Of a stretch of DNA of 59,904 nucleotides, positions 1 through 59,904 are shown in pieces (the stretch's first letter is position 1; the number at the start of each line of letters is the position of its first letter). Made by a program: the position numbers and the translations under genes. This stretch comes from Thermobifida cellulosilytica TB100. GTDB lineage: Bacteria; Actinomycetota; Actinomycetes; Streptosporangiales; Streptosporangiaceae. The notes beneath the pieces are model-generated. The model saw only the letters and a program-made list of their open reading frames with translations, had not been told where the DNA came from and searched no databases. The stretch is from positions 179,739 through 239,642 of the forward strand of contig NZ_KQ950185.1 of assembly GCF_001517975.1 (NCBI RefSeq), written 5' to 3'.

Positions 1-741
1 CAGCGCGTAGGCGAGCGGGGCGTAGCTCTCGCCGTCGAACAGCGGGGCCTGCGCGCCGAACAGCGCGAACGAGGCGGCGACGACCAGGCCGGTCCGCTGG
101 TTGGGCAGCCGCAGCGCGACCGCTCCCCACAGCAGCCCGAGAGCGAGCGTGGCCAGCCCGTAGGGCAGCATCTCGTTGCTGATCAGGTCGAGGTCCTCCA
201 GGACCGACCACAGCGCCCAGGCGCTGAGGCCCCCGCAGGTCAGCAGGCCGATCGCGGTGGGGGCCGCGGCGTAGCCGAGCAGCGCGAGCACCAGGCCGAG
301 CAGGGCGGGTCCGGTGGTGCTCTCGGGTTCGAGGGCCACGCCCACGGCCATGGTCGCGGCGATCGAGGTGAGGACGAACAGGGTGCCGCCGATGCGGCGG
401 CGGGTGTCGGGGAGGGGGCCGCGGCGCAGCAGCCGGGTGCCCGCCGCGGCGAGGCCGCCGAGGCCCGCCAGCACGGCCACCGCCGTCAGCAGGCCGACCC
501 GGACGACCTGCTCCAGGTCCTCCCAGGAGGCCGCCACCAGGGCGACCACTCCGGCGAACACCAGTCCGCCGCCGACGAAGCCGATGATCTCGGTCCAGCG
601 CGCCGGGGCGCTGCCGCCCTCGGCCGCGCGCAGCTCGACCTCGACCGCGTGTGCCTGCTCCGCGGAGAGGATCCCCCGTGCGACGAGGGAGCGCAGTGCC
701 CTGGCACGGGCCTCTTCGGTGTGCCGGACGTCGACCATCAT
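1..741 (-). CDS. DUF2157-like multi-pass membrane protein, truncated by the window edge
   Basis: The gene is read leftward from ATG 741 (a second ATG follows at 738) and runs off the window, so 247 codons are visible and the stop is not. A GAGAGGGG tract lies just upstream of the start. Residues 1-45 are charged and contain the pattern ARGILSAEQ, as in the N-terminal region of DUF2157-type proteins. From about residue 50 the protein is a series of hydrophobic segments, the first being GGGLVFAGVVALVAASW. I see at least seven such segments, so it is an integral membrane protein. The function of the family is not established. The family name is from pattern memory; the membrane character is directly visible. 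Confidence 0.75.
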   Translation of the reverse strand, partial: MMVDVRHTEEARARALRSLVARGILSAEQAHAVEVELRAAEGGSAPARWTEIIGFVGGGLVFAGVVALVAASWEDLEQVVRVGLLTAVAVLAGLGGLAAAGTRLLRRGPLPDTRRRIGGTLFVLTSIAATMAVGVALEPESTTGPALLGLVLALLGYAAAPTAIGLLTCGGLSAWALWSVLEDLDLISNEMLPYGLATLALGLLWGAVALRLPNQRTGLVVAASFALFGAQAPLFDGESYAPLAYAL

Positions 742-826
742 GGCCCCTCTCTTGGTCCCGCGCCTGGACGCGCCCAGTAGTCCCTTCCTTTTACCACCTC
801 TTGAGTTGCGCGCCACCCCTGTCTGG

Positions 827-843
827 TTCGCGTAGAACGCGAA
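827..843. promoter_or_regulatory. Inverted repeat in a divergent intergenic region
   Basis: The 245 bases between the leftward membrane protein gene and the rightward kinase gene hold a perfect inverted repeat, TTCGCG-tagaa-CGCGAA. Its position suits a regulator site or small hairpin controlling one or both genes. No clear -10/-35 pair was identified, so the regulatory role is inference. Confidence 0.25.
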
Positions 844-986
844 GTTCTGCCTTGGGTGCGCGGGACGGCCGCCGCGTTCTAAGCTCGAAGCTCCACCGCC
901 CCAGCACACCCAGGGACCGTTCACGTGACACCGACTCCGCGCCGCACCGCAGTTGCCCGTCGCCTCCGCCTCCCCCGGGGTGCACG

Positions 987-2045
987 GTGAAGGCGCGCGG
1001 TCCCCGGCGCCTCAAGCCGCTACAGCCGGACGACCCTCCCTCGATGGGGCCCTACCGGCTGATCGGACGGATCGGCTCGGGCGGCATGGGCACCGTCTAC
1101 GCGGGGGTCGCCGAGGGCATCGAGGGCTATCTGGCGGTCAAGGTGATCCACCGCGAGCACGCGGCCAACCCGGAGTTCCGCCGCAACTTCGCTCGCGAGG
1201 CCAGGCTGATGGTGCGGGTGGACAGCCCTTGCGTCCCCCGGTTCGTCCACGCCGACGTGGAGGCCGAGCAGCCGTGGCTGGTCACCGAGTTCGTCGCCGG
1301 GCCGACCCTGCGCCACCACGTGGAGCGGTTCTCCGCGCTGCGCGGCGGCATGCTGCTGGGGCTGGCCGCGGGAACGGTGGAGGCGCTGTGCGCCATCCAC
1401 TCCGCGGGGATCGTGCACCGCGACCTCAAGCCGAGCAACGTGATCCTCGCCGCCACCGGGCCCAAGGTGGTGGACTTCGGCATCGCCCAGGCCGACGAGG
1501 ACCCCACCCTGCACCTGAGGCTGCGCCGCATGTACCGGCGGGCGCGGGAGCGGGGGGTCTCCCCGCCGCGGCGTCCGCTGCGCCCCGGCCGCCCGGCCGC
1601 CGCGCGGAATCGCCGCTCGCTGGTGGGCACGCCCGGGTGGATCAGCCCCGAGCAGTACCGGGGGCAGCCCGTCACCGAACGCTCCGACGTGTTCCTGTGG
1701 GGGGCTCTGGTGGCGTTCGCCGCGGCCCGCCACGACCCGTTCGGGCACGGCTCCCCCCAGGAGCTCGCGCACCGGGTGGTGGCCGAGGAGCCCGACCTGG
1801 ACGGCCTGCCGCCGGGGCTGGAGCGGCTGGTGCTGGCGGCCATGGCCAAGAACCCCGCGGACCGCCCGCTCCCCGGCGAGCTGCTCGACGAGGTCCTGGC
1901 GCTGGCCGGGGCGGAGGCCGCGCCGGGGGCGACGCGGCGGCAGCGGGTCCGGGAGCTGCTGGCGCGCGAGTGGACGGGAGTGTCGGTGCGCCCGCCCAAG
2001 CCGCCGCGCCCGCCGCTGCTGGGCTGGCTGCGCCGCGCGGAGTAG
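987..2045 (+). CDS. Eukaryote-type Ser/Thr protein kinase without sensor domain
   Basis: A 352-residue Hanks-type protein kinase. Visible motifs in order are the glycine loop GSGGMGTVY (about residues 30-40), the lysine in LAVKVI, HRDLKPSN in the catalytic loop, DFG near residue 162 and GTPGWISPEQ near residue 215. The stretch between DFG and SPEQ is about 58 residues, roughly twice the usual, because of an arginine/proline-rich insertion at about residues 172-210. There is no C-terminal transmembrane or PASTA region, so it is probably cytosolic. I chose GTG 987 because the following KARGPRRLKPLQPDDP matches the usual short leader of actinobacterial kinases; ATG 1044 is the only in-frame ATG near the domain and would cut close to it. 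No strong ribosome site is seen. Confidence 0.9.
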   Translation: MKARGPRRLKPLQPDDPPSMGPYRLIGRIGSGGMGTVYAGVAEGIEGYLAVKVIHREHAANPEFRRNFAREARLMVRVDSPCVPRFVHADVEAEQPWLVTEFVAGPTLRHHVERFSALRGGMLLGLAAGTVEALCAIHSAGIVHRDLKPSNVILAATGPKVVDFGIAQADEDPTLHLRLRRMYRRARERGVSPPRRPLRPGRPAAARNRRSLVGTPGWISPEQYRGQPVTERSDVFLWGALVAFAAARHDPFGHGSPQELAHRVVAEEPDLDGLPPGLERLVLAAMAKNPADRPLPGELLDEVLALAGAEAAPGATRRQRVRELLAREWTGVSVRPPKPPRPPLLGWLRRAE

Positions 2046-2050
2046 ACGTT

Positions 2051-2096
2051 GAAAAGGCCCCGGCGGAGCGGCACTGCTGCTCACCCTGCCGGGGCC
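2051..2096 (-). terminator. Rho-independent terminator behind tRNA-Lys copy 1
   Basis: A hairpin with 9-bp arms GGCCCCGGC/GCCGGGGCC (2056-2064 with 2088-2096) is followed on the minus strand by TTTTC. It lies directly after the 3' end of the leftward tRNA-Lys gene and also faces the end of the convergent kinase gene. Confidence 0.65.
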
Positions 2097-2101
2097 GTGA
2101 G

Positions 2102-2174
<73 letters not shown>

Positions 2175-2216
2175 CCGCCCGGAGTTGCGCTGTCCTCCGT
2201 GGCGACGTACAGAACT

Positions 2217-3686
2217 TTACCTGATCTGCGGAGTGGACGGTGCGGCCGGTTCGGATCCGCCGGGCTTCCCCGCCGCCGGGTCGGCCCCAGCGGCGCGGCG
2301 GGAGCGCAGCAGCCCGATCGGGACCAGCGCCAGGGCGGACAGCACGGCCGAGACGGCGTAGCTCAGGGTGAAGGCCCACTCCTGCGGGTACCGGGCCTCC
2401 TGCGGGGTGCCCAGCACCAGCACGGCCGCGGCGAGCTGCGCCACGGCCGCCAGGGACACGTGGCGCACGATGGTGCTGACGCCGTTGGCGCCGCCGAGCT
2501 GGTCGAGCGGGACGGCGTCGGCGAGCAGCGCGGGCAGCACCGCGTAGGTCACCCCGCCCGCCAGGCCGGTCACCGCGCTGCCGACCACCAGCAGCACCGG
2601 GCTCCCCGCGCCCGCGGCGAGCAGCGCCGCCCCGCAGACCCCCGTCACCGCGGCGAACAGCAGGGGCGGCCGCGTCCCGAACCGGGCGACCGCCCGCCCG
2701 GTCACCGGCCCCGTGACGACGACCAGCAGCGCCGTCGGCAGCAGGAACAGCCCCGCGCGGTCCACCCCGACGCCCAGTCCCACCCCGCTGGCCTCGGGCA
2801 ACTGCACCGCCTGCGGGACGAGGAAGAACATGGTGCCCTGCCCCGCGGACACCAGGAGGGTGATCAGGTTCGCCGCCCAGACGTCGCGCCGCCGCATCAC
2901 CGCCAGGTCGACGAGGGGCTGGGCGACCCGGCCCTCCACCACGAGCAGCAGCGCGAACGCCACCGCGCCGCCGGCGAGCAGGCCGAGCGTCCACGGTCCG
3001 CTCCACCCCCACTCCTCGGCCCGGCTGACCGCGACGAGCGGCCCGCCCAGGGCCGCGCTGAGCAGCACCGCGCCCAGCCAGTCGACGCTGCCGCTCCCGC
3101 CGCTCCCGCCGTGGTCGGCGGGGACCAGGGCCGCGACGGCGAGCAGCGCGAGCAGCGCCACGGCGGCGGTGCCGCCGAACAGCCCGTGGTGTCCGGTGGC
3201 GGCCGCGACCAGGCCGCCCAGGGGCAGGCCGAGAGCCCCGCCGACGCCGAACATGGAGCTGATCATCCCCATGCCCAGGGCGGCACGGTCGCGCGGCAGC
3301 CGGGCGCCGAGGATGGAGTAGGCCAGTGGGAACACCCCGCCCCCGATCCCCATGACCACCCGCCCCGCGACGATCGGCGCCAGGGTCTCCCCCGCCGCCG
3401 CGAGCGCCGCGCCGGCCGTGAAGACCGCGAGGACCGCGCAGAGCACCCGCTTGCGGCCGAACAGGTCGCCCAAGCGCCCGGCGAGCACGGTGAGCCCGGC
3501 CGAGGAGACGAAGAAACCGGTGACCAGCCAGGCCACCTGGCTGGGAGTGCTTCCCGTGGTCTCCTGGACGTGAGGGACGACGGGAACGATCGTGGTCTGC
3601 GCGGTGGCGTAGGCGAACGCGGCGAGCACCAGCGGCGCGATGACCCGGGACGCGGAAACGGGGGCTGTTGTGGACGGTCGCGCCAT
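2217..3686 (-). CDS. MFS drug-efflux transporter (DHA2/14-TMS type)
   Basis: A 489-residue major facilitator. Motif A, GRLGDLFGRKRV, follows the second hydrophobic segment, and about fourteen hydrophobic helices can be counted, with the central inserted pair (around VDWLGAVLLSAALGG) typical of the EmrB/QacA class. Such proteins use the proton gradient to export toxic organic compounds; the substrate cannot be read from sequence. The start ATG 3686 has the ribosome site GGGAGAGG 5 bases upstream. In-frame sequence further upstream lacks membrane character and was rejected. The gene sits between two identical tRNA-Lys genes and no dedicated regulator gene is adjacent. Confidence 0.9.
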   Translation of the reverse strand: MARPSTTAPVSASRVIAPLVLAAFAYATAQTTIVPVVPHVQETTGSTPSQVAWLVTGFFVSSAGLTVLAGRLGDLFGRKRVLCAVLAVFTAGAALAAAGETLAPIVAGRVVMGIGGGVFPLAYSILGARLPRDRAALGMGMISSMFGVGGALGLPLGGLVAAATGHHGLFGGTAAVALLALLAVAALVPADHGGSGGSGSVDWLGAVLLSAALGGPLVAVSRAEEWGWSGPWTLGLLAGGAVAFALLLVVEGRVAQPLVDLAVMRRRDVWAANLITLLVSAGQGTMFFLVPQAVQLPEASGVGLGVGVDRAGLFLLPTALLVVVTGPVTGRAVARFGTRPPLLFAAVTGVCGAALLAAGAGSPVLLVVGSAVTGLAGGVTYAVLPALLADAVPLDQLGGANGVSTIVRHVSLAAVAQLAAAVLVLGTPQEARYPQEWAFTLSYAVSAVLSALALVPIGLLRSRRAAGADPAAGKPGGSEPAAPSTPQIR

Positions 3687-3723
3687 ACACCTCTCCCGAT
3701 GGCCGGGACGCCGGACTTCCAGA

Positions 3724-3740
3724 CGTCCAATCACAGGACG
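3724..3740. promoter_or_regulatory. Possible operator upstream of the MFS gene
   Basis: The inverted repeat CGTCC-N7-GGACG lies 38 bases upstream of the transporter start, a place where TetR or MarR repressors often bind. No cognate regulator gene is nearby, so this is a weak assignment. Confidence 0.25.
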
Positions 3741-3878
3741 ATAGAGGGTCCGGTCCTGCTGCCCGTTGCCCGGGTGGGTGCTCGGCCGCGGTCCGCAGCG
3801 CGGGTCCGGCCTCTCCGGCACCCGGAGAGGCCGGTTCCCGCCGACGGCGGGACAGGGCGTGTCTCTCTCCGGAACAGC

Positions 3879-3921
3879 AAAAACCCCGGTGCTGCGGCTC
3901 GGACGAGCCGTCACACCGGGG
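3879..3921 (-). terminator. Rho-independent terminator behind tRNA-Lys copy 2
   Basis: On the minus strand a CCCCGGTG/CACCGGGG-type stem with an additional inner stem around CGGCTCG..CGAGCCG is followed by five T residues (plus-strand 3879-3883). It begins within ten bases of the tRNA 3' end. Confidence 0.75.
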
Positions 3922-3929
3922 AGGGTGGG

Positions 3930-4002
<73 letters not shown>

Positions 4003-4089
4003 GCGACGTTTCGGACCAGGAGGTCTGCCGTTCCGTCCCTGGAAACTTTAGCAGGACCCGGGGCCCGCCGCGAACGGAGCGGTTCTGCG

Positions 4090-4122
4090 GCCGGGCGCCC
4101 GCCTGTACCGCGGGCGCCCGGC
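4090..4122. terminator. GC-rich hairpin after small membrane protein gene
   Basis: A 13-bp perfect stem (arms GCCGGGCGCCCGC and its complement) lies about ten bases past the stop of the leftward gene at 4133-4318. There is no clear T-tract, so it is terminator-like rather than canonical. Confidence 0.5.
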
Positions 4123-4132
4123 CTCTCGGTGG

Positions 4133-4318
4133 TCAGGACCATGTCAGGACCACGGTGAGGATGATGGCGATCGACAGGACCACACCGACGCCGACGAGCA
4201 CGTAGGGCAGGATCGGACGGCGGGGCTCGGTCTCGGCCTCCTTGTTCTCCGCGACGAAGCGCTGGAACTTCTGGGTCGAACCGGCCGGGTCGGTCTGCTG
4301 TTCCTCGTTGTGAGACAT
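4133..4318 (-). CDS. Small single-pass membrane protein
   Basis: A 61-residue protein with a hydrophilic N-terminal half rich in Glu and Lys and one strong transmembrane segment at about residues 38-58 (PYVLVGVGVVLSIAIILTVV). The pattern suggests a cytosolic tail followed by a membrane anchor with almost no extracellular part. The start ATG 4318 has only a weak AAGG element upstream. A hairpin follows the stop. Small proteins of this shape are common in actinobacteria and I do not recognise a function. Confidence 0.7.
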   Translation of the reverse strand: MSHNEEQQTDPAGSTQKFQRFVAENKEAETEPRRPILPYVLVGVGVVLSIAIILTVVLTWS

Positions 4319-4401
4319 GTTTCAGACCTTAGCGACTCCGATGGGGTGCTCGACCCGTCCCAGACGGTTCGGCCGAGGATTCTTCGTGTGGGGTGCGCGG
4401 C

Positions 4402-5352
4402 TCATCCGGCGCGGGCCTGGTCGAGCAGTTCCTCGTGGAGCCGGGCCGGACGCCCGGCCCGGCGCAGCGCCAGGGCGGCGGCCCCGTACTCGCCGGGAGC
4501 TGCGACGACGGGGCGCACGCCGTAGCGCTCCAGCAGCGCCTCGTGCACCCGCTCGGCCACGGGCCCCTCCCGCAGCACCGCGCCGGACAGCACCAGCGGC
4601 GGGCGGACCGGCTCGGCCACCACCGCGGCCAGGCTCTGCAACAGCCGCGCCGCCGCGTCGGCGACGATCTCCGCGGCGGCCTTGTCCCCGTCCTCGGCCG
4701 CGGCGCACACCGGAGGGGCCAGCGCGCCGAGTTCGGCCGGGGCCACGGCGTAGGCTGCGCCGATGAGCGCCTGCTGGTCGCCGACCGGAACGCCGAGGGC
4801 GGCGGGCAGGCGTTCGGTGAGAACCGTGTCACATCCGCGGCCGTCGAGGGCGGCCAGCGCGGCCCGCAGTCCGGCGATACCGATCCACACCGCCGACCCC
4901 TCGTCACCCAGCAGCCACCCGCACCCGTCGCAGCGGCGCTCGATCCGGCCGTCGCGGACGGCCGCGGCCACCGCTCCGGTGCCCGCGATGAGCACCGCAC
5001 CGCTGGCCTCGGCGGTGCCGGCCGCGAACGCCACCCCGATGTCGTCGCCGACCTCGGGGCGCCCCGGCAGTCCCAGGGCGGACCAGGCCCGCTGCACGGT
5101 CTCCTCGGCCCTTGCCAGGCCCGCCGCTCCCGCTCCGGCCACTCCGAACACCGCGCCCGTGACCCTGACCGGCCCGGCCTCGTGCAGTGTCGCGGCCACC
5201 GCGTCCACGAAGGCGGCGGCGGGGTCGGCACTGGAGCGCTGGTTGGCCCCGCCCGCCCGGCCGTGCCCGCGGACCCTGCCGTCGAGACCGACCACGAGGC
5301 AGCAGGTGTGCGTGCCGCCCGCGTCCACTCCGAGGACGACTTCGTCTCCCAT
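4402..5352 (-). CDS. BadF/BadG-type amino-sugar kinase (GlcNAc/MurNAc kinase)
   Basis: A 316-residue ATPase of the ASKHA fold. The phosphate-1 loop GVDAGGTHT is at residues 8-16, the adenosine-side LIAGTGAV is near the middle, and GDEGSAVWIG, typical of N-acetylglucosamine kinases of the BadF family, follows CDGCGWLL. The enzyme should transfer phosphate from ATP to the 6-OH of GlcNAc and possibly MurNAc. It is transcribed divergently from a MurR-like regulator and murQ; MurK of Clostridium acetobutylicum is also a BadF-family kinase that acts on both sugars, so MurNAc kinase activity is plausible here. ATG 5352 is preceded by a TATAGGGT element only a few bases away, hinting at a very short leader. 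Confidence 0.85.
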   Translation of the reverse strand: MGDEVVLGVDAGGTHTCCLVVGLDGRVRGHGRAGGANQRSSADPAAAFVDAVAATLHEAGPVRVTGAVFGVAGAGAAGLARAEETVQRAWSALGLPGRPEVGDDIGVAFAAGTAEASGAVLIAGTGAVAAAVRDGRIERRCDGCGWLLGDEGSAVWIGIAGLRAALAALDGRGCDTVLTERLPAALGVPVGDQQALIGAAYAVAPAELGALAPPVCAAAEDGDKAAAEIVADAAARLLQSLAAVVAEPVRPPLVLSGAVLREGPVAERVHEALLERYGVRPVVAAPGEYGAAALALRRAGRPARLHEELLDQARAG

Positions 5353-5696
5353 GCCCCGAACCCTATACGTGATCCGCGTCGTCCTGGCGACGCTCCGTGG
5401 TCGAAGGCGGACGGAACTTCCGGCTTTCGGCTCCTCGCCCTCCGTGCCCGGCCGTATCCGTCACCTCCGGCACAGGAGGAGATGTATACGGCACATTGTC
5501 CGCACCAAGCACGTACGCTTCTTTCTCCCCGGCCACTGTCGTCCGGCCGTTCCCCACTGAGGCGGCTCACCGCGGGTAGGGGCGACCTCGACAGACCGGA
5601 TCCCCCGGACACGGCCGGGAAAACACCGAATCACACTTATGTAGCGACCAAAACCGACCTTTGCTCCCCTGCATCAGTTGACGGGAGCTCACGAGA

Positions 5697-5709
5697 GAAA
5701 GAAACTTTC
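5697..5709. promoter_or_regulatory. Palindrome overlapping the leader of the MurR-like gene
   Basis: GAAAG-AAA-CTTTC lies immediately before ATG 5714 and overlaps the purine-rich ribosome site GAGAGAAAG. It is a candidate autoregulatory operator for the RpiR/MurR protein encoded directly downstream. The rest of the 360-base divergent region (5353-5713) holds no gene. Confidence 0.35.
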
Positions 5710-5713
5710 CAAC

Positions 5714-6658
5714 ATGAACCAGATGGCGAAGAGAAGCGACGGCAACGGGGGTCCCTCCGCCGGGGACGGCGCCACCCCCAGCACCGTGCTGAAGATTCGC
5801 TCACTGCTGCCCTCACTGGCCCCGGCCGAACAGCGCGTCGCCCAGCGGATCATCGACGACCCCGAACGGGTGGCCGCCTCCTCCATCACCCAACTGGCCC
5901 GGGACTGCGACACCTCCGAAGCGACCGTCATCCGGTTCTGCCGCACCATCGACTTCGCCGGTTACCGGGAACTGCGGCTACGCCTGGCCTCCGAGGCCGG
6001 CCAGGCGCGGGGCGCGCGCGGGAGCGCCCAGGAGCTCACCGGCGACATCAACCCCGACGACACCCTGGTCACCGTCGTCCAGAAGATCGCCTACGCCGAC
6101 GCGCGCGCCGTGGAGGACACCGGCTCCCAACTGGACGTGGAGACCCTCCAGCACGTCATCGAACTGCTCGCCGGAGCCCACCGCATCGACGTCTACGGCG
6201 TCGGAGCGAGCGCCTTCGTCGCCTCCGACTTCCAGCAGAAGCTGCACCGGATCGGCATGATCTCGCACGCCTGGACCGACGCCCACGCCATGCTGACCAG
6301 CGCCGCGGTGCTGCGTCCCGGCGACGTCGCCATCGGCATCTCCCACAGCGGCGCCACCAGCGACACCGTCAACGCCCTCGCCGAGGCGCGCCGCAGGGGC
6401 GCCTCCACCGTGGCCATCACCAACTTCCCCCGCTCGCCCATCAGCGAGGTCACCGACCACATCCTCACCACAGCGGCCCGCGAGACCACGTTCCGCTCCG
6501 GCGCCACCGCCAGCCGGCTCGCCCAACTGACGGTCGTCGACTGCGTGTTCGTCGGGCTCGCCCAGTTGCGCTACACCGACACCCGCGAAGCGCTGGAAGC
6601 CACCTATGAGGCGGTGCGCGGCCTGCGGGTCTCACGGGAGGACCGGCGCAGATCCTAG
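5714..6658 (+). CDS. RpiR/MurR-family transcriptional regulator (HTH + SIS)
   Basis: A 314-residue regulator with an N-terminal HTH_6 domain (about residues 25-100, with SITQLARDCDTSEATVIRFC as the helix-turn-helix) and a C-terminal SIS sugar-isomerase-like domain (about 130-275, with GVGASAFVASDF and ISHSGATSDTV as the phosphosugar-binding loops). Members sense a sugar phosphate; in E. coli MurR responds to MurNAc-6-phosphate. Lying 99 bases upstream of murQ and divergent from the amino-sugar kinase, it very likely controls both. ATG 5714 was chosen because a GA-rich ribosome site precedes it; a TTG at 5678 and ATG 5723 are alternatives. Confidence 0.9.
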   Translation: MNQMAKRSDGNGGPSAGDGATPSTVLKIRSLLPSLAPAEQRVAQRIIDDPERVAASSITQLARDCDTSEATVIRFCRTIDFAGYRELRLRLASEAGQARGARGSAQELTGDINPDDTLVTVVQKIAYADARAVEDTGSQLDVETLQHVIELLAGAHRIDVYGVGASAFVASDFQQKLHRIGMISHAWTDAHAMLTSAAVLRPGDVAIGISHSGATSDTVNALAEARRRGASTVAITNFPRSPISEVTDHILTTAARETTFRSGATASRLAQLTVVDCVFVGLAQLRYTDTREALEATYEAVRGLRVSREDRRRS

Positions 6659-6757
6659 GAGGCGTGAGTGCCCCGCCGTGGAGGACCTGAGCAGCACGGA
6701 CACGAGAAAGCGGTAGGCGGTGACCGGAGCACGGTCGCCACTGGCGAAGGAGACGAG

Positions 6758-7672
6758 ATGCGATCCGCACCGATAGAGATCGTGCGTGTCCCCACCGAGG
6801 CGCGCAACAGCGGCACCAACGACATCGACCTACTGCCCACCGTGGACATACTGCGGTTGATCAACGCCGAGGACACGACCGTGCCCCACGCCGTGGCGGC
6901 GGTCCTGCCCGAGCTCGCCAGGGCCGTCGACCTCGGTGTGGCGGCGCTGCGCGGCGGCGGGCGGGTGCACTACTTCGGCGCGGGCACCTCGGGGCGGCTC
7001 GCCACCATGGACGCCGCCGAACTGCCGCCCACCTTCGGCATCGCCCGCGACCGGGTGATCGCCCACCACGCGGGCGGCCCCAGCGCGCTGGTCCACGCCC
7101 GCGAGGGCATCGAGGACGACTTCGCCTGCGGATGCGCCGACGCGTCCGGCGTGACCTCCGCCGACCTGGCGGTGGGCCTGACCGCGAGCGGTCGCACCCC
7201 CTACGTGGCCGGGGCGCTGCACCGCGCCCGCCAGGCGGGCGCGCGCACCGTGCTGGTCACCGCCGACCCGCACTCCGCGCTCGCCGCGGACGTGGACGTG
7301 CACGTCGGCGTGGCCACCGGGGCCGAGGTGATCGCGGGCTCCACCCGGATGAAGGCGGGCACCGCGCAGAAACTGGTGCTCAACGCCTTCTCCACCGCGG
7401 TCATGGTGCGTCTGGGCTACACCTACTCCAACCTGATGGTCGGGGTGGTGGCCACCAACGCCAAGCTGCGCGGACGCATGGTCACCATCCTCACCGAGGC
7501 CACCGGGCTCTCGGAGGAGGAGTGCGCCGAGGCGCTCAACCGCGCCGACGGCGACACCCGGATCGCCCTGGTCTGCCTGCTCACCGGCGTGGACGTGCCC
7601 ACTGCGGCCGACGCCCTGCACGCCGCGCACGGATCGGTGCGCGCGGCGCTGCGCGCCCTCGCCGGGCCGTGA
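6758..7672 (+). CDS. murQ: N-acetylmuramic acid 6-phosphate etherase
   Basis: A 304-residue SIS-domain enzyme that cleaves the D-lactyl ether of MurNAc-6-phosphate to give GlcNAc-6-phosphate and D-lactate in the cytosol during cell-wall recycling. Visible signatures are GAGTSGRLATMDAAELPPTF (about residues 74-93, containing the Glu that corresponds to Glu83 of the E. coli enzyme), HAREGIEDDF (second catalytic Glu region), GSTRMKAGTAQK and the C-terminal helical part. ATG 6758 has a strong ribosome site GAAGGAGAC 6 bases upstream. It follows the MurR-like gene in the same direction and should be co-transcribed. No PTS transporter gene is present, so free MurNAc is probably phosphorylated by the adjacent kinase. 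Confidence 0.95.
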   Translation: MRSAPIEIVRVPTEARNSGTNDIDLLPTVDILRLINAEDTTVPHAVAAVLPELARAVDLGVAALRGGGRVHYFGAGTSGRLATMDAAELPPTFGIARDRVIAHHAGGPSALVHAREGIEDDFACGCADASGVTSADLAVGLTASGRTPYVAGALHRARQAGARTVLVTADPHSALAADVDVHVGVATGAEVIAGSTRMKAGTAQKLVLNAFSTAVMVRLGYTYSNLMVGVVATNAKLRGRMVTILTEATGLSEEECAEALNRADGDTRIALVCLLTGVDVPTAADALHAAHGSVRAALRALAGP

Positions 7673-7693
7673 GGGAGTGCCCGGCAGGGCCGG

Positions 7694-8404
7694 TCACTCC
7701 GGCCGTTCGGCGGCCAGCGCCTCGTCCACCGTCGTCTCACGGGGGCCGAGGAAGGTCGGGTCGGGACGCACCACCATGTCGAACAGCGCCTTGACCGCGG
7801 CGGGCGCCTCGCGCACGTGCCCGTACGCCATGGCCGGGGCGCGGTCGTCCCACGCCGGATCGCCGACGCCGACCGCGTCCAGTCCTGCCGCCCGGCACAG
7901 CGCCACCGCACGGGGAAGGTGGAAGGTCTGCGTGACCACGGTGGCCTCCTGCACCCCGAAGACCTCACGTGCCCGCACACACGACTCCCAGGTACTGAAC
8001 CCCGCGTAGTCGCGCGCCACCTTCGCCCCCGGCACCCCGACGCCGACGAGGTAGTCGTACATCGCGTCGGTCTCGTTGTAGTGCTCCAGGCTGTTGTCCC
8101 CGCTCACCAGCACCGCCTCGACCCGGCCCGCGTGGTACAGCTCGGCGGCCAGCTCCAGGCGGCGCTCCAGCAGCCGGGTGGGCTTCCCGTCGGAGGTGAT
8201 CCCGGCGCCCAGCACCAGCGCCACCGGCCGGTACGGCACCTCCTCGGGGAAGTACCGGTACTGCGCGGTGGTCGCACGCAGCCAGACGAGCGGCACGGGC
8301 GCCGCCACCGCCAGCAGCACGGCGACGACCACCGCCGCCCGTCTCCACCGCACGGCCTGCCCCAGCCAGCGGACCGTGTCTCGGTGTTCCTCTGAGATCG
8401 TCAC
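7694..8404 (-). CDS. SanA/YdcF-like (DUF218) membrane protein
   Basis: A 236-residue protein with an N-terminal transmembrane helix at about residues 22-44 and a DUF218 domain: VALVLGAGITSDGKPTRLL, VLVSGDNSLEHYNE and VVTQTFHLPRAVALC are characteristic. DUF218 proteins of the SanA/ElyC group act at the envelope; SanA is linked to vancomycin resistance in E. coli and ElyC to envelope biogenesis. I chose GTG 8404 because it starts just before VTISEEHRD and lies 58 bases after the stop of the upstream gene, whereas a start at 8533 would overlap that gene by 71 bases. It is convergent with murQ, the two stops being 21 bases apart. Confidence 0.85.
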   Translation of the reverse strand: MTISEEHRDTVRWLGQAVRWRRAAVVVAVLLAVAAPVPLVWLRATTAQYRYFPEEVPYRPVALVLGAGITSDGKPTRLLERRLELAAELYHAGRVEAVLVSGDNSLEHYNETDAMYDYLVGVGVPGAKVARDYAGFSTWESCVRAREVFGVQEATVVTQTFHLPRAVALCRAAGLDAVGVGDPAWDDRAPAMAYGHVREAPAAVKALFDMVVRPDPTFLGPRETTVDEALAAERPE

Positions 8405-8462
8405 GATCGGTGAGACGAACCAACCGGGCGTCGTGTTCCCGGTTTTCCGGGGCGTCCCACCG

Positions 8463-9809
8463 CTACCGGGGACCGCCGAAGAGTCGGCCGAGCAGCCCTC
8501 CGCCCGGCTCCGGCCGCGGCGGCGCCGTCGCACCGGACGGCGCCTCCTGGGCCGCCCCGACGAAGGAGCGCAGCGCGGCGCGTTCCGCGGGAAGCCCCCA
8601 GGCGGCCAGGACCTCGGCGAGTCCGCCCTCCGCCCAGCCGGCGTCGTCGACCGCCGCGACGGCCTCCAGCACGGTGCGCTGCTCCTCGTCGCAGGAGGCG
8701 AAGTCGACGGCGGCGGAGTCCGGCGTACCGGGCCGCGGGCCGAAGACCGTCTCCAGGGCGTCGGCGACGACGATCCCCCAGCCCGCGGCCCCCGTGTAGG
8801 CGAGCACCCGGCGCAGCCGCTCGGCCTTGGCCGCGCGGATCTCCGGGTCGTCGATCGCGCCGATCGCGAGCATGCCCAGGTGGGCCGGCTCGACCGGCCC
8901 CGACTGCGGCAGGCAGGTGCCGAAGTGGTCGTCCCAGAACTCGGCGTCGAGCAGGCGGGCCACCGCCTGCTCCGGCGCTGCCGGGCCGTGGCGCAGGCCC
9001 AGCGCCAGCGCGGCGGCGAACACCAGGTCGTCGTCGGCGTCGTTGAGCAGTTGCCCCAGGTGCACGGTGACGGTGACGTCGTCGGGGGCGGAGAGCATGC
9101 CCAGCGCCCACACCTCGGCGGGCAGCGGCCGCAGGTCGGGGTGGGTCTGCCGGGGGTCGCCCGCGTTGAGCAGGGCGGGCACGATCCGGTCGGCCTCCTC
9201 CGGGTACCACGCCAGCAGGTAGCTCGCCCACTCGGCGACCGAGTCCCCGCCCCGGTTGGCCGCGCCCTCCAGCACGCCCAGCAGGACGCCCAACCGGTCG
9301 CGGACCGCCTCGTAGGCGGCGAGCTCGGCGGTGACCACGGCGATGCCGTCCGCGTGCTCCAGCGCCCGCAGCCGTCCGGAGATCCGGCGCCGCTCCTGCT
9401 CGTCGGGGGCCTCCGCCAGCCACTCGGCGTAGCGGTCGCGCGCCGTGGGCAGGTCGGTGCCGGACAGCCATGCGATCTCGTCGCGCCACAGCGCCAGGTC
9501 CCGCCGGTCCGGCAGGTGGTCGGCCATCGCGGGCACGGCGAGTTCCTGCACCAGGTTGATCACCAGGTGGCGGCCTGGCACGCCCTCCTCCACCAGGTTC
9601 AGCAGGAAGCCGACCACCTGGGGCGCCGCCGTGTAGCCCGGACCGGGCCAGGCGAGGATCTCGTGCAGCGCCACCAGGGCCGATTCCTGGTCCGCGCCGC
9701 GCACCGCGCGCAGCAGACCGGGGATCTCCCTCCCTCGCTCCGGGGCCAGCGCAGCCCAGTCGACGTCGTTCACCCCGTGCAGCGGGTCAGATCCGCGGTT
9801 GCCGTCCAT
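8463..9809 (-). CDS. Unrecognised helical-repeat-like protein
   Basis: A 448-residue, acidic, Ala/Leu-rich protein made almost wholly of predicted helices and reminiscent of HEAT-type repeats (segments such as ALVALHEILAWPG and LVFAAALALGLRHGP recur with similar spacing). It has no signal peptide or membrane segment. The C-terminus ends in a Pro/Gly-rich linker and a short GLLGRLFGG tail, a pattern seen in peripheral or scaffold proteins. ATG 9809 is the first good start; only GCGGGT precedes it. It is followed by the DUF218 gene 58 bases downstream. Function unknown. Confidence 0.75.
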   Translation of the reverse strand: MDGNRGSDPLHGVNDVDWAALAPERGREIPGLLRAVRGADQESALVALHEILAWPGPGYTAAPQVVGFLLNLVEEGVPGRHLVINLVQELAVPAMADHLPDRRDLALWRDEIAWLSGTDLPTARDRYAEWLAEAPDEQERRRISGRLRALEHADGIAVVTAELAAYEAVRDRLGVLLGVLEGAANRGGDSVAEWASYLLAWYPEEADRIVPALLNAGDPRQTHPDLRPLPAEVWALGMLSAPDDVTVTVHLGQLLNDADDDLVFAAALALGLRHGPAAPEQAVARLLDAEFWDDHFGTCLPQSGPVEPAHLGMLAIGAIDDPEIRAAKAERLRRVLAYTGAAGWGIVVADALETVFGPRPGTPDSAAVDFASCDEEQRTVLEAVAAVDDAGWAEGGLAEVLAAWGLPAERAALRSFVGAAQEAPSGATAPPRPEPGGGLLGRLFGGPR

Positions 9810-9852
9810 ACCCGCGATTATGCCGCCCGCGGGCCGTCCGGGCGCCGCGCGC

Positions 9853-10779
9853 TCACTCGACCTCCACGACGATCTTCCCCCGGGTGTGCCCCCATTCGGC
9901 GAACCGGTAGGCGTTGGCGGCCTGCTCCAGCGGGAACACCCTGGCGACCTCGACGGTGAGCTTCCCCGCCTCGACCAGCTCCCCCAGCGCGGCCAGGTCG
10001 GCGCCGTCGGGGCGGACGAAGTGGTACCGGCCACCGTACCGGGTGACGCGGGGGTCCACGACGGACACCAGCCGCACGCCGGGGGCGGCGACCTCGGGGG
10101 TGGCGGCCAGCGCCGCACCGCCCGCCAGGTCGAGGACGGCGGTCACGCCGTCGGGGGCGACCGAGCGCACCCGGGCGGCCAGCCCGTCCCCGTAGGCCAC
10201 CGGCTCGGCTCCCAGCGAGCGCAGGTAGTCGTGGTTGCGCGGGGAGGCGGTGCCGATGACACGGGCGCCCCGTGCCGCGGCGATCTGGACGGCCATCGAC
10301 CCCACCCCGCCCGAGGCGCCGTGCACCAGCACCGTGTCGTCCCCGCCCACGCCCAGGAGGTGCACCAGCGTCTGGTAGGCGGTCAGCCCCGCCAGCGGCA
10401 GGGCCGCCGCCTGCGCCCACGACAGGCCGGCGGGCCTGCGGGCGAGCGTGCGCACCGGGGCGGCCACCTTCTGGGCGAACGTGCCGCGCCGCACCACGTC
10501 CTCCCGCACGTATCCGACCACCTCGTCGCCCGGCGCGAACTCCGGGGCCGCGACTCCGGGCCGCTCCACCACCCCGGCCACGTCCCAGCCGGGGATCGCC
10601 GGGAAGAAGACGTCGAGCAGCCGGTCCATGCGCCCCTCCCGGATCTTCCAGTCCACCGGGTTCACCGCGGCGGCCCGTACCCGGACCAGCACCGAGTCGG
10701 GTCCCACCTTCGGCTCGGGGAGTTCGGCGGTCCTCAGCAGGTCGGGTCCCCCGTAGGAGTCGTAGACGACGGCCCTCAT
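9853..10779 (-). CDS. NADPH:quinone oxidoreductase-like MDR enzyme
   Basis: A 308-residue medium-chain dehydrogenase/reductase without the zinc ligands of alcohol dehydrogenases. The N-terminal GroES-like domain contains AAAVNPVDWKIREG and the Rossmann domain contains VLVHGASGGVGSMAVQIA (about residues 150-167), which is the NADPH-binding loop of the quinone oxidoreductase/zeta-crystallin branch. Expected activity is NADPH-dependent reduction of quinones or enones in the cytosol. ATG 10779 is preceded by GAGAGGAGCGGC. It is divergent from the helicase gene at 10965. Confidence 0.9.
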   Translation of the reverse strand: MRAVVYDSYGGPDLLRTAELPEPKVGPDSVLVRVRAAAVNPVDWKIREGRMDRLLDVFFPAIPGWDVAGVVERPGVAAPEFAPGDEVVGYVREDVVRRGTFAQKVAAPVRTLARRPAGLSWAQAAALPLAGLTAYQTLVHLLGVGGDDTVLVHGASGGVGSMAVQIAAARGARVIGTASPRNHDYLRSLGAEPVAYGDGLAARVRSVAPDGVTAVLDLAGGAALAATPEVAAPGVRLVSVVDPRVTRYGGRYHFVRPDGADLAALGELVEAGKLTVEVARVFPLEQAANAYRFAEWGHTRGKIVVEVE

Positions 10780-10964
10780 GCCGCTCCTCTCTCGCGCACC
10801 GCTCTGTCGCCACCGCCGCTACCCGCGTTCGCCGCGTTCGCACCCGCCCCGCCCCGGACCGGCCTTCCTGTCACTGTCCGCTGCTAATGATCGGAGGAGC
10901 ATGTGATGGGGAACGATGACCGTGCGGTTCCGCCGCGCGCAGGAACACGGGTGAAGGGAGGCTC

Positions 10965-13106
10965 ATGCCGCGACTGGCCGTCGACGCGACGTGCCTTCCC
11001 CAGTACGAGAAGCTGGACCGGCCCACCCGGGAGCGGCTGGCCGCGATCACCCGCAAGTTCCGGGAGCTGCCGCTGCCCGAGCTGCTGGCCCACCCCGACC
11101 TGCTCATCCAGGCGCTTCCCGAGGGCCAGGACCCGCGCATCCGCACGTTCCGCATCAGCGACTCCTGGACCGGGGTGCTGCTGGCCCCCGAGTCCGGCGA
11201 GACGTTCCTGCTGGTCCACCTGCTGCCCCGGGAGAGCGCCGCGCAGTGGGCGGCCGACCAGCGCCACGACGTCAACCCGGTGATGGGCACCCTGGAGCGG
11301 CGCGACGCCAGTGCCCTGGGGGAACGCACCGCAGCGCCCTCCCCCGCCCCACCCGAGCCGCCCGAGCCCGCGCTGTTCGCCGACGTCAGCGACGAGGCGC
11401 TGCGCCAGCTCGGCGTGGACGCCGAGACCGTCCGGTTCTGCCGCACCCTCACCTCCCGCGAGGAGCTGGTGGACTGGGGTCCCGCCGTCCCGCAGGACCA
11501 GTTCGAGGTGCTGCTCCACCTGGCCGACGGCATGCCCGTGGAGCAGGTGATGCGCGAGGTCGTGCAGCCGCGCCGCGCGGTGTCGGGCGGGCCGGTGGCC
11601 CCCGACGACTACGACACCGCCATCCGCAACACCCGGCACCGCGTCGTGCTGGTCGACGACGACAGCGACATCGAGCAGGTGCTGGGCCGCGAGTTCGACG
11701 CCTGGCGGGTGTTCCTGCACCCCACCCAGCGCTCGCTGGCCTACCGCCCGGTGTTCCACGGCCCGGCGCTGGTGTACGGCGGCCCCGGCACCGGCAAGAC
11801 CGTGGTGGCGCTGCACCGGGTCAAGCACCTCGCCGAGCACCTGCCGCTGGGCGGCCGGGTGCTGCTGACCAGCTTCACCAACGCCCTGGTGGAGTCGCTC
11901 CGGCGCGACCTGGCGCTGCTGCTCGACGAGGAGCTGCTCGCCGACGTGGACGTGGTCACCGCCGACAAGCTGGCGCTGAACGTGGTCCGCGAGGAGTGGC
12001 CTGACGTCGGGCTGCGCCTCGACTCCGACGCGCGCGGCCTGTTCGCCAACGTGGTCCGCAAGCACGGGCTGCCCTGGTCGGCCGACTTCGTGTTCCAGGA
12101 GTACCGGCACGTGGTGATGGCGCAGGGCATCACCACCGTCGAGGGCTACCTCGACCCGGACGCGCGGCGCGGCCGCTCCACCCCGCTCAGCACGGACCAG
12201 CGGCGCGAGATCTGGAGCGCCATCTCCGTGGCGCGCGCCTGGATGCGGCGGACCAAGCAACTGCCGACGCTGGAGCTGCACGCGGCGGCCGCCCGCATCC
12301 TCGGCGCGCGCTCCGAGAAGCCGTACACCAACATCGTCGTGGACGAGGGCCAGGACCTGCACCCGGCGCAGTGGCGGACGCTGCGCGCCGCGGTGGCGCC
12401 CGGCCCCAACGACATGTTCATCGCGGGCGACAACCGGCAGCGCATCTACGACAACACCGTCTCCTTCCGGCAACTGGGCATCAACGTGGTCGGCCGGTCG
12501 CATCCGCTGCGGGTGAACTACCGCACCACCACCGAGATCCTGACCTGGGCGGAGCGGATCATGCGCGGCCGGGGGAGCACCGAACCGGGCACGGGCGCCC
12601 CGGAGCCGCCCGGTTCCACCCACTCCCTGCTGCGGGGCGCCCCTCCGGTGCTGCACGGGGCGCCCGACGCCGCGGCCGAGCTGGCGGCCCTGGCCGGGCA
12701 GGTCCGCTCCTGGCGGGCCGCGGGGATCGCGCCGGGCGACATCTGCGTGACCGCGCGCACCCGCCGGGGCGTCACCGAGGTCGTCAGCGCGCTGCGCGGC
12801 CACGGCCTGCCCGCCGCCCGCTTCAACCCGCAGCAGCACACCGTGGACGACTCCGCGGACGCGGTGCGGGTCACCACCATGCACGGGGTGAAGGGGCTGG
12901 AGTTCCGCGCCGTCGCGGTGACGGGGGTGACCGCCGCCGCGCTGCCGCTGATGGAGCACGTCACCAGTCCCGACCTGGACGAGAACCAGCACCGCTCGGA
13001 CCTGGCCGCGCAGCGCAGCCTGCTGTACGTGGCGTGCACCCGGGCGCGCGAGGCGCTGTACGTGAGCTGGCACGGCGAGCCCAGTCCGTTCCTGCCGCGG
13101 GACTGA
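10965..13106 (+). CDS. UvrD-like SF1 helicase with RelE/ParE-like N-terminal domain (1)
   Basis: A 713-residue protein. Residues 1-110 resemble a RelE/ParE-type toxin fold (helical start LPQYEKLDRPTRERL, then strands around DPRIRTFRISDSWTGVLL and ETFLLVHLLPRESAAQWA). The rest is a UvrD/Rep-type helicase core: Walker A GGPGTGKT near 271-278, Walker B VVDEGQDL near 459, motif III GDNRQRIYDN, motif V TTMHGVKGLEF and motif VI LLYVACTRARE. Such proteins are 3'-5' ATP-driven DNA translocases; the role of the toxin-like domain is not established. It has a paralogue at 19910-21700 with the same architecture. ATG 10965 follows GAAGGGAGGCTC, a good ribosome site. Confidence 0.88.
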   Translation: MPRLAVDATCLPQYEKLDRPTRERLAAITRKFRELPLPELLAHPDLLIQALPEGQDPRIRTFRISDSWTGVLLAPESGETFLLVHLLPRESAAQWAADQRHDVNPVMGTLERRDASALGERTAAPSPAPPEPPEPALFADVSDEALRQLGVDAETVRFCRTLTSREELVDWGPAVPQDQFEVLLHLADGMPVEQVMREVVQPRRAVSGGPVAPDDYDTAIRNTRHRVVLVDDDSDIEQVLGREFDAWRVFLHPTQRSLAYRPVFHGPALVYGGPGTGKTVVALHRVKHLAEHLPLGGRVLLTSFTNALVESLRRDLALLLDEELLADVDVVTADKLALNVVREEWPDVGLRLDSDARGLFANVVRKHGLPWSADFVFQEYRHVVMAQGITTVEGYLDPDARRGRSTPLSTDQRREIWSAISVARAWMRRTKQLPTLELHAAAARILGARSEKPYTNIVVDEGQDLHPAQWRTLRAAVAPGPNDMFIAGDNRQRIYDNTVSFRQLGINVVGRSHPLRVNYRTTTEILTWAERIMRGRGSTEPGTGAPEPPGSTHSLLRGAPPVLHGAPDAAAELAALAGQVRSWRAAGIAPGDICVTARTRRGVTEVVSALRGHGLPAARFNPQQHTVDDSADAVRVTTMHGVKGLEFRAVAVTGVTAAALPLMEHVTSPDLDENQHRSDLAAQRSLLYVACTRAREALYVSWHGEPSPFLPRD

Positions 13107-13380
13107 CGCGGTGTCCGCGCGGTCGGGCCGTACGGGCGCCGCGCCTCCCTGCCCCCCCACAGCGACAAAACCGGACAACTGTACCTTGTAGATCTTTTCG
13201 GACGCGACTTCCGGGCCTTCTCGCGCCGCGCACGGGACCGCCTTCCCCCACGGGCGGAAGGTAGAGTGCGAGAGGTCCGGTCACAGGCTGCCGCCCGGTT
13301 CGCGCGTGGTTCGCCGGGGTTTCCCGGGCATTGTCTCTTGTGCTCGTGCTGTTCCTACGTCTCAGGTTGGTCGTTAGCTC

Positions 13381-15081
13381 ATGCGCGTGGTCTTCACCAA
13401 CGCCGATCCGGACACCTTCGCCGAACACCGGGACCGGTTCGTCCGCCGGGTGCTCGGCCACGGGCGCGGACGAGGCGCCAGAGTCCCCCGGCGCGCCCTG
13501 GAGGAGCTGCTGGACTTCAAGTACGGCGAGTTCAACGAGGGCGGCGACGGGCTGCTGGCGCGCTGGCAGGTCGACGACGTGGCCGCGCTGATGCTGCACT
13601 GGCTGCCCGAGGGCGGCCGACCGGCGCCCCGGGTCGCCGAGGTGCGCGCCGCGCTGGACGCCTGGCTGCGCTTCCTCGACGACCGCGGCCTGCTCGACAG
13701 GCGCTCCGACCCGCGCGCGGAGCTGCTGGACGCGGTCGACGAGCTCGCCGAGCCCTACCGGAAGGCGGTCGCCGACCCCGCCGAGCACCGGGTCGGCGCC
13801 TACCTCCACCGGCTGATGACCGAACTGGGCTACGACGTGGACGACCCCGACCAGGTCGCCGAGTTCGAGGAGCGGACCGAGTCCGGGGAGATCCCGCTCG
13901 ACGACGAGATCCTCACGGCCGTCGCCGAGGGCGAGGCGGTCGGCCTCAAGCCGCTGCTCGCCGGCCCGGGGCGGGCCGGGTACTCCTGGCAGGCGCCCCG
14001 GCTGCCCTCCGACAGCGAGCGGGAGGCGGCGATCGAGGCCGCTCCCGCCGTCGCCCGCCTGCGCGCCCGGTCCGAGGGCGGCCTGCCCGAGGATCCCGAC
14101 GAGGTGTGGGAGACGGCCTTCGCCGAGGTGAGCGGCACGGTCGCCGCGGCACTGGACCTGGACGAGGAGTCCTTCGCCGACGTCTTCGGCCTCGCCCCCG
14201 ACGAGTTCGCCGTCGCCCCGCTGACCGCGCTGTTCATCGAGAGCGCCCCGCTGTCCGTCGCACTGCTGGTGGAGACGGTGGCCGTGCTGGGCGAGCGGAT
14301 CGGCCTGGGCGGGACGCTGGACGACGTCGAGCAGGCCCGCTTCACCACGGCCGTGGGCCTGGTCCTCGGCGAGCTGGAGAAGCTCGGCGCGGTGGAGCAG
14401 GAGCCCTCGGGCGAGGACGCCGACCCGCTCGACGAACCGGCCTACCGGCTCACCCCGCTCGGGGTCGCCAAGGCGTTCGACGAGCTGACCTTCGAGGGCT
14501 ACCGCATCCGCGAGTTCGACGAACTCATGGCGGAGGACGCCGAGGTGCTGCTGGAGCGCGCGGCGACCGGCAAGACGTTCGGCGAGGCCGACCTGGACGC
14601 CTGGATCGCCGCCCGCGGCCCCGCGGCCGCCGTGCGCGAACTGGTCGCGGTGGCGCGCCGCACCGACGACTGCACCCACCGGGCGGCGGTGCGCGCCGTC
14701 ACCGCCGAGCGGGCCGCGGAGGCCCGTCCGGTCTACGAGGAGCTGCGCGACGACCCCGGGTTCGGCGCCCAGGCCCGGAGCTGGCTCTTCGACGCGGGCT
14801 TCCTCAAGGAGAGCGACCTCCGAGCGGGCGACCTGCCCTGGGTGATGCTCGACAACGTCGCCGCGCTGGCCCGCCTGGACCTGCTCGACGCCGAGCACCT
14901 GGCGGAGATGCCGCTGCGCGTGGGAGGCGCCTCCCTGTTCGACCTGGCCCTGTCCCTGCGCCACCCCGAGGCCCGGTTCCTGCTCACCTGGTTCGGGGAG
15001 AAGCACCCCGACGCCGGGGTCCGCAGGGCGGCCCGCACCGCCCTGCACCGCCTCACCGGCGACGGCGCCCGGCGGCCCTGA
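13381..15081 (+). CDS. Unrecognised actinobacterial protein, 566 aa
   Basis: A long acidic soluble protein. The N-terminal part (DFKYGEFNEGGDGLLARWQV, then a Trp-Leu-Pro segment around residue 80) resembles a family of uncharacterised actinobacterial proteins that I recall only by pattern. The middle carries YRLTPLG, which looks like the wing of a winged helix, and the C-terminal 150 residues are helical and repeat-like. There are no membrane segments and no catalytic motif that I recognise. The start ATG 13381 lacks a clear ribosome site (TTAGCTC precedes it). It lies 274 bases after the first helicase gene in the same direction. Confidence 0.75.
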   Translation: MRVVFTNADPDTFAEHRDRFVRRVLGHGRGRGARVPRRALEELLDFKYGEFNEGGDGLLARWQVDDVAALMLHWLPEGGRPAPRVAEVRAALDAWLRFLDDRGLLDRRSDPRAELLDAVDELAEPYRKAVADPAEHRVGAYLHRLMTELGYDVDDPDQVAEFEERTESGEIPLDDEILTAVAEGEAVGLKPLLAGPGRAGYSWQAPRLPSDSEREAAIEAAPAVARLRARSEGGLPEDPDEVWETAFAEVSGTVAAALDLDEESFADVFGLAPDEFAVAPLTALFIESAPLSVALLVETVAVLGERIGLGGTLDDVEQARFTTAVGLVLGELEKLGAVEQEPSGEDADPLDEPAYRLTPLGVAKAFDELTFEGYRIREFDELMAEDAEVLLERAATGKTFGEADLDAWIAARGPAAAVRELVAVARRTDDCTHRAAVRAVTAERAAEARPVYEELRDDPGFGAQARSWLFDAGFLKESDLRAGDLPWVMLDNVAALARLDLLDAEHLAEMPLRVGGASLFDLALSLRHPEARFLLTWFGEKHPDAGVRRAARTALHRLTGDGARRP

Positions 15082-15167
15082 CCTCCTGCCTCCCCTGCCC
15101 CGGTTCGCCGGACCGAGCGAGGAGGCACGGAGCAGGAGGCCGCGGCCCCGGGCCGCGTGACCGTCCC

Positions 15168-15416
15168 GACGCCGAGCGGGAGTCGCCCCGCGGCGTCGGG
15201 TCCGGCGTGGCCTACCGGCTGCCGGGCGGGGTGGGCACGGCCGAGGACGTGGTGCAGGACGGGTGGCCGCGCGCGGCGGGCGGGTGGTCGCGGCGGGGCT
15301 CCCCGTCGTGGGGGCGCCGCGGGTCGGCGGGACCCTGCTGCGGACGGCCCGGCGGCTGACCAGCTCCGGGCCGCGCCCCGCTGCGGGGTGCGGCCCGTGT
15401 TGTCCACAGGCTGTCG
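15168..15416 (+). pseudogene. Decayed ECF sigma factor fragment (SigJ/ECF41-like)
   Basis: No intact frame spans this stretch, yet two adjacent frames read as pieces of an ECF sigma factor. In the first frame DAERESPRGVGSGVAYRLPG followed by GTAEDVVQDGW corresponds to the region-2 pattern RERLLGVAYRLLGS..AEDVVQDAW. About 40 codons on, in another frame, APRVGGTLLRTARRLTSSG and GCGPCCPQAV correspond to the AYLLTVVTRLALDRLRSA and YVGPWLPEPV pattern that follows in SigJ-type sigma factors. No start codon, region 4 or C-terminal domain remains. I read it as a relic truncated at the 3' end and frameshifted. Confidence 0.6.
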
Positions 15417-15533
15417 GGCGGCGCTGCCGCCCTGCGGCGCGACCGCCTAGTGTGGGTCCCACGCCGCGTCACCCGTCCCGGGTGGTTCTCCGCGTCCCAC
15501 GCGGCACACCCTCGACTCCCCTGGAGGCTGTGC

Positions 15534-16214
15534 ATGGACGTTCGGGAACTGGTGTGGGCGGTCCGCGCGGCGCCGCTGGTGCTGCGGGTCCAGGAGTTCC
15601 TGTGCTGGCTGGGCGAGCAGCGGCCGCTGTCGCGCGAACCGCTGCCCGGGCGGCCGGGGGCGCGCCGCCACACCTACCTGAGCCTCGGTTCGTGGGCGGA
15701 GGGCCGCACCGCGACCGCTCTGGGCGAGGAGGAGACCGCGCTGCTGGAGTTCCTGCTGGCCGCCCGGATGCTGGAGGTGGTGGTGGGGCGGCGGGAGCGC
15801 CGCACCGGCGGCGGGGTGCGGGAGCACGCCTGGGTGCTGCCCGGCCCCGCGTACCCGCTGCTGCCCGACGACGCCGCACGGGTGTGGCGCACGGGGGTGG
15901 AGCTGCTGCCGCTGCTGTGGGCCTGCCGCGTCCCCGGGGCGTCCCCGGGGTGCCCGCTTCCGGCCCGGTGGCTGGAGCGGCTGCACGCCGCCGACGGCCT
16001 CCTCCCCCTGGGGGTGCTGGGCGCCGCCGACGGGGCCTTCGGCACGGTGCGCGGTGAGGCCGCGGCCGCGCTCCAGGCCCTGGAGTCGCTGGGGTTGGTG
16101 CGGCTCCGCTACGACCTCGACCTCGGCGAGTGCTGCGCGCTCACCCCGCTGGGGCGGCACGCGGTGACACTGCTGCGGCGCTGCGGTGTGCTGGCCGGCC
16201 CGCAGCCCGTGTAG
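15534..16214 (+). CDS. Unrecognised protein with possible C-terminal winged helix, 226 aa
   Basis: The start ATG 15534 has the strong ribosome site CTGGAGG 7 bases upstream; a longer frame back to 15450 has no such signal and overlaps non-coding sequence. The protein is Leu/Arg-rich and soluble. The C-terminal 60 residues (AAALQALESLGLVRLRYDLD then CCALTPLGRHAVTLLRR) look like the recognition helix and wing of a winged-helix domain, sharing the LTPLG signature with the 566-residue protein upstream at 13381. Function unknown; the DNA-binding suggestion is inference. Confidence 0.7.
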   Translation: MDVRELVWAVRAAPLVLRVQEFLCWLGEQRPLSREPLPGRPGARRHTYLSLGSWAEGRTATALGEEETALLEFLLAARMLEVVVGRRERRTGGGVREHAWVLPGPAYPLLPDDAARVWRTGVELLPLLWACRVPGASPGCPLPARWLERLHAADGLLPLGVLGAADGAFGTVRGEAAAALQALESLGLVRLRYDLDLGECCALTPLGRHAVTLLRRCGVLAGPQPV

Positions 16215-16270
16215 GGTCCGCGGGCCGGTCCCGGGCGGACCGTCCACGGGCCTGCGGCGTCCGGACCCAG

Positions 16271-17915
16271 TCAGTGCTTCACCACGTGCCGTTCGTTGGG
16301 CACGCAGTGGGTCATGGTCAGTCCCGAGACGTCGCGGGGGCCGTTGCGGCCGAGGTTGGCCAGGCGCGCCCGGTCCTCGTCGGTCAGCACCCGGCCCCGC
16401 AGCAGCTCCAGGTGTGCCACGTCCTGCGGCCTGACGCCCAGCCCTTCGCTCACGCGCAGCCCCAGTTCGTCCTCGACGAGCAGGAAGTGCCACACCATGC
16501 GCTCCTGGACGGCGGGGTCGCACTGGGAGAGGTTCGCGACCAGGTCGTCGCGCTCCCACTGCTCCATGAGGCGGAAGCGCTGCCCGGCCTGCTTGTGGTC
16601 GTCGGTGCGCGGAATCCGGCTGCGGGTCAGCCGCCCGGTGATCTCGGGTCCCCGGGCCCCGACACCGGAGCGCGGCGCCTCGCGGAGGCCGCCGGTGATC
16701 GACGGCTCGTAGTTGACGTGCGGGTTGTCCCCGACGTCGTCCACCCCGTAGGCCATGGCGCCGCCCTGCTGGTTGGTGCGCACCGGGGCGTTCTTCGCCC
16801 GGTTCACCGGCAGTTGCAGGTAGTTGGCCCCGATCCGGTAGCGCTGGGTGTCGCTGTAGGAGAAGGTGCGGCCCCCGAGCATCTTGTCGTCGGAGAAGTC
16901 CAGGCCGTCGACGAGCACCCCGGTGCCGAAGGCGATCTGCTCGTTCTCCAGGAAGTGGTCGGAGACGTTGCGGTTGAGCACCGTGCGGCCGACCGGCCTG
17001 GGCGGGAAGTCCTGCTCCGGCCAGGTCTTGGTGTCGTCGAGCGGGTCGAAGTCCAGTTCCGGGTGCTCGTCGTCGCTCATCATCTGCACCAGGAGCTCCC
17101 GCTCGGGGTACTCCCCGCGGTCGATGGCCTCGCGCAGGTCCCGGGTGGCGTGGCCCAGGTCGGTGGCCTGGACGTTGGCCGCGTCCTGCTCGGTCATGCT
17201 GCGGACGCCCTGCCGGGGCATCCAGGTGTACCTGACCAGGCGGGTCCGCCCCTCGGCGTCGACCCACTTGTAGGTGTTCACGCCGAAGCCCTGCATGTGC
17301 CGGTAGTCGGCGGGGATGCCGCGCGGGCTGAACAGGTTGAGGAGCATGTGCATGGACTCCGGGGTCTGCGACATGAAGTCGAAGGTCCGGTTGGGGTCCT
17401 GGCGGAAGGTCACCGGGTCGGGTTTGAGCGCGTGGATGACGTCGGGGAACTTGATGGCGCCGCGGACGAAGAACACCGCCAGGTCGTTGCCGACGAGGTC
17501 CCAGTTGCCCTCCTCGGTGTAGAACTTGACCGCGAAGCCCCGCGGGTCGCGTGCCGTCTCCGCGGAGTCCCGCCCCCCGATCACGGTCGAGAAGCGGACC
17601 GCGACGTCGGTGCGCTTGCCCCTGCCCTGGAAGAGCCTGGCGCGCGTGTAGCGGTCGACGGGCTCGTCTCCCCACGTGCCGTACGACTCGAAGTAGCCGA
17701 AGGAGGTGGTCCCCCTGGCGTGCACGACGCGTTCGGGGATCCGCTCGCGGTCGAAGTGGCTGATCTTCTCCAGGAAGTGGTAGTTCTCCAGGGTCGCCGG
17801 CCCCGGGGGCCGACCGTGCGCTGGTTCTGGTTGTCGTAGACCGGGTGTCCCTGCCGGTTGGTCAGCGGAGACGGCCGTCGCCGGTTCGGGGTCCCTGGCC
17901 GGAACCGTCCGTCAT
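16271..17915 (-). CDS. katA: Heme catalase, apparently frameshifted near the N-terminus
   Basis: A typical small-subunit heme catalase that breaks H2O2 down to water and oxygen. The main frame (about 17800 down to 16271) contains the active-site His in [14 protein letters not shown], the Asn in [11 protein letters not shown] and the heme-ligand Tyr in [11 protein letters not shown]. The conserved N-terminus [19 protein letters not shown] is present just upstream but in a different frame. Reading through would need one extra base near 17799-17801, where GGCC appears in place of GGCCC on the coding strand. A second single-base gap near 17873 is also needed if translation starts at ATG 17915, which has a good GGGGAG site; GTG 17931 would avoid the second gap. 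Either the gene is broken or the assembly lost C residues in GC runs. Confidence 0.85.
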
Positions 17916-18183
17916 GCCGGATGCTCCCCACCGCGCACGGGCGCTCGGATGTTCTGTCGGCCGTGTCGAACCCTCCTCGCTACCCGGCGCCCGCACCGCC
18001 ATCCCGGCTCCGGCACCGTGTTGACCAGCGGTTGTGAAGTCTTTGCCCGTCCGCGGTCACATCTGCCCGGCTCCGGTCAGCTTCCCTGGTGGGAGCGCGG
18101 GTCGCGGCGGGCCGGGGGACCGTACCCGACAGGCCCCCGGTCATGCTCTAATTCCATCTATCGAGCCGCTTTGGGAGCCTTCC

Positions 18184-19251
18184 TTGGAATACCGCATCAC
18201 CGCCGAGCTGACGCTTCCCGTCGGGACGCCCGGACTCGACGAGCTCCAGCAGCAGGGAGCCGCCGCGCTGCTCTCCGAATGGCTTGACCGGGTGGCGACG
18301 GTGGAGGGCCCCGAAGGGGTCGAGATCACCCCCTACGACCACCGGTTGGAGGTCGGCCCCACCGGGGCGGTGGTCGAGCTGCTGGTGGACGCTCCCGCGT
18401 TGAGCTTTGCCGAGAACGGCGCCGAGGCGCTGCTCTACGAGATCCTGGAGCGCACCGAGCTGCTCGCGGAGTGGCGGGTCGGCAAGTGCGAGGTGACCGT
18501 CAGCGACGCCGAACTCGCCGAGGCCCTCGAAGGCGGCTCGGACGAGAGCCTGGTCTCCCCCGGGCTCGGCCTGCCGATCGAGGACGTCACCGTGCAGCGC
18601 CGCCGCCTGTTCGCGCTCGGTCCCCGGCTGCGCGCGTTCGACCTCGACGCCTTCGGCCCGTCCACGGAGGACCCCGACGCACGGTTCCTCGCCGCCGGCG
18701 CGCTCGTCGACCGGGCCTCGGTGCTGACCGAGGAACTGCTCATGGACATCATGACGCTGGACGAGGAGGCCGAGTCCCTGGACAAGGACGAGTCCAACTG
18801 GACGGCCGACGACTCCGAGGGCCTGTTCGTCCTGCACGACCTGCCGGTCCGCTACCGGCACCACTACGACGTCGGCTTCGCCAAGAGGTTCCTCGTCGCC
18901 TCGGCCGTGGTCTACTCCCGGCTGACCTCCCCCCCGTGGGTGCCGCCCGCGTCCACCGCCGAGTCGCTGGCCCTGCACATCCTGATCGAGAACGCCAAGG
19001 ACCTGCTGGTGTCCTTCGCCGCGGTGGACCCCGACGACGTCACCGCGATGTTCGCGGTCTTCGAGAGCCGCGCCCACTCCCGCCACGACTACGCCTGGCT
19101 CTACCTGGAGGACCTGGACGCCGCCGACCCGAACGACTCCTCCGCCGATCCGCTGGGGTTCCTCTCCCAGGACGCCCACTCCTGGTTCGCCCCGTACCCG
19201 GAGGTGCGCAACCCGGCCGTGCACCCCTACCTGATGGACGACGAGGGCTGA
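18184..19251 (+). CDS. Unrecognised acidic protein, 355 aa, TTG start
   Basis: The best start is TTG 18184, preceded by GGGAGCC; no in-frame ATG or GTG fits better, and upstream in-frame sequence reads as non-coding. The protein is strongly acidic, soluble and mixed alpha/beta, with a conserved-looking central part (LHDLPVRYRHHYDVGFAKRF, then LTSPPWVPPASTAESLALHI). No catalytic motif or membrane segment is seen. It lies between the catalase and the second RelE-type helicase. I do not recognise the family. Confidence 0.72.
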   Translation: MEYRITAELTLPVGTPGLDELQQQGAAALLSEWLDRVATVEGPEGVEITPYDHRLEVGPTGAVVELLVDAPALSFAENGAEALLYEILERTELLAEWRVGKCEVTVSDAELAEALEGGSDESLVSPGLGLPIEDVTVQRRRLFALGPRLRAFDLDAFGPSTEDPDARFLAAGALVDRASVLTEELLMDIMTLDEEAESLDKDESNWTADDSEGLFVLHDLPVRYRHHYDVGFAKRFLVASAVVYSRLTSPPWVPPASTAESLALHILIENAKDLLVSFAAVDPDDVTAMFAVFESRAHSRHDYAWLYLEDLDAADPNDSSADPLGFLSQDAHSWFAPYPEVRNPAVHPYLMDDEG

Positions 19252-19909
19252 TCCTCCCGCTTCCCCCGCCGGAAACGCCGCCCGGTGCCGCGTCCGTGCT
19301 CCGGAGCGGGTGCGGGCGGCCCGGGCACGGGTCGACCCGCGGACTCCCGGCGCGGCCAGGCACCCGGTCCCGGGCGGGCCGCACGGCCGCGGAAGGCTGA
19401 CCGAAAACCGACGCGCCGTCCCGGACCCCGCCCCGGCGCACGCCGCACCGGCCGCCCCGGTCGGACCGGGGTCGTCCCGACCGCAGCGATCCGCCACGGG
19501 ACGGTCCGGACCGGCGAGAACACCGCCTTCCCCGGCCGGTGCGGCCCGCGGGCCGCCGCCCGCCCCGACCGGGGCGGGCACGGCGCTCCCGGCGCCCTCC
19601 CCTCCCCCGCACCCGCGTTACGGACATCAGATAAACCAAATTACGGACACCGGGAGGCCGGACAAACCCGCAGGTCGCGACGGACCGCGAAAAATTCTTC
19701 GGACATACCTTCGAAAGCAGCGGAATCAACCGCCCTGACCTGGTGTTTTACCGTACGAGAGGGGGACCGCGCCGCTTCCGGTTCCTGTCGTCCACAAGTG
19801 GTTTGCCGGAATTCCGGGAAGTGTAGACCTCTCAGTAGAAGCGGTGGCCGCCAGCCTTCTTCCCCACGCGATGTCCCACGTCAACACGGTGACCGGAGGG
19901 AATCAGCCC
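19252..19909. other. 658-base gene-free stretch upstream of helicase 2
   Basis: The first 350 bases are very GC-rich and contain open frames on both strands that have no recognisable protein character. An AT-richer pocket around 19610-19720 contains a direct repeat (see the repeat entry) and probably the promoter of the downstream helicase gene. Nothing else was recognised. Confidence 0.5.
19618..19649 (+). repeat. Direct repeat TTACGGACA with 23-bp period
   Basis: TTACGGACA occurs at 19618-19626 and 19641-19649, about two helical turns apart, with a related TTCGGACA near 19698. Such spacing suits a dimeric activator or response regulator bound to one face of the DNA upstream of the helicase gene. 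The role is inference. Confidence 0.35.
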
Positions 19910-21700
19910 GTGCCGCAACTCGCGATCGCCCCGACCTTCCTCAACGACTTCTCCCGGCTGGACTCCGGGGCCCAGCACACGGTCCTGACCGCGGTGCGGT
20001 CCTACCTCGCCGGCGACGGCGACCACCTGGAGGCCGTCTCGGACGCCTCCGACCCGCGGGTCCGGGTGCTCCAGATCAGCCCGGACTGGTCCGGCATCGT
20101 CGCCCCCTCGCACGAGGGCTCCTACTGCCTGGTCGGGGTCCGCCGCCGCGAGGAGGCCGTCTCCTACGCCCGCGTCTACCGGGCGCAGACCGGCCCCGAG
20201 CTGGAGCTGGTGGAGATGCCCGCGCCGCCCGAGCCGGTCGAGGCCGCCCCGCCGGTGCGCGGCCCGGTGGAGCTGGCGGACGCCCTGGCGCTGCCCTTCA
20301 GCGACTGGGTCCTCACCCCGCACCCCGACCACCGGGACCTGGCCACCGCCCGCTTCGCCGGGTCGACCCAGGTCACCGGCGGCCCCGGCACCGGCAAGAC
20401 GGTGCTGGCCCTGCACCGCGCCGTGCACCTGGCCGAACTGGACGCGGCCGAGCACGGGCCCGCGGCCCGCCCCAGCGTGCTGCTCACCACCGGCAGCCGC
20501 CTGCTCGCCCAGACCCTCGCCGCCCACCTGAACCGGCTGGTGTCCGCGCCGGACGTGCGCGCCCGCATCGAGGTGGTCACCGTCGACAGCCTGGCCCGCG
20601 GCATCCTGCAGGAGCGTACGGGGACGCCGCCGCAGACCCTCGGCGACGAGGAGCTCGCCGAGCGGTGGCGCTCGGCGGCCCGCATCGACGGCCTGCCGTT
20701 CTCCGGGCGCTTCCTCGTCGACGAGTGGCAGCAGGTGATCCTCGCCCAGGACCTCGCCTCGCTGCCCGACTACGTCCGCTGCGAGCGCAGCGGCCGGATG
20801 CTGCACCTGGCGCCCGAGTTCCGCCCGCACGTGTGGGAGGCCGTCCAGCGCTACACCGGCGCCATGCGCGCCGCGGGCGAGTGGTCCTACCCGCAGGTGG
20901 CGCAGGAGGCGGCGCGGCTGCTGCGCGGCTCGGGGCCGCGCTACCGGCACGTCGTCGTCGACGAGGCCCAGGACCTGCACCCCGCGCACTGGCGGCTGCT
21001 GCGCGCCATGGTGCCGGAGGGGCCCGACGACCTGTTCATCGTGGGCGACCCCGCGCAGCGGCTGGTCGACACCCGGGTCTCGCTGGCCTCGCTGGGCATC
21101 AACGTCCGCGGCCGCGGCCACCGGCTGCGCACCAGCTACCGGGTCAGCCAGGAGATCCTCGACTGGGCGCTGCCGATCCTGGGCCGCTCCACGGGGCCGG
21201 GCTCCGAGGGCTACTCCTCGGTGCTGCACGGGCCCGAGCCGGTGGTGCGCGGCTGCGTCAGCCGCGCCGAGGAGTGGGCCGCGCTGAGCGAGTGGATCCA
21301 GGCGCAACTGGAGGCGGGCGCGCAGCCGTCGTCGGTCGCGGTGGCCGGGCGCAACCAGTGGGTGGTGCGCAACATCGCCAAGGAGCTGCACGTCAGCGGT
21401 ATCGCGACCGCGCCGCTGGACGCCTCTGCGGACGTGGACGCGGTGCGGTTGGGCACCCTGCACGGCCTGAAGGGGCAGGAGTTCCGCTACGTGGCCCTGG
21501 TCGGGCTGAGCGAGCCGCTGCTGCCGCCCAAGGCCGCGATCAGCGGCGCCGAGGGCGACCCGGTCGCGCTGGAGCAGGTCTACCAGGAGGAGCGCAACCT
21601 GCTCTTCACCGCCTGCACCCGCGCCCGCGACGCGCTGTACGTCTCCTACGTGGGCGCGCCCAGCCAACTGCTGCCCGAGTCGGTGCACCTGGCCCGCTGA
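19910..21700 (+). CDS. UvrD-like SF1 helicase with RelE/ParE-like N-terminal domain (2)
   Basis: A 596-residue paralogue of the helicase at 10965. Residues 1-105 are toxin-like (PTFLNDFSRLDSG, then DPRVRVLQISPDWSGI). The helicase part shows Walker A GGPGTGKT near 157-164, Walker B VVDEAQDLHPAHW near 350, motif III GDPAQRLVD, motif V GTLHGLKGQEF and motif VI LLFTACTRARD. GTG 19910 was chosen because GGAGGG lies 8-9 bases upstream and the resulting N-terminus aligns with that of helicase 1; a longer frame from 19844 has no such support. Expected role is ATP-dependent DNA unwinding; the cellular pathway is unknown. Confidence 0.88.
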   Translation: MPQLAIAPTFLNDFSRLDSGAQHTVLTAVRSYLAGDGDHLEAVSDASDPRVRVLQISPDWSGIVAPSHEGSYCLVGVRRREEAVSYARVYRAQTGPELELVEMPAPPEPVEAAPPVRGPVELADALALPFSDWVLTPHPDHRDLATARFAGSTQVTGGPGTGKTVLALHRAVHLAELDAAEHGPAARPSVLLTTGSRLLAQTLAAHLNRLVSAPDVRARIEVVTVDSLARGILQERTGTPPQTLGDEELAERWRSAARIDGLPFSGRFLVDEWQQVILAQDLASLPDYVRCERSGRMLHLAPEFRPHVWEAVQRYTGAMRAAGEWSYPQVAQEAARLLRGSGPRYRHVVVDEAQDLHPAHWRLLRAMVPEGPDDLFIVGDPAQRLVDTRVSLASLGINVRGRGHRLRTSYRVSQEILDWALPILGRSTGPGSEGYSSVLHGPEPVVRGCVSRAEEWAALSEWIQAQLEAGAQPSSVAVAGRNQWVVRNIAKELHVSGIATAPLDASADVDAVRLGTLHGLKGQEFRYVALVGLSEPLLPPKAAISGAEGDPVALEQVYQEERNLLFTACTRARDALYVSYVGAPSQLLPESVHLAR

Positions 21701-21966
21701 TCCGGCGGGAGCGGTCGGCCCGTCCCGCTCCGGGGCGGGCCGACCGCCGTGCGTCCGGTCGCGCCGCCGGGCGAACCGTACGGCCCCGGCGGTCGGCGTT
21801 CCGGCTCCGTCGGTGCCGACGCGCCGCGACGCCCCGTCATCGGCACCGGGGCGGGGCCGTCGCCGCCCCTGTTCCGGTGCCGACCGGGCTCCCGGCGCCG
21901 GAGCACGCACCGCTGCCTGCGGGGACTTGCGCCCGTGCGCGGAGGGTGTATTACATAGAGCACCTC

Positions 21967-21978
21967 TACTGACCAGTA
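21967..21978. promoter_or_regulatory. TetR-type operator candidate upstream of GMC oxidoreductase
   Basis: TACTG-AC-CAGTA is an inverted repeat with 5-bp arms located about 80 bases before the start of the GMC gene. A TTGCGC hexamer and a TATTAC/TTACAT -10-like element lie just to its left, so the repeat would sit near the transcription start. This resembles TetR-family sites in lipid and steroid genes, but no regulator gene is adjacent. The rest of 21701-22058 holds no gene. Confidence 0.35.
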
Positions 21979-22058
21979 AGAACTGGCTCCGCGCCGGGCG
22001 GCGCTCTCCCCCGCGGCCGACGCATCCGATCCTCTCCGTACCTGTCCGGGAGTCACCC

Positions 22059-23921
22059 ATGCCCCACGAACACACCCCCGCCGCAGCGGACGACGACCGG
22101 TTCGACTACGACGTGATCGTCGTCGGCTCGGGGTTCGGCGGCTCGGTCAGCGCGCTGCGCCTGACCGAGAAGGGCTACCGGGTCGGCGTCCTGGAGGCCG
22201 GACGCCGCTTCACCCCCGAGACCCTGCCGAAGAACTCCTGGGACCTGCGCAACTTCCTGTGGGCCCCCAGCCTGGGCCTGTTCGGTATCCAGCGCATCCA
22301 CCTGCTGCGCAACGTCATGGTGCTGGCCGGGGCGGGCGTGGGCGGCGGCTCCCTCAACTACGCCAACACCCTGTACGAGCCGCTGGACGACTTCTACGAC
22401 GACCCGCAGTGGCGCGACATCACCGACTGGCGCGAGGAGCTCGCCCCCTTCTACGACCAGGCCAGACGCATGCTGGGGGTGCGGACCAACCCCACCGTCA
22501 CCCCGGCCGACGTCCAGCTCCGCAAGGCCGCCGAGGCCATGGGGGTCGGCTCGACCTTCCGCCTGGCCCCGGTGGGCGTCTTCTTCGGCGACGGGCGCGA
22601 CGGCGCGGCCGAGGGCCCCGTCGCGCCCGGAGAGGCGGGCGGCGACCCCTACTTCGGCGGCGCGGGACCGGTGCGGCGCGCCTGTCTGGAGTGCGGCGAG
22701 TGCATGACCGGCTGTCGGCACGGCGCCAAGAACATGCTCACCGAGAACTACCTGTACTTCGCCGAACGCAACGGCGCGGTGGTCCACCCCATGACCACCG
22801 TGGTGCGCCTGCGGGAGCGCCCCGCCTCGCACGGCGGCGGGTACGCGGTGGACACCCTGGTCACCGGGGCGCCCCGGACCCGGCGCAACGCCCGCACCTT
22901 CACCGCCCGCCAGGTGGTGCTCGCCGCCGGGACCTACGGCACCCAGCGCCTGCTGCACGCCATGCGCGACTCGGGCCTGCTGCCCCGCATCTCCTCCCGA
23001 CTGGGCACCCTCACCCGCACCAACTCCGAGTCCCTGGTCGGCGCGATGACCAAGGCGGTGCGCCCGCCCCAGGACTTCACCAGGGGGGTGGCGATCACCT
23101 CCTCGATGCACCCCGACCCGCACACGCACATCGAACCGGTCCGCTACGGCAAGGGCTCCAACGCGATGGGACTGCTGACCACCATGCAGGTCCCCGGCGG
23201 GGGCAGCGTGCCGCGCTGGCTGCGCTTCCTCGGCGCCGCCGTCGCGCACCCCGCCGTGTTCCTGCGCAGCCTGTCGGTGCGCAACTGGTCGGAGCGGACC
23301 ATCATCGGCCTGGTCATGCAGTCGCTGGACAACTCGCTGACCACCTACACCAGGCGGGGGCTGTTCGGCGGGCAGGTGCTCACCTCCCGGCAGGGCCACG
23401 GCGCGCCCACCCCGACCTGGATCCCCGCCGCCCAGGAGTTCGCCACCCGGATGGCCGAGCAGATCGACGGATTTCCCGGCAGCAGCGTCAGCGAGATCTT
23501 CGACATCCCGCTGACCGCGCACTTCCTGGGCGGCTGTCCGATCGGGGCCACCCCGGCCGAGGGGGTCGTCGACCCCTACCACCGGCTCTACGGGCACCCC
23601 GGCATCCACGTGGTGGACGGCTCGGCCGTCACCGCGAACCTGGGGGTCAACCCGTCCCTGACGATCACCGCGCAGGCCGAGCGCGCCATGGCGCTGTGGC
23701 CCAACCGGGGCGAGCCCGACCCGCGGCCCGCTCCCGGCTCCCCCTACCGGCGGGTGGCGCCGGTCTACCCGAAGAACCCGGCCGTCCCCGCCGGGGCCTT
23801 CGCCGAACTGCGGTTCTCCCGCCGGACCACGCTGCCGCTGGCGCCCGGTCCGGCGGCGCGGAACGGGGCGGATCCCGCCGCAGCGCGCGCCGACGCCTCC
23901 CCGCCCTGCGCGGAGGGCTGA
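22059..23921 (+). CDS. GMC oxidoreductase, cholesterol-oxidase (ChoD)-like flavoprotein
   Basis: A 620-residue FAD enzyme of the GMC family. The dinucleotide-binding loop VVGSGFGGSVSALRL lies at about residues 20-34, GAGVGGGSLNYANTLYEPLD follows, and the C-terminal GMC region includes AHFLGGCPIG and NLGVNPSLTITAQAER. Near residue 209 there is CLECGECMTGCRHGAKN, a cysteine cluster also present in mycobacterial ChoD-type proteins. Likely activity is oxidation of a 3-hydroxysteroid or other alcohol; the true substrate is unknown. ATG 22059 follows CCGGGAGTC. No signal peptide is visible. The gene is convergent with the TROVE gene. Confidence 0.85.
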   Translation: MPHEHTPAAADDDRFDYDVIVVGSGFGGSVSALRLTEKGYRVGVLEAGRRFTPETLPKNSWDLRNFLWAPSLGLFGIQRIHLLRNVMVLAGAGVGGGSLNYANTLYEPLDDFYDDPQWRDITDWREELAPFYDQARRMLGVRTNPTVTPADVQLRKAAEAMGVGSTFRLAPVGVFFGDGRDGAAEGPVAPGEAGGDPYFGGAGPVRRACLECGECMTGCRHGAKNMLTENYLYFAERNGAVVHPMTTVVRLRERPASHGGGYAVDTLVTGAPRTRRNARTFTARQVVLAAGTYGTQRLLHAMRDSGLLPRISSRLGTLTRTNSESLVGAMTKAVRPPQDFTRGVAITSSMHPDPHTHIEPVRYGKGSNAMGLLTTMQVPGGGSVPRWLRFLGAAVAHPAVFLRSLSVRNWSERTIIGLVMQSLDNSLTTYTRRGLFGGQVLTSRQGHGAPTPTWIPAAQEFATRMAEQIDGFPGSSVSEIFDIPLTAHFLGGCPIGATPAEGVVDPYHRLYGHPGIHVVDGSAVTANLGVNPSLTITAQAERAMALWPNRGEPDPRPAPGSPYRRVAPVYPKNPAVPAGAFAELRFSRRTTLPLAPGPAARNGADPAAARADASPPCAEG

Positions 23922-25450
23922 CCTCCGTGCAGGGCGGGCCGCCGGGGACGCCGCGGCGGCCCGCTCAGCCCGGCGAAGGTGTGCCGGTTGCCGGTGCCGG
24001 ACGGGCCGTGGCCGTACCTGTAGCCGACCAGGTTCCAGGTGTACACCGGCACCCGTCCGGGCACCTCCGCCGTGGGGTCCCCGCCCCTGGCCTGCTCGTC
24101 GGTGACGATCACGACGCGGTCGTGGCCACGGTAGTTGTCGCGGACCGCCCGCGCGGTGTCGGTGCCGCCCAGCTCGCCGAACCGCTCGACCACCCGCAGC
24201 AGCGGCTCGTCCGCGCGGAACCGGACCGGCCGGTGGGTGGTGCCGAACTCGACCAGGTCGGCCCGCTCGGCCCGCATCGCCAGCGCGGCCCCGAACACCG
24301 CTGCGGCGTCCGCCCAGGTCAGCGCGGACTGCGCGGAGGTGTTGCAGAACATCGACCCGGAGCGGTCCACCAGGACGAGCGTGCGTCCGGGCAGTCGGGG
24401 CACGTTGGCCAGCGACGCCTGCAACGCCCGCTCCAGCGCCGCAGCCCAGCGCGGACCGGCGGCGCGGTAGGCGGACAGGTAGCGCATGGGCAACTGGCGG
24501 GAGCGCGCCCCCTCCGCCGGGTCGGCCAGGTACTTGGCCACCCGCTCGGCCTTCTCGTCGCTCAGCCCCGCCTGGTCGAAGTTGCGCAGGTTGCGCAGCC
24601 GCGCCATGGACCCCATGGACGGCAGGACGGCCCGCCACGCGACGGCGTCCATCGGCCCCTGCAACCAGCCCGCCACGGACTCCCAGATCATGCCGGCCTG
24701 CGCCAGCTTCCTGGCGGCGTTCGCGCGGCGCAGCAGCGCGCGCCGCGTCGCGGGACGCAGCGACGTCAGCTCGGCCCGGGCGCGCAGCATCTCCAGCCCC
24801 TTGGGGACCGGCTTGCCGCGTCCGTGCCTGCGGTCCAGCGCGTGCCGGAACAGCAGGCCCTGCCGGGCGTCGGCGGCCCTCGGGTGGGTCAGCTCGATGA
24901 CGTCGCCGAAGCGGAAGGCCCGGGAGTCGGTGTCGTACTTCAGCAGCGACTGCTCGGTGTAGAGGCGGACCACGGCGTCGGCGACGCCGCGCTTGACGGG
25001 CTTGGGCACCGCCCTCCCGTAGTGCGCGGTCCAGTAGGCCAGCGCCTCGCCGGGCTCGTCGGGACGGAGCAGCACCGAGTCGACGAGCTGCCGGTTCCCG
25101 CCGTGCTCCCCCGCGGCCAGGCGGGCCTGCACCGCCTCCAGCGCGCCCACCAGGGGCGCCGAGCGCAGGCCGACGTGGCTGCGCAGCCAGCGCAGCAGGC
25201 CGCGCAGCCAGTCGAAGTCGCCCACGGCCAGTCGGGCGACCAGGTCGCGGTAGCGCCGGTCGCGGTCGTGCGCCTTCTCGTAGAAGGTTCCCTCGCCCAC
25301 CATGTTCGACACTGCGAGCAGGAACAGTTCGGAGCGCGCGTCGCGCGCGTGGCCGAGGGCTCCTTCGTAGGTCGTGCCGGAGGCGACGGCCTCGGACCTG
25401 ACAGGACTGCGCCCGATCGTGGTCGCCGTGACCCGGTTGAACTTGGCCAT
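23765..25450 (-). CDS. rsr: TROVE-domain RNA-binding protein (Ro60/Rsr orthologue)
   Basis: The 561-residue product has the two-part structure of Ro60: an N-terminal HEAT-like TROVE ring (about residues 15-350, with RDARSELFLLAVSNMVGEG, then GDFDWLRGLLRWLRSHVGLR) and a C-terminal von Willebrand A domain with the MIDAS motif LVDRSGSMF near residue 361 and GGTDTARAV. Ro proteins are cytosolic rings that bind Y RNAs and the ends of misfolded RNAs and, in bacteria, work with exoribonucleases. Y-RNA-like elements lie just upstream. ATG 25450 follows GCGAGGTGCAGT. The family-like sequence ends at HTFAGLS (about 23963); the remaining 66 codons read antisense through the terminator and the 3' end of the GMC gene, so the native stop seems to have been lost. 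Confidence 0.9.
   Translation of the reverse strand: MAKFNRVTATTIGRSPVRSEAVASGTTYEGALGHARDARSELFLLAVSNMVGEGTFYEKAHDRDRRYRDLVARLAVGDFDWLRGLLRWLRSHVGLRSAPLVGALEAVQARLAAGEHGGNRQLVDSVLLRPDEPGEALAYWTAHYGRAVPKPVKRGVADAVVRLYTEQSLLKYDTDSRAFRFGDVIELTHPRAADARQGLLFRHALDRRHGRGKPVPKGLEMLRARAELTSLRPATRRALLRRANAARKLAQAGMIWESVAGWLQGPMDAVAWRAVLPSMGSMARLRNLRNFDQAGLSDEKAERVAKYLADPAEGARSRQLPMRYLSAYRAAGPRWAAALERALQASLANVPRLPGRTLVLVDRSGSMFCNTSAQSALTWADAAAVFGAALAMRAERADLVEFGTTHRPVRFRADEPLLRVVERFGELGGTDTARAVRDNYRGHDRVVIVTDEQARGGDPTAEVPGRVPVYTWNLVGYRYGHGPSGTGNRHTFAGLSGPPRRPRRPALHGGQPSAQGGEASARAAAGSAPFRAAGPGASGSVVRRENRSSAKAPAGTAGFFG
23901..23937. terminator. Bidirectional hairpin between convergent GMC and TROVE genes
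   Basis: Arms of 16 bases at 23901-23916 and 23922-23937 pair with a single G-U and enclose the stop codon of the GMC gene in the loop. A second GC-rich stem (GGGCCGCC/GGCGGCCC, 23937-23962) follows directly. This is the expected position for shared termination of the two convergent genes. Confidence 0.5.
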
Positions 25451-25485
25451 ACTGCACCTCGCTCGGGGAGGGGAGGGGGGAGAAG

Positions 25486-25677
25486 CGCCGGGCGGGGCGG
25501 CGTGCGGAGAGGGACGTCCGAGATCGGGACGGCCGCGGAGTTTCGGCGCTCTGGACCGCTGAGCTACGCCGGGAGGAGTCCCGGCGACGGGATTCGAACC
25601 CGCGTCTCCGCCTGGAGAGGGAAGTATCCGCAGCCTGCGCACCGGACGTCCCACCGCGCACGCCGCCCCGCCCGGCG
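25486..25677 (-). ncRNA. yrlA: YrlA-like bacterial Y RNA with permuted tRNA module
   Basis: On the minus strand the ends pair in a 21-bp stem (25657-25677 with 25486-25506), then after a 4x4 internal loop in a 10-bp stem GGGACGTCCG/CGGACGTCCC (25643-25652 with 25511-25520). The top is a circularly permuted tRNA: a closing stem GCGGAG/CTCCGC, a T-arm GCGGG-TTCGAAT-CCCGT, a 7-bp acceptor-like hairpin GCCGGGA-CTCC-TCCCGGC, and a D-arm GCTC..GAGC with AGCGGTCCA. In YrlA RNAs this module mimics tRNA while the long stem binds Ro. Position 36 bases upstream of the TROVE start in the same direction supports the call. It may be processed from the TROVE leader. Exact ends are unknown. Confidence 0.8.
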
Positions 25678-25761
25678 GGGGCGCACGGCCCTGACAGTAA
25701 CGGAGAGGACTTTCCGGACGCCAGGAATTTTCTGTGCATATAGCCCCAGAAAGGACAGTCC

Positions 25762-25946
25762 AGGGCACGCCGGGGAGTCCGAGATCGGGAAGGCGGCGGT
25801 CATGGGACCGCGGACCCCGGTACCGGGGCGGCGGCCGCGCATTCCTCGGAACCGTACGGCCCTGGGAGTGGCAGGACACGCCCAGGACCTCGGCGGCTCC
25901 GGGAAGTACCCGTCACCGGCGCACCGGACTCCGCCGTGCGTGCCGG
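25762..25946 (-). ncRNA. Second Y-RNA-like element, non-tRNA top
   Basis: It shares with the YrlA-like RNA the motifs GTCCGGTGCGC, GGTACTTCCC and CCCGATCTCGGAC in the same order and orientation. Ends can pair as GGCACGC/GCGTGCC (25938-25944 with 25764-25770) and GGAGTCCG/CGGACTCC (25925-25932 with 25774-25781). The top is different: it has a CCCCGGTACCGGGG palindrome and a CCTGGG..CCCAGG stem and no T- or D-arm. I infer a paralogous Ro ligand with another effector module. No promoter was resolved. Confidence 0.55.
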
Positions 25947-26061
25947 GCCTCCCGAGACCAGGGCGCCGACGGGCTGCACCGCCGTGGCGGTGTTTCTGGG
26001 AGTTGAACCAGATGAACCGAAGTAACCGTCGACTTCGCACCGGAAGGCCGTGCTGCCGCAC
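25936..26061 (-). ncRNA. Third Y-RNA-like element
   Basis: The motif TTCCGGTGCG..GACGGTTACTTC matches the 5' motifs of the two elements to its left, and TGGTCTCGG matches their CCGATCTCGG. A nine-pair helix GGCCTTCCG/CGGGAGGCC (26041-26049 with 25946-25954) lies where helix 2 lies in the others, and CGTGCG/CGCACG can pair outside it, although this outer arm overlaps the end of the second element. The top contains a small CTGG-TTCAACTC-CCAG hairpin and a CACCGCC..GGCGGTG hairpin. Weakest of the three; could be a remnant. Confidence 0.4.
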
Positions 26062-26093
26062 GCTACGGCCCCCTCCGCCGGAGCACAACGGAT

Positions 26094-27461
26094 TTACCGG
26101 CTCCCCGGCACTCCCGGCTCGCTGCCCGCGGTGAACGGGAAGTGCTCGAACACCTCCGCGCGCACCGTGCGCAGCCTCGTCTGCACGGCGCGGCGCAGCC
26201 GTCCCAGGCACTCGGCGACGGCGGAGTCGTCGCCGACCAGTCCCCCCTTGGCGACCAGCGGCACACCGTCCAGCACCCCGCCGACGAGGACGCCGTACAC
26301 GGTCAGCGGCAGCGCCTCGCCTCCGACGTCGAAGGCCCGCACGCCCAGCACGTCCAGCACGGCCGAGGTGAGGTCGCCCCCGGTGGTGAACAGGCCGCTG
26401 GGCAGGTTCGCGGGTCCGGCGCCCTGGGCGTCGGCGACGGCCGCGGCGACCACCTCGGCCAGCCGGTCCGGCAGGAGGCGACGCTGTTGCAGGGGCAGCG
26501 CCGCGGCCTCGGCGGCGCCGACCCGCAGCCGGAACGCCACCACGTCGGGGAAGACGTGGCCGGCGAGGGCGTCGGCCAGGGCCCGGGAGAGCTTGTCCTG
26601 GCCGTCGTCGTCGGCCAGGTCGGCGGGGTCGGCGTCGACGAAGTGCACCGGCCCGGTGCGTGCGACGGCGTCGAGCTGGCGGCCGGTCAGTTCGGTGACG
26701 CTGCCGACGACGGCCAGCAGCGGCCCAGCGACGTTGCCCTGGCCGTGCAGGTGCAGTGCCTCGGCCAGCAGCGCGCCGAACGGCCCCGGGTCGGCGGTCA
26801 GCCACACCACACCGTGCTCCCGGTGGGCGCGGGCTGCCGCGTCGGCCAGTTCGACCAGGTAGGGGCCGGTGTGGGCGTCGCACAGCACCACCGGTTCGTC
26901 CCCGGCGGCGAGTTCGGCGGCCAGCAGCTCGGGGGTGACCTGGCGGACCGGGACGCGGCGCACCGCCAGGTCGCTCTGCTGCGCGAACGCCGCGGCGACG
27001 TCGGCGGTGACGGTGGGGGTGAGGGGGTCGAGCGCCGCCTCGGTCCGGTCCACCGGGACGCCGTCGAGGAGCTGCACGCCGTCGGCGGTGGTGCGGCCTG
27101 CTGCGGGGAAGGCGGGGACCAGCAGCACCCGCAGGCGCGTGTGCCGCGGGCAGCGCTCCCGCACCGACGCCCAGGCGGCCTCCGTCTCCGCGCCGAGGTT
27201 GCCGCGCAGCGTGGTGTCGAACCGCTTGACCACCAGGCCGACCGGCCACACCGCCTCGACCACGTCGGCGACGAGGTCGGTGGCCTGGCCCGGCGGCATG
27301 TGCCGACTGTCCAGGTTGGCGACGACGACGTCGTACTCCTCGGCCGCGCGGGTGACGTGCTCGGGGGCGACCGTGGTGACGCGCTGCCCGGCCCGGGCGA
27401 AGCGCGCGGCGGTCGCGGCCGCGCCGATGAGATCGTCCGCGATGACGAGTACCTGTGCCAC
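26094..27461 (-). CDS. DUF1537 four-carbon acid sugar kinase family protein
   Basis: A 455-residue two-domain kinase. The N-terminal substrate domain begins VLVIADDLIGAAATAARFAR and contains KRFDTTLRGNLGAE (about residues 77-90). The C-terminal nucleotide domain contains LFTTGGDLTSAVLDVLGV and GVPLVAKGGLVGDDS, which is the ATP-binding signature of this family. Known members phosphorylate C4 acid sugars such as D-threonate and L-erythronate or related 3- or 4-carbon acids in catabolism. GTG 27461 is chosen because VLVIADD must start directly after it; the GGAGGG site sits unusually close, one base away. A Gfo/Idh/MocA oxidoreductase lies 59 bases upstream in the same direction. Substrate unknown. 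Confidence 0.85.
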   Translation of the reverse strand: MAQVLVIADDLIGAAATAARFARAGQRVTTVAPEHVTRAAEEYDVVVANLDSRHMPPGQATDLVADVVEAVWPVGLVVKRFDTTLRGNLGAETEAAWASVRERCPRHTRLRVLLVPAFPAAGRTTADGVQLLDGVPVDRTEAALDPLTPTVTADVAAAFAQQSDLAVRRVPVRQVTPELLAAELAAGDEPVVLCDAHTGPYLVELADAAARAHREHGVVWLTADPGPFGALLAEALHLHGQGNVAGPLLAVVGSVTELTGRQLDAVARTGPVHFVDADPADLADDDGQDKLSRALADALAGHVFPDVVAFRLRVGAAEAAALPLQQRRLLPDRLAEVVAAAVADAQGAGPANLPSGLFTTGGDLTSAVLDVLGVRAFDVGGEALPLTVYGVLVGGVLDGVPLVAKGGLVGDDSAVAECLGRLRRAVQTRLRTVRAEVFEHFPFTAGSEPGVPGSR

Positions 27462-27520
27462 CCCTCCATTTCTAGTGCACCGCCGGGGTGCGGCGCGCCC
27501 CGGAGCGGGCGGCGGGGTCC

Positions 27521-28594
27521 TCAGTCCCGCGGCAGCTCGACCACCTGGCCGGTGCGGGCACTGCGCAGCGCGGCCTCGATGACGTCGAGCCCGTGGACGA
27601 CCTCGTGCACCTCGACGGGCACCGGCTCGCCCTCGCCGACGGCGTTGCGCACCCCCGCGTAGAAGGCCGGGTAGTCGCCGCGGAGGCTGGGCACGGCCTT
27701 GGTGTCTCCGGCCACGCCGAGCCGCCCCCACGCCGACTCCGGTTCGACCCCCCAGTCCGCTCCGCCGGGCCGCTCCCCCGCGCCCAGGCGTTCCTCCTGC
27801 CCGTCGAGTCCGTACACGGTGTAGGCGGCGCGGTCGCCGAGGACCCGGAAGCGCGGTCCGTTCTGGGCGGCCAGGGCGCTCGCCCACAGGTGGGAGCGGA
27901 CCCCGCTGGTGTGGGTGAGGGCCACGAAGGTGTCGTCGTCGGCGCCGCCGCGCAGCGACTCCAGTTCGGCGTAGACGGTGCGCACCGGGCCGAAGAGGTT
28001 GACCGCCTGGTCGATGAGGTGCGACCCCAGGTCGTAGAGGAGGCCCGCGCCGTCGTCGACGGAGCCGCTGTCGCGCCAGGTGTCCCCGGCCCGGGGCCGC
28101 CACCGCTCGAACCGGGACTCGAACCGGTGCACGCGGCCCAGTTCGCCCCCCTCGACCAGCGACCACAGGGTGAGGAAGTCGCTGTCCCAGCGCCGGTTGT
28201 GGAACACGGTGAGGACCTGGCCGCGGCGTTCGGCCTCGTCCCGCAGGGCCCGGGCTTCGGCGGCGGTGACGGTGAACGGCTTGTCGACGACGACTGCCAG
28301 CCCGGCCTCCAGCCCGGCGCGGGCCAGCGGGGCGTGCGTCCGGTTGGGGGTGGCGACCACCACGATCTCGAACTCGCCCACGCGGCGCCACAGTTCGTCG
28401 ACGGAGGTGATGACCTCGGTGTGCGGGTAGCGGGCGCGGACCGCCGCGCCGCGCCCGGGGTCGGCGGTGACCACGGCCGCCAGACGGAGTCCGGGGGTGG
28501 CGTCGATGAGCGGGGCGTGGAAGACCGCTCCGCCCCTGCCGTAGCCGATGAGGGCGACGTGCAGGTCCGGCCCGGTGCCGTGGTCGGTGTTCAT
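27521..28594 (-). CDS. Gfo/Idh/MocA-family sugar oxidoreductase
   Basis: A 357-residue NAD(P)-dependent oxidoreductase. The Rossmann loop GYGRGGAVFHAPLI starts near residue 17, VDKPFTVT (the family's E/DKP motif with catalytic-type Lys) is near residue 112, and the C-terminal domain includes FHNRRWDSDFLTL and LYDLGSHLIDQAVNLFG with the conserved His. Such enzymes oxidise or reduce hydroxyls of sugars, inositols or their acids. ATG 28594 follows GGACCATG-type sequence without a clear ribosome site. Head-to-tail with the DUF1537 kinase gene, suggesting a small catabolic operon; divergent from the sugar ABC transporter. Confidence 0.88.
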   Translation of the reverse strand: MNTDHGTGPDLHVALIGYGRGGAVFHAPLIDATPGLRLAAVVTADPGRGAAVRARYPHTEVITSVDELWRRVGEFEIVVVATPNRTHAPLARAGLEAGLAVVVDKPFTVTAAEARALRDEAERRGQVLTVFHNRRWDSDFLTLWSLVEGGELGRVHRFESRFERWRPRAGDTWRDSGSVDDGAGLLYDLGSHLIDQAVNLFGPVRTVYAELESLRGGADDDTFVALTHTSGVRSHLWASALAAQNGPRFRVLGDRAAYTVYGLDGQEERLGAGERPGGADWGVEPESAWGRLGVAGDTKAVPSLRGDYPAFYAGVRNAVGEGEPVPVEVHEVVHGLDVIEAALRSARTGQVVELPRD

Positions 28595-28929
28595 GGTCCG
28601 ATTATCGGAGATGCACCCCGTACACCGAAAAGGCCGAAAGGTCCTTGGGGGTCCTTCCGGAACCCCGACCGCGGAGCCGGTGGCGCTCCCCCCGGCCCCG
28701 GAGGCGCCCCCCGCGGCCGTCCCCGGGTACAGACCCGCTCTGAGCTGCGGATCCGCCGTCGGAAACGGCGTTTCGCACCGGCCGGTCCCGGGGCGGAGCG
28801 GGCCTCGAACCCGCTCAACCTTGTTCACTCTCAGCGATCACGGCACTAACCGTCCGCTATCTCGGCAATCCGTTACCAACTGGGACTCTTCCTACGTGAC
28901 AAAACCGTTACGGCAGTCATTGGCCAAAT

Positions 28930-28945
28930 GTGTGGACATTCACAC
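28930..28945. promoter_or_regulatory. Operator candidate upstream of the sugar ABC operon
   Basis: GTGTG-gacatt-CACAC is a perfect 5-bp-arm inverted repeat 70 bases before the binding-protein gene. It resembles sites of GntR or LacI-class regulators; no regulator gene is adjacent. The surrounding 421-base divergent region (28595-29015) is relatively AT-rich between 28830 and 28990 and must contain promoters for both sides, but no consensus pair stands out. Confidence 0.35.
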
Positions 28946-29015
28946 ACAGAACCACTTGCATCGGATGTCTACGGAGCAGGTCACACAATGACCGGGCTGT
29001 ACTGGAGGTACATGA

Positions 29016-30362
29016 ATGCCCAAGTTCCCTAACCCGCGCACCACAATCGCCGCGACACTCTCCCTGGTCCTGCTGACCGGAGGCTGCGCCTACCTGTCCG
29101 GAGGCGGCGGGTCGGCGGGCGCGGACCCGGACTCCCCGGAGTGCGAGCCCTACGCCCAGTGGCAGGACATCGGAGGAAGCGTCTCCATCTACGCCTCCAT
29201 CCGCGACGAGGAGGCCGAACGCCTCAGGCGCTCGTGGCAGAAGTTCATCGACTGCACCGGCATCGACATCCAGTACGAGGGCAGCGGTGAGTTCGAGGCC
29301 CAGGTCCAGGTGAAGGTGGACGGCGGCAACGCGCCCGACATCGCCTTCTTCCCGCAACCCGGACTGCTCGAGCGCTTCGCCGCCTCCGGCGACCTGGTCG
29401 CGGCCCCCGAGAGCGTCCAGCAACTGGCCGAGGAGGGGTGGAGCCAGGACTGGCTGGACTACGCCACGATCGACGGCACACTGTACGCCACTCCCCTGGG
29501 CGCCAACTTCAAGTCCTTCGTCTGGTACTCGCCCACGTTCTTCGCCGACAACGGATACGAGGTCCCGCAGACCTGGGACGAGCTGATCGAGCTGAGCGAC
29601 ACCATCGCGGACGACGGCGTCAAGCCCTGGTGCGCGGGCCTGGAGTCCGGTGACGCCACCGGCTGGCCGGCCACCGACTGGATCGAGAACGTCATCCTGC
29701 GCGAGAACGGCCCCGAGGTCTACGACCAGTGGGTCAACCACGAGATCCCGTTCAACGACGCCAAGATCGCCGCCGCGTTCGACCGGGCCGACGAGATCCT
29801 GCGCAACCCGGACTACGTCAACGGCGGCTTCGGCAACGTGCAGAGCATCGCCATCACCTCGTTCCAGGAGGCCGGGCTGCCCATCCTGGACGGCGAGTGC
29901 GGCATGTACCTGATGGGCTCCTTCTACGCCGCACAGTGGCCGGAGGGCACCGAGGTCTCGGAGACCGGCGACGTGTACGCGTTCAACCTGCCGCCGATCA
30001 ACCCCGAGCAGGGGACTCCCGTCATGGGCGGCGGCGAGTTCGTCGGCGCGTTCTCCGACCGGCCCGAGGTCGTCGCGGTCCGCGAATATCTGGCCACCGC
30101 GGAGTACGCTAACAACCGTGCCGCCGAAGGCGCCTGGTTCTCCGCACACCAGGGCCTTGACCTGGAGATTCTGGAGGTACCGACCGACCGCCTGGGCGCG
30201 GAGATCCTCCGCGACCCCGACACCGTGTTCCGCTTCGACGGAAGCGACCTGATGCCCGCCGAGGTGGGCGCCGGCACGTTCTGGCGAGGCATGGTCAACT
30301 GGATCAACGGCGAGGACACCGACGCCACCCTCGACTACATCGAGAACTCCTGGTCTTCCTGA
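29016..30362 (+). CDS. Sugar ABC transporter substrate-binding lipoprotein (AglE-like)
   Basis: A 448-residue family-1 solute-binding protein. The signal peptide ends in the lipobox LLTGGC with Cys at residue 24, so it is anchored to the outer face of the membrane. The mature protein has the bilobed pattern of this family, including GGNAPDIAFFPQPGLLERFA and the Trp/Gly-rich sugar site around FKSFVWYSPTFF. It probably binds an alpha-glucoside or other oligosaccharide, given the permeases downstream. ATG 29016 has the ribosome site GGAGGT 7 bases upstream. It is the first gene of a three-gene operon that lacks an ATPase. Confidence 0.92.
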   Translation: MPKFPNPRTTIAATLSLVLLTGGCAYLSGGGGSAGADPDSPECEPYAQWQDIGGSVSIYASIRDEEAERLRRSWQKFIDCTGIDIQYEGSGEFEAQVQVKVDGGNAPDIAFFPQPGLLERFAASGDLVAAPESVQQLAEEGWSQDWLDYATIDGTLYATPLGANFKSFVWYSPTFFADNGYEVPQTWDELIELSDTIADDGVKPWCAGLESGDATGWPATDWIENVILRENGPEVYDQWVNHEIPFNDAKIAAAFDRADEILRNPDYVNGGFGNVQSIAITSFQEAGLPILDGECGMYLMGSFYAAQWPEGTEVSETGDVYAFNLPPINPEQGTPVMGGGEFVGAFSDRPEVVAVREYLATAEYANNRAAEGAWFSAHQGLDLEILEVPTDRLGAEILRDPDTVFRFDGSDLMPAEVGAGTFWRGMVNWINGEDTDATLDYIENSWSS

Positions 30363-30428
30363 CACAGTCCGCTGGTCCGGGGCTGGTTCCCTCCGGCCCC
30401 GGACCGACCCGATCGGAAGAGGACGGGA

Positions 30429-31415
30429 ATGGGTTTCTCCCTTGTCGAAGAGCTCCCCAAGCTCCTGTGGCTGGTGATCGGTGTCGCGGGCTTCCTGGCC
30501 GTCATCGGCGTCCTGCTGTTCTTCGTGGACGCCGGCCCCAAGAAGACGAAGACCGAGTGGTGGCAGGCCGCACTCTTCCTGGCACCCGCACTGGTCCTGC
30601 TCCTGCTGGGCCTGGTCTACCCGGTCATCCGTACCACCCTGCTGTCCTTCATGAACGGCCAGGGCACGTCCTGGGTCGGTCTGGACAACTACGTCCGGAT
30701 GTTCACCCAGCCCGAGATCCTGGTCGTCCTCCGCAACACCCTGCTGTGGGTGCTGTTCGGACCGGTGCTGGCCACCGCGATCGGACTGTTCTACGCGCTG
30801 CTGGTCGACCGCAGGCGGTTCGAGTCCGTGGCCAAGTCGCTGATCTTCATGCCGATGGCGATCTCGTTCGTCGGTGCCAGCATCATCTGGAAGTTCGTCT
30901 ACGCCTACCGTCCGGCCGAGGCCGACCAGATCGGCCTGCTCAACCAGCTCATCGTGTGGTTCGGCGGCGAACCGCGGCTGTGGCTGCTGGAGACCCCGCT
31001 CAACACGCTGCTGCTGATCGTGGTGCTGATCTGGGTGCAGGCCGGGTTCGCGATGGTGGTGCTCTCCGCCGCGATCAAGGCCATCCCCGACGACATCATC
31101 GAAGCCGCTCGGATCGACGGCACCAGCGTGTGGTCGCACTTCTGGAACATCACACTGCCCTCGGTGTGGCCGACGCTGACGGTCGTGCTGATCACCATCT
31201 CGGTGCAGACCCTGAAGGTGTTCGACATCGTCCGCACGATGACCGGCGGCCAGTACGAGACCAGCGTCATCGCCAACGAGATGTACGCCCAGGCGTTCCG
31301 CTACGGCGAGCTGGGCATGGGCTCGGCGCTCGCGGTGTTCCTGTTCATCCTGGTCATTCCGCTGGTCATCGTGCAGATGCGCACCAACCGACGTCTGAGG
31401 GAGGAGCAGCGATGA
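30429..31415 (+). CDS. Sugar ABC transporter permease (AglF-like)
   Basis: A 328-residue inner-membrane permease of the MalF class. A long N-terminal hydrophobic helix (residues 10-35) precedes the six-helix core, as in alpha-glucoside permeases. The EAA loop that contacts the ATPase is seen as EAARIDGTSVWSHFWNITLP. ATG 30429 follows GGAAGAGGACGGGA. It lies 66 bases after the binding-protein gene and its stop overlaps the next start in ATGA. Confidence 0.92.
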   Translation: MGFSLVEELPKLLWLVIGVAGFLAVIGVLLFFVDAGPKKTKTEWWQAALFLAPALVLLLLGLVYPVIRTTLLSFMNGQGTSWVGLDNYVRMFTQPEILVVLRNTLLWVLFGPVLATAIGLFYALLVDRRRFESVAKSLIFMPMAISFVGASIIWKFVYAYRPAEADQIGLLNQLIVWFGGEPRLWLLETPLNTLLLIVVLIWVQAGFAMVVLSAAIKAIPDDIIEAARIDGTSVWSHFWNITLPSVWPTLTVVLITISVQTLKVFDIVRTMTGGQYETSVIANEMYAQAFRYGELGMGSALAVFLFILVIPLVIVQMRTNRRLREEQR

Positions 31416-32446
31416 GCACGACGCAGTCCTCGGCCGCCGAGGAGGAGGGGGGCCGCGCGTCCTCTCCGGTCGCCCCCGCATCCGGAGGCCCCGGCGTCCG
31501 CGTCGCGTCCCCCGCCGCGTCCGGCAGCCCCGGGTCGCGCGAGTCGGCCGCGGCCCGGGTGCGCAAGCGGCTGTCCACCACCACGGCGAGCCTCGTCGCG
31601 ATCGTCATCGCCGCCTTGTGGACGCTGCCCACCGCCGGCCTGTTCATCTCCTCGTTCCGCCCCGAACAGGAGATCAAGACCACCGGCTGGTGGACGATGT
31701 TCACCGACCCGCAACTGACCCTGGACAACTACCGCGAGGTGCTGTTCTCGGCCAACCAGGGGCAGCTCGCCAGCTACTTCGTGAACTCCTTCGTGATCAC
31801 CGTGCCGTCCACGGTGTTCGTGGTGGTCCTGGCGGCCCTGGCCGCCTACGCCCTGGCCTGGGTGAACTTCCCCGGCCGCGACTGGGTGTTCCTCGGGGTC
31901 TTCGCGTTGCAGATCGTCCCCCTCCAGATGTCCCTGGTGCCGCTGCTGCGGTTCTTCTCCCAGGGGGTGACCATCGGCGACGTCCAGGTGCTGCCGGCGT
32001 GGGACCTGCCGGGGGCGTTCGCGTTCACCAACGTGTGGGTGGCGCACACGATCTTCGGTCTTCCGCTCGGCATCTTCCTGCTGCACAACTTCATCTCACA
32101 ACTGCCGCACAGCCTCTTCGAGGCCGCGCGGGTGGACGGCGCCGGGCACGGGGTGCTGTTCCGCCGGGTGGTGCTGCCGCTGATCGTGCCCGCCCTGGTG
32201 TCGCTGGCGATCTTCCAGTTCCTGTGGGTGTGGAACGACCTGCTGGTGGCGCTGATCTTCGCGGGCGGCGACGTCTCCACCGCGCCGTTGACGGTCCGGC
32301 TGGCCGAGCTGGCGGGCACCAGGGGCAACGAGTGGCAGCGGCTCACCGCCGGTGCGTTCGTGTCCATGGTGGTCCCGCTGATCGTGTTCTTCGCCCTGCA
32401 ACGGTACTTCGTCCGCGGCCTGCTCGCGGGCAGCGTGAAGGGCTGA
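31412..32446 (+). CDS. Sugar ABC transporter permease (AglG-like)
   Basis: A 344-residue MalG-class permease. Residues 1-50 form a Ser/Ala/Gly-rich cytosolic leader, longer than in MalG. The pattern KTTGWWTMFTDPQLTLDNY is characteristic of the AglG branch, and the EAA loop reads EAARVDGAGHGVLFRRVVLP. ATG 31412 overlaps the preceding TGA by four bases, with GGGAGGAGCAGC as ribosome site, so translation is coupled. The ATPase must be encoded elsewhere; actinobacteria commonly share one ATPase (MsiK) among several sugar importers. Confidence 0.93.
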   Translation: MSTTQSSAAEEEGGRASSPVAPASGGPGVRVASPAASGSPGSRESAAARVRKRLSTTTASLVAIVIAALWTLPTAGLFISSFRPEQEIKTTGWWTMFTDPQLTLDNYREVLFSANQGQLASYFVNSFVITVPSTVFVVVLAALAAYALAWVNFPGRDWVFLGVFALQIVPLQMSLVPLLRFFSQGVTIGDVQVLPAWDLPGAFAFTNVWVAHTIFGLPLGIFLLHNFISQLPHSLFEAARVDGAGHGVLFRRVVLPLIVPALVSLAIFQFLWVWNDLLVALIFAGGDVSTAPLTVRLAELAGTRGNEWQRLTAGAFVSMVVPLIVFFALQRYFVRGLLAGSVKG

Positions 32447-32457
32447 TCCCTCTCCTG

Positions 32458-32489
32458 ACGGCCCCGGTCGGCACGCCGACCGGGGCCGT
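32458..32489. terminator. Strong bidirectional terminator
   Basis: A 14-bp perfect stem with the tetraloop CACG lies between the end of the rightward ABC operon and the end of the leftward gene at 32507. Confidence 0.75.
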
Positions 32490-32506
32490 TCCCGTGCGGA
32501 CCGTGC

Positions 32507-33361
32507 TCAGACCTCGTGGTCGGCGTCGCGCAGCGTGGAGAGGATGGTGCCGACGGTCTCCCCGTCGAGGGTGTCGGGCAGCCCCTGGTCCAGGAGCATG
32601 ACGAAGGCCCGCAGCCCTTCCTCGTCCTCCTGCGCCGGGACGACCACGGCGTGCACCACCGCTTCGGCGGGAACGCACTCGCCGTCGCTGCCCGGCACGG
32701 TGACGTCCACGACGGCGTGGTGGCCCTCCAGCCCGTTGGCGGAGAACTCCGCCACCGAGCGCGTCGTCACCTCGGGCTTCTCGCCGTCGCTGCGGTAGCC
32801 GTAGTAGGCCCAGGCCCGCGCGGTCGCCTCGGCCATCTCCTCGGTGTCGGTGTCCTCGGCGTCGGTGATGCCCTGAGCGCCCAGCAGCGCCCGGCTGCCC
32901 CAGCCCGCGCAGGGGGAGTCGAGGTAGGTGGAGACGCCGCTCATGCCCAGGGCGGTGCCGTCGTCGCCCTCGAAGCTGTGCACCTCCACGGGGTTGGCGA
33001 TCCGCCACCCCTCCTCGCCGGGGACCTCGTAGACCAGTCCCCACTTGGGGACGTCGGCGCGCTGCCAGCCCTGCTGCATGAGGCTCTCGTCGTCCTCGGT
33101 GGGCTCGGCGGTCCGCTCGGGCGTGGCGGTGTCGACGGGCCGCTGCTCGGGGGACGGGGGCGGTGCGGCCTGCGACCCGGTCCTCCCGCCCAGCGAGACC
33201 ACGACCACCACGATCGCGACGGTCAGGGCGGCGGCCAGCACGAACGCGAGGAAGAGGTACGGCGCGGGACTTCCCCGCGTGCCGGGGGGTGTCGGTGTCG
33301 GGGGCTGGGTCGGGCGGCCCCACGGGTCAGGAGTCGGTTGCGGGGGGTGTGGCCGGTTCAC
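32507..33361 (-). CDS. Membrane-anchored extracytoplasmic protein, possibly DUF8017-like
   Basis: A 284-residue protein with a Pro-rich cytosolic leader (residues 1-33), one transmembrane helix (about 35-58, FLAFVLAAALTVAIVVVVVS) and an acidic, Thr/Pro-rich linker followed by a globular domain of about 190 residues. The domain begins WQRADVPKWGLVYEVPGEEG, which resembles the start of DUF8017-type secreted domains of actinobacteria; two cysteines (about residues 152 and 232) may form a disulfide. Topology would be N-in with the domain outside. GTG 33361 is the only good start. Last gene of the leftward run behind the fructosamine kinase, 54 bases downstream. Confidence 0.75.
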   Translation of the reverse strand: MNRPHPPQPTPDPWGRPTQPPTPTPPGTRGSPAPYLFLAFVLAAALTVAIVVVVVSLGGRTGSQAAPPPSPEQRPVDTATPERTAEPTEDDESLMQQGWQRADVPKWGLVYEVPGEEGWRIANPVEVHSFEGDDGTALGMSGVSTYLDSPCAGWGSRALLGAQGITDAEDTDTEEMAEATARAWAYYGYRSDGEKPEVTTRSVAEFSANGLEGHHAVVDVTVPGSDGECVPAEAVVHAVVVPAQEDEEGLRAFVMLLDQGLPDTLDGETVGTILSTLRDADHEV

Positions 33362-33415
33362 GTCCCCGACTCTAGAGCAGCCTCCGTGCCGTGGCTAATC
33401 CCCGGTCGCGGCCGG

Positions 33416-34279
33416 TCACGCCCGCAGCGCGGCCCGGGCGGTCTCCAGCACCATGGTGCGGTAGGCCGCCCCGAACAGGCACACGTGCACCAGCAGCGGA
33501 TGCAGTTGGTGCAGGGGGACCCGCGCCCGCCAGCCCGCGCCCAGCGGCGCGGTCTCGTTGTAGGCGTCGCGCACCCGGTCCAGGTACGGCAGCCCGAACA
33601 GCGCCAGCATCGCCAGGTCCGCCTCGCGGTGGCCGCCGTGGGCCGCCGGGTCCACCACCACCGCGCCGTCGTCCTGCCACAGCACGTTGCCGTTCCACAG
33701 GTCGCCGTGGATGCGGGCGGGGGGCTCCGGATCGCCCGCCAGGTCGTCGATCGCGGCGAGCACCTTCTCGACCAGGCGCACGTCAGCCGGGGTGAGGGCA
33801 CCCCGGTCGGCGGCGCGGCGCAGGTAGGGCAGGATCCGCTGCTCGGCGTAGAACTCCGGCCACGTCGACCGCGGCGTGTTGTCCATGGGCAGCGGGCCGA
33901 TGTAGCCGTTCCAGCTCGCACCGAAGGAGTCGGCGCCCGCCAGGTGCATGGCGGCGAGCTGGTGGCCGAAGCGCTCGGCCGCCTCAGGAGTGGGCGGGCG
34001 CTCCTCCACCCAGGCCAGCACCAGGGCGCGGTCGTCCCACCCGGCCACGTCGGGCACCGGGGAGCCGAACGAGCGGCCCAGCCAGTCCAGGCCCAGCGCC
34101 TCGGCGCGGAAGAGCCCGTCCGCTCCCGGGTCCCCGTCGGGGAACGCCTTGACGAAGAGCGGCGTCCCGTCGGCCAGTTCGGCCCGGTACAGCCGCCACC
34201 TGTGGCTGCTGCCCATCTCGGTGACGGCGGCGACCTCACGGCCGGTCAGTTCGGCGACCCTGGCGGCGACGGACTGCAC
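33416..34279 (-). CDS. Fructosamine/ribulosamine kinase family protein
   Basis: A 287-residue FN3K-family kinase with the aminoglycoside-kinase-like fold. The catalytic loop HGDLWNGNVLW is at about residues 190-200, VVDPAAHGGHREADLAML is the metal-binding region, and SSHRWRLYRAELADGT marks the N-lobe. Family members phosphorylate ketosamines on glycated proteins so that the adduct falls off; most bacterial members prefer ribulosamines and erythrulosamines. GTG 34279 has GGGGAGGGCCT just upstream. It follows an LMW phosphatase gene by 13 bases, a pairing that fits protein deglycation. Confidence 0.92.
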   Translation of the reverse strand: MQSVAARVAELTGREVAAVTEMGSSHRWRLYRAELADGTPLFVKAFPDGDPGADGLFRAEALGLDWLGRSFGSPVPDVAGWDDRALVLAWVEERPPTPEAAERFGHQLAAMHLAGADSFGASWNGYIGPLPMDNTPRSTWPEFYAEQRILPYLRRAADRGALTPADVRLVEKVLAAIDDLAGDPEPPARIHGDLWNGNVLWQDDGAVVVDPAAHGGHREADLAMLALFGLPYLDRVRDAYNETAPLGAGWRARVPLHQLHPLLVHVCLFGAAYRTMVLETARAALRA

Positions 34280-34292
34280 AGGCCCTCCCCTC

Positions 34293-34805
34293 TCACGGAC
34301 CGAACAGCGGGGCGAGTTCGCCGGTGAGCCCTTTGGACGCGGCCTCGATCATGGTGAGCACGGCGACGAAGCCGTCGTCGCCCCCGTAGTAGGGGTCGGG
34401 CACCTCGGGGTTGGGGCCCGCTCCGGGGGCGAAGGAGCGGAACAGGCGGATCCGCTCCCGGCTCTCCGCGTCGGGGGCGAGCCGGACCAGGTCGTCCAGG
34501 TTGTCGGTGTCCATGGCCAGCACCAGGTCGCGTTCGGCGAACCAGGAGGGGGAGAACTGGCGGGCGACGTGTCCGGTCGGGTAGCCGTACTTGCGCAGGG
34601 TGGACGCGGCCCGGGGGTCCATGTCCGCGCCGATGTGCCAGTCTCCCGTTCCCGCGCTGTCCACCTCGACCCGGTCGGCGAGTCCGGCACGCGCGAGGTC
34701 GGTGATGAGGATCTTCTCCGCCATGGGGGAGCGGCAGATGTTGCCCAGGCACACCACGCAGATGCGGTAGGGCCCGGAGGAGTCACGGGGTTCGGGCAGG
34801 CTCAT
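34293..34805 (-). CDS. Low-molecular-weight protein tyrosine phosphatase family enzyme
   Basis: A 170-residue LMW-PTP. The P-loop CLGNICRS has the nucleophile Cys19 and Arg25, and VPDPYYGG near residue 137 supplies the general-acid Asp. Besides phosphotyrosine, members such as human LMW-PTP-A act on ribulosamine-5-phosphates; next to a fructosamine-type kinase that second role is attractive: the phosphatase would make the ribulosamine that the kinase then acts on. ATG 34805 lacks a strong ribosome site. It is 87 bases downstream of the response-regulator gene, so a separate promoter is possible. Confidence 0.92.
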   Translation of the reverse strand: MSLPEPRDSSGPYRICVVCLGNICRSPMAEKILITDLARAGLADRVEVDSAGTGDWHIGADMDPRAASTLRKYGYPTGHVARQFSPSWFAERDLVLAMDTDNLDDLVRLAPDAESRERIRLFRSFAPGAGPNPEVPDPYYGGDDGFVAVLTMIEAASKGLTGELAPLFGP

Positions 34806-34892
34806 GGGACCAACCGTAGTCCAGAACCCGCCCGGGTGCGCGGGAGTCCGCCCGGCTCCGCGGGCGCGGCCGGTCCCCCGCCCCGCCGCCCC

Positions 34893-35324
34893 TCACCGCT
34901 GCGGCAGGCGCACCACGGTCACGAAGAAGTCGTCGATCTGGCGGACCACCTTGATGAACTGGTCGAAGTCGACGGGCTTGGTCACGTAGGCGTTGGCGTG
35001 CAACTGGTAGCTGCGGACGATGTCCTCCTCCGCCTCGGAGGTGGTGAGCACCACGACCGGGATGCGGGCCAGGTCCTCGTCCTGCTTGATCTCCTGTAGG
35101 ACCTCGCGCCCGTCCTTGCGGGGCAGATTGAGGTCGAGCAGCACGAGGTGCGGCCGGGGAGCCTGGGCGTACTCGCCCTCCCGGCGGAGGAAGCGCAGGG
35201 CCTCGACCCCGTCGGAGACCACGTGGAGGCGGTTGCCGACCTTGTGCTCCGCGAACGCCTCCCGGGTCATGAGGGCATCGCCGGGGTCGTCCTCGACCAG
35301 CAGCACCTCGATAGGTTGCACCAT
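34893..35324 (-). CDS. Single-domain response regulator (Rcp1/CheY-like)
   Basis: A 143-residue stand-alone receiver domain. Acidic residues EDD at 11-13, phospho-acceptor Asp64 in [11 protein letters not shown], Thr in VVLTTSEAE and the Lys in [11 protein letters not shown] are all present. There is no DNA-binding output domain, as in Rcp1-type partners of phytochrome-like kinases. ATG 35324 follows ACGAGGTCCGC and begins 11 bases after the stop of the histidine kinase, so the two are co-translated and presumably form a pair. Confidence 0.93.
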
Positions 35325-35335
35325 GCGGACCTCGT

Positions 35336-37016
<1,681 letters not shown>

Positions 37017-37027
<11 letters not shown>

Positions 37028-38246
37028 AAGTGACGAGCAGCATCGCGACGTCGTCCTGGAGCGGGCCGCCGTTGTGCTGTTCGGCCTCGTCCACGAGGCG
37101 CTCGGGCAGCTCCCCGATCGGGGTCTGCGCGGCGAGCGCGGCTTCGACGATGCGGGCCAGACCGGTGACGCCGAGCCGGTCGGAGCCGTTGCCGGCGTAG
37201 GCGTCCACCAGTCCGTCGGTGTAGAGCATGAGAGTCGACCCCTGGGGGAAGGGGAAGCGCTCGACCTCCGCCTCGGCGTCGGGGAACATCCCCAGCGGCG
37301 GTCGGGGCTCGGCGTTCACCTCGGTGACGCGCAGGTCGGGGCTGAGGACCAGCGGCGGCGGGTGGCCGAACAGCCGGATGCGCGCCTCCTCGGTGCCCCG
37401 GTCGATGCTGACCTGGCAGAGCGTGGCGTACATCTCCTCCTGGGCGCGCTCGGAGAGGAGGATCTTCTCCAGGGCGGGCAGCAGGCGCTCCTCGGCGACC
37501 CCGCCCATGACCAGGGCACGCCAGGCGATCCTCAGGTTGACGCCGAGCGCGGCCTCGTCGGGGCCGTGTCCGCTGACGTCGCCGACGATGAGGTGGGTGG
37601 TGCCCTCCCGGTCCACCGCGTCGAAGAAGTCGCCGCCGACCAGGGCCCGCTTGCGGCCGGGCCGGTAGAAGGACCGGGGCACCATGCGGGATTCGCCGAG
37701 CAGCAGCTGCGGCAGGAGGCCCCGTTCCAGACGCATGTTCTCCCGGGCGTGCAGTTCGGCCTCGCGCAACTGGCGCGCGTTCTCGTCGGCGCGCTGGCGC
37801 TCCACGGAGTAGCGCAGGCTGCGCGCCAGCAGGGAGCCGTCGACCTGGCCCTTGACGAGGTAGTCCTGGGCTCCCGCGGCCACCGCGGCGATGCCTTCGT
37901 GCTCGTCGTCCAGTCCGGTGAGGACGACGACCGCGGCGGACTGCGCGGCGTCGAGGACCTCGCGCAGCAGGTCCATGCCGCGCGCGTCGGGCAGGTTGAG
38001 GTCGAGCAGTACGCAGCCGCGGAAGTCGGACAGGTGCGGACGGGCCTCGGCCAGGGTGGTGACCCAGGTGATCTTGGCGTTGAGTGCGGTGTCTGCGAGG
38101 AACTCCTCGACGAGGAGCTTGTCCGCAGGGTCGTCCTCGATCAGGAGGATGTCTACTGATTCCACGGCGCCTCTGAGGGGTGCGCTTGGCGTGCCTGGGG
38201 ATAAGGGCACGTTCGGCGACTCGTGCTCTGTCTTTCCAATGTCCAC
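37017..38246 (-). CDS. Response regulator with SpoIIE/RsbU-type PP2C phosphatase
   Basis: A 409-residue protein with an N-terminal receiver (about residues 28-150, phospho-acceptor near Asp81 in LLDLNLPDARG), a coiled-coil linker and a C-terminal PPM-type phosphatase (from about 215). Metal-binding motifs are GGDFFDAV, GDVSGHGPDEAA, LMLYTDGLVDAY and DDVAMLLV. Such enzymes dephosphorylate anti-sigma antagonist proteins and so switch on stress sigma factors; no antagonist gene is present here. GTG 38246 is preceded by AGAGGCGAT and gives a compact leader. The gene overlaps the histidine kinase by 11 bases, so it heads an operon. Confidence 0.92.
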
Positions 38247-38660
38247 ATCGCCTCTAGGTCGACTGTCTCTCAGCACCCGGGAAAAAGGAAGATCCGTGCG
38301 GGGTCCGGCGTCATGGCTCCTCCCCTCCGACACCGGCGTGCTGGGCACCTGGCAGGGCGAGCGCACCGGGGGTCGCGGTGGTCCAGCCCGACTCCTCTCC
38401 CTCCAGGCTGGTTCGCGAACAGTTCGTGCCAGTCAAACGATAATGGCCCGGCTCTCTGCACCGCCAGCAGCGCAGGCCGCGGGCGGCCGACCTCCGGCCG
38501 GGGGACGACGGCCGGGCTCCGGGCTCATGGGACGTCGTGCCGTCCGCCCCGGCCAGGATACTCGCCGTTCCTCCGAGGTTCCTGTGACGTACCGAAGCGC
38601 ACCACGAAGACCAGCCTTTTTGACGGCTTGTCAGCAAAGTGTTGCCTTATCCGACTTTAA

Positions 38661-38675
38661 ACGACATCATGTCGT
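38661..38675. promoter_or_regulatory. 15-bp palindromic operator upstream of heme oxygenase
   Basis: ACGACAT-c-ATGTCGT is a perfect inverted repeat with 7-base arms, 50 bases before the heme oxygenase start and adjacent to TATAGA and TTATCC elements that could be -10 sequences. The TetR gene that follows heme oxygenase is the natural candidate ligand. The 479-base region 38247-38725 carries divergent promoters and no gene. Confidence 0.5.
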
Positions 38676-38725
38676 ATAGACCCTTATCCTTTGTCCGGAA
38701 AGCAGCCGACAGAAAGAACGGCCCC

Positions 38726-39403
38726 ATGAGCACGGCACAGGCCACGCAGCAGCGCCCCGACTCCTCTCTCTCCCTCTCCGAGCGGCTCAGGACCGACACC
38801 CGGCAGGACCACGACTCCGCCGAGTCCAACAGCTTCGCCAAAGCCCTGCTCGCCGGCACCCTCCCCCGTGAGGGGTACACCGCCCTGGCCGTCCAGCACT
38901 ACTTCATCTACACCGCGCTGGAGGAGGTCGCCCAGAGCCTGGCGACCCACCCGGTCGGCGGCGCCGTGTACTTCCCCGAACTGCACCGGGTCCCCGCCCT
39001 CGAACGCGACCTCGCCTTCCTGTGCGGTCCCGACTGGCGCGACACCATCACCCCCCTCCCCTCCACCCGGGCCTACGCCGAGCGCATCCGCTGGACCGCC
39101 GACTGGCCGGGCGGCTTCATCGCGCACCACTACACCCGCTACCTCGGCGACCTGTCGGGCGGGCAGTTCATCAAGAGGGTGGTGCAGCAGACCTACGGCT
39201 TCGACGACGGCGCGGGCATCGAGTTCTACGTCTTCGACCAGTTGGGCAGCCTGCCCCGGTTCAAGAAGAGCTACCGCGCGGCCGTGGACGCCCTGAACCT
39301 GGACGAGGCCGAACAGCAGCGGATCATCGAAGAGGCGCACGTGGCCTACCGGTTCAACACCGAGATGATGAACGAACTGAGCGGTTTCGTCCCGGCCTCC
39401 TGA
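38726..39403 (+). CDS. Heme oxygenase (biliverdin-producing)
   Basis: A 225-residue helical enzyme that opens heme to biliverdin, CO and iron. The proximal His is at residue 29 in TRQDHDSAE, and the distal helix carries YLGDLSGGQFIKRVVQQ near residues 138-154 with the flexible Gly residues over the heme. Further family pattern: HYFIYTALEEVAQSLA. Electrons would come from a ferredoxin or flavoprotein reductase; a reductase-like flavoprotein is encoded at 41632. ATG 38726 has only a weak AGAAAG site. It is followed by a TetR regulator 63 bases downstream. It may serve iron acquisition or bilin supply. Confidence 0.93.
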   Translation: MSTAQATQQRPDSSLSLSERLRTDTRQDHDSAESNSFAKALLAGTLPREGYTALAVQHYFIYTALEEVAQSLATHPVGGAVYFPELHRVPALERDLAFLCGPDWRDTITPLPSTRAYAERIRWTADWPGGFIAHHYTRYLGDLSGGQFIKRVVQQTYGFDDGAGIEFYVFDQLGSLPRFKKSYRAAVDALNLDEAEQQRIIEEAHVAYRFNTEMMNELSGFVPAS

Positions 39404-39466
39404 GGCCCACCAGGCATAACGGCGATTTCGGACACTCTCCGCGGTGAGACGTGTCACGATAGAGTC

Positions 39467-40096
39467 ATGCCCAAGATCTCGGCGCCCACCATTGCCGCAC
39501 ACCGGGCCCAGGTGCTCGACCGCATCCTGGACGCGGTGGCCGTCCTCACCCGTGACCAGGGGATCGACGAGATCTCCATGACGGACGTGGCGACGGTGTC
39601 CGGCATCACCCGTACCGCCCTGTACAACTACTTCCCCGACAAGCCCGCCCTGCTGCTGGCCTTCACCGAACGGGTGACCGCCGACTTCGTGCGGCGCTGC
39701 CGGGAGGAACTGCCCCGGGACGCCCCCGCGGTGCAGCGGCTGGCCGGGTTCGTGGACTTCCAGTTGGAGGCCGTCGTCGAGCACCCCCACCCGGCGGCGG
39801 CCGAGCTCGGCGCGAGCCTGGGCCCGCAGGCGTACCAGAAGCTCGCCGACCACGTCGCGCCGATGCACCGGCTGCTGGTGGAGATCCTGCAACAGGGGAC
39901 GGACAGCGGCGAGTTCGAGCCGGTGCCCGCCGAGCCCACCGCCAAGCTGCTGCTGGCTCTCATCGGCTCCCAGCGCCTCCCCCTGGTACGCGGGGAGGTC
40001 AGGCTGGACGAAGCGCGCTCCCTGGTGACCGAGTTCGCGCTGCGGGCGCTCGGCGTGGACCGGGAGCGCGCCGCCGCGGCGGCCCGTCCCGCCTGA
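39467..40096 (+). CDS. TetR-family repressor next to heme oxygenase
   Basis: A 209-residue TetR protein. The DNA-binding helix-turn-helix is at about residues 15-60 (EISMTDVATVSGITRTALYN, then YFPDKPALLLAF). The C-terminal ligand domain is Leu/Ala-rich without distinctive residues. A CACGATAGAG element ends four bases before ATG 39467, so the mRNA may be leaderless. Its position behind heme oxygenase and a perfect palindrome upstream of that gene suggest local control, perhaps by heme or a bilin; the ligand is inference. Confidence 0.88.
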   Translation: MPKISAPTIAAHRAQVLDRILDAVAVLTRDQGIDEISMTDVATVSGITRTALYNYFPDKPALLLAFTERVTADFVRRCREELPRDAPAVQRLAGFVDFQLEAVVEHPHPAAAELGASLGPQAYQKLADHVAPMHRLLVEILQQGTDSGEFEPVPAEPTAKLLLALIGSQRLPLVRGEVRLDEARSLVTEFALRALGVDRERAAAAARPA

Positions 40097-40177
40097 GCGG
40101 GGACGCCGCGAGCCGGACCCGCCCCGCGGGACCGGCGACGACCACCGGTGCCGTTTGCCACGAAGGGAAAGCCGACG

Positions 40178-40390
40178 GTGTCGCTCCTCCTGGCCGCACT
40201 CGGGTCCGTCCTGGTGACGATCGCGCTCACCAACCGCCTTCCGCGGTGGAGCCGCCGCTCCTCCCGCGGCCGTCTGCCGCGCCCGTACACCGTCTCCGCC
40301 CGGCTCACCGAGCGGGGCCGCGCCACCCTGACCACGCTGGGCGGCAGCATGCTGATCGCCGCGTTCTTCCTCACCCTGTCGGGACGGTGA
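40178..40390 (+). CDS. Small two-helix membrane protein
   Basis: A 70-residue protein with a hydrophobic N-terminal helix (SLLLAALGSVLVTIALTN), a basic Arg-rich middle and a second hydrophobic helix at the C-terminus (LGGSMLIAAFFLTLSG). GTG 40178 has GAAGGGAAAG 8 bases upstream; an in-frame GTG at 40148 is possible. The last 20 bases overlap the convergent exonuclease gene. Function unknown. Confidence 0.55.
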   Translation: MSLLLAALGSVLVTIALTNRLPRWSRRSSRGRLPRPYTVSARLTERGRATLTTLGGSMLIAAFFLTLSGR

Positions 40391-41348
40391 GCCCCCCGCG
40401 CCGCACCCCGGTGGCCAGCACGCCGCCCCGGGGGCGCGCCAGGGCCACCGCCAGCGCCGTGGCCGCCGCCAGGCCGGTCAACGCGGCCCCCGCCAGCAAC
40501 GCCCGCCGCCTCCGGACCGCGGCGCGGGCACGGGTCTCCGCCCGGGCGCGCTCGGCCTCGTCGAACCGGCCGCCGCACAGCCGCGGGTCCAGTTCCAGCT
40601 CCCGCCACACCCGGGGCCAGGGCCGCAGCCCCCGCACCGGCACCGGGCGGGGCTGCGGCCCCGCCAGCCGCAGCGCGCCGGCCGAGGCGCGGCGCGGTTT
40701 GGCCGACACGGTTCCCGGCCCGGCGGCCAGCTCCACCGGTGTCGGCCCCGTGTAGTACAGCGTCCCGGGCGCGTTGCTCAGCAGCTCGGCCAGGAGCTGG
40801 GCGCAGGCCCGCGCGTCCCCCAGGGCGGTGTGCTGCCCGGTCGGCCAGTCGCCGCCCAGCGCGTGGCTGGCCCGGGCCAGCGAGTAGCGCTCCAGGCTCA
40901 CCTGGGCGCGCAGGGTCCGCAGCGTGCACAGGCCGGGCAGGCCGGTCGGCAGCCCCGCCGGGACGAACTCGCTGGTGAGGAAGGTGTTCTCGAACTCCAG
41001 GTTGTGGCCGACCAGGACCGCCCCGGAAAACAGCGCCCGCAACTCCGCCACGAGGTCCCCGGCCCGGGGCGCCCCCACCACGTCGCCGTCGGCGATCCCG
41101 TGGAACTCCCGGCCGGTGACCGGGGTCCGCGGGTCGACCAGCGTGGTGAACTCGCGCACCACCGTGCCGTCCCCGCGCATCCGGACCACGGCGATCTCGC
41201 AGACCCTGGCTCCCTCTTCGGGCCGCAGCCCGGTGGTCTCGACGTCGAGCACCGCGTATTCCAGGTCGCGCGCGCGGCACCCGCTCCGGCGCCGGGTCAG
41301 CGCCCCCATTCGCACGGCCTCGTGGCCCGCGCGCTTCTCGTGCGGCAC
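40371..41348 (-). CDS. DnaQ-like 3'-5' exonuclease with C-terminal membrane helix
   Basis: A 325-residue DEDDh exonuclease. Exo I is LDVETTG (Asp35, Glu37), Exo II is HNLEFENTFL and Exo III is HTALGDARA with the His and Asp in place, so the active site looks complete. The domain resembles the epsilon subunit of DNA polymerase III. About 100 residues of basic, Pro/Arg-rich sequence follow, ending in one transmembrane helix (about 285-305, LLAGAALTGLAAATALAVAL). A membrane-tethered exonuclease of this kind is unusual. GTG 41348 is preceded by GAGGAGACGGAC; ATG 41309 is a shorter option. Confidence 0.85.
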   Translation of the reverse strand: MPHEKRAGHEAVRMGALTRRRSGCRARDLEYAVLDVETTGLRPEEGARVCEIAVVRMRGDGTVVREFTTLVDPRTPVTGREFHGIADGDVVGAPRAGDLVAELRALFSGAVLVGHNLEFENTFLTSEFVPAGLPTGLPGLCTLRTLRAQVSLERYSLARASHALGGDWPTGQHTALGDARACAQLLAELLSNAPGTLYYTGPTPVELAAGPGTVSAKPRRASAGALRLAGPQPRPVPVRGLRPWPRVWRELELDPRLCGGRFDEAERARAETRARAAVRRRRALLAGAALTGLAAATALAVALARPRGGVLATGVRRGGLTVPTG

Positions 41349-41631
41349 GTCCGTCTCCTCGCCTCGTCCTGCAGCCCGTGTCGCGCAGTACTCCGCGGGC
41401 CCGCCCTGACCTTACCCGCCATCGGTGACGCTCCCCCTCCGCACGTGCCGCTTGTGCCCAGCAGCACGTGCGGGAACACCCCGTCGGGGGTCGGGGAAGC
41501 GGCGCCGCAGGCGCCGGCGTTGCCCCCTGTGGGGCCCGGACGCCGACGGCGCCCGGGCGGGTCCGCCGGTGCCGCCGCGCTGTTGGTACGTTCGGCACCG
41601 CGCACGACGTCACCGATCCGCGGAGCGACAG

Positions 41632-42831
41632 TTGCAGACCATCGTTGTAGCCGGGGCCGGGCTGGCCGGCCTCACCACCGCCGAAGCACTGCGGCAGGAG
41701 GGCTTCGACGGGACGATCGTCCTCGTCGGCGAGGAGGCCCGTCCCCCCTACGAGCGCCCGCCGCTGTCCAAGGAGGTCCTCACCGGGCGGGGCTCGGGCC
41801 GCAGCCTGGACCTGCGCTCGGAGGCCGAGCTGGCCGCGCTCGACCTGGACCTGCGCCTGGGGGTGCGCGCCGTCGCGCTGCGCCCCGGCGGGCGGGCGGT
41901 GGAGCTGTCCGACGGGAGCGAGCTCACCGCCGACGGGGTGGTCGTCGCCACCGGCGCCCGCGCCCGCCGCCCCGGCACCGACCTGCCCGGCGTCCACGTC
42001 CTGCGCACCCTCGACGACGCCGAGGAGGTCCGCGCCGGCCTGCTGCGCCACGGACGCGTCGTGGTGGTCGGAGCGGGCTTCGTCGGGGCGGAGGTCGCCG
42101 CGTCCGCCCGCAGCCTGGGCGCCGAGGTCACCCTGCTGGAGGCCGCGGACACCCCCCTGACGAGGGTGGTGGACCCGCGGATCGGCGCGGTCCTCGCCGA
42201 ACTGCACCGCGACAACGGCGTCGAGCTGCGCCTGGGCGTCCCGGTGACCGCCTTCGAGGGCACCGGCCGCCTGGAACGGGTGCGCCTGGCCGACGGGAGC
42301 GCGGTGGAGACGCCCCTGGCCGTGGCGGGGCTGGGCGTGGCGCTGAACACCGAGTGGCTGGCCGGGTCGGGGGTGGCCCTTGACCCCGGGGGCGGGGTGC
42401 GCTGCGACGAGTACTCGGCCACCTCCCTGCCGGGGGTGTACGCCGTCGGCGACCTCGCGTCCTGGCCCCACCCGCGCTACGGGGGCCGACTGCGCCTGGA
42501 GCACTGGACCAACGCCGAGGAGCAGGCGCGGGCGGCCGCGCACAACCTGCTGGCGGGAGAGGGCGCCCGGCAGCCCTACCGGCCGGTGCCCTACTTCTGG
42601 TCGGACCAGTACGGCATGAAGATCCAACTGCTCGGCCAGGCGTCCCCCGCCGACACCGTGGAGGTCGTGCACGGCTCGGCGGAGGACCGCAAGTTCGTGG
42701 CCTTCTTCGGCAGGGCGGGCCGGCTCGTGGGCGTCCTGGGGCTGCGCTCCACCCCGAAGGTGATGCGCTACCGCCCGCTGCTGGCCGAACCCACCTCCTG
42801 GGAGGACGCCCTGGCCGCGGCGGGGCGCTGA
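41632..42831 (+). CDS. FAD-dependent ferredoxin/rubredoxin reductase-like oxidoreductase
   Basis: A 399-residue two-dinucleotide-binding flavoprotein. The FAD loop GAGLAGLTTAEAL is at residues 8-20, PPYERPPLSKEVL is the conserved segment of ferredoxin reductases, VVVGAGFVGAEVAASA near residue 143 binds NAD(P)H, and YAVGDLASW is the second FAD motif. The C-terminal Reductase_C domain (YFWSDQYGMKIQLLGQA) is present. It should pass electrons from NAD(P)H to a ferredoxin for a P450, dioxygenase or heme oxygenase; no ferredoxin gene is adjacent. TTG 41632 has GGAG 7 bases upstream and gives the standard N-terminus. Confidence 0.9.
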   Translation: MQTIVVAGAGLAGLTTAEALRQEGFDGTIVLVGEEARPPYERPPLSKEVLTGRGSGRSLDLRSEAELAALDLDLRLGVRAVALRPGGRAVELSDGSELTADGVVVATGARARRPGTDLPGVHVLRTLDDAEEVRAGLLRHGRVVVVGAGFVGAEVAASARSLGAEVTLLEAADTPLTRVVDPRIGAVLAELHRDNGVELRLGVPVTAFEGTGRLERVRLADGSAVETPLAVAGLGVALNTEWLAGSGVALDPGGGVRCDEYSATSLPGVYAVGDLASWPHPRYGGRLRLEHWTNAEEQARAAAHNLLAGEGARQPYRPVPYFWSDQYGMKIQLLGQASPADTVEVVHGSAEDRKFVAFFGRAGRLVGVLGLRSTPKVMRYRPLLAEPTSWEDALAAAGR

Positions 42832-42841
42832 GCCCGGCGCG

Positions 42842-44382
<1,541 letters not shown>

Positions 44383-45444
44383 ATGCCGAGTACCAACGAC
44401 ACACGGGTCGTCAGCTACCAGCCGCTCGTCGCCCCCCACGACATCCTGGCCGAGCTGCCGATGGGCCCGGAGCGCACGGCACTGGTCGAGGAGTCCAGAG
44501 CCGCGGTCAAACGGGTCCTGGACGGCGAGGACGACCGGCTGCTCGTCGTCGTCGGCCCGTGCTCGGTGCACGACCCGGTCTCCGCGCTGGACTACGCGCG
44601 CCGCCTCAAGGCGCTGATCCCCTCCCTCTCCTCCGAGCTGTGCGTGGTCATGCGGGTGTACTTCGAGAAGCCGCGCACCACGCTGGGCTGGAAGGGCCTG
44701 ATCAACGACCCCGGGCTGGACGGCAGCTTCGACGTGCACCGAGGGCTGCGCACCGCGCGCAAGCTGCTGCTCGACATCGGCTCGCTGGGCATCCCGGCGG
44801 GCACCGAGTTCCTCGACCCGATCACCCCGCAGTACATCGCGGACGCGGTGACCTGGGGCGCCATCGGGGCGCGCACCACCGAGAGCCAGGTGCACCGCCA
44901 GCTCAGCAGCGGCCTGAGCATGCCCGTGGGCTTCAAGAACGGCACCGACGGCGACGTGCAGGTCGCCGTGGACGCCTGCGCGGCCGCCGCCAGCTCCCAC
45001 ACCTTCTTCGGGGTGGACCCCAGCGGCTCGGGCGCGGTCGTGTCCACCTCCGGCAACCCCGACTGCCACGTCATCCTGCGCGGAGGGCGCTCCGGCCCCA
45101 ACTACAGGGCTGCCCACGTCACCGCCGCGCTGGACACCATCGAGGCCGCGGGGCTGCCGCGCCGCCTGATGATCGACGCCAGCCACGCCAACAGCGGCAA
45201 GGACCACCTGCGCCAGCCGGGCGTGGCGCAGGACATCGCCGCCCAGGTCGCCGAGGGGCAGACCGGCATCATCGGGGTGATGCTGGAGAGCTTCCTGGTG
45301 CCGGGCGCGCAGAAGCTCGGCGACCCGGCCGAGCTGACCTACGGCCAGAGCATCACCGACAAGTGCATGGGCTGGGAGACCACCGAGGAGGTGCTGGCCC
45401 ACCTGGCCGACGCCGTGCGCAGCCGCCGCAAGGCCGTGGGCTGA
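44383..45444 (+). CDS. aroG: 3-deoxy-7-phosphoheptulonate synthase (DAHP synthase), class I
   Basis: A 353-residue class I (AroF/G/H-type) enzyme that joins phosphoenolpyruvate and erythrose-4-phosphate in the first step of aromatic amino-acid synthesis. Key motifs are GPCSVHD, EKPRTTLGWKGLINDP, GARTTESQVHRQL, FKNGTDGDVQVA, RGGRSGPNY and DASHANSGKDH. The catalytic metal and substrate residues appear intact. ATG 44383 has AAGGA 8 bases upstream; ATG 44368, five codons earlier, is nearly as good. Actinobacteria usually also carry a class II enzyme, which is not in this window. A long perfect hairpin follows the stop. Confidence 0.94.
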   Translation: MPSTNDTRVVSYQPLVAPHDILAELPMGPERTALVEESRAAVKRVLDGEDDRLLVVVGPCSVHDPVSALDYARRLKALIPSLSSELCVVMRVYFEKPRTTLGWKGLINDPGLDGSFDVHRGLRTARKLLLDIGSLGIPAGTEFLDPITPQYIADAVTWGAIGARTTESQVHRQLSSGLSMPVGFKNGTDGDVQVAVDACAAAASSHTFFGVDPSGSGAVVSTSGNPDCHVILRGGRSGPNYRAAHVTAALDTIEAAGLPRRLMIDASHANSGKDHLRQPGVAQDIAAQVAEGQTGIIGVMLESFLVPGAQKLGDPAELTYGQSITDKCMGWETTEEVLAHLADAVRSRRKAVG

Positions 45445-45459
45445 GCCCTGCCGCGTGAC

Positions 45460-45499
45460 GGGGAGGCGGCGGGCCGGACGTCCGGCCCGCCGCCTCCCC
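45460..45499 (+). terminator. Perfect 40-base palindromic terminator
   Basis: Two 20-base arms, complementary throughout (GC-rich, centre GGACGTCC), begin 15 bases after the DAHP synthase stop and are followed by CTTCTTGT. This isolates the aroG transcript from the gcv operon. Confidence 0.8.
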
Positions 45500-45506
45500 G
45501 TGCTTC

Positions 45507-45534
45507 TTGTCCGACGACCACGCACTGCTAGGCT
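45507..45534 (+). promoter_or_regulatory. Promoter of the gcvT-gcvH-glyA operon
   Basis: TTGTCC (45507-45512) and TAGGCT (45529-45534) are separated by 16 bases and match the housekeeping actinobacterial promoter pattern. The transcript would carry a leader of about 250 bases before gcvT. The leader has a CACCCG..CGGGTG stem near 45550-45576 but lacks the conserved cores of a glycine riboswitch. Confidence 0.55.
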
Positions 45535-45789
45535 GAGAACACCAGACACCCGTGCGGGGGGAGCGCCCGGGTGGCCTGAGCGATCCATCGAACCGTCGTC
45601 TTCACCCGTACTCCGGACCCGTCGGCCGCGCGGGCGGAAGCTCCCCGGCAGAGCGGACCGCCCAGTGTGACGCGTCCCTCGCCGGAGGCACGGACCGTCG
45701 GCGCGGCGCTGTCCTCCGGCTGTGGAGGCCGAGGGGGAGGATGACGTCCAGCAGCCTTCGTTCACACCCACCCTCTTTCGGGAGTGTCC

Positions 45790-46908
45790 ATGTCCCAGGC
45801 CTCGAGCGGCGGTGCCCGCACCACCCCACTGCATGAGACGCACCTCTCACTCAACGCCACCCTGGTCGACTTCGCCGGCTGGCTGATGCCGCTGCGCTAC
45901 ACCAGGGAGAGCGCCGAGCACCAGGCGGTGCGCGAGGCCGCCGGACTGTTCGACCTGTCCCACATGGGGGAGATCCGGGTCAGCGGCTCCCAGGCCGCCG
46001 AGTTCCTCGACCACGCGCTGGTGGGGCTGCTGTCCACGCTCGCCCCGGGGCGCGCCCGCTACACCATGATCGTCGCCGAGCACGGCGGGGTGCTCGACGA
46101 CCTCATCGTCTACCGGCTGGCCGAGGACGAGTACCTGGTCGTCTCCAACGCGGCCAACACCGACGTCGTCACGGCCGCGCTGGCCGAGCGCACCGGCGGG
46201 TTCGACGTGGCCGTGGCCGACGAGTCCGCCGAGTACGCCCTGATCGCCCTCCAGGGGCCGAGGGCCGCGGAGATCCTCGCCCCGCTCACCGACGCCGACC
46301 TGTCCGACCTCGGCTACTACGCCGCCCGGTACTGCACCGTCGCGGGGGCCCCGGTGCTGCTCGCCCGGACCGGCTACACCGGGGAGGACGGTTTCGAGCT
46401 CTTCGTCCGCCCCGCGGCGGAGGCGCCCGCCGTCTGGGAGGCGCTCTACAAGGCAGGCAGGCCGCTCGGCCTGCTGCCCGCGGGGCTGGCCGCCCGCGAC
46501 ACCCTGCGTCTGGAGGCCGGGATGCCGCTGTACGGCAACGAGCTCAACACCAACCTCACCCCCTACGAGGCCGGCCTGGGGCGTCTGGTCAAGCTCGACA
46601 AGCCGGGAGGCTTCGTCGGCCGCGCGGCACTCACCGCGCGGCGCTCATCCGGTCCCACCCAGGTCCTCGTCGGCCTGGTCGGCCGCGGCCGCCGGGTGCC
46701 CCGCAAGGGGCACGGGGTGCTGCGCAACGGCGTCCACGTCGGAGTCGTCACCAGCGGCGCCCCCTCCCCCACGCTGGGCAAGCCCATCGCGATCGCGGCC
46801 GTCGACGCGGGCACCGACCTGTCCAGCGGCGAGTTCACCGTGGACGTCCGCGGCCGTGCCGAGGCGGTGGACGTGGTGGACCTGCCCTTCTACAAGCGGA
46901 AGGCGTAG
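45790..46908 (+). CDS. gcvT: Glycine cleavage system T protein (aminomethyltransferase)
   Basis: A 372-residue folate-dependent enzyme that takes the aminomethyl group from lipoylated GcvH, releases ammonia and makes 5,10-methylene-THF. Family motifs include DFAGWLMPLRY, VREAAGLFDLSHMGEI, ARTGYTGEDGFELF and AARDTLRLEAGMPLYGNEL with the substrate-binding Arg and the catalytic Asp region. ATG 45790 has GGGAG 6 bases upstream. It is the first gene of gcvT-gcvH-glyA; gcvP and lpd are not in this window. Confidence 0.96.
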   Translation: MSQASSGGARTTPLHETHLSLNATLVDFAGWLMPLRYTRESAEHQAVREAAGLFDLSHMGEIRVSGSQAAEFLDHALVGLLSTLAPGRARYTMIVAEHGGVLDDLIVYRLAEDEYLVVSNAANTDVVTAALAERTGGFDVAVADESAEYALIALQGPRAAEILAPLTDADLSDLGYYAARYCTVAGAPVLLARTGYTGEDGFELFVRPAAEAPAVWEALYKAGRPLGLLPAGLAARDTLRLEAGMPLYGNELNTNLTPYEAGLGRLVKLDKPGGFVGRAALTARRSSGPTQVLVGLVGRGRRVPRKGHGVLRNGVHVGVVTSGAPSPTLGKPIAIAAVDAGTDLSSGEFTVDVRGRAEAVDVVDLPFYKRKA

Positions 46909-47028
46909 GCGCCCCGCCCTTGCCGGTACGGTCCGCCCTGCCGGGCGGGGCAGAACCGGAGCTGCCGGGGCGGCGCACGGCGGCGTCCGCTCCTACTGAA
47001 TAATGGACAACACTCCTGGAGAGTCGAA

Positions 47029-47409
47029 TTGAGCGTTCCCGCAGAGCTGGGTTACACCAAGGAGCACGAGTGGGTGGCTGTCAACGAGGACATCGCCACC
47101 GTCGGTATCACGGCCTTCGCCGCCGAGGCGCTGGGGGACATCGTCTACGTCGAACTGCCGGAGGTCGGTTCGACCGTCACCGCTGGTGACAGTTGCGGCG
47201 AAATCGAGTCGCACAAGTCGGTCAGCGAGATCTATTCTCCGGTCTCCGGGGAGGTCGTCGATGTCAACCAGGCCGCGGTGGACGACCCTGAACTGATCGG
47301 CTCCGACCCCTACGGCCGGGGCTGGCTGTTCAAGGTGGAGCTCGCGGACGAGCCCGCCGATTTGCTCACCCCGGAGCAGTACACGCAGCTCACCGAAGGC
47401 GAAGGTTAG
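47029..47409 (+). CDS. gcvH: Glycine cleavage system H protein
   Basis: A 126-residue lipoyl carrier. The lipoylated residue is Lys63 in [33 protein letters not shown] and [17 protein letters not shown] are standard. It shuttles the aminomethyl group between GcvP and GcvT. The start is TTG 47029, with the ribosome site GGAGAG 8 bases upstream; the next in-frame Met codon lies inside the domain or is absent. It ends 7 bases before glyA. Confidence 0.96.
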
Positions 47410-47416
47410 GAAACTC

Positions 47417-48688
47417 ATGACCGCCCAGAGCAATCCGCTCAACCAGTCGCTGGCGCAGCTCGACCCGGAGGTCGCGGCCGCCGTGGACGCCGAGCTCGCC
47501 CGCCAGCGCGACACCCTGGAGATGATCGCCTCCGAGAACTTCGCCCCGCGGGCGGTCCTGGAGGCGCAGGGGTCGGTCCTGACCAACAAGTACGCCGAGG
47601 GCTACCCGGGCCGCCGCTACTACGGCGGCTGCGAGCACGTGGACGTCGTCGAGCAGTTGGCCATCGACCGCGCCAAGGCGCTGTTCGGGGCCGAGCACGC
47701 GAACGTGCAGCCGCACTCGGGTGCGCAGGCCAACACCGCGGTGTACTTCGCGCTGCTGCAACCGGGCGACACCATCCTGGGCCTGGACCTGGCGCACGGC
47801 GGGCACCTGACCCACGGCATGCGGATCAACTACTCCGGCAAGATCCTCAACGCCGTGGCCTACCACGTGCGCGAGTCCGACGGCCTGGTCGACTACGACG
47901 AGGTCGAGGCGCTGGCCAAGGAGCACCAGCCGAAGCTGATCATCGCGGGCTGGTCGGCCTACCCGCGCCAGCTCGACTTCGCCCGCTTCCGGGAGATCGC
48001 CGACCAGACGGGCGCCCTGCTCATGGTGGACATGGCGCACTTCGCGGGCCTGGTCGCGGCCGGTCTGCACCCCAACCCGGTGCCCTACGCCGACGTGGTG
48101 ACCACCACCACGCACAAGACGCTGGGCGGTCCGCGCGGCGGTCTCATCCTGGCCAAGGCGGACCTGGGCAAGAAGATCAACTCGGCGGTGTTCCCGGGCA
48201 TGCAGGGCGGCCCGCTGGAGCACGTGATCGCTGCCAAGGCCGTGGCGCTGAAGGTCGCGGCGAGCGAGGAGTTCGCCGAGCGCCAGCGGCGCACCCTGTC
48301 GGGCGCGCGCATCCTCGCCGAGCGGCTCACCCGCCCCGACGCCGCCGAGGCGGGGGTCCGGGTGCTCAGCGGCGGCACCGACGTGCACCTGGTCCTGGTC
48401 GACCTGGTCAACTCCCAGCTCAACGGCAAGGAGGCGGAGGACCGGCTGCACGAGATCGGCATCACGGTCAACCGCAACGCGGTGCCCAACGACCCGCGTC
48501 CGCCCATGGTCACCTCGGGTCTGCGCATCGGTACCCCGGCCCTGGCCACCCGCGGTTTCGGCGACGCCGACTTCGCGGAGGTCGCCGACGTCATCGCCGA
48601 GGCGCTCAAGCCGGAGTTCGATGCCCCGGCGCTGCGCTCCCGGGTCCGGGCGCTCGCCGCGAAGCACCCGCTCTACCCGGGGCTGTAA
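47417..48688 (+). CDS. glyA: Serine hydroxymethyltransferase
   Basis: A 423-residue PLP enzyme that interconverts serine plus THF with glycine plus 5,10-methylene-THF. [20 protein letters not shown] is the N-terminal signature, [12 protein letters not shown] binds the cofactor region, and the PLP Lys (near residue 233) lies in [14 protein letters not shown]. Length and motifs are complete. ATG 47417 follows GGTTAGGAAACTC. Coupled with gcvT and gcvH it links glycine breakdown to serine and one-carbon supply. Confidence 0.97.
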
Positions 48689-48742
48689 CCCGTCCCGGTT
48701 CTGGCTTTCTGGGGGTCTGACCTGGTCAGGCCCCCTTCGTCG

Positions 48743-49165
48743 TCAGCGGTCCGCCGTCCGGCGGCCGTTGCGAAGGTCGGGGTCCGTCCAGAGCACCTCC
48801 CACAGGTGCCCGTCGAGGTCCTCGAAGCCCCAGGAGTACACGCCCTCGTGCTGCACGGGGTCGAGGGAGGGCCGTGCCCCGGCCATGAAGGCCCTGTTGA
48901 CCAGCTCGTCCACCTCGTCCCGGCGGTCGACGGACATCGACAGGACGACCTCGGTGCGCCTCGCCGTGTCGGCCAGCTCCTTCGTGGTGAAGCGCCGGAA
49001 GGCAGGCTCGGTGAGCAGCATCACGAAACTGCCGTCGTTGACGACCATGCAGGCGGCGGCGTCGTCGGAGAGCCGGGGGTCGAAGCGGAACCCGAGGGCG
49101 GCGAAGAAGCCCAGGGACCTCCTCAGGTCCTTGACGGGCAGGTTCACGAAGCTCTTGCGGGTCAT
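48743..49165 (-). CDS. VOC-superfamily (glyoxalase/bleomycin resistance-like) protein
   Basis: A 140-residue vicinal-oxygen-chelate protein with two beta-alpha-beta-beta-beta modules: NLPVKDLRRSLGFFAALGF at the start and VYSWGFEDLDGHLWEVLW at the end, where the terminal Glu of the second module is a usual metal ligand. The His expected in the first module is not obvious, so metal binding is uncertain. Close relatives are described as lactoylglutathione-lyase-like proteins of unknown substrate. ATG 49165 has GCGGGAGG upstream. It is convergent with glyA. Confidence 0.88.
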   Translation of the reverse strand: MTRKSFVNLPVKDLRRSLGFFAALGFRFDPRLSDDAAACMVVNDGSFVMLLTEPAFRRFTTKELADTARRTEVVLSMSVDRRDEVDELVNRAFMAGARPSLDPVQHEGVYSWGFEDLDGHLWEVLWTDPDLRNGRRTADR

Positions 49166-49397
49166 GGCCGTCCTCCCGCGGCGGGGGCGGCGGGCGTCCG
49201 TCGCGGCGGCTGCGCCCCGTCGCGTCCTCCGCGCCCGCTGCCCGCGGAGCTGCGCTCCGGCCGTCGCGCGGCCGGCGCGGGGCCCTGCGGTCGTGGGTCC
49301 TCGCCCCTTCGGGACCGCCCGGGGGCGCCGGGTCCACGGAGACGGCACCGGAACCGCTGCGGGGCCCGGTGCCGTCCCGGCCGCCGCGCGCCCACGG

Positions 49398-49997
49398 TCA
49401 CGCCTTGGCGGGACGTACGTGGACCCGTACCTTGGGTTCCCCGGCCAGGGCCAGTTCGACGAGCTTGCGCTCCACCGCGCTCTGGACCGCCGGGGTGACC
49501 TCGGCCGCGCGGTGCGCCTCGGCGTCGGCGCGCACCTTCACGCGCTGCCGGGTCAGGGTGACCCGCGCGTCGCGCACCCCGTCCACCTCGCAGGCCGCCG
49601 CGGCCAGGATCCGGCGCAGCGCCCCCCGGGACATCCCGGCCGCGAACGCCGGGTCCTGGGGCTGCCACGTCGCTCCGCGCCCCCAGCCGGGAACCAGTGC
49701 GAGGGCGATCAGCAGCAGGCTGACCAGCATGAGGACCGCGGAGGCTGCCTGGACTGCGGGGTTGCTCCACCGGGCCGCCTGTTCGCCCGCCCGGTCCACG
49801 GGCAGCAGGCTGAGCGGACTTCCCGCAAGCGCGGAGACGACCTCCGCGGCGGCCAGTCCGGTCACCGCCACGAGCACCCCGCCGACCGCCACCATCGCCC
49901 ACGACCGGTACGGCCGGAGTGTGCGCACGGCCGCGTGGTCGGCCCGTCCGGCGGTGCCCGACTCCGAACGGCCCAGCACCTCTTCCACCGTCGTCAT
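49398..49997 (-). CDS. DUF6286/Asp23-associated-type membrane protein
   Basis: A 199-residue protein with two transmembrane helices (about 34-57 and 85-105) and a C-terminal soluble domain of about 90 residues (ALRRILAAAACEVDGVRDAR, then VKVRADAEAHRAAEVTPAVQ). The tail has the strand-helix look of Asp23/Gls24-associated proteins of the cell-envelope stress type; such genes usually sit beside asp23 genes, but here the gene is alone. ATG 49997 has GGGGGGAC 5 bases upstream. A promoter about 310 bases upstream would give a long leader. Confidence 0.7.
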   Translation of the reverse strand: MTTVEEVLGRSESGTAGRADHAAVRTLRPYRSWAMVAVGGVLVAVTGLAAAEVVSALAGSPLSLLPVDRAGEQAARWSNPAVQAASAVLMLVSLLLIALALVPGWGRGATWQPQDPAFAAGMSRGALRRILAAAACEVDGVRDARVTLTRQRVKVRADAEAHRAAEVTPAVQSAVERKLVELALAGEPKVRVHVRPAKA

Positions 49998-50305
49998 GCC
50001 TGTCCCCCCAATCTCTGGGCGTCGAGTGCGGGCGACGCCCCGGCTTGCTCTTCCGCCCCGGTACTTCGCGAAGTCTGTGTGCTTTACCCGTTTTTCCGTC
50101 TTTTGATCGGTGCCGCGGGAAGCATTGCTCTTCCGTCTACCCACACCGACCGTTGTCAGTGCTCCGGGGCGTCCTCGGCCGCCCACCGGATCCGGGCGGC
50201 AAAATTCCGAACAGCTCTCGGACTCCTCTCGCCCGTGGGTCCGCCGCCTACGCCTACCACGGCACACCAATCTTTGTGAGTTTCACCACTCACCCACGCA
50301 CCAGA

Positions 50306-50334
50306 CTCCTATGCCACTCGCAACACCCAGTCAA
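50306..50334 (-). promoter_or_regulatory. Minus-strand promoter, long leader to DUF6286-type gene
   Basis: On the minus strand TTGACT (50334-50329) and TAGGAG (50311-50306) are 17 bases apart. The only leftward gene ahead begins at 49997, so the leader would be about 300 bases. The 468-base stretch 49998-50465 has no other recognisable gene; a structured or regulatory leader is possible. Confidence 0.4.
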
Positions 50335-50422
50335 ACACGCAGCGTAATCAACTTATCGCAGGAGGAGGGACGACCCGCTGCCGCCTACCGTGAGTCGGCG
50401 CAGGACAGGGGCGGGAACAGCG

Positions 50423-50453
50423 CCCGTCCGGGGCTCGGGAGGCCCCGGACGGG
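50423..50453 (-). terminator. Terminator of purU
   Basis: A 12-bp stem with arms CCCGTCCGGGGC and its complement starts 13 bases after the purU stop on the minus strand. There is no T-tract, as often in high-GC genomes. Confidence 0.55.
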
Positions 50454-50465
50454 ATCAGCGCAACG

Positions 50466-51323
50466 TCACCGGAACACCACGGTCTTGCTGCCGTTGAGCA
50501 GGATGCGATGCTCGGCGTGCCAGTTCACCGCGCGGGCCAGCGCCACCGACTCCAGATCGCGTCCCACGGCGGTGAGCTGCTCCGGGCTGAAGGTGTGGTC
50601 CACGCGCACGACCTCCTGCTCGATGATCGGCCCCTCGTCCAGGTCGGCCGTCACGTAGTGCGCCGTCGCGCCGATCAGCTTCACCCCGCGGGCGTGCGCC
50701 TGGTGGTAGGGGCGCGCACCCTTGAAGCTCGGCAGGAAGGAGTGGTGGATGTTGATGACCCGCCCCGCCAGCTTCTGGCACAGGTCCTCGGAGAGCACCT
50801 GCATGTACCGGGCCAGCACCACCAGGTCGACGTTGTAGGACTGGACCAGTTCCAGCAGACGCGACTCCTGCTCCTTCTTGGTCTCCGGGGTCACCGGCAG
50901 GTGGTGGAAGTCCACCCCGTAGGAGTCGGCCAGGAACTCCAGGTCCGGGTGGTTGGACACCACGGCCGTGATGTCGGCGTTGAGCAGGCCGCTGCGCTGC
51001 CGGTAGAGCAGGTCGTTCAGGCAGTGCCCGTACTTGGAGACCATCACCAGCACCCGGGTGCGCACGTCGCGCCGCCACAGGTTCCACTCCATCCGGTGCT
51101 CCGTCGCCACGGGCGCCAGGGCGCCCCGCAGCGTGTCCTCGTCCACCGCGGGATCCTCGGCGACGAACTGCACCCGCATGAAGAACCGGCCCGTGTAGTG
51201 GTCGCCGAACTGCTGGCTCTCCTCGATGTTGCACTTGTACGCGGTCAGCAGGCTGGCCACCGCCGCAACGATTCCACGGCTGTCGGGGCACGACAGCGTC
51301 AGCACGAACTCGCGATCACTCAT
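50466..51323 (-). CDS. purU: Formyltetrahydrofolate deformylase
   Basis: A 285-residue enzyme that hydrolyses 10-formyl-THF to THF and formate, balancing one-carbon pools. Residues 5-85 form an ACT-like regulatory domain (LTLSCPDSRGIVAAVASLL), and the rest is a formyltransferase-type hydrolase with NIHHSFLPSFKGARPYHQA and YVTADLDEGPII supplying the Asn, His and Asp of the active site. ATG 51323 has only GGAAC upstream. Its location near gcvT-gcvH-glyA fits folate metabolism. It is divergent from the PLP-enzyme gene at 51501. Confidence 0.95.
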   Translation of the reverse strand: MSDREFVLTLSCPDSRGIVAAVASLLTAYKCNIEESQQFGDHYTGRFFMRVQFVAEDPAVDEDTLRGALAPVATEHRMEWNLWRRDVRTRVLVMVSKYGHCLNDLLYRQRSGLLNADITAVVSNHPDLEFLADSYGVDFHHLPVTPETKKEQESRLLELVQSYNVDLVVLARYMQVLSEDLCQKLAGRVINIHHSFLPSFKGARPYHQAHARGVKLIGATAHYVTADLDEGPIIEQEVVRVDHTFSPEQLTAVGRDLESVALARAVNWHAEHRILLNGSKTVVFR

Positions 51324-51462
51324 GTTCCAAGGGGACTTTCGACAGGGAAACGGGCCGCACCCATCCTCGGTTCCTCGGTCTCGGGAACTTCCAGAGTAAC
51401 CGGGCTCACGGTGCCGGGTGACGACCAACCCGCCGCGCCCCGGACCGTCCCGCCGAGCAGAA

Positions 51463-51479
51463 TGTGAATAACTTTCACA
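51463..51479. promoter_or_regulatory. Operator candidate between purU and the PLP-enzyme gene
   Basis: TGTGAA-taact-TTCACA is a perfect inverted repeat with 6-base arms, 21 bases before the rightward start. It resembles GntR/CRP-class half sites. It could control the PLP enzyme, purU, or both. Confidence 0.4.
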
Positions 51480-51500
51480 CAAATGTGGGATGCTCCCCCC

Positions 51501-52706
51501 ATGAGCAGCCTCCGCCGCCGGTACGAGACGGCCACCTCCCATCTCCGCGCCCCCTTCGCCATCGTCGACCTGGCCGTCCTGCGCGCCAACGCGGCCGACC
51601 TGGTCCGCCGCGCCCGGGGCACCCCGATCCGGGTCGCCAGCAAGTCCGTGCGCTGCCGCCCCCTGCTCCGCGAGATCCTCGCCATGCCGGGCTTCTCCGG
51701 GATCATGGCCTACACCCTCGACGAGGCGCTCTGGCTGGCCACCGACCCCGGCAGCGCCGACTTCGCCACCGACGTCCTGGTCGCCTACCCCACCGTCGAC
51801 ACCGACGCCATCGCCCGCCTGGCCGCCTCCCCCGAGGCGGCAGCCCGGATCACCCTCATGGTCGACTCGGTGCGCCACCTGGACCTCATCACCGCCGCCG
51901 CACCCGACCCGGCCGCCCCCGTGCGGGTGTGCCTCGACATCGACACCAGTTGGCAGCCGCTCGGCCCCGCCGTCCGCATCGGCGCCCACCGGTCCCCGAT
52001 CCGCACCCCCCAGCAGGCCGCGGCACTGGCCCGGGCCGTCGTCCGCCGCCCGGGACTGCGCCTGGACGGCATCATGGCCTACGAGGCCCAGATCGCGGGG
52101 GTGGGCGACGCTCTCCCCGGCCGTCCCCTCTACAGCGCCGCCGTGCGCTGGATGCAGCGCCGCTCCCGCCGGGAACTGGCCCGCCGCCGCGCCGCCGTGG
52201 TACGGGCCGTCCGCGACGTCGCCGACCTGCGCTTCGTCAACGGCGGCGGCACCGGAAGCCTGCACACCACCAGCCGGGAGCGCGCCGTCACCGAGGTCGC
52301 CGCGGGCTCCGGCCTGTACCAGCCCAGGCTCTTCGACCACTACCGGTCGGTGGACCGCAGTCCCGCAGCGCTCTTCGCGCTTCCCGTCGTCCGCCGCCCC
52401 GCTCCCGGCGTGGCCACCGCCCTGGGCGGCGGCTACCTCGCCTCGGGCGTCCCCGACCGGACCCGGCTGCCCCAGCCCTACCTGCCCTCCGGGCTGCGGT
52501 TCAGCCCGTCCGAGGGTGCGGGGGAGGTCCAGACCCCGCTGCTCGGCGCCGTCGCCGACACCCTCGACGTCGGCGACCTGGTGTGGCTGCGTCACGCCAA
52601 GGCCGGAGAACTGTGCGAGCACTTCGACCGGCTGCACCTGGTGGACGGGGAGCGCGTGGTCGCCTCCGTGCCCACCTACCGGGGCGAGGGCAAGACGTTC
52701 CTGTGA
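51501..52706 (+). CDS. PLP-dependent amino acid deaminase/aldolase (alanine-racemase-like fold)
   Basis: A 401-residue fold-type III PLP enzyme. The cofactor Lys is residue 48 in IRVASKSVRC; GIMAYEAQIAG lies on the barrel, FVNGGGTGSLHTT binds phosphate, and GDLVWLRHAKAGELCEHFD in the C-terminal domain is the His/Cys-containing metal region of D-threonine-aldolase/D-serine-dehydratase relatives. Expected substrates are D-amino acids or beta-hydroxy amino acids. ATG 51501 is 6 bases after a CCCCCC run with GGGA further upstream. Divergent from purU. Confidence 0.85.
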   Translation: MSSLRRRYETATSHLRAPFAIVDLAVLRANAADLVRRARGTPIRVASKSVRCRPLLREILAMPGFSGIMAYTLDEALWLATDPGSADFATDVLVAYPTVDTDAIARLAASPEAAARITLMVDSVRHLDLITAAAPDPAAPVRVCLDIDTSWQPLGPAVRIGAHRSPIRTPQQAAALARAVVRRPGLRLDGIMAYEAQIAGVGDALPGRPLYSAAVRWMQRRSRRELARRRAAVVRAVRDVADLRFVNGGGTGSLHTTSRERAVTEVAAGSGLYQPRLFDHYRSVDRSPAALFALPVVRRPAPGVATALGGGYLASGVPDRTRLPQPYLPSGLRFSPSEGAGEVQTPLLGAVADTLDVGDLVWLRHAKAGELCEHFDRLHLVDGERVVASVPTYRGEGKTFL

Positions 52707-52753
52707 ACACGAACGGCGGTGCCGGACCGCTCCGGCACCGCCGTGTCAGCGCT

Positions 52754-53152
52754 TCAGTGCCTGCTGCGCCGTCGCAGCGCGATGAGCACGCCCACGGCCA
52801 CGACCACTCCGACGCCCACTCCGATCAGCACCGCAGGAGAGGGCGGCTGGCGCAGCTCGTACTCGGTCACGACCTCGTTCTCGCCGCCGACCAGGACGGC
52901 CCCCTCCGGGGGCTCGACCGGCCTGCTGCTCCTGCGCCGCACCGGGTCGCCGACCGCGATCGCCCGCGCCTCCTCGGCCAGGTGGCCGCCGGCCTGACGC
53001 ACCTTCTGCAACCCGCGCCTGGCGATGCTCCTGGGACTGGCCCGGTCGACAAGCGCGTCGATTGACGCTGCCAGTTGCCGCTGGACCTGCTCGATCTCCG
53101 CCTGCACGGCCGCCGGGTCACGCTGCCGCCTCGCGGAACCGCGTCCTCTCAT
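52754..53152 (-). CDS. DUF3618 domain membrane protein
   Basis: A 132-residue protein. The N-terminal half has the DUF3618 pattern AVQAEIEQVQRQLAASIDAL, an amphipathic helix, followed by RSIARRGLQKVR. A transmembrane helix lies near the C-terminus (about 107-126, AVLIGVGVGVVVAVGVLIAL) with a short basic tail. Function unknown; such proteins often occur with membrane or stress genes in actinobacteria. ATG 53152 has GGAGGCGGCGGT just upstream, and it begins 16 bases after the CDP-alcohol transferase gene in the same direction, so the two form an operon. Confidence 0.82.
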   Translation of the reverse strand: MRGRGSARRQRDPAAVQAEIEQVQRQLAASIDALVDRASPRSIARRGLQKVRQAGGHLAEEARAIAVGDPVRRRSSRPVEPPEGAVLVGGENEVVTEYELRQPPSPAVLIGVGVGVVVAVGVLIALRRRSRH

Positions 53153-53168
53153 ACCGCCGCCTCCTTCG

Positions 53169-54239
53169 CTACCGCAGGCTGGCCTGCGGCGGACTCTCAT
53201 CCGGGGTCTGGTTGATGCCTTCTTCGCCAGGCGTGCGCGTGAACCGCAGCGCGCTCTCGATCCCGTCCACCACCCGGAAGAAGTCCAGCGTGGACAACCA
53301 CAGTTTATAGACGATCAAGATCTCGAACGCGAGGAGCAGAGCCCCGGCCACCACGGTGATCCAGACGATCGCCGTGGCCGAGAACACCGCCGCCAGCGGC
53401 GCCAGCACGAACACCGCGATCTGGAACTCGATCCCGCTCACCAGGTGGGTGCGGATGCGCCGCGCCCGCAGGAACTCCCAGAACCTCTGGTACCAGGGAA
53501 AGCGGTGCCGGAACCCCTCGTGCAGGTCCACGCGCGGCAGCCGCACGTCCGGCTGCTTGCCGGAGTCCCGGTCGGCGCGGTTCTCCCGTTCCGTCTGCGA
53601 CCGCAGCAACTGCTCCAGTACCGAGATGCCGTGCCTGAGGACCGCCTGCTCCCCCGTGTCGCTCATCGGCTGCCCCACCGCGGCCGCCTCGCCGGGTTCC
53701 AGCATCGACAGCGTCGCCCGCGCCCACTCCAGCACCCCGGCCAGGCGGGACCGCATCTCCCTGCGCACCTTGTACACCTGGAGCGCGTTCAGGTAGCGCA
53801 GCATGTCGCAGAAGACCACCGCCAGCGCCAGCCAGACGAAGACGACCCGTCCGGTCAGCACGTACTGGCCGCCCATGAGCGCGATCGCGCACACCAGCAC
53901 CCGGAAGCGGTCGAAGACGTAGTCCATCCAGGACCCGAAGAGCGACTCCTGGTCGGTCAGCCGGGCCAGCTTGCCGTCCATGCAGTCCACGAGGAAGCAC
54001 AGGTAGTAGAGGACCGCCCCGGCGACCAGGAAGGGCCACAGCCCCACCGCGAAGCAGGCCGCCGCCGCGAGCCCCAGCAGCAGCACCGCCACCGTCAACT
54101 GGTTCGGCGTGATCGACGTCCGGTTGGCGACCAGACGGACCAGGCGGATCGCGATCGGATCGACCGCCCACACCGTCCACCAGGAATCGCGCTCCCGGCA
54201 CACGCGGCTGCGGACCTGGTCCAGGGTGTAGCTGGGCAT
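53169..54239 (-). CDS. CDP-alcohol phosphatidyltransferase family protein
   Basis: A 356-residue membrane enzyme. The catalytic signature D-x2-DG-x2-AR-x8-G-x3-D-x3-D is complete at about residues 81-106 (DCMDGKLARLT, then GSWMDYVFD). Around eight hydrophobic helices surround it, and residues 170-250 form a hydrophilic cytosolic insert that is longer than in PgsA or CdsA partners. It should transfer a CDP-linked lipid or sugar alcohol to a phosphate acceptor; the product is unknown. ATG 54239 is 6 bases after GAGGAG; an overlapping ATG at 54245 is too close to that site. Followed by the DUF3618 gene. Confidence 0.88.
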   Translation of the reverse strand: MPSYTLDQVRSRVCRERDSWWTVWAVDPIAIRLVRLVANRTSITPNQLTVAVLLLGLAAAACFAVGLWPFLVAGAVLYYLCFLVDCMDGKLARLTDQESLFGSWMDYVFDRFRVLVCAIALMGGQYVLTGRVVFVWLALAVVFCDMLRYLNALQVYKVRREMRSRLAGVLEWARATLSMLEPGEAAAVGQPMSDTGEQAVLRHGISVLEQLLRSQTERENRADRDSGKQPDVRLPRVDLHEGFRHRFPWYQRFWEFLRARRIRTHLVSGIEFQIAVFVLAPLAAVFSATAIVWITVVAGALLLAFEILIVYKLWLSTLDFFRVVDGIESALRFTRTPGEEGINQTPDESPPQASLR

Positions 54240-54372
54240 CGTCATCTCCTCGAACACGAAGCCTGGGGAACGCTTCGAGCCACCCCGTCGGCGACCGCCC
54301 TCACCGCGAAGCCGGCGCGCCCGCCTCCCGCGTCCCGGATGCCCGGTCTGGCGCAGGAGGGCTTGGTTAACC

Positions 54373-54498
54373 TTAAGACGAAGAACATCCGTCACGGGCC
54401 GTCGTGGCCAAAGCGTTTCCCCTCTCCACCGCAGCGACCGGGCCTCCTCTGCCCCGGTTGTGGAGTTTCGGCCAGACCACTCCGGACTTCTTGCCCAT
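54373..54498 (-). CDS. Possible small protein, 41 aa
   Basis: A short frame starting MGKKSGVVWPKLHNRGRGG with the good ribosome site AAGAGGACGAC directly upstream and a CCCTAGTC element about 15 bases further. It ends at TAA-type stop 54373 and is divergent from the peroxiredoxin gene. No similarity is recognised and the coding signal is thin, so it may be chance. The remainder of the 331-base interval 54240-54570 is non-coding. Confidence 0.3.
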   Translation of the reverse strand: MGKKSGVVWPKLHNRGRGGPVAAVERGNALATTARDGCSSS

Positions 54499-54570
54499 GT
54501 CGTCCTCTTTGCGGACTAGGGTGGGAAAACACACAACTGGCGCAGAGTCCCCTATCCTGAGGAGTCCACG

Positions 54571-55053
54571 TTGCGCGAGAACACGATCCGGCTCCAGCCC
54601 GGTGACATCGCCCCCGACTTCACCCTGGACAGCGCGGACGGCACTACCGTCACCCTCAGCGAAGTGCTCAAAGAGCACGACCGGGTGGTGCTGTACTTCT
54701 ACCCGGCGGCCATGACGCCGGGGTGCACCACACAGGCCTGCGACTTCCGCGACAACCTGCACGCCTTCGACAAGGCCGGGCTGGCCGTACTGGGGATCTC
54801 TCCCGACTCCCTGACCCGGCTGGCCAAGTTCGTGGAACAGGAAGGTCTGACCTTCCCGCTGCTGAGCGACCCCGACCGCTCGGTTCTCACCTCCTACGGC
54901 GCCTTCGGGGAGAAGAAGAACTACGGCCGGATCGTGCAGGGCGTCATCCGCTCCACCTTCGTCGTCTCCGCCGGGCGCACCGTGGAGCACGCCTACTACA
55001 ACGTGCGGGCCTCCGGCCACGTCGAACGGCTCATGCGCGACCTGGGACTGTGA
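54571..55053 (+). CDS. bcp: Thioredoxin-dependent peroxiredoxin (Bcp/PrxQ)
   Basis: A 160-residue peroxiredoxin of the BCP group. The peroxidatic Cys52 and resolving Cys57 lie in TPGCTTQACDFRD, giving the atypical 2-Cys arrangement. GDIAPDFTLDSADG is the N-terminal signature, and the conserved Arg is in QGVIRSTFVV. It reduces H2O2 and organic peroxides using thioredoxin in the cytosol. The start TTG 54571 has GAGGAG 6 bases upstream. A TATCCT element near 54552 may be the -10 of its promoter. Confidence 0.95.
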   Translation: MRENTIRLQPGDIAPDFTLDSADGTTVTLSEVLKEHDRVVLYFYPAAMTPGCTTQACDFRDNLHAFDKAGLAVLGISPDSLTRLAKFVEQEGLTFPLLSDPDRSVLTSYGAFGEKKNYGRIVQGVIRSTFVVSAGRTVEHAYYNVRASGHVERLMRDLGL

Positions 55054-55228
55054 CGACTTCCCGCCGCACCGCGGATCCGATCCCCCCGCACCACCCGCAC
55101 GGACTTCCCCGCACACCCGAGACCGCCATCGGCGGTCCACCCGCACGACTTGCATTTCCCCCGCCTAAACTGCCAGTCTCAGACAGAAGCTCTCTCGGTT
55201 CTCCGACAGCCACCGGAGACGGGAGCCC

Positions 55229-55302
55229 GGGGCCGTAGCCCAACGGCAGGAGGCGGCGGCTTTAGGTGCCGTACAGTGCGGGTTCGAATCCCGCCGGCCC
55301 TA
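55229..55302 (+). tRNA. tRNA with anticodon UAG (nominal Leu), short variable loop
   Basis: A 74-nt cloverleaf: acceptor GGGGCCG/CGGCCCT (first pair G-U), 3-bp D-stem GCC/GGC with GG in the loop, anticodon stem GCGGC/GCCGT with loop TTTAGGT (anticodon TAG), variable loop ACAGT and T-arm GCGGG-TTCGAAT-CCCGC, discriminator A. Anticodon UAG would read CUA (Leu), but tRNA-Leu normally has a long variable arm, absent here. CCA is not encoded. The anticodon arm resembles tRNA-Gln. The identity is therefore uncertain. Confidence 0.85.
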
Positions 55303-55310
55303 CACGAGAA

Positions 55311-55350
55311 ACCGGCCGGGGAAGCGGGTTCTCCCGCTTCCCCGGCCGGT
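55311..55350. terminator. 18-bp terminator hairpin
   Basis: Arms 55311-55328 and 55333-55350 pair perfectly around TTCT and are followed by TCTGTCGTTC. It serves the rightward tRNA and the leftward kinase gene that ends at 55394. Confidence 0.8.
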
Positions 55351-55393
55351 TCTGTCGTTCTCGGCGCTGCCTGGCAGCCCCGCGGTCCTTCGC

Positions 55394-56647
55394 TCAGCCG
55401 CGGAACACCAGCGCCCACAGGACCACGAGGAGCAGCAGCAGGGCGCACACCGCCGACGCGGCCACCGCCGCCCGCTTCGTGCGGCTCGGTTCGCTGCGGT
55501 GCTTGCCCGAGCTGGTCAGCCCCAGCGCGTTGGTCGACTCGCGGATGGAGGTGAGCAGGGCGCTCACCGACTCCGGGCGGTGCCGCTGCAACGCGTCGGA
55601 GACCTGGCTGACCTGCTCGTGCAGGTTGTGCCGGAGGACCTCGGCCCCCGCCCGGAAGTGGTCGACCGCGGACAGCTTCTCCTGGCCCTCCCGGCGCACG
55701 GCCTCGGCGCTGCGCGCCGCGGTCTCCGGGCTGGTCTCCGGCGCCCACGGCGCCAGGGAGGCGATCCGCAGCATCGCGGTGGCGCTCTCCGCGGTGAGCC
55801 TCTCGTCCGGGTTGACCTTGAGCAGTCCGGCCAGCACCGGGGCCAGCGGCCCCGCGTTGGCGGCGGGCGCGGGCTCCTCCAACTGGTCTCCGCGCAGGAT
55901 CGCGATGTAGCCCTTGCGGTCGTACGGCGGGTGCCCCTCGACCGCCGCGTACAGGGTCGCGCCCAGCGACCACAGGTCCGAGGGCGGACCCACGGGACCG
56001 GCCTTGGCGCGCTCGGGCGGCAGGTACGACGGGGAGCCGATGATCCGCCCCGAACTGCTCAGCGCGGACTCGCCGGTCCAGGCGGCCAGGCCGAAGTCGG
56101 TCAGCACGACCCGGCCGTTCTCGCTGATCATGACGTTCTCGGGTTTGACGTCCCGGTGCACGATGCCCTCGTCGTGCGCGGCCTTGAGGGCGCTGATCAG
56201 TTGCAGGCCGATCTCGGCCACCCGCGGATAGGGCAGCGGCCCCGCGATGTCGATGATCTCGGCGAGCGTGCGCGCGACGACCAGTTCCATCACGATCCAA
56301 GGGCGGCCGTCCTCGTTGACCACGTCCAGGACGGTGACCACGTTGGGGTGGCTGAGCCGTCCGGCCACCCGCGCCTCGCGGGTGGTCCGGCGCAGCAGCG
56401 CGGCGCGTTCGTCCTCGGTCAGGTCGTCGGGAAGGCGCAGTTCCTTGACCGCGACCTCGCGGTCGAGGACGAGGTCGGTGGCCCGCCATACGGTGCCGAC
56501 TCCGCCCCGGCCGATGGGCTCACGCAGCGCGTAGCGGCCCGCGAGGACACGCTCGCCGCCGGACTGCTCGTCGACTGCGACGGCAGGGGGCGCCTGCTCG
56601 GCAGACTCGTTTTTCGGCCGCTCTGTGGGAGGCTGTTCGATGGACAC
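55394..56647 (-). CDS. Eukaryote-type Ser/Thr kinase with C-terminal membrane anchor
   Basis: A 417-residue Hanks-type kinase. A disordered acidic leader (residues 1-35) precedes the kinase domain: glycine loop GRGGVGTVW, Lys in VAVKELRLP, catalytic loop HRDVKPEN, DFG in VVLTDFGLAAW and SPSYLPPERA before the F helix. After about residue 300 there is a helical linker, then a transmembrane helix at the extreme C-terminus (about 394-415, LLLLLVVLWALV) with almost nothing outside, so it is tail-anchored facing the cytosol and has no extracellular sensor. GTG 56647 is the start; no strong ribosome site. The next gene upstream ends 233 bases away. Confidence 0.92.
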   Translation of the reverse strand: MSIEQPPTERPKNESAEQAPPAVAVDEQSGGERVLAGRYALREPIGRGGVGTVWRATDLVLDREVAVKELRLPDDLTEDERAALLRRTTREARVAGRLSHPNVVTVLDVVNEDGRPWIVMELVVARTLAEIIDIAGPLPYPRVAEIGLQLISALKAAHDEGIVHRDVKPENVMISENGRVVLTDFGLAAWTGESALSSSGRIIGSPSYLPPERAKAGPVGPPSDLWSLGATLYAAVEGHPPYDRKGYIAILRGDQLEEPAPAANAGPLAPVLAGLLKVNPDERLTAESATAMLRIASLAPWAPETSPETAARSAEAVRREGQEKLSAVDHFRAGAEVLRHNLHEQVSQVSDALQRHRPESVSALLTSIRESTNALGLTSSGKHRSEPSRTKRAAVAASAVCALLLLLVVLWALVFRG

Positions 56648-56880
56648 GGCTTCAGAACATCAGATCGTGGGCCATGGCGGCCTCCTGTGGACTGTTCACG
56701 ACGGTCGAGACGGGCAGAGAACGCGTCTTCTGGTTATACCAACGCCAACAGACGTCAGGGCAGGTAGTTGCCACATTACAGCCGGCTAGGTCCACTTTTG
56801 TTATCTCCTACGGGCTGCATCACACGTCACACTTTCCGCCTCTTGGAGAGTTTTGCCCCTCGCAACGGTTCGCAACCAGG

Positions 56881-58233
56881 CTAGGCCCAGAGCGTCTCGG
56901 GGTCCTGGACGACCACCGGGCCGACGCCGAGGTCCTCCAGCGGCCCCCGCAGCGAAGCGGCGTCGCCCACGACGATCACCACCGCGTCGTCCGGCCGCAG
57001 GTACTCCCGGGCCGAGCTGTTGAGGTCCTCGATGGTCAACTGCTCGTAGCCGGCGCGCATCCGGTCCACGTGGTCCTCGGGCAGGTCGTACACGACCATC
57101 TCGATCAGCGCCCAGGCCATGCGGCCCGCGCTGGCGTAGGCGACGGGCAGCCCCACCGTGTGGGACTCGCGGACCGCCTGGAGCTCGCTCTCGGTGACCC
57201 CCTCCTGCTGGAGCTTGGCGATCTGCTCCAGGGTCACGGTGATCGAGTGGGCGGTGGTGGGCGCGTCCACCTGCGTGCTGATGAGGAACACCCCGCTGTC
57301 GCGGCGCAGGTCGAAGCGGCTTCCCACGCCGTAGGTGTAACCGTGCTTCTCCCGCAGCTCCAGGTTGAGGCGGGAGGTGAACATGCCGCCCAGGACGTCG
57401 CTCATGCCCTCCAGGCGCGGCAGGTCGACCTCGGCGCGCGCCGGCGCCCGGTGCGCCAGCACGAACGCCGACTGGACCGATCCCGGCCGGTCCAGGACCA
57501 GGATGCGGGGCCGCTCCCCGGGGGCCGACTCCGGGGGGACCGTGTGCCGCTGCGGGGTGGGGGCCGCGTCGCCGAAGACCGCCGCGCCCACCTCCTCCAG
57601 GTTCACCCCGGACAGGTCGCCGACGACCACGAGGGTTCCGGCCACCGAGGCGATGCTGTCGGCGTGGAAGCTCCGCGCGATCTCCGGGGTGAGCCGCTGC
57701 TGGTACACCTCGGCCCCGCTGGGCGGAACCGCGTAGCGGCCGGTGAAGAGCTGGCTGCCGACCGCCCGGGTGGCAAGGGTGGAGGCGACGGAGTTCTCCA
57801 GTCGGAACCGCTCCACGAGCTGGTCGCGGCGGCGCACGATGTCGTCGGAGCGCAGGGCGGGCGAACGGACGGCCTCGGCGAGCAGCGCCACCGCGTCCTT
57901 GAGCCGCTTGGTGGGCGCGTCCACGCCGGTGATGAAGCTGTCCCAGCCGATCCGGCCCACCCATTCGGCTCCGTAGCGCTCCAGGGCGGGCGCCAGCGAG
58001 CTGTTGCCCTCGACGCCGTCCTCGAGCGCCTCTCCGACGAGCATGGCGACTCCCCGCTGCTCGTCGGGTTCGGTGATCGCGCCCGCGGGGTGGATCAGTC
58101 GCACCGCGGCGTAGGGCTGTCCGGGAAGGTCGATGGCGATGACGGTGCCGCTGCCCACCTTGACCCGGGTGGGTTTGGGGAAGGTGTAGCGGACCGGCTC
58201 ACCGAGTGCGGGACGTGGCTGGAGGCTGCTCAA
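56881..58233 (-). CDS. M16-family peptidase, non-catalytic partner subunit
   Basis: A 450-residue protein with the two-repeat M16 fold but without HxxEH in the first repeat. It keeps the Arg-Tyr pair of the partner subunit in the segment RLNLELREKHGYTYGVG (about 300-316). In two-gene M16B systems this subunit binds substrate while the other supplies zinc. TTG 58233 has GGAGAG 6 bases upstream and starts 61 bases after the catalytic gene stops, so the two are an operon. No signal peptide, so the complex is probably cytosolic. Confidence 0.9.
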   Translation of the reverse strand: MSSLQPRPALGEPVRYTFPKPTRVKVGSGTVIAIDLPGQPYAAVRLIHPAGAITEPDEQRGVAMLVGEALEDGVEGNSSLAPALERYGAEWVGRIGWDSFITGVDAPTKRLKDAVALLAEAVRSPALRSDDIVRRRDQLVERFRLENSVASTLATRAVGSQLFTGRYAVPPSGAEVYQQRLTPEIARSFHADSIASVAGTLVVVGDLSGVNLEEVGAAVFGDAAPTPQRHTVPPESAPGERPRILVLDRPGSVQSAFVLAHRAPARAEVDLPRLEGMSDVLGGMFTSRLNLELREKHGYTYGVGSRFDLRRDSGVFLISTQVDAPTTAHSITVTLEQIAKLQQEGVTESELQAVRESHTVGLPVAYASAGRMAWALIEMVVYDLPEDHVDRMRAGYEQLTIEDLNSSAREYLRPDDAVVIVVGDAASLRGPLEDLGVGPVVVQDPETLWA

Positions 58234-58294
58234 GAGGACTCTCCCTCGACTCTTCTCTGTCTGCGTCGGTGCACGGTGTCGGGTGCGGCTGGGG

Positions 58295-59638
58295 TCAGGC
58301 GCCGGCGGTCTCTGCCGGGGCGACCTCGTAGCGGAGCGAGAACCGGTTCTCCGGGGTGAGCAGCCGCTTGGCGTAGTCCGCCACCTCGTCGGCGGTGACG
58401 GAAGCCCAGCGCTCCGGCCAGGTGTACACGAGCTCCGGGTCGTCGAAGAGCTGGGTGTAGCCGCTGAGCGCGTTGGCGAGCCCGGCCGGGGTGGAGATGG
58501 TCTGGAAGTGGTCGCGCTCCAGGACCGCGCGGGCCCGCTCCAACTCCTCCTCGCTGATCCCGTCGGCCAGGCCCGCCGTCTCCTCGAAGACGGCGTTCTC
58601 CAGCTCCGTTCCGCTCACCCCGTCGCGGGCGATCATGCTGATGAAGAAGAGGGACTGGGTGTAACGGAAGTCGAACAGGTCGGAGGAGGCGCCCCCGTCG
58701 TCGTTGGCCAGCCCGCGCTCGACGACGAGCCTGCGGTAGAGCCGGCTTCCCTGCCCCTGGCCGAGGACGGCGGAGGCGAGGTTCATGATGTCGAACTCCC
58801 GCGTGCCGTACGGGGGGATCCGGTGGACGATGAAAACCGCGGGGGCGGGAACCTGCTCGGTGACGACCAGGTTCCGGGAGCCGAGGGGGCCTTCGAGGGA
58901 GGCGTCGGGGGCCTCCGCCACGACCTCCCGGGGCGGAATGCCCCCGAAGTAGCGGTTGACGCGCTCGTAGACGTCCTCGGAGTCGAGGGAGCTGACCACG
59001 GTGAGGACGAGGTTGTCCGGCCCGTAGTGCGCCTTGTGGAAGGAGAGGACGTAGTCGAGGTCGGCGGCGTCCAGATCGGCCATGGAGCCGATGGTCGGGT
59101 GGTGGTACGGGTGGCCCTCGGGGTAGGCGTGGGCCAGGATGCGCTCGAAGGCGGTGCCGTAGGGCTGGTTGTCGTAGCGCTGCCGACGCTCGTTCTTCAC
59201 CACGTCGCGCTGGTTGTCGAGGACCTCCTGGGTCACTCCCTCGCGCAGGGTGGCGAGCCGGTCCGCCTCCAGCCACAGGGCGAGGTCGAGCGCGTGCTCG
59301 GGCACCGTCTCGTAGTAGTTGGTGCGGTCGCTGGAGGTGGAGGCGTTGAGCTCTCCACCGAGCGCCTCGATCACCTTGAAGTGCTCGCCCTTGGGAGCGT
59401 TGCCGCTGCCCTCGAACATGAGGTGTTCGAAGAGGTGGGCGAACCCGGTCCGTCCGGGAACCTCGTGCCGGGAGCCGACTCCGTACCACAGGTTGACCGC
59501 GGCCACCTGACCGGTGGCGGCCGGGGCGGTGACCAGTCGCAGTCCGTTGTCCAGTCGGTACTGTCTGATCTGCCCGGCCACGCCGTTGCTCGTCACCAAT
59601 CCCTGCACCCCCTGCTCAGCGGATGTCACGTTGATCAT
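58295..59638 (-). CDS. Zinc-dependent M16-family peptidase, catalytic subunit
   Basis: A 447-residue M16B (processing-peptidase-like) protein. The inverted zinc motif HLFEH is at residues 68-72 and the distal Glu ligand is near 149 in VVKNERRQRYDNQPYG. The second repeat lacks zinc ligands, as usual. It would form a clamp-shaped heterodimer with the product of the next gene and cut short peptides or protein extensions. ATG 59638 has the AT-rich segment TCAATGATC around it and no strong ribosome site; a TAGGGT element about 55 bases upstream may be the -10. Confidence 0.93.
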   Translation of the reverse strand: MINVTSAEQGVQGLVTSNGVAGQIRQYRLDNGLRLVTAPAATGQVAAVNLWYGVGSRHEVPGRTGFAHLFEHLMFEGSGNAPKGEHFKVIEALGGELNASTSSDRTNYYETVPEHALDLALWLEADRLATLREGVTQEVLDNQRDVVKNERRQRYDNQPYGTAFERILAHAYPEGHPYHHPTIGSMADLDAADLDYVLSFHKAHYGPDNLVLTVVSSLDSEDVYERVNRYFGGIPPREVVAEAPDASLEGPLGSRNLVVTEQVPAPAVFIVHRIPPYGTREFDIMNLASAVLGQGQGSRLYRRLVVERGLANDDGGASSDLFDFRYTQSLFFISMIARDGVSGTELENAVFEETAGLADGISEEELERARAVLERDHFQTISTPAGLANALSGYTQLFDDPELVYTWPERWASVTADEVADYAKRLLTPENRFSLRYEVAPAETAGA

Positions 59639-59742
59639 TGAGCCTATAGCCCCCGGGGCAGCGGAAGGGCGCCGTCGGCTCGCCTAGGACACCCTATGCG
59701 TGTCTTCTGTTCTCCGTGCCCACACCAAACACACAAAAGGAA

Positions 59743-59771
59743 GGGGGGTTGTCCTGTCGGGACAACCCCCC
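59743..59771 (-). terminator. Terminator for a leftward transcript from beyond the window
   Basis: A 12-bp stem GGGGGGTTGTCC/GGACAACCCCCC with loop TGTCG is followed on the minus strand by TTCCTTTTGTG. It would end a transcript entering from the right edge. Confidence 0.65.
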
Positions 59772-59904
59772 TCTCAACAATGTCCCAATGACACCTCGAG
59801 ATGTGTATAAAGGACAGACACAGGACCGTGGACGGCGCGCGGAGATTGACAATGGAGTATAGACGTGATCCATGCTGGTGATCGGAATGACTCTCCTCTT
59901 CGGC
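59772..59904. other. Right-edge non-coding segment
   Basis: AT-richer sequence with a perfect -35 hexamer TTGACA at 59846-59851 on the plus strand and TATAAA at about 59814, but no convincing matched -10/-35 pair. Probably the promoter region of a gene outside the window. No coding frame is recognised. Confidence 0.35.

Follow-up and report, generated by a model that had tools for sequence, protein, structure and literature searches.

A probable, divergent YrlA-type Y RNA with a permuted tRNA-like module upstream of the rsr gene of Thermobifida cellulosilytica

Circularly permuted tRNA genes of algae carry the 3′ half before the 5′ half and mature to working tRNAs. A comparable order is known among bacterial Y RNAs: the Salmonella Y RNA (PDB 6CU1) has been termed a circular permutation of tRNA (PMC11472068), so the permutation itself is not new. 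The Y RNA of D. radiodurans tethers PNPase (PMC6181284, PMC8394870), and its PNPase-binding part is a two-hairpin module, one hairpin of which resembles a T arm (PMC6181284). In Mycobacterium smegmatis, Rsr binds a Yrl RNA at its lower stem (PMC4726728, citing Chen et al. 2014), and modification of YrlA by tRNA enzymes is reported among PMC8394870, PMC6181284, PMC4726728 and PMC7790460.

Here we analyze a window, a stretch of 59,904 nt of Thermobifida cellulosilytica TB100 (contig NZ_KQ950185.1), in which an earlier note had placed a YrlA-type Y RNA, here called Y3, next to a TROVE gene. Y3 shares with YrlA (Rfam RF02553; Salmonella YrlA, 6CU1) the order of T arm, acceptor-like hairpin and D arm, a Ro-type basal stem and an adjoining Rsr gene; it differs in its actinomycete Ro stem, its 21-bp outer helix and its place in tandem with other Y RNAs. 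One of these, Y1, has the two-hairpin layout of the D. radiodurans Y RNA (the Rsr-PNPase tether, RYPER), but no Rfam Y RNA family matched Y1. The M. smegmatis Yrl RNA, likewise an actinobacterial Y RNA with an Rsr, was compared from its description in that paper. As in the algal permuted tRNA genes, the 3′ half of Y3 comes first, but Y3 bears no sign of maturing to a working tRNA. Judged by its sequence, Y3 is a divergent YrlA-type RNA and not a member of RF02553 as curated; what sets it apart is the tandem array, the long basal helix and the actinomycete Ro stem.

The rsr gene and the probable Y RNAs upstream of it

The gene downstream of Y3 encodes P0001, a protein with TROVE and vWA regions and a MIDAS-like DRSGS motif (Table 1). 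Pfam places TROVE at 36 bits over 60 residues (cut-off 23) and vWA_Ro60 at 21.7 bits, below its cut-off of 27.7. A profile of 26 P0001 relatives matched PDB entries 9kop, 9l5y, 2nvo, 9nen and 1yvp with E values from 9e-49 to 1e-36 (1.1e-42 for 2nvo, the D. radiodurans Rsr). The predicted model of P0001 (mean pLDDT 83.8, pTM 0.72) matches the same TROVE/Ro60 structures (Foldseek E 5e-13 to 2nvo; fold match TM 0.64). The likeness to Ro60/Rsr (2nvo; 9l5y, of Thermus phage phiLo; 1yvp) extends over nearly the whole of P0001, at 14-25% identity in the fold alignments, and the nearest relative found is 77% identical. These matches bear out the assignment of the neighbor as a TROVE/Ro60-type protein. 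The last ~25 residues (23915-23960, minus strand) are unlike the tail (DAAFxMIPLLEAG-like) common to four compared relatives, whichever frame is read, and the open frame continues into a convergent GMC oxidoreductase gene.

Table 1. Positions of rsr, the Y RNAs and the parts of Y3 in the window
Feature	Position	Strand	Basis
rsr, encoding the Rsr/Ro60 orthologue P0001 (TROVE and vWA with DRSGS)	23915..25450	-	Pfam, PDB profile, predicted fold
Y3, YrlA-type Y RNA with permuted tRNA module	25486..25677	-	held-out model R1 and fold z
Y3 outer basal helix, 5′ strand	25657..25677	-	21/21 paired with 25486-25506
Y3 outer basal helix, 3′ strand	25486..25506	-	pairs with 25677-25657
Y3 Ro-type stem, 5′ strand CCGGUGCGCAGGCUGCGGAUACUUC	25621..25645	-	motif conserved in relatives; pairs covary
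Y3 Ro-type stem, 3′ strand, ending in GAUCUCGG	25518..25541	-	covariation and R1 match
Y3 hairpin at anticodon-arm position, 5 bp, 4-nt loop	25605..25618	-	predicted fold; loop not a tRNA-like anticodon loop
Y3 T arm, 5 bp, loop UUCGAAU	25587..25603	-	fold and R1 match
Y3 acceptor-like hairpin, 8 bp closed by CUCC	25567..25586	-	fold; stem covaries in relatives
Y3 U8-A9 and D arm UAGCUCAGCGGUCCAGAGC with G18G19 inside	25548..25566 (D arm 25564-25548)	-	R1 match
GTTACTGTC, possible -10 region of a Y3-rsr transcript	25693..25701	-	in block alignable with G001
Y1, T arm (25995-26012) and acceptor-like hairpin (25977-25992), no D arm	25946..26047	-	R1 43.3 bits, E 1.8e-8
Y2, probable third Y RNA, module not clearly tRNA-like	25773..25931	-	both Ro strands

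On the minus strand, a 643-nt gap runs from the stop codon (26094) of a sugar-kinase-like gene with SBD_N/NBD_C domains to the rsr start codon (25450). Y3 occupies its last part, and the start codon follows 35 nt downstream of Y3 behind a GAGG-like site. All three minus-strand matches to the Ro 5′ motif in the window (26041, 25925 and 25643) fall within this gap, and the single plus-strand match has no partner. Y1 has a homologue in the same-genus genome G001 that scores 51.2 bits with R1, a covariance model built from relatives (see below), and a scripted search recovered its layout, T arm then hairpin, in 15 of the 22 Y RNAs of middle length, those of the window and G001 among them. In Y2, the Ro motif at 25925 is followed 116 nt further on by GATCTCGG; its R1 score of 21.6 bits is no better than that of real tRNAs in the window (20.1 and 19.7), and we therefore accept it as a probable, not a firm, third member. 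Rfam returned chance matches only on Y1 and Y2. From their motifs and layout, the gap appears to hold two, or up to three, tandem Y RNAs, of which the earlier note had Y3 but missed Y1 and Y2. A sigma-70 promoter scan found nothing and did not pick up GTTACTGTC.

In the predicted fold of Y3, read inward, the 21-bp helix is followed by 2 bp and then by a 10-bp helix of GGGACGUCCG with CGGACGUCCC (25652-25643 with 25520-25511). Under the module lies another helix, of 9 bp. Both end stems described from the letters alone are thus in the fold, the longer with 21 of 21 positions paired, and T arm, acceptor-like hairpin and D arm all lie in that order on the minus strand where the earlier note had put them. 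The acceptor-like hairpin has the 7 bp first described, but an extra closing A-U pair makes it 8. Positions such as U8-A9 and G18G19 are named by tRNA numbering. The anticodon stem is degenerate in Y3, though formed openly in other YrlA-type RNAs: it has 3 pairs in the Rfam alignment, and open and closed registers both form poorly.

Folding energy proved a poor guide to these cores. The whole 192 nt of Y3 folds at -135.7 kcal/mol (z -8.75; 0 of 200 shuffles equal or better), whereas the core without the 21-bp helix has a z of -1.76, with 12 of 200 shuffles equally good. Core z values alone are ordinary or modest in all three elements (Y1 -1.65, Y2 -2.70, Y3 -1.76), and we rejected them as proof of the cores. 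Because the outer helix dominates the energy of Y3, the evidence for its tRNA-like core is homology and not folding energy. The helix is itself unusual: its extension score of 29 exceeds those of all 161 relatives scored (maximum 23). Such a helix, together with the G+C richness of Y3 and a 69% match of the stretch to its own opposite strand, is what a palindrome or terminator devoid of RNA function would present; no terminator-like site was found on the minus strand here, however, and the conservation and covariation described below are specific to sequence and strand, leaving this explanation with next to no probability.

A search with the YrlA covariance model gave a divided answer. RF02553 was the best match to Y3, in the right orientation and over the full model, at 28.6 bits (E 3e-4 in 401 bases), but the gathering score is 69 bits, and Y3 is accordingly absent at gathering. 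At that cut-off Rfam gave no match in 20 loci holding such Y RNAs, and RF02553 does not align the closed anticodon arm of relatives (in the one case examined, model positions 24-84 only). Neither ARAGORN nor Rfam finds a tRNA at the Y3 locus, and Y3 does not have the canonical tRNA order with a free acceptor end. Elsewhere in the window, ARAGORN reports a tRNA-Leu(gag) at 28790-28867 (minus strand) that has no Rfam match at gathering, and two tRNA-Lys(CTT) genes (2101-2174 and 3928-4002, minus strand) lie less than 2 kb apart with identical Rfam score and aligned sequence.

Conservation upstream of Ro60 genes

A scan of genome contigs with P0001 yielded 411 relatives, of which the best 80 were kept as Ro60 loci. 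The 71 kb upstream of these best 80 of 411 genes contain the Ro 5′ motif in 182 copies, as compared with 9 in 727 kb of control sequence; sense copies number 182 and antisense copies 1. The motif is present in 78 of the 80 loci, as one copy in 7, two in 42, three in 25 and four in 4; 2 loci have none. Sorted by what the motif opens, 74 of the 182 copies are long RNAs with T and D arms, 42 are short (a Ro stem with a loop of at most 40 nt) and 45 belong to neither kind; the 3′ half of the remaining 21 was not found.

From 67 full RNAs we aligned 37 that were non-redundant, leaving the window out (alignment A1). RNAalifold gives 33 consensus pairs. Two-sided compensatory change is seen at 20 of them, chiefly in the acceptor and Ro stems; none of the four pairs of the D arm varies, nor do two of the five in the T arm, and these are uninformative. 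The model R1, built from A1, recovered the held-out Y3 at 113 bits (E 5.5e-25, 25512-25649), with no non-standard pair marked. Compensatory change among relatives, which the earlier note had named as a check, is therefore strongly positive, and the R1 score, the covariation and the Ro60 neighbor together support its central claim, a Y RNA of YrlA type whose tRNA module is permuted and whose neighbor is a Ro60 orthologue. These sequence comparisons show Y3 to be conserved in its basal stem, its permuted tRNA module and its position upstream of a Ro60 gene, with covariation in the stems. A lower stem of the Rsr-binding type, formed from both ends, is present in Y3, and Rsr would bind the RNA there.

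The same evidence bears on whether the order of T arm and D arm is an accident of tRNA genes lying in tandem or of tRNA debris. Such a pattern does arise, in tRNA-Asn arrays of relatives (L146, L157, L158 and L160) and in tRNA-Gly arrays of the genus. The four tRNA-Asn arrays have no Ro motif and were dropped from the set of permuted cores, and partial R1 matches in the genus proved to be tRNA-Gly/Val and Asp/Phe arrays, not Y RNAs. In Y3, by contrast, neither program finds a tRNA, the two acceptor strands pair together, the anticodon arm is not tRNA-like, and a covarying Ro stem brackets the module; we regard a chance arrangement of tRNA genes as hardly credible.

Nor does the leader position make Y3 a likely regulator in cis. 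Control by an rsr mRNA leader that binds Rsr and thereby sets the translation or stability of its own message would fit the end of Y3 35 nt before the start codon and the 182 to 1 bias in orientation. But 67 of the 80 leaders (best 80 of 411) have two or three Ro motif copies with differing modules, the strong conservation of the tRNA-like parts exceeds the needs of a leader switch, and published work treats bacterial Y RNAs as small RNAs to which Rsr binds (PMC4726728). We consider cis regulation unlikely.

Across 250 genomes of the family, P0001 has a match in 84 and the RNA model (at 1e-7) in 101; both occur in 71 genomes, TROVE only in 13 of those 84, RNA only in 30 and neither in 136 (Fisher p 6.7e-25, a nominal value since the genomes are related). 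Ten of the 30 RNA-only genomes were opened, and in all ten a second TROVE subfamily adjoins the RNA. This actinomycete subfamily (L127-L136; ~550 aa) shares 24 and 26% identity with P0001 in two of its members and is accompanied by Y RNA arrays of its own, whose Ro stem differs (GGGUCGAAG...).

Within the genus, TROVE is present in two of four genomes sampled, that of the window and G001. G001 keeps the Y1 homologue, its rsr was matched in three pieces, and the R1 model found no full YrlA-type RNA there, so that Y3 is dispensable in this genome; rsr and its Y RNAs (loci L085/L089) may be decaying together. In the two genomes without TROVE (G002 and G003), no full-length R1 match was better than E 0.07, and the best matches covered the tRNA-like part only, on tandem tRNA genes. 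A sample of 396 genomes of the phylum gave 15 with a model match, one of which (G601) matched only on a tandem tRNA-Asn array; among 11 loci checked from this search, TROVE lies within the fetched stretch in 9, the exceptions being L147 and L155. Four genomes of one genus (family f20, 1.5-1.7 Mb; L147-L150) have 152-nt model matches of 47-49 bits, and in L147, the sole one checked of the four, the fetched stretch contains no TROVE gene.

Anticodon arms in relatives

All loci searched held 137 distinct permuted cores; none was found in 1.85 Mb (both strands) of mononucleotide-shuffled sequence. We kept the 116 with the Ro 5′ motif and dropped 21 lacking it as written, several of which resemble Y RNAs and carry GATGCG, a variant of the motif (e.g. 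L012, L029, L095). In a fixed register, the anticodon arm is closed in 71 of these 116 permuted-tRNA Y RNAs: a 5-pair hairpin, at least 4 pairs of which form, carries a 7-nt loop and is separated from the T arm by a 5-nt variable region. Another 35 are open, with the anticodon stem formed between nucleotides 3′ of the D arm and nucleotides 5′ of the variable region, and 10, Y3 (L001) among them, fit neither register; some closed arms with a 4-nt variable region are missed in this way (L013 and L017, counted as other; L024 and L077, among those dropped). The open-group stem leads into the Ro stem, as in Rfam's YrlA. In the Salmonella structure the anticodon stem is reportedly replaced by a kinked stem, in agreement with this group.

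Full 5-pair closed stems number 51, versus 17.9 after reshuffling (maximum 29 of 2000), and full 5-pair open stems 45 versus 9.5 (maximum 21); 10 of the 116 cores form five of five pairs both ways. In 59 distinct closed arms (alignment A2) the stem is paired in 93.9% of cells, a figure biased by the selection for at least 4 of 5 pairs; the fair measures are the unselected reshuffle just given, two-sided changes and slid controls. Two-sided changes occur at three of the five pairs, one of which is CG in 38 arms, GC in 19 and AU in 2. Taken together, the anticodon and T stems hold 46 two-sided cells versus 10.1 when shuffled and at most 6 when slid, although, with related sequences, the counts do not represent independent events. 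U-G predominates at the two outermost pairs, which is odd for a tRNA.

The loops of the closed arms resemble those of tRNAs. U33 is present in 69 of 71, versus 17 of 35 in the open group read in the same register; a purine at 37 is common in both (66 of 71 and 33 of 35) and so gives no evidence for an anticodon loop. The genome of the window has 54 tRNA matches; the reference was 52 distinct tRNAs with 46 distinct loops, taken from fetched stretches. Forty-seven of the 71 closed loops (11 of 28 distinct loops) are identical to a real tRNA loop, versus a column-shuffled mean of 27.6 (maximum 36 of 2000) and 4 of 35 open-group loops read in that register. Positions 36-37 follow the habit of tRNAs, with U36 and A37 in 46 of 71 loops and G36 and G37 in 14 (p 0.004 on distinct loops), and the most variable positions are 34 and 35, with 21 anticodons represented.

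Closed arms accompany both Ro motif types (62 and 9), the second of which comes only from loci of the second TROVE subfamily, and by eye they are also present in Gordonia phage VanLee and a Rhodococcus plasmid. R1 matched nine of ten phage or plasmid Ro60 loci opened, the one without a match being Karimac (L220). GenBank annotates a tRNA-Arg(tct) in VanLee (L217:1703-1842) where the model finds a Y RNA with a closed anticodon arm upstream of a Ro-like gene, and a tRNA-Arg(cct) in Streptomyces phage GiJojo (L216:1764-1912) where it finds a Y RNA, again upstream of a Ro-like gene; both annotations are likely misannotated Y RNAs. We found no description of anticodon-bearing bacterial Y RNAs in the literature searched, a search with the primary papers outside its scope, and a prior description is possible.

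Such arms are what one would expect if these Y RNAs acted mainly as decoys or sensors for anticodon nucleases or tRNA-handling factors, with Rsr as their holder and not as the anchor of a PNPase tether. The anticodon loop would then be the bait in relatives, and Y3 would retain the elbow and acceptor region only. The predominance of closed arms with U33, their covarying stem, the excess of real tRNA loops over shuffled ones with variation greatest at 34-35, and the Ro60-Y RNA pairs that phages also carry all favor this explanation, and a competitive-inhibitor role of the YrlA tRNA-like domain against an anticodon nuclease has been proposed (PMC7790460). However, Y3 itself lacks a proper anticodon loop; of the five arm pairs, three draw on a TTC kept in the Ro strand of closed and open groups alike, and two are mostly U-G; and no nuclease is linked here. 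Further, PMC7790460 reports that no YrlA fragments were detected in Salmonella, which fits an inhibitor and not a sacrificial bait. We hold a decoy role to be possible but doubtful.

A proposed tRNA-shaped surface on a Ro60 handle

The reading we prefer, and consider very probable, is that Y3 is the YrlA-type Y RNA of the adjacent Rsr, set in a tandem array, with a stem that would grip Rsr and a module that would tether a second factor. The module would offer that factor a tRNA-shaped surface and so hold it to Rsr; having no free acceptor end, it should not be chargeable. We know of no partner of the YrlA tRNA-like module. For tethering as such, the precedent is the D. radiodurans Y RNA with PNPase (PMC6181284, PMC8394870). 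On this reading the array would present different surfaces on one handle, a T-arm/acceptor minihelix in Y1 and a fuller tRNA mimic in Y3, and in many relatives the anticodon loop may have been added as a third tRNA-like surface. Y3 may be transcribed together with the rsr leader and set free when the 21-bp helix is cut; the 35-nt distance to the rsr start codon and the helix itself would fit such leader processing.

A broader proposal can be made only tentatively: that actinomycetes and their phages keep arrays of Y RNAs with graded tRNA mimicry on a Ro60 platform, with anticodon loops as exchangeable baits or inhibitors. The series would run from a bare stem through a T-arm/acceptor minihelix and a tRNA with an opened anticodon stem to a four-armed permuted tRNA. 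The loops would have been copied or have converged from real tRNA loops, 34-35 changing fast while U33 and the rules at 36-37 stay, and their targets might be anticodon nucleases or enzymes that modify or handle tRNA. The lineage of the window would then have let the anticodon end decay, and one of its Y RNAs would have acquired a very long basal helix. A bolder form, in which a complete permuted module is cut and ligated into a working tRNA, has no support.

Because Rfam at its curated cut-off is blind to these RNAs in the 20 loci tried while the motif lies upstream in 78 of 80 Ro60 loci (the best 80 of 411), a large share of bacterial Y RNAs is missed by the standard model. Arrays that share a Ro handle and differ in module make it testable which tRNA surface recruits what, and anticodon-bearing relatives, with loops of known identity, make competition for tRNA-damaging enzymes directly testable.
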